DNA from: a virus
Virus record (IMG/VR): IMGVR_UViG_3300047354_000638
Coordinates: 1 to 20,863 of that record
DNA length: 20,863 nucleotides
Strand: one strand, 5' to 3'
Shown here: piece by piece, positions 1 to 20,863 of the stretch
Position numbering within the stretch: the stretch's first letter is position 1
Layout of the letters: each line of letters starts with the position of its first letter
Position numbers and translations under genes: made by a program
Notes under the pieces: generated by a model
What the model saw: only the letters and a program-made list of their open reading frames with translations
Databases searched by the model: none
What the model was told of the DNA's origin: nothing

Positions 1-1
1 T

Positions 2-1162
2 AATGTTAGAAACATTATCATATGTAAGAACTTGATAGCTTACGACTTGGATAAAGGTCAGACTGTGACGGTCAAGAAAGAATGGTATCTCAGAGAAGAG
101 AACTTATTAAATGTTGATTGGGAAAAAAATGGAGCATGTCCTGTCTGGGACACGTCTATGCAAAAACTTTTCTCACATTTTACTGATCCAGTAGAAAGAT
201 CTGAAGTTATCCAGTTAGTAGAAGAATGGATGGGAACTACATTATATAGACACAATAGACCTAGGGCTTTGTCTAAGTGTTTGTTCCTGTATGGAGAAAG
301 ACGAACGGGTAAATCCACAATACTGGATGTACCACGTCAGATCTTCGGAGAAAAATTAGCAACTGCCATAGACTTACAAGAACTAAGTGGGTTTGGTGCG
401 GAGGCTCTAATGAATAAAGCGGTATGGCTTTCTGATGAGATTAAGGTAGGAACAGTCATGAATGATAGTGTTATTAAACGTGTCATTACAAACGAACCGC
501 TTTCCATAAAGATTAAATTTGAAAAACCTTTTGAGGGCAGACTTAATTTGACAGTCGGTCTTGCGGGTAACTCGCTACCAAAGATTGATGATACATCTGA
601 TGCCGTCTATGACAGGATGATCTTTGTCCCGATGGATACTGTGATCGGAGCATCAGCAGAAAATCAAAAGTTAAAAGATGAACTGGAGAAAGAGCTACCT
701 TTTATTCTTGTAAGGATGATAGACAGACTTGCAGACATAAGAAGACGTGGACAGTTTCAGATACCGTCTTGTCTAATAGCCAAACAAGAAGAAATAAAAC
801 TGGAACAAGACCCTCTTCGTGGCTTTCTTGATGAAGCAATAACCTCCGCCAATAATCTATGTGCCATAAAAAATGGAGACATCGTGTCTGCATATCGTGG
901 TTACTTGTTAAAACAATTCGGAAATGATCAGGCTAGAAATTCAAAAGTGTCAGCGGTCTGGTTGTCTAGACGAATCTCAGAGGCTTTTCCAAACTCAACT
1001 GTGGGCAGAGTTGATCAAGGAACAGTCAGAGCAAGGTTTGGTTTACACTTCACAGACAAAGGAAAAGCATGGTTGTCTGCGGGATGGGGTCTAGAAGATT
1101 CTTTTTATAAACCCGACCAGAAGAGACTCAAAGAAGCAAACATAAATACAGGAGTAAAGTAG
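2..1162 (+). CDS. D5-like primase-helicase, SF3 helicase C-terminal part (5' truncated)
   Basis: The reading frame is open from the left edge of the window, so the N-terminal part, probably with a primase domain, lies outside. A TTG at 32 is only an internal codon. Counting from that codon, a Walker A motif GERRTGKS lies near residues 88-95. It is followed by an acidic Walker B-like stretch (AVWLSDEI), a sensor segment with an asparagine (LAGNSLP) and an arginine-finger candidate in YDRM. This order is typical of superfamily 3 helicases at the C-terminus of phage and plasmid D5-type primase-helicases, which unwind the replication fork. The C-terminal ~120 residues resemble the winged-helix tail of that family. 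It reads toward a small ribbon-helix-helix gene that starts one base after its stop, so the two are probably co-transcribed. Family call is firm; exact subfamily is not. Confidence 0.88.
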   Translation, partial: NVRNIIICKNLIAYDLDKGQTVTVKKEWYLREENLLNVDWEKNGACPVWDTSMQKLFSHFTDPVERSEVIQLVEEWMGTTLYRHNRPRALSKCLFLYGERRTGKSTILDVPRQIFGEKLATAIDLQELSGFGAEALMNKAVWLSDEIKVGTVMNDSVIKRVITNEPLSIKIKFEKPFEGRLNLTVGLAGNSLPKIDDTSDAVYDRMIFVPMDTVIGASAENQKLKDELEKELPFILVRMIDRLADIRRRGQFQIPSCLIAKQEEIKLEQDPLRGFLDEAITSANNLCAIKNGDIVSAYRGYLLKQFGNDQARNSKVSAVWLSRRISEAFPNSTVGRVDQGTVRARFGLHFTDKGKAWLSAGWGLEDSFYKPDQKRLKEANINTGVK

Positions 1163-1163
1163 A

Positions 1164-1343
1164 ATGCCCCGACCCAATACGATTGGAGAACCAACTGCCA
1201 TATACAATGCATTATTAAAAAAGACACAACTAGAAAAATTACAATACATCGCACACCAAGAACGTAAAAAAGGTAAGACACATATTTCAGCCGCTAGTAT
1301 AATAAGGGATGCCATTGACAAATGGTTACAGGAAAATGTCTGA
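1164..1343 (+). CDS. Small ribbon-helix-helix (CopG/Arc-like) protein
   Basis: This 59-residue ORF starts with ATG (MPRPNTIGEP) one base after the helicase stop codon; the sequence GGAGTAAAG just upstream can serve as ribosome binding site. The protein is basic. Its end, ISAASIIRDAIDKWLQ, matches the second helix of ribbon-helix-helix DNA-binding proteins, where a short beta strand is followed by two helices and the protein dimerises to read DNA. The segment LEKLQYIAHQERKKGKTH would supply the first helix and turn. Such proteins are usually small repressors or plasmid/phage partition factors. Its 3' end overlaps the next gene by 8 bases, so translation is probably coupled. The fold call is based on pattern only; the target DNA is unknown. 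Confidence 0.7.
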   Translation: MPRPNTIGEPTAIYNALLKKTQLEKLQYIAHQERKKGKTHISAASIIRDAIDKWLQENV

Positions 1344-1608
1344 AGAACCACAATATTTAATAGCCAACGGTTTTGACAAAGCGATCATTGGCATCGGGTC
1401 TCGCATCAACATGGAAGACATTGTCTGTTATGACTATGATAAATGTGTAGATATTCTTATTAAAGATCAACAGATGACGTGGGAAGAGGCAATCGAGTGG
1501 ATGGATTTTAATGTATGTGGTGCATGGATGGGAGATAAGACCCCCATCTTCATAAGGTGTGACCCCACACTTGATGGCACACTCAAACCCAAATGTAAGA
1601 AAAATTAA
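1336..1608 (+). CDS. Conserved phage hypothetical protein
   Basis: I choose the ATG at 1336 (MSEEPQYLIANG), which overlaps the end of the preceding gene, with GGA a few bases upstream; an in-frame ATG at 1309 lies well inside the preceding gene and has no better site. The 90-residue product is acidic and contains FDKAIIGIGSRINMEDIV followed by CYDYDKCVDILIKD, then WEEAIEWMDFNVCGAWMGDKTP. It has no membrane segment or signal peptide. The style resembles small phage proteins of unknown function found near replication genes, but I cannot name a family. Its TAA stop shares bases with the stop codon of the convergent gene on the other strand (TTAA at 1605-1608). Confidence 0.7.
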   Translation: MSEEPQYLIANGFDKAIIGIGSRINMEDIVCYDYDKCVDILIKDQQMTWEEAIEWMDFNVCGAWMGDKTPIFIRCDPTLDGTLKPKCKKN

Positions 1609-1766
1609 TCTTTTTTATGTGGCTCTACGACCTTGGGGGCATCACTCATACATTTACAAGGCTCGGGTTTCCACATGTCTTCTTTCATTGTAAAACCTAA
1701 ACCATCACAAGTCTCACAAAGGAGACTAGTATAGTTTGGATGTTTGTGTGTTTGTATTTCAGTCAT
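1605..1766 (-). CDS. Small zinc-knuckle protein (DnaJ-type CxxCxGxG motif)
   Basis: I place the start at the ATG at 1766 (MTEIQTHKHP) rather than at 1790, because AGGGAG sits about seven bases upstream of it; the product is 53 residues. The core is CETCDGLGF followed some 18 residues later by CKC, a pattern like one repeat of the DnaJ zinc-binding domain or a rubredoxin-like knuckle. It would bind a single zinc ion and perhaps contact nucleic acid or protein. It is the last gene of the short leftward unit that begins with the winged-helix gene at 2496. Its Shine-Dalgarno lies in the 3' arm of a strong hairpin followed by a T-run (see 1774-1816). Its stop overlaps that of the convergent gene. 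Confidence 0.6.
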   Translation of the reverse strand: MTEIQTHKHPNYTSLLCETCDGLGFTMKEDMWKPEPCKCMSDAPKVVEPHKKD

Positions 1767-1773
1767 AAAAAAA

Positions 1774-1816
1774 CTCCCTGTATTTTTCAATCTGTCAAGA
1801 TTAATAATACAGGGAG
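1774..1816 (-). terminator. Hairpin with T-run; overlaps the next gene's ribosome binding site
   Basis: On the minus strand CTCCCTGTATT pairs perfectly with AATACAGGGAG across a loop of about 21 bases, and the 3' arm is followed directly by seven T residues. This is the form of an intrinsic terminator for the winged-helix gene ending at 1846. Unusually, AGGGAG in the 3' arm is also the likely Shine-Dalgarno of the gene starting at 1766, so the folded hairpin would hide it. Confidence 0.65.
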
Positions 1817-1845
1817 CGACATGGAATACTATGGTATTTAATTAC

Positions 1846-2496
1846 CTAGATATCAGTTGAAAATTTACTATCCGATGTGGTGTCAATACTCATCAAATCA
1901 TCAAAGGCTTTCATCGCAGAGAATGCTTTACCAATTGTATCTTTAGATAATTTTTTTCTCCATGATATATAATCTTCCATTTTATTTACTAATGGGGGGG
2001 ATGCTATACAGAATAACTGACCATTAGATTTAATAGTTTGTATCCAACCCTCAGCTTCACACTCTTTAATTATAATGCTTATTGTTTTTCGATCCGCACT
2101 CATCTCCTCACATAGAGTGGTTATATTGTATGGCTTATTAACTAAGTAACCATATACCATCCACCTCGCAAAAGCATTTCGTAGTGGTGACGAATTAAAA
2201 TACCTTTGTATAGGATGATCCATTCGAGTTTGTCTAGCCTTATGAATTTTCATCTCTCCTGTAAGAACAGCAATGGTATACTCTCTATGTAAATGGTCTT
2301 TAATTTGCTTAGTTGTATTAGGTTGATCACTAGGGGGAAGTTCAAATTGATATTCCTCAGTATTTTTATTTGTTAGTGTGCCAATCATATCTATAAATTC
2401 TTTTTCACAATAAGCACCATCAGCTTGAGGTTTTAAATTCTCTCTGTGTCCGCCTGTAGGTTTTTTGTAATCTAATATCTTATTAGTCCTGTACAT
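1846..2496 (-). CDS. Winged helix-turn-helix DNA-binding protein
   Basis: The ATG at 2496 (MYRTNKILDY) is preceded by AAAGGAGAG at good spacing. The product is 216 residues. Residues ~100-165 look like a winged helix: SSPLRNAFARWMVYGYLVN, then NITTLCEEMSADRKTISIIIKECEAEGWIQ (helix, turn, recognition helix), then a short hairpin with SNGQLFCIA. This is the layout of MarR-like and similar regulators. The N-terminal ~90 residues are polar and not recognised; the C-terminus has a basic helix (YISWRKKLSKDT). It lies directly beside the TGACAGTAA repeat region, so it could be the repressor or initiator that binds there, but that is inference. Its leader carries a TTGACAG motif between a TATAAT palindrome and the ribosome binding site. 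Confidence 0.65.
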   Translation of the reverse strand: MYRTNKILDYKKPTGGHRENLKPQADGAYCEKEFIDMIGTLTNKNTEEYQFELPPSDQPNTTKQIKDHLHREYTIAVLTGEMKIHKARQTRMDHPIQRYFNSSPLRNAFARWMVYGYLVNKPYNITTLCEEMSADRKTISIIIKECEAEGWIQTIKSNGQLFCIASPPLVNKMEDYISWRKKLSKDTIGKAFSAMKAFDDLMSIDTTSDSKFSTDI

Positions 2497-2525
2497 TTCT
2501 TCTCTCCTTTTTCTGTCAATCTACA

Positions 2526-2537
2526 AGATTATAATCT
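2526..2537. promoter_or_regulatory. Palindromic TATAAT box upstream of the winged-helix gene
   Basis: AGATTATAATCT is a perfect 12-base palindrome about 30 bases upstream of the ATG at 2496. On either strand it contains TATAAT, a perfect -10 hexamer. No good -35 hexamer is seen at the usual spacing. It could be a promoter for the leftward gene, an operator, or both. Confidence 0.4.
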
Positions 2538-2600
2538 CCATTTTTAAACAAGTCCATAATAAAATGATACATAATGAAAAATAATTAACAACCAAATCCA

Positions 2601-2911
2601 TGACAGTAAGATAATTTTACTGTCATTATTTTTGATTTTACTGTCAGTAAATCAGACTTTGGGGTGGTTTGGTTGAGGTTTTTTCACTTGGAATACTAGA
2701 TTAATGACAGTAAACGGGTTTTTACTGTCATTAATTTGTTTTACTGTCAGTAAAAACGGGAGAGATAAGTGTTTGTTTTAACGGGATAATTTGGATTTTA
2801 CTGACAGTAATGACAGTAAAGTACAGTAAATATATAAACAGGTAGTAATATATAAATATAATTATTAGTTATTAGTTACAGTTTTACTGTACTTTACTGT
2901 CATTACTGTCA
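2601..2911. repeat. TGACAGTAA iteron-like array; candidate replication origin or operator cluster
   Basis: I count nine exact copies of TGACAGTAA or its complement TTACTGTCA (2601, 2617, 2638, 2705, 2722, 2741, 2802, 2811 and 2894), a tenth at 2903, and variants at 2822, 2884 and 3057. Three copies sit in near-palindromes TTACTGNCAGTAA (2638, 2741, 2798). Larger symmetry is present: a 14-base perfect inverted repeat with a 6-base loop (2701-2714 / 2721-2734) and a 29-base perfect inverted repeat (2802-2830 / 2883-2911) flanking ~52 bases that are nearly all A and T. The array lies between divergent genes, with a winged-helix protein on one side and a RuvC resolvase on the other. Repeated protein sites next to an AT-rich stretch are the usual design of an iteron origin, but a repressor operator array would look similar. 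Confidence 0.6.
2802..2911. repeat. 29-base perfect inverted repeat flanking an AT-rich core
   Basis: The left arm (2802-2830) holds two TGACAGTAA units plus GTACAGTAAA; the right arm (2883-2911) is its exact reverse complement. The 52 bases between are almost only A and T, including TATATAAA and repeated ATTAGTTA. A cruciform, or symmetric loading of an initiator around an unwinding element, would explain the design. As RNA it would form a long hairpin in either direction. Confidence 0.75.
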
Positions 2912-3087
2912 TGGATTACAAAGTCTGTAGGTTTTAAAAGTGCTACCTGCACGGGTGGATTTGTGTATGGATTAAGTGCTAGACACAGACATCAGAACAG
3001 ACTATGTTGTTGTTATAAGATAAATTTAAAAATTTAGGTCGCTGCGGGATTAATTTTTACTGACAACACTTGGAATTGTAGACATAG
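2912..3087. other. Gene-free leader of the resolvase gene
   Basis: No open frame or clear RNA fold is visible between the repeat array and the resolvase start, apart from one more variant site, TTACTGACA at 3057-3065, about 25 bases before the ATG. The segment is less AT-rich than the array (for example CTACCTGCACGGGTGG near 2943-2958). It probably holds the rightward promoter. Confidence 0.3.
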
Positions 3088-3549
3088 ATGGGAACCCTAG
3101 TTGGTGTAGACATTGGAACTCTTTGTGGAGTTGCTTGGAGGAAAGATTCAGTCATCAGACACATCAGATTTGATACGTCTAAAGCTAGAATTAGTGGTGG
3201 CGGGATGAGACCTCTTATGATGAGGAGACATTTAATAGAATTATTTAGTGAGATAGAACCCATTGAAGAATTAGGATTTGAATTAGTCCAAAGACATAGT
3301 GGTACTTATGCGGGTCAAATCTATGGCGAATTACGAGGTGTCTTGATGTGTGTCTGTGAGGAGATGTCTATTCCATACAGGTCTGTTGGTGTGACAACAA
3401 TCAAGAAACATTTAACAGGTAATGGCATAGCTTCAAAAGATGTAGTCAGACAGGCAGTCGTTGAGAAGTATCCCAACCTAGACCCTCAGACAGAAGACGA
3501 GGCTGATGCAATTAGTATTTTACAATGTGTTATTGATGGAGTTTTTTAA
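3088..3549 (+). CDS. RuvC-like Holliday junction resolvase
   Basis: The ATG at 3088 is directly preceded in frame by a TAG, so this is the first possible start; the Shine-Dalgarno is weak. The 153-residue protein has the RNase H-like fold signature of RuvC: VGVDIGTLCGVAW with D8, a second acidic strand GFELVQ with E65, the helix segment VTTIKKHLTGNGIASKDVV, and the C-terminal DEADAISILQ with D137 and D140. These four acidic residues would bind two metal ions. Such phage enzymes cut branched DNA to resolve recombination intermediates or debranch DNA before packaging. The length is close to bacterial RuvC (about 170 residues). It overlaps the next gene by one base (TAATG), so the two are translationally coupled. 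Confidence 0.85.
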   Translation: MGTLVGVDIGTLCGVAWRKDSVIRHIRFDTSKARISGGGMRPLMMRRHLIELFSEIEPIEELGFELVQRHSGTYAGQIYGELRGVLMCVCEEMSIPYRSVGVTTIKKHLTGNGIASKDVVRQAVVEKYPNLDPQTEDEADAISILQCVIDGVF

Positions 3550-3779
3550 TGGGAAAGATTATAAGAGGTAGGTTTAAGAGACCTAAGAAATATCATTTAG
3601 CCTGTAATGAATGTAACTCGATCAATTGGAGTATTCAATTAGATCCCGAAATAGGACAGGCAATAATAGATCAGTCTGATAATTTTGATAATCTTGATTT
3701 TGAATGTACTGCGGTGGAATGTTTGGAGTGTGGATATCAGATTGAAATGAGAGGATATCCTCAAAATGACAGGGTATAA
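3549..3779 (+). CDS. Small zinc-ribbon protein
   Basis: The ATG overlaps the resolvase stop (TAATG). The 76-residue product begins with a very basic segment (GKIIRGRFKRPKKYH) followed by CNEC and, 35 residues on, CLECGYQIEM, together a classic four-cysteine zinc ribbon. An acidic stretch lies between the knuckles. Proteins of this kind in phages often bind nucleic acid or partner with replication or transcription enzymes; here the partner could be the resolvase encoded just upstream. The exact role is not known to me. Confidence 0.7.
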   Translation: MGKIIRGRFKRPKKYHLACNECNSINWSIQLDPEIGQAIIDQSDNFDNLDFECTAVECLECGYQIEMRGYPQNDRV

Positions 3780-3783
3780 TCAC

Positions 3784-3810
3784 ACAGGGAGATATCTTTA
3801 ACCCCCCTGT
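3784..3810 (+). terminator. Possible terminator hairpin between convergent genes
   Basis: ACAGGG (3784-3789) can pair with CCCTGT (3805-3810) just after the zinc-ribbon gene. The T-run (3831-3837) is about 20 bases further on and lies inside a second weak inverted repeat, AAACGG / CCGTTT (3821-3826 / 3841-3846). Convergent genes make a terminator likely here, but neither hairpin is canonical. Confidence 0.3.
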
Positions 3811-3835
3811 ATGGCTCTTAAAACGGCTTGTTTTT

Positions 3836-4066
3836 TTAGTCCGTTTCTAATTGTTCTATATTTTCATCATAAACCTCTTCTAAATGCTCACATACATCTT
3901 TCCAAGATTTCTGCTTGAGTGGATCTCTTTCTGCCCAAACACCGTCTAGATGTTCGTTGTCGCATACTACGAAGAAATTACTATCTTCTTTTAATATGCC
4001 ATAGCAATGAGTAGTCCCACCGTTTTTCCTATTGTAAACATAGTCTGCTTTACTCATCTTCATCAT
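3836..4066 (-). CDS. Hypothetical small acidic protein
   Basis: The start MMKMSKADYVY at 4066 has AAGGAG six bases upstream and overlaps the stop of the preceding gene by four bases (ATGA type). The 76-residue product has a likely small beta fold, HCYGILKEDSNFFVVCDNEHLDGVW, then an acidic helix (KDVCEHLEEVYDENIEQLETD). There is no membrane segment. It is the last gene of the leftward block. I do not recognise the family. Confidence 0.6.
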   Translation of the reverse strand: MMKMSKADYVYNRKNGGTTHCYGILKEDSNFFVVCDNEHLDGVWAERDPLKQKSWKDVCEHLEEVYDENIEQLETD

Positions 4067-4287
4067 ATTTTCTCCTTTATAAGTTTAGTATCCATCTTGT
4101 CCCAAATGGATCTATTGATTTTGAATTTGATGTTATGAATTGGGATACAAATTCGTACCCACTTATGTCCTACTACTGCGAATGCATATCTTAAACCACA
4201 GATAGGCAATCGCATCTCTTTAAAGTAAACTCTAAATAGTTTGGCAGTAGACCAAGACTTTTCTTTTGGTTTGTGTTTAAGCAACAT
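4063..4287 (-). CDS. Hypothetical small basic protein
   Basis: I choose the ATG at 4287 (MLLKHKPKEK) because GGAG lies seven bases before it; a TTG at 4305 would add six residues and lies inside the preceding gene. The 74-residue product is lysine-rich with a hydrophobic centre (LPICGLRYAFAVVGHKWVRICIPIHNIKF) that looks like beta strands, not a membrane helix, since charged residues interrupt it. It overlaps both neighbours by a few bases, as expected for a tightly coupled phage gene string. Function unknown. Confidence 0.6.
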   Translation of the reverse strand: MLLKHKPKEKSWSTAKLFRVYFKEMRLPICGLRYAFAVVGHKWVRICIPIHNIKFKINRSIWDKMDTKLIKEKI

Positions 4288-4582
4288 TGTCTGTCTCCAT
4301 GTCAATTCCCTGGAAATAACCTAGGGGCATGGCATCATGCATTTGTGTTACAAATAGATCTTGTCCTTTTACTACTGCAAATAAAGTCCAATACACGTTT
4401 GCTTTAACAATAGTTTTATCTTTAAATATGTGAATATCAAAATACTTGCCATCATATTCAAAGAACTCCCAAGTCTCCTCAAAGTCTTTATTCTCGTTTA
4501 TGATATCTTGGACAAATATTTTTACTCTGTTCACAAATTGGGGACTACTATTATAGTAATTCTCCATTCTAAGTCTTTTCAT
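4277..4582 (-). CDS. Hypothetical protein
   Basis: The ATG at 4582 (MKRLRMENYY) has AAAGGAG eight bases upstream. The 101-residue product contains WEFFEYDGKYFDIHIFKDKTIVKANVYWTLFAVVKGQD, an alternating pattern that suggests a small beta-sheet fold, and ends in an acidic tail. Its leader has the TTGACAGAC motif also found at the ribozyme leaders, but no ribozyme and no GGGGCA hairpin, so it may mark a separate transcription or translation unit. Function unknown. Confidence 0.6.
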   Translation of the reverse strand: MKRLRMENYYNSSPQFVNRVKIFVQDIINENKDFEETWEFFEYDGKYFDIHIFKDKTIVKANVYWTLFAVVKGQDLFVTQMHDAMPLGYFQGIDMETDNVA

Positions 4583-4598
4583 GTGTGTTTCTCCTTTA

Positions 4599-4607
4599 GT
4601 CTGTCAA
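4599..4607 (-). promoter_or_regulatory. TTGACAGAC leader motif (one of seven)
   Basis: On the minus strand TTGACAGAC lies just upstream of AAAGGAG. The same or a one-base variant is found in the same place before other leftward genes: 2511-2519, 6468-6476, 8596-8604, 10191-10199, 10547-10555 and 10867-10875. It resembles a -35 box but lies within about 10-45 bases of the start codon, with no room for a -10 box. It is therefore more likely a leader, operator or enhancer element. Confidence 0.45.
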
Positions 4608-4610
4608 CTA

Positions 4611-4811
4611 TTAAGATTTATTATTTCTTTTTATATTTTCCCATTGATTGATCTTATCAAGTAAACTCTTGGCACATTCATATCTGCCCTCGTAGATACC
4701 CTCAGAACCATCTGTAAGAATTTCAGTACCGTCTATAACAGGTTGTTGATTTTTAATTTCTTTTGCCAACCATGTCTTAATGTTATTTAAAATTTCTATT
4801 TGTTTATCCAT
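4611..4811 (-). CDS. Hypothetical helical protein
   Basis: The ATG at 4811 (MDKQIEILNN) follows AGGGAG at eight bases and overlaps the upstream gene by eight bases. The 66-residue product reads as two helices (IEILNNIKTWLAKEIKNQ and YECAKSLLDKINQWENIK) joined by a glycine-rich turn. It has no cysteine pairs or membrane segment. Such short helical proteins are frequent in phage early regions, where they often bind host proteins, but nothing here shows the partner. Confidence 0.6.
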   Translation of the reverse strand: MDKQIEILNNIKTWLAKEIKNQQPVIDGTEILTDGSEGIYEGRYECAKSLLDKINQWENIKRNNKS

Positions 4812-5217
4812 AGATCTTCTCCCTATTCTCTGCCTGTGCAGTTAAGTTTAAAATGATAATGTTTTGATTTGTTTTAGGATCATGCTCATAGGTTAAAGCA
4901 ATGATGTCCCCTACTTTTGATTTCTTCTTGATAGATTGGATACTAAATCTTTTATCCCCTCTAGCTTTAGTCTTGTAGAAATTAATCTTAGTTGGAGTAT
5001 CAGATCCATTAAACCTAAAGACTGCTGACAAAGTCTGCTTGTCTCCATTCTTCATGGTCTTATAGTTGACACCATATAAAGATGCGAACCTCTCGAATAC
5101 ACCACCATCTATATTGTTTTTATCCCACATGGTATAAGTTAATTTTAAATGTGGGAATTGTGGATCAAGAGATCTCACTACGTTATTCTCTATTTCTGAA
5201 TAGTTTTTATTACTCAT
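4804..5217 (-). CDS. Hypothetical protein
   Basis: I choose the ATG at 5217 (MSNKNYSEIE) with AAAGGA seven bases upstream; a second ATG at 5232 would add five residues and has no good site. The 137-residue product is mixed alpha/beta: VVRSLDPQFPHLKLTYTMWDK, then TLSAVFRFNGSDTPTKINFYKTKARGDKRF, and a final strand pair IIALTYEHDP / NIIILNLTAQ. It is basic in the middle, which would fit nucleic-acid binding. It overlaps both neighbours by about eight bases. I do not recognise the family. Confidence 0.6.
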   Translation of the reverse strand: MSNKNYSEIENNVVRSLDPQFPHLKLTYTMWDKNNIDGGVFERFASLYGVNYKTMKNGDKQTLSAVFRFNGSDTPTKINFYKTKARGDKRFSIQSIKKKSKVGDIIALTYEHDPKTNQNIIILNLTAQAENREKIYG

Positions 5218-5659
5218 TGTCTTTCCTTTCATAAAGTAAATAGGCTTTTAAGTTTTGTAGAATTGTCTCGATTGCAGATAGACTGCGAACACTTGGAATT
5301 CTAGACGGCAAATCCTCTTCTAGACTCACAGGTGTACCTGTTGAGATAGACAAGGCTCTGATCCTCATTGAGACTTTAAGTCTGAGATAATCTGAAATAC
5401 CTTTAGGTATAATTGTTCTACCGTTTAACCAATTTCTAACAACTTGGTCATTAACTTTGAACAATCCACAAAGTTCTTTATTGGACATATCCAAAGCTAA
5501 AAGACAGACACGAAGTTGATCAGACGTAATTGTAGTCTGTGTCTGTCTAATGTCTTCAATTGGAAATGCTTTTGTGTTACCTGCTGAGGTAGATTTTTTT
5601 GAAAACCTTTTTCTTAATAGTTCATTGGGGACAGATGGAATTTTATTTTCTGTTTCCAT
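5210..5659 (-). CDS. Helix-turn-helix (Cro/XRE-like) DNA-binding protein
   Basis: The start METENKIPSV at 5659 has GAGGTGGAG directly upstream, so I prefer it to the ATG at 5692. The 149-residue product has a clear helix-turn-helix at ~57-85: DMSNKELCGLFKVN, then DQVVRNWLNGRTIIP, with the W-L-N-G-R ending typical of Cro/XRE-type domains. The first 45 residues are polar and probably flexible; the C-terminal half is helical (AIETILQNLKAYLLYERK) and may dimerise. A phage regulator acting on early or leftward promoters is the simplest role. The TGACAG-containing motifs of the origin array and leaders are candidate targets, but no binding site is shown. Confidence 0.68.
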   Translation of the reverse strand: METENKIPSVPNELLRKRFSKKSTSAGNTKAFPIEDIRQTQTTITSDQLRVCLLALDMSNKELCGLFKVNDQVVRNWLNGRTIIPKGISDYLRLKVSMRIRALSISTGTPVSLEEDLPSRIPSVRSLSAIETILQNLKAYLLYERKDNE

Positions 5660-5867
5660 CTCTCCACCTCTTAAAACTAATCTCATGCTCAATGATTATG
5701 ATAGGCAAGAAACATCCTACTAATATAAAGATAGATGCAATTGCCCACATTAACCAATCGCTTGGAGTTGATAATGCTATGTTGGTTTCAACCAGATCCA
5801 GAATTAAAAATCCAAATAAGAAATAAATTGCAGACATAATAATTAAAAATAATTTTGTCTTAGACAT
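5643..5867 (-). CDS. Small membrane protein with two transmembrane helices
   Basis: The start MSKTKLFLII at 5867 has TTGGAGG seven bases upstream; an ATG at 5885 has none. The 74-residue product has two clear hydrophobic helices, LFLIIMSAIYFLFGFLILDL and WLMWAIASIFILVGCF, separated by a short polar loop, and a charged C-terminus (HEISFKRWRDGNRK). With positive charge at both ends, both termini probably face the cytoplasm. A holin is possible by shape, but the position in the leftward block of small genes, far from the structural genes, argues for caution. It overlaps both neighbours. Confidence 0.65.
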   Translation of the reverse strand: MSKTKLFLIIMSAIYFLFGFLILDLVETNIALSTPSDWLMWAIASIFILVGCFLPIIIIEHEISFKRWRDGNRK

Positions 5868-6438
5868 TAGCACCTCCAAGTTCATTAGATTTAATTGGAA
5901 TTGATATTATGTTTTCACTAATCACATTTTTAGCATTAGCAAATTTGTCAGTAACATCTTGTCCTAGTTTGTCTTTTGCCATCCACCTAGGATATTCAAA
6001 ACATATATCTTCACGACCTTTGAGCTTATATATTTTATTATTGATGATCATAGATTTAGGTACCCATACATCAATTTCATTAGCAAACTTAATAAAGATA
6101 GCTTTCTCAGTTTCCTTTATAAATTTACCATAAATAAAAATGTCATCTGCTTTATCTTTTTGTAGTAGATTTTTCCTATCTAGATAATCTAGTTCTGCAA
6201 AAATTAATGCCCTAAGATGTTTAAGATTTTTCTTTTCTATCCAAAGCGGTGTATGACTTTTTAGTTCAAACAGTTTGTTATGGTCATCCCATTCAACATG
6301 AAAACATTTAATCACGTCATCTTTATAAGCAGTCTTACCTCTCCAAACTGCAAAGACAAAGTTGCCTTTGTTTATTCTTTGTAATCTGCCTGTAGTGACC
6401 TCATACAAATTGAGTTCATTTTTATTAGTATCATCCAT
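5860..6438 (-). CDS. Hypothetical protein, first gene after ribozyme 6497-6549
   Basis: I choose the ATG at 6438 (MDDTNKNELN), with AAGGGG six bases upstream; an ATG at 6501 falls inside the ribozyme and is not credible. The 192-residue product starts with a beta-rich part (LYEVTTGRLQRINKGNFVFAVW, then IKCFHVEWDDHNKLFELKSHTPLW), followed by a helix (KKNLKHLRALIFAELDYLD) and a second beta-rich part (DDIFIYGKFIKETEKAIFI, then IDVWVPKSMI). The two halves look alike and may be a duplicated small domain. No catalytic motif is seen. It begins a new mRNA if the ribozyme just upstream is active. Confidence 0.62.
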   Translation of the reverse strand: MDDTNKNELNLYEVTTGRLQRINKGNFVFAVWRGKTAYKDDVIKCFHVEWDDHNKLFELKSHTPLWIEKKNLKHLRALIFAELDYLDRKNLLQKDKADDIFIYGKFIKETEKAIFIKFANEIDVWVPKSMIINNKIYKLKGREDICFEYPRWMAKDKLGQDVTDKFANAKNVISENIISIPIKSNELGGANV

Positions 6439-6496
6439 GATGATCCCCTTTCTTGTTTGTGTGTTTAGTCTGTCAACTAAGTGATATTGATTAGCT

Positions 6497-6549
6497 ACCA
6501 CGACATATAAAAATATGTTTCGACCATGCTAAAGGTCTTATCAAGTGGC
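6497..6549 (-). ncRNA. Hammerhead ribozyme, type I layout, with U3-A8 core variant
   Basis: Read on the minus strand from 6549: stem I GCCAC; core UUGAUAA; stem II GACC and GGUC around an 8-base loop; GAA; stem III ACAUA with UAUGU; cleavage residue C at 6502; stem I GUGGU. All other core positions match the hammerhead consensus (GA at 5-6, GAA at 12-14, A15.1-U16.1, C17). C3 and G8, which form a Watson-Crick pair in active hammerheads, are both changed, to U and A, which would keep the pair. Compared with the copy at 8614, stem I (C-G for U-A) and stem II (C-G for U-A) also change in matched fashion. Predicted cut lies between 6502 and 6501. Confidence 0.75.
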
Positions 6550-6554
6550 TTACA

Positions 6555-6576
6555 GGGGCAATCCTAAGACTGCCCC
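6555..6576 (-). other. GGGGCA/TGCCCC hairpin at the 3' end of the VWA gene
   Basis: On the minus strand GGGGCAGUC pairs with GAUUGCCCC over a UUAG loop (nine pairs, one G-U). It lies nine bases after the stop codon at 6585 and six before the ribozyme. There is no T-run, so it is not a standard terminator. Hairpins of the same design, with the same G-U position, precede two of the other three ribozymes and a related one precedes the third. Confidence 0.7.
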
Positions 6577-6584
6577 CTAAGTAT

Positions 6585-8558
6585 TTATTTTAGAATTTTG
6601 TTAAGTTCTTTAAGACCATTAGTGATCATTTGTGTAGCGGATCCCTCAACTATGTGATGATCAAAGCAACCATCAAACTGAGAAATAAAATAATCTAATT
6701 TATTTTTCTCTGATGAATATTTATCAGCATATAATTTAGCACCACATAAAACCATGCCAATCACTTCGATGCCCCAACTTGCGAGAATTTCTTTAGCTTG
6801 TCTGCATTTCTCTATTTTGTTCGGTAGTCCATCAGTAAGGATAATCATAACTTTACGATCTTCAGATCTTTTTCTTAGCCTTTCGCCCTCAGCCATCATG
6901 GCAGTATCTGTAGGAGTATTGCCACCACAATCCCCATATTGAAAAGCTACATTCTTTTTAGACCTCATCCAATTTTGCTCATGGTCTTTAAGTAAATAAA
7001 GATCTTTATCCCAATACATATCATTATTTCTAAATCCTCTGAAATTTACATAGTTTGCACACGGGAAACAACTAACAGAGTATTTGACTTGAACTTTATG
7101 TAAAGCATCCCCAAGAATTAAAGCTAAATTTACACTCTCTTGAGCATTGTTTAACTTATGATATCCATAGTTATGAGTTTTCATAGATGATGAAGTATCA
7201 ATCAACATTGAAACAACGGTTTTAGTTCCCGCCTGTTTCCAAGGCTGATGAAATAAATTAGGTGTATTAGTGCATAATTTACCTAATTTTCTAGCATCTA
7301 ATTTTCCTCTATCTCTATTTCTTTTAGTCCCATAACGGTCGGGATTTCTAAGAATTCTAGCTAGAGTTTGAGAACAATCTGAAACATTCAACTTAGCTAA
7401 TTGCCTTTGAACTTTTTTAGCTTTTGTTTCCAATTTCTTATTAAGAGTTTGATCATCACTATTCATCATTTGTGATACATTATAATTCTTAGCTTTGAGT
7501 TGATCACGATTATATTTATCAAGACCATCAGCAGAATTATTATTATTGTCTGTAATCATATCTTCTTTAGATTTAAAGTTTTGATCACTAAGATCTATAG
7601 ATACAGAGCCTTGTCCATTGTCTGATCCATCCCTGTCTATTTGGACAGTATTTTTTGATGTCTCAGAACTATCAGAACTGTCTGAACTATCAGAACTGTC
7701 TGAGCTATCAGAACTGTCTGAGCTATCAGAACTGTCTGAACTATCAGAATTGTCTGAACTATCAGAACTGTCTGAGCTATCAGAATTGTCTGAGCTATCA
7801 GAATTGTCTGAGCTATCAGATTGATCTTCTTGGGATCCTTCAGCTATTCCCTTGCCTTGTTGAGGTTGTTGCTGATTTGAGTATTTACCCATTAGCTCAA
7901 TACATAGATCTAAAACATCTTGAGTATTCTTACATGCTTTTAGCTTTGTTAAAGCCTGTTCTAGATCATGTCTAATTTTTCCACTAGCTACTAACAAATC
8001 TTCAGCAGACCCTACTGATGGCACGTTATAACCGCACCAATCAATATATGCTAAGGTGTTTAGAGTAAATAAGAACTGTTTTGGATCTTTAGGATTAAAA
8101 CCATTCTTGATGTTTTGATCAGATGCCCAAGATGTAAGTTTTTCAAGAACATTTTTTGCTCCCTCAAAATGACATTTGGATAACAGTTCTTTCTCCTGTC
8201 TAGGATCTTCAAGTGCATTAAGTGTCTGTAATATACCTTGTTGTCCCTCTTGCTCCATTCTTACAGCTTTTTGCCATACATCTTTTTGTGTACAGATATT
8301 ATGACCAATTTCATGTAATGCGAAACCTGTATAAACCGTAGCCATAAAGTTAGTAATTTTTGCATTGGCTTTTATTGGCGGAAAATTAATTATTGAGCTT
8401 AACTCATTATTCTCATTGTATTCCCATGATGTAGATGCAGTTTCTCCATTCCATTGTATTTTTAACTCTTTAAGTTTTAAATTAGGAATATATCTCAGAG
8501 CTGAATTAGTATTACGTTCAACGGCTGAAACCAACTCCTGTGCAATAATATTGTGCAT
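6585..8558 (-). CDS. Metallopeptidase-like and VWA domain protein (CobT-like) with Ser-Asp repeat
   Basis: The ATG at 8558 (MHNIIAQELV) follows AAAGGGAG at suitable spacing. The product is 657 residues. Residues 82-86 are HEIGH, a zinc-peptidase HExxH motif, followed at ~115-123 by ALEDPRQEK, similar to the ED-R-E segment of phage CobT/VWA proteins and a possible third zinc ligand. Residues ~246-298 are a serine-aspartate repeat. The C-terminal VWA domain has a complete MIDAS set: DTSSS at 454-458, a threonine in GGNTPTD, and ILTDG. Its partner AAA+ ATPase is encoded immediately upstream. MoxR/VWA pairs act as metal-dependent chaperones or remodelling machines. The CobT label comes from resemblance to cobaltochelatase, but no CobN or cobalamin gene is seen. 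A ribozyme and hairpin lie on each side. Confidence 0.82.
   Translation of the reverse strand: MHNIIAQELVSAVERNTNSALRYIPNLKLKELKIQWNGETASTSWEYNENNELSSIINFPPIKANAKITNFMATVYTGFALHEIGHNICTQKDVWQKAVRMEQEGQQGILQTLNALEDPRQEKELLSKCHFEGAKNVLEKLTSWASDQNIKNGFNPKDPKQFLFTLNTLAYIDWCGYNVPSVGSAEDLLVASGKIRHDLEQALTKLKACKNTQDVLDLCIELMGKYSNQQQPQQGKGIAEGSQEDQSDSSDNSDSSDNSDSSDSSDSSDNSDSSDSSDSSDSSDSSDSSDSSDSSDSSETSKNTVQIDRDGSDNGQGSVSIDLSDQNFKSKEDMITDNNNNSADGLDKYNRDQLKAKNYNVSQMMNSDDQTLNKKLETKAKKVQRQLAKLNVSDCSQTLARILRNPDRYGTKRNRDRGKLDARKLGKLCTNTPNLFHQPWKQAGTKTVVSMLIDTSSSMKTHNYGYHKLNNAQESVNLALILGDALHKVQVKYSVSCFPCANYVNFRGFRNNDMYWDKDLYLLKDHEQNWMRSKKNVAFQYGDCGGNTPTDTAMMAEGERLRKRSEDRKVMIILTDGLPNKIEKCRQAKEILASWGIEVIGMVLCGAKLYADKYSSEKNKLDYFISQFDGCFDHHIVEGSATQMITNGLKELNKILK
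7662..7821 (-). repeat. In-frame 9/18-base tandem repeat encoding Ser-Asp linker
   Basis: About eighteen 9-base units, alternating in an 18-base pattern such as TCAGAACTGTCTGAACTA (plus strand), encode SDS/SDN triplets within the VWA protein. The units are nearly identical at DNA level, so copy number can change by slippage without shifting the frame. The peptide would be an extended, highly acidic linker between the peptidase-like and VWA parts. Confidence 0.9.
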
Positions 8559-8613
8559 ATAATGCTCCCTTTGGTTGTGTGTTTTATGATAGTCAGTCTG
8601 TCATTTTGGCAAG

Positions 8614-8669
8614 CTACCATGACATATAAATATGTTTCGATCTTGCTAAAGGATCTCATCAGATGGCAG
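8614..8669 (-). ncRNA. Hammerhead ribozyme, type I, full consensus core
   Basis: Read on the minus strand from 8669: stem I CUGCCAU; core CUGAUGA; stem II GAUC and GAUC around a 9-base loop; GAA; stem III ACAUA with UAUGU; cleavage site GUC with C17 at 8621; stem I AUGGUAG, pairing all seven bases of the first strand (one G-U). Every conserved residue of the hammerhead consensus is present. Stems II and III are closed by loops and stem I is open, which defines type I. The predicted cut, between 8621 and 8620, would leave the ribozyme on the 3' end of the upstream ATPase mRNA and give the VWA mRNA a 5'-hydroxyl leader of about 62 bases. Confidence 0.92.
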
Positions 8670-8704
8670 TTGATTGCCCCAATAAAAAATATTGGAGCAA
8701 TCAA
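8670..8704 (-). other. 15-bp hairpin at the 3' end of the AAA+ gene
   Basis: TTGATTGCTCCAATA pairs with TATTGGGGCAATCAA over a five-base loop, with one G-U pair. It starts four bases after the stop codon at 8709 and abuts the first base of the ribozyme. There is no following T-run. It is a longer relative of the GGGGCA/TGCCCC hairpins and would cap the 3' end of the processed mRNA. Confidence 0.75.
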
Positions 8705-8708
8705 AGTT

Positions 8709-10178
8709 TTAATAAGGCATTTCTTGATCATCATCAGCATCTTTATCGTTGTCTTTATTGGTGTCTAAAGTTGCTGAATTTTCGACAGGCTCCTCAGTAG
8801 GTAATTCCCCATCTTCAACTAAGATTTTAAAAATCTTAGGATCTATATGAGTATTAAATAACTGAGATAAGAATTCTCTGTCTGCGGGATCTAGAGAATT
8901 TCCCATACAAGCCATTAAAGAAATTTTAGGATCTATTCCATCAACTAATCTATTAATCCATGAAACAGTATTTCTAAAACTAGGGGCAAGAGTTGGGGCA
9001 TCTCCTCGATCATTTGCATCCCTACATAGGTTTACAAACTCAACAATTTTATCGCAAAGTCTTGCACCTGTCCCCGTCTTGTTTTGAAGAATTTTACTTT
9101 CAATAGATGGTTTAGGATATGAAACCTCGAGAGTTACTGCAAATCTATTAAGCAATGAACTATCCATTTGTTTAGCTCCCGCAAATTGACCTGTCAGATC
9201 CCCTTGACCGTTTGTATTGTCACAGGCAACAATTACAACACCTTTAGCAAAAGGTATTCTTTGTCCTGTCTCGGGAATTGTATACTCACGGTCTTGCAGA
9301 CAACCATTTAAAGCAGACAAGATATCTGCTCTAATTCTAGTAATCTCATCGATTAGTAAAACTGTATAAGGTTGCTGAATTGCTTTTAGCAGTAATCCAT
9401 CTTGCCAATAGGTTGAACCATTTTTAGCACCAAATGATCCAAAGAATTGATCAACAGTTAGATCATCATTCCCTGTAATAGCTATGAACTGCCTACCTGT
9501 TTTAGCTGAAAACCACCTAGGCAAAGATGTTTTACCTGTTCCCGCCTTTCCATAAAGGAATATATTTTCGGGATCTCTGTCATTTTTAGGACAGGCACAG
9601 GATAAAAACATTTCCAAAACCTCTTTCTGTGGCTGATAATTTTCATCAACTACAGGGCATCTAGGATCGTTGTAGATATCAAAAGATCTGTCCGCAAAAG
9701 ATCTAAAACCAAATAGTTTAGATCCTGTCTCAGATCTAACTTTATTTATTGGCAAAATCTCAGTCTGAGGAAAGCCTGTGTCTGTAACTGATCCATCAGA
9801 TACTTTAACAATCTTTTCAGTTACAGGAGGATTATTTTTAAAAACCAAGAGGTCATTAATCTCATTCCTCAAATCCATTAAAGGCATTCCCATAATATTA
9901 TTTAACTGCTTATCAATGTCTGCAACCTCAGTTTGAATTTTAGCTACAGGCTCAGATTGAACCTTTGGAACAGTAGATTTTCTGATCTGCGGTGCGGTGT
10001 TTGAGATAACAGTTCCAATTGCATTTAAATCAATTCCAAGATCCTCAGCTAATGTTATCCATTCATTTTTAGTCAGATTATGCACACCTTTAACAGGCTT
10101 TAAGTGAGGTTGATTTATTAACTCAGCCCTAATTGAACTAAGTACTTTTTGTCTCTGCTCATTTGTAAATTTAAGCAT
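8709..10178 (-). CDS. cobS: CobS/MoxR-type AAA+ ATPase
   Basis: I choose the ATG at 10178 (MLKFTNEQRQ), with GGAG six bases upstream; an ATG at 10190 lies on that Shine-Dalgarno itself. The 489-residue product has a ~150-residue N-terminal region of unknown role with a helical start, then an AAA+ core: Walker A GKAGTGKT at 210-217, Walker B LLIDEI at 274-279, sensor 1 in VIVACDNT near 321, and an arginine-finger candidate in SSLLNRF at ~345. This matches phage proteins annotated CobS, the ATPase subunit of aerobic cobaltochelatase, and the wider MoxR group. The C-terminus is acidic (DNDKDADDDQEM). It is encoded just upstream of its likely VWA partner, with a ribozyme between them. Cobalt insertion is not supported by any other gene in the window. 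Confidence 0.85.
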   Translation of the reverse strand: MLKFTNEQRQKVLSSIRAELINQPHLKPVKGVHNLTKNEWITLAEDLGIDLNAIGTVISNTAPQIRKSTVPKVQSEPVAKIQTEVADIDKQLNNIMGMPLMDLRNEINDLLVFKNNPPVTEKIVKVSDGSVTDTGFPQTEILPINKVRSETGSKLFGFRSFADRSFDIYNDPRCPVVDENYQPQKEVLEMFLSCACPKNDRDPENIFLYGKAGTGKTSLPRWFSAKTGRQFIAITGNDDLTVDQFFGSFGAKNGSTYWQDGLLLKAIQQPYTVLLIDEITRIRADILSALNGCLQDREYTIPETGQRIPFAKGVVIVACDNTNGQGDLTGQFAGAKQMDSSLLNRFAVTLEVSYPKPSIESKILQNKTGTGARLCDKIVEFVNLCRDANDRGDAPTLAPSFRNTVSWINRLVDGIDPKISLMACMGNSLDPADREFLSQLFNTHIDPKIFKILVEDGELPTEEPVENSATLDTNKDNDKDADDDQEMPY

Positions 10179-10200
10179 ATTTTGCTCCATGTCTGTCAGT

Positions 10201-10255
10201 TACTAATTTCACTCTTTTGAGATCATCAGATCGAATACACATTCGATTATCAGTA
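10201..10255 (-). ncRNA. Hammerhead ribozyme, type III layout
   Basis: Read on the minus strand from 10255: stem III UACUGAU; cleavage residue A17 at 10248; stem I AUCGAAU and AUUCGAU around a GUGU loop; core CUGAUGA; stem II CUC and GAG around AAAA, flanked by a U-U mismatch where a G-C pair is usual; GAA; stem III AUUAGUA. Stem III pairs over all seven positions (one G-U). Stems I and II are closed and stem III open, which defines type III. The predicted cut (10248/10247) would leave the ribozyme on the leader of the CobS mRNA. Doubt: the short stem II and its U-U pair could lower activity. Confidence 0.82.
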
Positions 10256-10264
10256 TAAAATAAA

Positions 10265-10292
10265 ATGGGGCAATAAAAAAATACTGCCCCAT
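10265..10292 (-). other. GGGGCA/TGCCCC hairpin at the 3' end of gene 10301-10534
   Basis: AUGGGGCAGUA pairs with UAUUGCCCCAU over a six-U loop (eleven pairs, one G-U), eight bases after the stop codon. It is followed by TTTATTTTAT, so this copy could also act as a partial intrinsic terminator. The ribozyme starts nine bases further on. Confidence 0.7.
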
Positions 10293-10300
10293 GTCTATGT

Positions 10301-10534
10301 CTATCCATATTTAAAAAACTTATTACCGCTCTTCAGTGTTATAGAACCTGTATTTAGTCTAAACCTACGGTAGTTGTTAATTTTAAAATCATAGACTGTA
10401 ATGAGATCCTCATTATCTCTTGTCTCATTCTTTAGAATTCCCCAAAACTTTCGTTGTGTCTGATCCTTTTTTGTAAAAGAACCTGTTACAATTCTAGATT
10501 GAAACATGTTGTATATTTCTTGTTTTTTAAGCAT
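10301..10534 (-). CDS. Small basic beta-rich phage protein (possibly SH3-like, DUF2693-type)
   Basis: The ATG at 10534 (MLKKQEIYNM) has GGAG six bases upstream, as in the neighbouring CobS gene; the ATG at 10546 overlaps the Shine-Dalgarno. The 77-residue product is basic and contains IVTGSFTKKDQTQRKFWGIL, then LITVYDFKINNYRRFRLNTGSITLKSGNKFF. This strand pattern, with a charged FxKKD turn and a closing yR-fRLNtgSI segment, recalls small phage SH3-like proteins of the DUF2693 kind, often encoded in early regions. It is the first gene of the ribozyme-separated block. Family assignment is tentative. Confidence 0.6.
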   Translation of the reverse strand: MLKKQEIYNMFQSRIVTGSFTKKDQTQRKFWGILKNETRDNEDLITVYDFKINNYRRFRLNTGSITLKSGNKFFKYG

Positions 10535-10556
10535 GTATTTCTCCATGTCTGTCAGT

Positions 10557-10610
10557 TAACTGTTTCACTCTTTTGAGATCATCAGATGCAACATACATTG
10601 CATTACAGTA
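10557..10610 (-). ncRNA. Hammerhead ribozyme, type III layout
   Basis: Read on the minus strand from 10610: stem III ACUGU (after a U); cleavage residue A17 at 10604; stem I AUGCAA and UUGCAU around a six-base loop; core CUGAUGA; stem II CUC and GAG around AAAA with the same U-U mismatch as the copy at 10201; GAA; stem III ACAGU. The core and stem II match the 10201 copy base for base, while stems I and III have different sequences that still pair (for example CGAAU/AUUCG against GCAA/UUGC). Predicted cut lies between 10604 and 10603, leaving the ribozyme on the leader of gene 10301-10534. Confidence 0.82.
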
Positions 10611-10615
10611 TTTTT

Positions 10616-10639
10616 AAGGGGCAATCGAAACTGCCCCCT
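10616..10639 (-). other. GGGGCA/TGCCCC hairpin with UUCG loop
   Basis: AGGGGGCAGU pairs with AUUGCCCCUU over a UUCG loop (ten pairs including two G-U). It stands just upstream of the ribozyme at 10557, in the same position as the hairpins that follow genes in the other three units, but no clear gene precedes it here. It implies a transcript coming from the right, through 10640-10866. Confidence 0.7.
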
Positions 10640-10640
10640 A

Positions 10641-10866
10641 ATTAATTTGTTTGGAGTTGAATAGAAACAATCCTGTGCCTTGAGAGTGGATCATGTTTTG
10701 CACCAAATCAGCATTACAGGCTTTCTAATCTTGTTGGCTAGCTATTTACCCATGCTAGTAGTCAGATTTTTTGGATCGTACATAAACCTTACTTGGCGGT
10801 TATCTGAGCAGTTACCTCAATCTGCGGGGCGGGCGGTCAGTCCTTAAAAACCTTTTTGTCTCCTCT
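10641..10866 (-). other. Transcribed leader-like region without a clear gene
   Basis: The minus strand begins with the same TTGACAGAC motif and a strong GAGGAG ribosome binding site (near 10855-10866) seen before genes, but no start codon follows at normal spacing. A GC-rich stretch follows (near 10800-10845), unlike its AT-rich surroundings. Only very short ORFs are present, for example MYDPKNLTTSMGK, and MIHSQGTG... (18 residues, 10638-10694) whose stop codon overlaps the hairpin. CTAGC...GCTAG at about 10740-10760 can pair. It may be a small RNA, a decayed gene, or a leader encoding tiny peptides. Confidence 0.35.
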
Positions 10867-10890
10867 GTCTGTCAATCTCCCTTGGAGATT
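10867..10890 (-). promoter_or_regulatory. TTGACAGAC motif with AATCTCC/GGAGATT hairpin
   Basis: AATCTCC (10874-10880) and GGAGATT (10884-10890) form a perfect seven-base inverted repeat with a three-base loop, overlapping a TTGACAGAC motif at 10867-10875. A second TTGACAG lies near 10908-10916 and could be a -35 box, with a poor -10 match. This is the likely start region of the leftward block. Confidence 0.4.
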
Positions 10891-10931
10891 AATTTCAAAA
10901 TCAAAATCTGTCAAGAGAATATAATCTATAT

Positions 10932-10970
10932 TTGTGCAATTAATTAACTTTTTAATCTAATATTGCACAA
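10932..10970. repeat. TTGTGCAAT inverted repeat, possible operator
   Basis: TTGTGCAAT (10932-10940) and ATTGCACAA (10962-10970) form a perfect nine-base inverted repeat separated by 21 AT-rich bases. It lies between the leftward early block and the rightward late block, where a regulator site would be expected. No T-run follows, so a terminator is less likely. Confidence 0.45.
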
Positions 10971-11013
10971 TCAATCATTATAAACCTAATGTTCTAGCCA
11001 AAGTCTGAGCATT

Positions 11014-11039
11014 AAAAAAATTTCAGGCTGAACCTGAAA
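11014..11039 (-). terminator. Intrinsic terminator on the minus strand
   Basis: TTTCAGG (11021-11027) and CCTGAAA (11033-11039) pair over a five-base loop. On the minus strand the hairpin is followed by seven T residues (complement of 11014-11020), the normal form of an intrinsic terminator. On the plus strand it is followed by A-rich DNA. It would stop leftward transcription entering from the late genes and so insulate the early block. Confidence 0.6.
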
Positions 11040-11062
11040 AAATTTAAAAAAATAAAAAAATG

Positions 11063-11096
11063 TCAGACATTCAGACATTCAGACATAGTCAGACAT
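11063..11096 (+). repeat. TCAGACAT direct repeats
   Basis: Three tandem copies of TCAGACAT (11063-11086) are followed after two bases by a fourth (11089-11096). They lie before the late gene block. They could bind a late regulator or simply be a slippage product; no symmetry is seen. Confidence 0.8.
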
Positions 11097-11101
11097 AAAA
11101 A

Positions 11102-11329
11102 ATGTCACAAATCTTGCCACGGCTACAGTACAGCTACGCTGTAATTGTTACTGACTATGGGATACAGCCTACCACACATAGGATAGTTAGTCCTATTTGC
11201 CATGATCCCCGCTTAAATTTACAAATAAAAAAATTGACCCCCACCCCCATGGAAAAACCGACCCCCGAGATGGTTCCATCGCCGATACGTGTGTGGGGGG
11301 AACCTAGTCCCTTAGTTTTTGAGTATTAA
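11102..11329 (+). CDS. Doubtful 75-residue ORF in the region before the terminase genes
   Basis: The frame runs from an ATG (MSQILPRLQY) with only A residues upstream, so there is no ribosome binding site. The product is proline-rich toward the end (LTPTPMEKPTPEMVPSPIRVWGEPSP) and matches nothing I know. The DNA is rich in small hairpins (TACAGC/GCTGTA near 11127-11141, TAGGA/TCCTA near 11179-11195, GATGG/CCATC near 11269-11280) and in C and G runs (near 11236-11300). This suggests a structured non-coding or packaging region instead of a gene. The stretch 11330-11403 is AT-rich with no feature seen apart from a GGGGGG tract. Confidence 0.25.
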   Translation: MSQILPRLQYSYAVIVTDYGIQPTTHRIVSPICHDPRLNLQIKKLTPTPMEKPTPEMVPSPIRVWGEPSPLVFEY

Positions 11330-11403
11330 CTTTACATTTTTTTTATTTTTTTTTATTATATTATAAAATTGGGGGGTGTCTGGAATGTCTGGAGTACCTA
11401 AGA

Positions 11404-11904
11404 GTGGCAAGAAGAATTAGTAAAGTTCCCAAACGGTTAGAGAATGCCGTTAAATTAGAACATGAATTAGCAAAAATTGAACAAGAAGATATGATGTTGC
11501 AGCATCCCTCTTTTCTTGGAAACCAAAGGCAGTTTATTGATCGTATATATCAGTATTTACCTGATATGGCAGACAAATTAGTCTCATATATGACCGCTAA
11601 ACCAGAGAGAGTTTACGGAAATAACGGAACTGTACAGTTAATGGTTCCAGAAGATCGTGCTTTAACAGATGGTCAACTACAATTATTTAAAATGGTACTG
11701 CAAAAAGGCTTACCTAACCAAGCTCCTATAAGTATGCAAGGTAAACAGAACCCAATGGAGAGTGGTAAAGTAAATATTACTATAAATCAAACTGGACCAA
11801 GTGTGGATTTTGATAATTTATCCGCCCCTGTTGATGGTATTATCCAAGGTAGAGCCGAGAAAGTAAATACTTTATCTTTTAAGAGACCTACTAAAGATGA
11901 CTGA
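11404..11904 (+). CDS. Putative terminase small subunit
   Basis: A GTG start at 11404 (MARRISKVPK) has TCTGGAG about ten bases upstream; the frame is open further upstream but has no better start. The 166-residue product has a basic N-terminus and a helical segment (RLENAVKLEHELAKIEQEDMML), then QRQFIDRIYQYLPDMADKLVSYMTAKPERVYG, and a polar C-terminal tail. I see no clear helix-turn-helix. The small-subunit call rests mainly on position: it overlaps the start of the large terminase gene by eight bases. Small terminase subunits recognise the packaging site on phage DNA. The gene is real; the function is an inference. Confidence 0.55.
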   Translation: MARRISKVPKRLENAVKLEHELAKIEQEDMMLQHPSFLGNQRQFIDRIYQYLPDMADKLVSYMTAKPERVYGNNGTVQLMVPEDRALTDGQLQLFKMVLQKGLPNQAPISMQGKQNPMESGKVNITINQTGPSVDFDNLSAPVDGIIQGRAEKVNTLSFKRPTKDD

Positions 11905-13213
11905 CGTAACTTTTGAGGCACATCACGCCCAACAATTAGTATTAGAAGATCCTCACAGATTTATTACTTTAGTATGTGGTCGTAGATGGGGAAAAGATCA
12001 CATGGCTGCTATCAAGATTTTATCTCATAGCCTTACTCATAAGAGTCCTAGAGGTAAAAAGTTATATGCTTGGTTAAATCCAGTTTATAATCCACAGGGA
12101 AAAGAAAGTTTTAGAGTGTTTAGAGCCTTTGCTGAAAGTGGAGGTTTAGTTGAGAAGTGTATTGAGACCCCTCCTATGGAAGTTCGCTTGATAAATGGCG
12201 ATAGAATAACATTCTTTTCAGCAGATCAGCCTGATAACCTTCGAGGAGGTCAGTATGATGGTGTAATTTTAAATGAGGCAGGTTTTATTTCTGACCTAGA
12301 TGAGCTTTGGTCTGGTCCTATTGCTGCGATGTTATTAGATAGAACGGGTTGGGCATGGATTATGGGTACTCCCAAGGGGAAAAATGCTTTTCATAAATTC
12401 TTTCTCCGTGGTTTAGATAAAGAATTAGAGAATGGCACACCTAATCCTTGGAAGACTTATAGGTTTCCTACCAAAACTAACCCTTTTATTAGTGATGAAG
12501 AGCTAGATAGACTCCGTGACGAGTTACCTTCTGACATGTTTAAGCAGGAATTTATGGCAGAATTTATGGATACAGGTGGTGCAGTCTTCCGTGGATTAGA
12601 TCAGATGATGGCAAGGAGTGAGAACACCGCCTTATTACCACAGGCTGACGGTTGTCGTGTAGGAATTGACTTAGCTAAACACACTGACTTTACATGTTTA
12701 GTTGCTCTTGACTCTAGCAATAATGTCATAGGCTTTGATAGATTTAACCAACTTGACTGGTCTATAATCAGTCAACGAATAGAATACTTTTGTTCTAGGT
12801 TTCGTGGCAAAGTTATTATGGATGCCACTGGTGTTGGAGATCCTATCTATGAGAACCTGTCAAGCAAAGGTTTAGCCATAGAACCTGTAAAATTTACTAA
12901 TGAAAAGAAAGCACAAATGGTGCAGAACCTTATGCTTTTAATAGAAGAGGGTGTTTTGCGAATACCTAAACCAGGAACTATTGCAGATCCTAGTCATGAC
13001 ACTACTCATTTGTGGCGAGAATTAGAGGCTTACTCATACAGCATTACTGCTACTGGCAGAATAAGATATGAAGCTCCAAGAGGTTTTCATGACGATGCAG
13101 TCACTGCATTATTTCTTGCCGCCTCATCTATGCCACTCATGATGAATGCAACTATGACGAATATTGATTTAAATAATGTAAGGGGTGTTGGAGAATTAGA
13201 AAACTCTTACTAG
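11897..13213 (+). CDS. terL: Terminase large subunit (TerL)
   Basis: The ATG at 11897 (MTDVTFEAHH) overlaps the previous gene. The 438-residue protein has both domains of phage packaging motors. The ATPase part has a Walker A-like GRRWGKD at 28-34, Walker B GVILNEAG at 122-129 with catalytic E127, and a coupling motif candidate in MGTPKGKNAF. The RNase H-like nuclease part has D258 in VGIDLAKHTDF, D309 in VIMDATGVGDP and D399/D400 in FHDDAVTALF. It would cut concatemeric DNA and pump it into the procapsid through the portal. Oddly, the residue after the Walker A lysine is Asp instead of Ser or Thr. Length is typical. Confidence 0.93.
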   Translation: MTDVTFEAHHAQQLVLEDPHRFITLVCGRRWGKDHMAAIKILSHSLTHKSPRGKKLYAWLNPVYNPQGKESFRVFRAFAESGGLVEKCIETPPMEVRLINGDRITFFSADQPDNLRGGQYDGVILNEAGFISDLDELWSGPIAAMLLDRTGWAWIMGTPKGKNAFHKFFLRGLDKELENGTPNPWKTYRFPTKTNPFISDEELDRLRDELPSDMFKQEFMAEFMDTGGAVFRGLDQMMARSENTALLPQADGCRVGIDLAKHTDFTCLVALDSSNNVIGFDRFNQLDWSIISQRIEYFCSRFRGKVIMDATGVGDPIYENLSSKGLAIEPVKFTNEKKAQMVQNLMLLIEEGVLRIPKPGTIADPSHDTTHLWRELEAYSYSITATGRIRYEAPRGFHDDAVTALFLAASSMPLMMNATMTNIDLNNVRGVGELENSY

Positions 13214-13282
13214 CTTTTTGTTATAATATAGTGTAGATTTGTGTCTATGTCTTTGGGTATAATACAGATATGGGTAGATATA

Positions 13283-13417
13283 ATGCAGCCTAAGAATATA
13301 AATATCAAGAAAGCCAAGAGACCTAGAGTTAAAACTAAGGGTCACATGAAGAACGGCTGTAAGATTATGGAGAAGAGTGATGCAATTCACTTTGCACCCC
13401 GTAGAAAGAAAACATAA
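13283..13417 (+). CDS. Small basic protein between terminase and portal
   Basis: A 44-residue ORF starts at ATG 13283 (MQPKNINIKK) and ends nine bases before the portal start. It is highly basic (KKAKRPRVKTKGHMKNG and PRRKKT at the end) with one cysteine. The ribosome binding site is weak (GGGTAGATATA). TATAAT boxes at 13221-13226 and 13259-13264 lie just upstream, so a promoter for the portal transcript may be here. It could bind DNA or RNA, but no family is recognisable. The rest of the gap (13214-13282) is AT-rich and has no other gene. Confidence 0.5.
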   Translation: MQPKNINIKKAKRPRVKTKGHMKNGCKIMEKSDAIHFAPRRKKT

Positions 13418-13425
13418 GGATTAGC

Positions 13426-15627
13426 ATGGCAGATAAACGAGGCGACCAATCAGGATTAGACTCAATAGTCTATAACACAGATCAAATATCTGACAACGCT
13501 GCGGGAGAAAGAATGAATGAGATTGTGGGTCCTGATGTCATGGGTCCACAGGTTAACCCCATGGAGGCAATCCAGAATGCTAGAGATGACGTTAAGAGAG
13601 ATATTATTAATGATTCACAAGTGGTTGAAGAATACAGCAGACTATCTGATGCAGAAGATCCTGAGTCTACTAAGCCAGACATGGGATCTATTAGAGACCG
13701 CATGGAAGTGGTCCGTGCAGAAGTGCAGGTGGGAGTGGACCAAGTTGCTCGTGCACTGGATAACTCTGAAAACGCTGCTCAAAATCTGGATCAAGAAACT
13801 GAGAAAAAATTAGTAGACTTTGTCCATTCACACTTTGATTTAAGTTATGACCGTATATCTAAACGATATGACTATTGGTCAGATGCCGAGGTTACTCATG
13901 ATATATATGTTCCAAGTAGGGTTGTAGATGATGTTAGATCTGCCAGAACTGCTTCCGCAGGTAGTAATACTAGTACTAACTCTCGTAACTCTAAAAAATA
14001 TAGGTTAATAGATCAGATAAAGACACCATATAGTAGATCAATATCAGATACTATTTGTACTTATAACCTAGCTATATTTGGTGGTGCCCCTCCTTTCAGA
14101 ATAGAAAGGACTAGCATGGAGTCAGATAGAAGAGCCGCTAGACTTCTAGAGAGAAGACTACATCATAATATGAGAAAAGTCGGATATGAGCAAAAACTCT
14201 ATCAAATCTTTTTAGACAACAATAGATATGGCATGGCTCCAATAGCTAACTTCTATGGTAAGGATGGAAATGCACCTGTTAATATAGATCCTTGGGCATA
14301 TTTCCCAGATCCAAGAGTCACGGCTCAGAATAGACACGAGGCAGACTTTGTTGGTTATAGAACGTGGGCAAGTTTAACTGCTTTATATAGACGTGGGCAT
14401 TACCAGAACTTAGAAAGATTAGAGAACAAAAGACCTAATGTTTCATGGAATTCCAATCAATTTTTGAAAGACACTATTCGTGATCAGAGCATAGACCAAA
14501 CGCTTACAGGGAGTTATACTAGCGACTATAAAAATCACTTTGGTCTTGGTTACGCTCATGTACTTAACACTCTTTATGTTTATATGGACCCAAATCGTTT
14601 GGGCATATCCGCACCGTTCGGTCTTTATCGTATTGTGGTGGCAGACGAGAGTGTGGTTATACAGTTTGATCCTTCGCCATATCCGCATCAAGATATACCT
14701 CTTATCCACGGAGAGGGGCAGTACGATGCACATAAAACTTTCTCATCTTCACTCTATGACTTGATGATGCCTTTACAGAGGTACCAAGATTGGTTACTTC
14801 GTACTAGGGTTGAGAACGTACAGAGTATTGTACAAAACAGATTAGTGGTTGATCCAAACCGAGTTAACATAAGGGATATATTAGATCCAAATGCAGCTAG
14901 ACTTGTTAGAACTCTTCCTGGTGCTAATCCATCTGATGCAATCCTTCCATTGACTGTACCAGATGCAACTAGAAATTACTTTAGTGATTTAGATACTACA
15001 GGACAATTAATGCAAAGACTTGCAGCAGCCAGTGACACTGCTCAAGGTATACAATCTGAGACACAAAGAACTGCTACTGAAATAGCTAGACTCACTTCTT
15101 TAGGTCAGCAGAGATTGGGAATGCAAGCCAGATTACTTTCATCTACAACCATACGACCCCTTGTTAGACAGATGATAGCCAACTTACAATTCTTTGAGGT
15201 AGATGGTGGCATGGTCACTTTACCTGAAGAAGTATCCGCAGAGAATCCTAGTGGGGATGTTAGATACAATAGATCTGAAATCTTAGGTGATTTTGATTAT
15301 GTAGTTGTAGACGGCACTTTACCCACCTCTCCCGAAGAAAATTCCGAGAACATAACCAAAGCTATAAGAACTTTAGCTGAGACAGGTCTAGGTCAATCAT
15401 GGGATATGGATAAGTTCGTAGAAAGATTAATTGAAAGTTTTGGTTTTGAGGATGTAGAAAATTGGAAAAAAAGTCCAAGCGAGGTTGTTCCCGATGAACA
15501 GATACAACAACAATTACAGGCAGGAAACATCGTGCCTATGTCACAGGCGGTTCAGGAAGTTGGTCAGTCCCCAGAGATGGGTCCAGAGCAAATGGCGGGC
15601 ATGGCGAACCAAACCCCGATTGCCTGA
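13426..15627 (+). CDS. Portal protein (head-tail connector)
   Basis: The ATG at 13426 (MADKRGDQSG) has AAGGA seven bases upstream. The 733-residue product follows the pattern of large podovirus portals: an acidic, flexible first ~130 residues, then RLLERRLHHNMRKVGYEQK, the stem/clip part with NRYGMAPIANFYGKDGNAP, then DPWAYFPDPR, and a C-terminal crown region rich in helices (TATEIARLTSLGQQRLGMQA) ending in a Q/M/P-rich tail. Position after terminase and before scaffold and capsid fits. It would form the dodecameric ring at one vertex through which DNA enters. No frameshift is seen. Confidence 0.85.
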   Translation: MADKRGDQSGLDSIVYNTDQISDNAAGERMNEIVGPDVMGPQVNPMEAIQNARDDVKRDIINDSQVVEEYSRLSDAEDPESTKPDMGSIRDRMEVVRAEVQVGVDQVARALDNSENAAQNLDQETEKKLVDFVHSHFDLSYDRISKRYDYWSDAEVTHDIYVPSRVVDDVRSARTASAGSNTSTNSRNSKKYRLIDQIKTPYSRSISDTICTYNLAIFGGAPPFRIERTSMESDRRAARLLERRLHHNMRKVGYEQKLYQIFLDNNRYGMAPIANFYGKDGNAPVNIDPWAYFPDPRVTAQNRHEADFVGYRTWASLTALYRRGHYQNLERLENKRPNVSWNSNQFLKDTIRDQSIDQTLTGSYTSDYKNHFGLGYAHVLNTLYVYMDPNRLGISAPFGLYRIVVADESVVIQFDPSPYPHQDIPLIHGEGQYDAHKTFSSSLYDLMMPLQRYQDWLLRTRVENVQSIVQNRLVVDPNRVNIRDILDPNAARLVRTLPGANPSDAILPLTVPDATRNYFSDLDTTGQLMQRLAAASDTAQGIQSETQRTATEIARLTSLGQQRLGMQARLLSSTTIRPLVRQMIANLQFFEVDGGMVTLPEEVSAENPSGDVRYNRSEILGDFDYVVVDGTLPTSPEENSENITKAIRTLAETGLGQSWDMDKFVERLIESFGFEDVENWKKSPSEVVPDEQIQQQLQAGNIVPMSQAVQEVGQSPEMGPEQMAGMANQTPIA

Positions 15628-15673
15628 ATTGGATGAGGTATCAAAAGTATTTACAATAGACTGAGGTAGACGA

Positions 15674-15946
15674 TTGGCAAAACAACTTAAAAGTACTGAA
15701 CTATCTAAGGGTTTGGAGAAACTCAACGATAATTATTTTTGGAAAATATACCAAGAAAGAATTCTGGCAGAATTTAATAGGGTGGAAACCGCATTGCTTA
15801 GTAATGCAACTGCTAACGCAGATCATTTACGAGTTTGTGCGGCTTTAATGTCAGCATTCCGCACTGTGCTTGATCTTCCTACTAAAATGGTGGGAGATGC
15901 TCAAGCGGAAGAGGAACTAGAAAGGCTCAATAACGATGGCAATTAA
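15674..15946 (+). CDS. Hypothetical helical protein between portal and scaffold
   Basis: It starts with TTG at 15674 (MAKQLKSTEL), supported by GAGG eight bases upstream; no ATG serves. The 90-residue product is almost entirely helical (YFWKIYQERILAEFNRVETALL, then LRVCAALMSAFRTVLDLPTKM) and ends acidic. It overlaps the scaffold gene by eleven bases. Small helical proteins at this place in podoviruses can be internal or scaffold-associated, but I do not recognise it. Confidence 0.6.
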   Translation: MAKQLKSTELSKGLEKLNDNYFWKIYQERILAEFNRVETALLSNATANADHLRVCAALMSAFRTVLDLPTKMVGDAQAEEELERLNNDGN

Positions 15947-17078
15947 CCCAAGTGAAGCAGAAGTAACTGCTATGAAAAACCCAGGATCTGGGGCAATAAC
16001 AGATCCAAATCAAGCTGTAAACCCACCTGCTAATGCACCTACCCCTCCTACTGATGCAGAAGCTAACCCAGATAAATCAGGATTTGATGCAGCATCTAGA
16101 CTTAAATCAAATGATAGGATGCCCGCAGATTTTGATTTTGAGGTAACTAATAATCCTGATCCACGAGGTGATATAGAAGTTGGTGATGCTAATGCTCAAG
16201 ATATATCTCCTGCTGAAGCAGATGCTATATCTAGAATGATTAAGATTAAGTATCGTGGTGAAGAAGAAGAGATACCAGAAGATAAAGCGGTCACTATGCT
16301 TCAACAGTTTAAATCTGTTGAAAGTAAGTATGGTCCACTTATGGAACTCTCAAGAAGAATTAGTGAGCAAACAGGTGTAACAGATCCCAATCAATTAGCT
16401 AATATGCTTGGCACTAGTATGCTTAATGCTATGAATAACCAAAAGGCAGAAGCAAATCCAACAGGTAATCCTATAGAAACCCCTGCTGAATTAACTAATG
16501 ATCCAAGAGTTCTTGCTAAAAACGTAATGTCTGATGAGGATGCCTCAACAAGAGCAAAATCATTTTTTGAAGAGAATGGATTGCAACCAACTGATGATGC
16601 ATTCATGGCTATGCAGAATATGTTTAAGTATTCTAAAGCTGTTGAAGAGGCTGCAACTATACTCCCAACTCTTATGGACGATGTTAATAGTTTTAAAGCT
16701 GCACAGCAATTAAGTGCAACGAGAGCTAATCAGACCTTAGTCGATTCACAAGCCGCAGCAACTGCTCAAGAATTAGGTATTGATACAGAAGCAGATTTCA
16801 ATGACTTTATATCTTGGGTTGATATGCAGGATCAAACTTTTGGTAATTATAAAGCTGCTATCGGAAGCAACCCCGCAGCAATGGACAAAGCCATAAGAGA
16901 TTATCATGCAATCACTACAGGTAATAAAAGTGTTGCCGAACAAACTGCAATGAAAATGAATGTTGAAAAGAATATATCTCGTGCAGGTGGTGAAACTGTA
17001 GCTTCAAGAGGTTCCGATGTACCTATAGGTAAAGAGCCTCAACAAAGTTTTAGTAACCAGATGTTAGATTTATTATAA
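15936..17078 (+). CDS. Capsid scaffolding protein
   Basis: The ATG at 15936 (MAINPSEAEV) lies within the end of the preceding gene. The 380-residue protein is acidic, begins with a Pro/Ala/Asn-rich disordered region (NPPANAPTPPTDAEANPD), then IKIKYRGEEEEIPEDKAVTM, then long alanine- and glutamine-rich helices, and a short polar C-terminus (EPQQSFSNQMLDLL). The strand motif KYRGEEEEIP is common at this position in phage scaffolds. Location between portal and major capsid genes supports the call. It would direct procapsid assembly and then leave the head. Confidence 0.78.
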   Translation: MAINPSEAEVTAMKNPGSGAITDPNQAVNPPANAPTPPTDAEANPDKSGFDAASRLKSNDRMPADFDFEVTNNPDPRGDIEVGDANAQDISPAEADAISRMIKIKYRGEEEEIPEDKAVTMLQQFKSVESKYGPLMELSRRISEQTGVTDPNQLANMLGTSMLNAMNNQKAEANPTGNPIETPAELTNDPRVLAKNVMSDEDASTRAKSFFEENGLQPTDDAFMAMQNMFKYSKAVEEAATILPTLMDDVNSFKAAQQLSATRANQTLVDSQAAATAQELGIDTEADFNDFISWVDMQDQTFGNYKAAIGSNPAAMDKAIRDYHAITTGNKSVAEQTAMKMNVEKNISRAGGETVASRGSDVPIGKEPQQSFSNQMLDLL

Positions 17079-17277
17079 AAAAATTAATTAGACATAGACA
17101 ATAATGTTGATTTATGTCTGTGTCTGATGTATTTTAAATATGTCTAATTATGAATGCCTACCAGACGGCAGTATTTAAACTAAAGACCAAACGGGAAACT
17201 AAGTTTATTTACATACAACCCGAGGAGCAGTCGAACAGACGAACTATATTTAACTCTAACCTAATGAGGTGATTACT
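17079..17277 (+). promoter_or_regulatory. Structured leader of the major capsid gene
   Basis: This ~200-base gap has no gene. AGACATAGACA (17090-17100) pairs with TGTCTGTGTCT (17115-17125), 11 pairs with one U-G, just after the scaffold stop. Further on are TGCC/GGCA near 17156-17171, AAAC/GTTT near 17196-17206 nested in CGGG/CCCG, and GTC/GAC near 17230-17240. A good ribosome binding site (TGAGGTG) stands before the capsid ATG. It probably holds a promoter or processing/stability element for high capsid expression; no ribozyme consensus was found. Confidence 0.4.
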
Positions 17278-18453
17278 ATGACTACTCTTGGTATGAGGGG
17301 AACAGGTTCATTTGCAGCCGATCATCGCCCCGAAAACTATAGAGAGAAATACCTAATGTTAGAGCCGAATGGTTCGGCTCCGCTTACGGCTATTCTCTCA
17401 ATGCTTCCATCAGAAGCAACAGACGATCCAGAATTCCATAACTTTAGGAAGGATCTACCTAGCTTTACCTTTACTATGTCAGGTACAGCTACAACTACTG
17501 GCACAACTTTAACTGCAACTGCTGCCGCAGATGCTGCATTTTTCCGTGTCGGGATGTTAATTAGAAACTATAGAACAGGTGAAGTTGCTAAGATTACTGC
17601 CTTACCATCATCCACAACCTTTACAGTTACAAGAGGTATTGGTAACAGTGGAACTGGTGTAGCTGTTTTAGCTAGCGACACATGGTTTATGGTTGGAAAT
17701 GGTAATGCTGAAGGTGCCGACACTCCAACAGCAGTAAGTTACGATGCATCAAGCACCGAGAACTTTTGCCAAATTTTCAGAACTCCATACTCAATCACAA
17801 GAACTGCTATGCATACTAACTTCAGAACTGGAGATCAGTATCTAGAGAAGTCTCGTGATGCTTTAAAAGAGCACATGGTAGGAATGGAAAGAGCAATGTT
17901 GTTCGGTAAAAAGGACATCGTAGCAGGTTCCGCAGGTATGCCAGAAAGATACACTGATGGTATCTTTAATTCTATTACTACTAACGTAGAAGATGCGGCT
18001 GCTAATTCCAATGCTAACCGTTTAACAGAAGCTGAGTTTGATACTTTCTTAGCAGAAAAAGCATTCGCTTTCGGTTCATCTGAAAAGTTAATGTTATGTG
18101 GATGGAAGGTCGCAGAGCACCTACAGACACTAGCTAAGTCAAGATATCAAATCAACAGCACTGGAACTGGTGATTCATACGGTGTTAACTTTACTACTTA
18201 CAATACTTTTGCAGGTACATTACAAGTTAAAACCCACCCAATGTTCAGACAGATCCCAGGTGCTCAGTATGATGCAATTATCTTAGATACTAAGGATTTA
18301 AGATACAGATACGTTGACGATACTCAATTGTTGAAAGATCGTCAGGGCAACGGTGTTGATGGTGTCACAGACGAATATCTAACAGAAGCAGGTTTAGAAA
18401 TTCTTCAGGAAAAGACACATGCTATCATCACTTCTTGGCAGTCATTAACATAG
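17278..18453 (+). CDS. Major capsid protein (SU10-like, HK97 fold)
   Basis: I choose ATG 17278 (MTTLGMRGTG), seven bases after TGAGGTG; a GTG at 17269 lies on that site. The 391-residue product has the pattern of the SU10/DUF5309 capsid family: an early segment ENYREKYLMLEPNGSAPLTA, an inserted beta-rich part with FTFTMSGTATTTGTTLTATA, then QIFRTPYSITRTAMHTNF and a long spine helix (LEKSRDALKEHMVGMERAML), and C-terminal strands with DTKDLRYRYVDDTQ. It would form the icosahedral shell, synthesised at high level. A strong hairpin follows the stop codon. Assignment is well supported by position and pattern. Confidence 0.88.
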   Translation: MTTLGMRGTGSFAADHRPENYREKYLMLEPNGSAPLTAILSMLPSEATDDPEFHNFRKDLPSFTFTMSGTATTTGTTLTATAAADAAFFRVGMLIRNYRTGEVAKITALPSSTTFTVTRGIGNSGTGVAVLASDTWFMVGNGNAEGADTPTAVSYDASSTENFCQIFRTPYSITRTAMHTNFRTGDQYLEKSRDALKEHMVGMERAMLFGKKDIVAGSAGMPERYTDGIFNSITTNVEDAAANSNANRLTEAEFDTFLAEKAFAFGSSEKLMLCGWKVAEHLQTLAKSRYQINSTGTGDSYGVNFTTYNTFAGTLQVKTHPMFRQIPGAQYDAIILDTKDLRYRYVDDTQLLKDRQGNGVDGVTDEYLTEAGLEILQEKTHAIITSWQSLT

Positions 18454-18467
18454 AATTAACTATGTAT

Positions 18468-18497
18468 AAGAGAACCATCTTTCTTGGTGGTTCTCTT
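18468..18497 (+). terminator. Hairpin after the capsid gene
   Basis: AAGAGAACCA (18468-18477) pairs perfectly with TGGTTCTCTT (18488-18497) over a ten-base loop, 15 bases after the capsid stop. Only three T residues follow within and after the stem, so termination may be partial. It may instead protect the capsid mRNA or set its ratio to the tail genes. Confidence 0.6.
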
Positions 18498-18517
18498 TAA
18501 ACTTACAGGAGACTAGA

Positions 18518-18952
18518 TTGACACCCAAAAAAACAATTAAATTTTTCGCCAAAAGACCAAACATGGAAATTACCGTTGATGGGAAAGTATATCCGTTTCA
18601 CGGTGGTGAATTGGAAGTAGATTTAAAATTAGCAGAACAAATAAAAAAACATCACTTATATAAAAGATCTCATATTTTTTGTGATGATGATGCCATTCTT
18701 ATCAATGGTAAAGTCCAAACAATTAAAGATAACCCTCGTATGCAGGTTCTTGCTTCTGAGGCTAAACAAAATAAAGAATTAAGTATATTTTCTTTTCCTG
18801 CCCGTACCAGTGTGATTGTAGATGCGGGACCTTATAAAATACAATTTGAAGATGGCAAGGCAGCTATAGGCAAAAAAGAAGCCGATAGTTTACGAAGACA
18901 TGTCTTTTTTAGACAAGGAAAGATTGTGGAATTAGAGGTAAGCAATGGTTAG
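18518..18952 (+). CDS. Hypothetical virion-associated protein after the capsid gene
   Basis: It starts with TTG at 18518 (MTPKKTIKFF), preceded by AGGAG at seven bases; no upstream ATG is in frame. The 144-residue protein seems to hold two similar beta-rich halves: MEITVDGKVYPFHGGELEVD, then AEQIKKHHLYKRSHIF; and VIVDAGPYKIQFEDGKAAIG, then ADSLRRHVFFRQGKIVE. In each, strands are followed by a helix rich in basic residues and histidine. This suggests an internal duplication. Position between capsid and connector genes suggests a head-completion or decoration role. Family not recognised. Confidence 0.6.
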   Translation: MTPKKTIKFFAKRPNMEITVDGKVYPFHGGELEVDLKLAEQIKKHHLYKRSHIFCDDDAILINGKVQTIKDNPRMQVLASEAKQNKELSIFSFPARTSVIVDAGPYKIQFEDGKAAIGKKEADSLRRHVFFRQGKIVELEVSNG

Positions 18953-19616
18953 TTATAACTCAGGTGGATCTGGCTCAGGTCAATTTTCTACATTATCAGA
19001 ACTTATTGATGATGCATTAAGGGAAATGGGTGAAGCAAGTCCAACTGTGTTAAAGAATTTAGAAAGTGAAAGATTTTTAAATTATGCTAATCGAGTTGTT
19101 GCAGACATAAACAGACATCCCTCTTTTCTAGATGTTCTCGATAATACTTATGATGATCAAACAGGTTCTATTACAAGTGGTAGTAATGAATTAATCATAT
19201 CATCTGGTACCGTAACCTTTAGCACTTACACACCTGTCATGATTACAGGAGCAGGTTTTGGTGGCTCTAATCTTTATAGTTTTATATTAGGTGCTAAAAC
19301 TGTTGGTGGAAGTACTGTCTCAGGTACATATCGTATTGCTGATACCGCAGACACAACTGTGAGTAATGTTGTTGTTTCTAATCCTTACAAAACAAGAGTC
19401 AAGAGATATACAGCGATATCTGATTACCGAGCTATAGATGATGAAGTTATGCTTGAAGGTCTTAAAAGCTATTATGCAATAGACGATACTGACACTAATA
19501 ATACAGGTCTTATTAGTTTACGGAGTGGCATATATACTAACACTCTTAACAATTGGATTGGATCAATAACAAACATTCAAGGGGCACTTACAGTTGAAAT
19601 TAATGAGTACACCTAA
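18945..19616 (+). CDS. Head-tail adaptor / tail tubular protein A-like
   Basis: The ATG at 18945 (MVSYNSGGSG) overlaps the previous gene by eight bases. The 223-residue product starts with a flexible Gly/Ser segment, then helices LSELIDDALREMGEASP and RFLNYANRVVADINRHPSFLDV, a beta-rich central insertion (ITSGSNELIISSGTVTFSTYTPVMI), and a final helical part with YRAIDDEVMLEGLKSYYAI. The opening helices and the late helical YRAID-E-LKSYYAI stretch resemble T7 gp11-like adaptors, which sit below the portal and hold the nozzle. The next gene encodes a nozzle-like protein, overlapping by one base (TAATG). Confidence 0.68.
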   Translation: MVSYNSGGSGSGQFSTLSELIDDALREMGEASPTVLKNLESERFLNYANRVVADINRHPSFLDVLDNTYDDQTGSITSGSNELIISSGTVTFSTYTPVMITGAGFGGSNLYSFILGAKTVGGSTVSGTYRIADTADTTVSNVVVSNPYKTRVKRYTAISDYRAIDDEVMLEGLKSYYAIDDTDTNNTGLISLRSGIYTNTLNNWIGSITNIQGALTVEINEYT

Positions 19617-20863
19617 TGGCTCGAAGGCTCTTTTCATACAATAGATTCTTAGGACTCGATACTATTACAAGTCCTTCTAACATGTCTGAGAGATTTTTAT
19701 CTCAGTTAGATGGAGGCTATGTAGATTTTAGAGGACAGATTATAAGAGGTCCTGTTTTAAAATATGCCATTGATCAAAATACTCAGAATTACTCCTCTCA
19801 GAAACATTACAATATAAAACATTATGGACCCGATGATTACTGTAGATATATTTTTAATTCTAGTATCACTTCTAGCGTAGGTATTGAAATCAAGTCTAAA
19901 TCCGTTACACAATCGAATGCATTTAGTCCTAGTAATGCTGCAATAACACCTATCTCTTTAGTCAATTTTGATCAAAAACAATTTGCTTTCATGGCAGGTC
20001 ATGATCCATTTCATTTTAATGGTTCGGCATTTACTACTGTCAGTGGATTTGGTTCAACAAATTTTTCTAGTTTAGGCTCTTATCCAAAAGGTGGACATGC
20101 GGTAAACATATTAAATAGATTAGTTGTAGCAGGTATCCCAGGAAGAGAAACAGAAATTCATGTGAGTGAACAGGATAGCTTTGTCAATTGGAGAACAAAT
20201 ACTGCAAGTGGTACCACACCTAACCAAACAGATGGTTCTATTATAGATGTTAAGAACCAGTTTACATCTAAAGATACTATTCAAGGTCTTGCTGTACTTG
20301 AAGGTGATAAGTTAGTTGTCTTTGGTCAGAATGAAACTTTAGTCTATTTAGCTGACACAAACATCAATTCTTGGGAAATAGCTAGAGACTTTAGAGTACC
20401 AATAGGTATTTTTGGCAGGAACACCGCAGTCAATGTCGGAACGGATGTATTCTTTTGTAGCCGTTTTGGTGTTCACAGTCTGAAACGTGCAGCTTCAGGT
20501 TTGACCCTTGAGACAATTACTTTTAGCAGAGAGGTAGAGGATTTCTATCAGTCTCTAGTAGACAGCGTTCCAAGTGGTACCTCTTATAATGATGTTATAT
20601 TTTCTGAGCCTCACGCTGTATGGGATGGTGAGATAGGTCAGTATAGAGTTTTCTTTCCACAAAATAATACAGGAACTTTAAATAGAGAAATAAGATTCAC
20701 TTATGATCCAAATGCAGGTCGTTCAGGTCATTTATCTTTTAGCTCTAGTATAACCACAGGCAATACAGATGCCGATGTTACTTGTGGATCTTTTTATGCC
20801 AGACCTGATGAAAATACTTTGATTTCAGCGAGTGCACCACCCTCCTCACTTCTTCTTGGTGCC
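19616..20863 (+). CDS. Tail nozzle / stabilisation protein (gp12-like), 3' truncated
   Basis: The ATG overlaps the preceding stop codon (TAATG). The frame stays open for 416 codons to the window edge, so the C-terminus is missing. The sequence begins MARRLFSYNRFLGLDTITSP, then SERFLSQLDGGYVDFRGQI, followed by repeated beta-strand blocks with VNFDQKQFAFMAGHDPFHFNG, then GHAVNILNRLVVAGIPGRE, then KLVVFGQNETLVYL and FFCSRFGVHSLKRA. This recalls the beta-propeller of T7 gp12-like nozzle proteins, where hexamers close the tail tube in podoviruses. Position after the adaptor supports it. Confidence 0.7.
   Translation, partial: MARRLFSYNRFLGLDTITSPSNMSERFLSQLDGGYVDFRGQIIRGPVLKYAIDQNTQNYSSQKHYNIKHYGPDDYCRYIFNSSITSSVGIEIKSKSVTQSNAFSPSNAAITPISLVNFDQKQFAFMAGHDPFHFNGSAFTTVSGFGSTNFSSLGSYPKGGHAVNILNRLVVAGIPGRETEIHVSEQDSFVNWRTNTASGTTPNQTDGSIIDVKNQFTSKDTIQGLAVLEGDKLVVFGQNETLVYLADTNINSWEIARDFRVPIGIFGRNTAVNVGTDVFFCSRFGVHSLKRAASGLTLETITFSREVEDFYQSLVDSVPSGTSYNDVIFSEPHAVWDGEIGQYRVFFPQNNTGTLNREIRFTYDPNAGRSGHLSFSSSITTGNTDADVTCGSFYARPDENTLISASAPPSSLLLGA

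Follow-up and report, generated by a model that had tools for sequence, protein, structure and literature searches.

What role do hammerhead ribozymes play when they lie one after another along a single phage operon? The window analyzed here (the whole stretch of 20,863 nucleotides, IMG/VR record IMGVR_UViG_3300047354_000638) is a marine phage fragment in which one hammerhead stands before each of four consecutive genes. A 2017 review calls it an open question what hammerheads do in bacteria and phages (PMC6155905).

The operon and its four leaders

All features of the operon lie on the minus strand. HH1 (10557..10611), a type III hammerhead, occupies the operon 5′ leader, directly downstream of a 12-pair GC hairpin without a U-tract (10614..10641) and ahead of a small gene with a weak WYL_2 (PF10902) match (10301..10534; start set after GGAG, alternative ORF start 10546). 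HH2 (10201..10255), also type III, is found 5′ of a gene for a CobS-like AAA ATPase (phrog_249, AAA_5; 8709..10178, alternative ORF start 10190), and the 11-pair GC hairpin upstream of it (10265..10292) has a U-rich tail, which the other three hairpins lack. Between the cobS-like gene and the gene for a CobT-like protein with a VWA domain (PF11775, phrog_17276; 6585..8558) lies the type I hammerhead HH3 (8613..8670), adjoined by a 15-pair hairpin (8670..8704). HH4 (6497..6549), likewise type I, is 3′ of the cobT-like gene, with a 10-pair GC hairpin without a U-tract upstream (6554..6577; the identical upstream stretch was scored in a relative) and a function-unknown gene behind it (phrog_8389; 5860..6438). 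An earlier note had described four minus-strand hammerheads with three stems, and all are present at these positions; its picture of four copies separating genes holds for three of them, the first being in the operon 5′ leader. In viral leaders the stop codon is followed by a GC hairpin lacking a U-tract, then by the hammerhead, a Shine-Dalgarno (20-60 nt downstream of the hammerhead) and the start codon, and the four leaders of the window have TGACAGAC in common between ribozyme and Shine-Dalgarno.

HH1, HH2 and HH3 have the canonical core CUGANGA ... GAAA, a paired A15.1-U16.1 and NUH before the cut. The core of HH4 reads UUGAUAA, a C3U change with G8A that retains the core pair C3-G8 as U-A, making it a compensated U3-A8 variant; the claim that the core is kept among the copies is correct for three and wrong for the copy at 6497. 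With H17 counted from the sequence at 10604, 10248, 8621 and 6502, cleavage is expected at 10604/10603 in HH1 (triplet GUA), 10248/10247 in HH2 (AUA), 8621/8620 in HH3 (GUC) and 6502/6501 in HH4 (GUC), exactly the sites predicted beforehand. Stem I of HH1 is AUGCAA/UUGCAU and its stem II is CUC/GAG with U.U at 10.1-11.1; this suboptimal state is shared by HH2, and HH3 and HH4 have G-C there. Both type III copies have an open stem III, and in HH2 stems I and III are altered on both strands relative to HH1, as had been noted for the copies at 10201 and 10557. The type III loops are conserved, with UGUG in loop I and RAAA in loop II, and may make the contact between loops I and II that is typical of hammerheads. 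A possible pairing of loop II with the 3′ flank (UUAGC/GCUAA) is found in HH4-like copies and not in HH3.

Hammerhead identity and the Rfam models

A structural finder run on the window returned these four elements and one weak non-canonical match, and among dinucleotide shuffles of the window (n = 200) zero matches were found in 182 and one match in 18. The earlier note had looked to Rfam covariance models for confirmation, which did not come: no copy reached the gathering score of a hammerhead family (RF00008, RF02275 and others) when the whole window and small pieces were scanned, and the only clear sub-threshold match was that of HH3 to RF02275 (30.8 bits against a cut-off of 52, E 3e-4). 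By curated score, the window hammerheads are not Rfam members. The remaining weak matches to Rfam in the window, DapZ and snoRNA among them, were dismissed as chance or a reflection of the hairpins. Of 18 relatives of the type III set, with scores of 30.7-50.5 bits, one passes the cut-off of 48.5. Because nearly all scanned members fall below the Rfam cut-offs, such arrays go unannotated.

In the type III alignment, the rows of which were partly picked by a stem-requiring finder, 15 of 17 pairs have both-sided changes and 89% of cells are paired, versus 59% in shuffles and 33-43% in slid alignments. In the type I set, compensated changes affect the core pair (C3-G8/U3-A8), the pair that closes stem I and one pair of stem II. 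Hammerhead cores are near-invariant while the stems covary. Stems I and III are formed by all distinct exact-core matches in the window and IMG/VR. When a pairing-free pattern was applied to 76 further IMG/VR contigs, every match (93/93) was a full three-stem hammerhead, none fell inside a long ORF and the median distance to the start codon downstream was 26 nt; UU was the commonest state at 10.1-11.1 (48 matches), followed by GC (37). These pattern tests are independent evidence, unlike the scores from models R1 and R3, which include the window copies, so that the R3 scores of HH1 (62.4 bits) and HH2 (66.4 bits) are non-independent. In the type I model R2, stem I is one column out of register, so that its matches depend on stems II and III and on sequence. 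Energy-based folding does not in every case favor the hammerhead: folded in isolation, HH1 and HH4 adopt it and HH2 and HH3 do not, and flanking sequence reduced the native pair probabilities. Covariation, the unbiased pattern test and conservation of the array in relatives, all independent of Rfam, strongly support the reading of the four elements as hammerheads.

Conservation among phages and known systems

The array is kept in related contigs with a CobS identity of 72-92%, several of which retain the type order III, III, I, I. The cassette is modular. The syntenic cultured Roseobacter phage CRP-810 has no hammerhead even at relaxed settings and a cobS-cobT gap of 12 nt. Single junctions have gained or lost the cassette, and L009 is without it before cobS, the gap there being 15 nt. 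The same cassette also precedes unrelated genes. Among long viral records, 19 of 31 carry 2-5 copies, invariably on one strand. A strong hairpin is upstream in 48 of 53 viral leaders, with a U-tract in three; a second count gave upstream hairpins in 64-83% versus 5-6% when shuffled, with 0-3 U-tracts. Neither the operon nor single hammerheads gave a useful match when compared with phage records by BLAST. Judged from sequence, the cassette recurs in many marine phages.

Clustered phage hammerheads were reported in 2011 in A. tumefaciens, C. scindens and A. caulinodans prophages (Perreault et al. 2011, PMC3088659). The same study listed cores with C3U/G8A and also U10.1-U11.1, the mismatch reported to be tolerated best and to support cleavage best. 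Tandem arrays cleave in vitro, the A. tumefaciens triple array cleaves in E. coli, and cutting of long phage transcripts by clustered hammerheads was already proposed (PMC3088659). The mRNA-cutting idea for phage hammerheads is therefore not new, and the array is a variant of the known clustered kind: as in those clusters, several hammerheads close together flank single phage genes or short blocks. It differs from them in having four copies of mixed types III and I before four consecutive genes, in belonging to a marine phage operon that related contigs retain, in the GC hairpin adjoining each copy and in a compact type III form whose loops I and II read UGUG and RAAA. The RNase III sites between T7 early genes likewise cut a phage polycistronic mRNA into hairpin-ended units; those sites require a host enzyme, whereas the window RNA would cut itself. 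The sTRSV hammerhead is a type III ribozyme with a 6-bp stem I, a UGUG-type loop I and a short stem II with a tetraloop. Both it and its derivative, the synthetic insulator RiboJ, share the type III layout with the window copies, although the cassette here has a shorter loop I and often U.U at 10.1-11.1. RiboJ also sits directly upstream of the ribosome-binding site, but its hairpin was added downstream of the ribozyme and that of the natural cassette is upstream. RiboJ, the sTRSV hammerhead plus a hairpin, raises transcript level about twofold (PMC6206723). Theta (HDV-like) ribozymes of gut phages are likewise self-cleaving elements carried in phage genomes, for which a task in RNA processing has been proposed, but they are of a different class and lie beside tRNA genes rather than between protein genes (PMC10879173).

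Proposed self-cutting of mRNA, its alternatives and a bacterial counterpart

As each gene has one hammerhead with an upstream hairpin, the long mRNA is probably self-cut during transcription into near-monocistronic mRNAs that begin with a 5′-OH and are guarded by a hairpin at the 3′ end. The built-in cutting role that the earlier note proposed fits the layout (intergenic, on one strand, hairpin upstream, Shine-Dalgarno downstream), from which we infer cleavage and the fate of the mRNA. Each hammerhead would cut its own strand, HH1 trimming the operon 5′ leader and the other three separating genes. The upstream message would end in a 2′,3′-cyclic phosphate a short way behind the hairpin, with a folded type I ribozyme between hairpin and cut end at HH3 and HH4, and the guarded end may slow 3′ exonucleases. 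The downstream message would start with a 5′-OH, and where the ribozyme is type III the stem I hairpin would lie flush with this end; such ends may slow 5′-end-dependent decay. Every gene would receive the same short leader, and levels of near-single-gene mRNAs, for example those for the cobS-like ATPase and its cobT-like partner, could be set separately. Unmasking of the ribosome-binding site by cleavage is not supported: predicted Shine-Dalgarno accessibility is 0.44 before and 0.46 after the cut, a gain no better than that predicted for a cut 30 nt upstream.

It is quite unlikely that the leaders serve chiefly as terminators or attenuators, with hairpins that stop or pause RNA polymerase and hammerheads that are secondary or decayed. 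The HH2 hairpin with its U-rich tail scores as a terminator and could act as one, but a U-tract follows the hairpin in just 3 of 53 viral leaders, near-invariant cores with covarying stems would not be maintained under decay, and the downstream genes are without obvious promoters of their own, promoter-like sites being no commoner than in shuffles. Regulated switching, in which a ligand, protein or folding competition governs cutting and hence translation, could draw on the competing pairing possible in HH3, the reduction of native pairing by flanks and the presence of TGACAGAC in all four leaders; nevertheless, with no conserved aptamer-like insert and nearly equal predicted accessibility before and after the cut, it appears unlikely.

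Placement before unrelated genes and gain or loss at single junctions would also be expected of selfish or neutral passengers spreading among leaders without service to the phage. However, several related contigs retain the order III, III, I, I, the elements come with no mobility gene and they always lie in same-strand leaders beside a hairpin, which makes this account quite improbable. Finally, segments set free by pairs of hammerheads might be joined into circular or trans-spliced RNA, as happens in retrozymes and viroid-like RNAs. The 2′,3′-cyclic phosphate and 5′-OH ends are RtcB substrates, as seen with hammerhead circRNAs, but the released pieces would be whole coding genes of 0.3-2 kb and no RNA ligase was recognized within the window. 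Since a search for such spliced or circular RNAs from clustered hammerheads also found none (PMC3088659), this outcome is very improbable.

Self-cutting of mRNA may extend beyond phages. The same compact type III hammerhead and hairpin occur in 16 of 191 sampled Patescibacteria genomes and in 36 of 148 genomes of one Saccharibacteria order; a single Patescibacteria chromosome can have as many as 26 copies. This presence in chromosomes is unexpected, and the surprise lies outside the window; the literature searched contained no mention of hammerheads in Patescibacteria. One Saccharibacteria chromosome carries about 25 copies; there the hammerheads follow stop codons at a distance of 45-128 nt, and for 18 of 25 the stem III 5′ strand doubles as the 3′ arm of a long hairpin. 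A boxA-like GTTCTTTGA is found downstream of many bacterial copies. Tentatively, hairpin and compact type III hammerhead may form a widespread mRNA end-forming cassette of marine phages and Patescibacteria; in the Saccharibacteria chromosome, cutting would leave a blunt hairpin as the mRNA 3′ end, a ribozyme-made terminator substitute.

The set offers a clear, testable layout of stop, hairpin, ribozyme and ribosome-binding site, with CRP-810 and L009 as natural knock-outs and dozens of independent contigs to compare. The Patescibacteria finding would mean that, in a large group of bacteria, ordinary mRNAs of the chromosome are shaped by self-cutting RNA.

Four hammerheads in the divergent operon

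The window is an entire IMG/VR record of 20,863 bases. This fragment of a tailed phage encodes terminase, portal and capsid on its plus strand, and its minus strand carries a divergent operon. Reading the minus strand, we found four hammerheads, each preceding one of four consecutive genes. HH1 (10557-10611), in the operon's 5' leader, and HH2 (10201-10255) are type III with an open stem III, the core CUGAUGA...GAAA, an AAAA loop on stem II and a UGUAUG or UGUGUA loop on stem I, while HH3 (8613-8670) and HH4 (6497-6549), whose triplet is GUC, belong to type I; all four lie on the minus strand. The earlier note had described an array of four hammerheads in one phage operon, which proved to be real and rightly interpreted, and on reading the sequence its predicted cleavage positions were exact for all four. 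The CobT-like protein encoded behind HH3 has in its mid-part a long Asp-Ser-Ser repeat (SDSSDNSDSSD...; 7660-7830, minus strand, inside the gene).

A structural finder demanding both core and stems returned from the window the four hammerheads and one weak non-canonical match (CAGAUGA); in dinucleotide shuffles of the window it returned none in 182/200 and one in 18/200. The 23-base core common to HH1 and HH2 is present in 27 IMG/VR stretches, and all its distinct copies there have stem I fully paired, with many different sequences, and stem III paired. When loops and core were fixed and pairing was not demanded, at least 120 stretches matched; among the matches listed, 93 of 93 (76 further contigs) form all three stems, none lies within a long ORF, and the median distance downstream to the next start codon is 26 nt. 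Both-sided changes occur at 15 of 17 pairs in the type III alignment, and a broader alignment agrees.

The core itself varies. HH4 carries C3U and G8A with the core pair retained; among ten type I sequences of the window's clade this pair is U-A in four and C-G in six. HH1 and HH2 have U.U at 10.1-11.1, where the 93 viral matches listed have U.U (48), G-C (37), A.A (4), C.U (3) or C.A (1). Both variants are natural and cleavage-compatible according to a 2011 report (PMC3088659).

The Rfam covariance check proposed in the earlier note gave no window copy at the curated cut-off: HH3 reached 30.8 bits against RF02275 (cut-off 52), and HH1, HH2 and HH4 had no useful Rfam match. On eight loci with relatives, RF00008 scored 18 copies at 30.7-50.5 bits, one of them above its cut-off of 48.5. 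The cut-offs are strict for this hammerhead group, and the absent match does not refute hammerhead identity; that relatives mostly fall below them is a fair reason for such arrays being unannotated.

Leader cassettes and predicted processing

Across 59 distinct viral hammerheads, with few exceptions, the leader runs in the order stop codon, hairpin, hammerhead, Shine-Dalgarno and start codon, the spacing behind the hammerhead being 19-28 nt for type III and 39-61 nt for type I. A strong upstream hairpin is present in 48 of 53 viral leaders, ending mostly 0-10 nt before the ribozyme and followed by a U-tract in only three leaders of that set. In the pattern sets such a hairpin accompanies 64-83% of the viral copies and 60% of the bacterial ones; the figure for shuffles is 5-9%. 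Since HH1 sits in the 5' leader, its hairpin and ribozyme would trim that leader and separate no genes. The motif TGACAGAC has six copies in the window (0.56 expected), every one of them on the minus strand. Each hammerhead leader has one, placed between the ribozyme and the ribosome-binding site (10547-10554, 10191-10198, 8596-8603 and 6468-6475), and the other two (4599-4606 and 10867-10874) lie where there is no hammerhead.

The array occupies the same junctions in contigs of 72-92% CobS identity. Roseobacter phage CRP-810, the closest cultured relative found, is syntenic (capsid 45% and portal 33.5% identity), and its cobS-cobT gap is 12 nt; three methods found no hammerhead in it. The corresponding gap is 5 nt in Microcystis phage Mae-Yong1326-1 and 150 nt in the window, where the hairpin and HH3 occupy it. 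In L009, a locus of the same clade, the cassette before cobS is absent and the gap there is 15 nt. From these short gaps without the cassette, we infer that it comes and goes as a single unit. The genes behind hammerheads in other marine phages are varied, those for DUF2201 (metallopeptidase/VWA-like), the ATPase phrog_1297 and DUF3150 being recurrent.

This layout is consistent with co-transcriptional self-cutting. Every message would then begin with a 5'-OH and carry a hairpin close to its 3' end, and in type III copies the stem I hairpin would remain flush at the 5' end. Hairpin and 5'-OH ends of this kind stabilise bacterial mRNA. Transcript level goes up about twofold with RiboJ, an insulator derived from a type III hammerhead (PMC6206723). 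Unmasking of translation by cutting was also considered and is unsupported by predicted accessibility. By energy alone, the hammerhead predicted to cleave is not always the fold chosen in these leaders.

Hammerheads in Patescibacteria and other bacteria

Scanning GTDB with the same pattern gave at least 93 matches in at least 80 loci; 87 of the 93 listed are full hammerheads, and among the matches listed about 56 of 80 record titles name candidate-phyla-radiation lineages. R3, a type III model including window copies (E <= 1e-5, centre genome excluded, groups named from record titles), matched 16 of 191 genomes in the phylum of a Parcubacteria record, 1 of 199 in that of a Polynucleobacter record, 0 of 197 in that of a Mucilaginibacter record, and 36 of 148 in the order of a Saccharibacteria record. 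MAG contamination is possible for the Patescibacteria copies. The genes beside bacterial hammerheads include those for ribosomal S2, L19, TruB and SHMT, which argues that not all bacterial copies are phage-borne. No paper joining hammerhead ribozymes to Patescibacteria, the Candidate Phyla Radiation or Saccharibacteria was found in a search that left preprints and most subscription papers outside.

One Saccharibacteria genome (G039; loci L213-L231) has 26 matches. About 25 type III hammerheads lie there in 3' UTRs, and a long upstream hairpin, GAGCGAAT...ATTCGCTC, shares the 5' strand of stem III. A same-strand ORF lies 45-128 nt upstream of 23 of the 25 copies examined, its protein having nearly no Pfam match (1/23). 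When the upstream product is folded in silico, the stem III strand is paired in 18 of 25 copies, in most of those 18 within a long hairpin ending at the predicted cut. Because that strand is shared, the 3' end made by the cut would be a hairpin, and strand exchange could drive the cutting reaction forward.

Apart from one helicase-like gene, a 4-kb stretch of a Parcubacteria record (L232:2474-6529; G031 contig 31) is non-coding, and on one of its strands it carries ten hammerheads. They alternate with a second repeated structured RNA (GGTCGG..CCGAC ACTTAAGT..ATTTAAGGCAGTGCTTTCGAAAGAGAGTGCTGCAAAT), which matched no Rfam family at cut-off. A boxA-like GTTCTTTGA or GATCTTTGA lies 5-15 nt behind many Patescibacteria hammerheads (L045-L124), a placement that hints at coupling between processing and antitermination signals.

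Arrays of this kind have been known since 2011, and the novelty of this one is in itself moderate. Their scale, the hairpin cassette and the occurrence in Patescibacteria make the role of these ribozymes directly testable.
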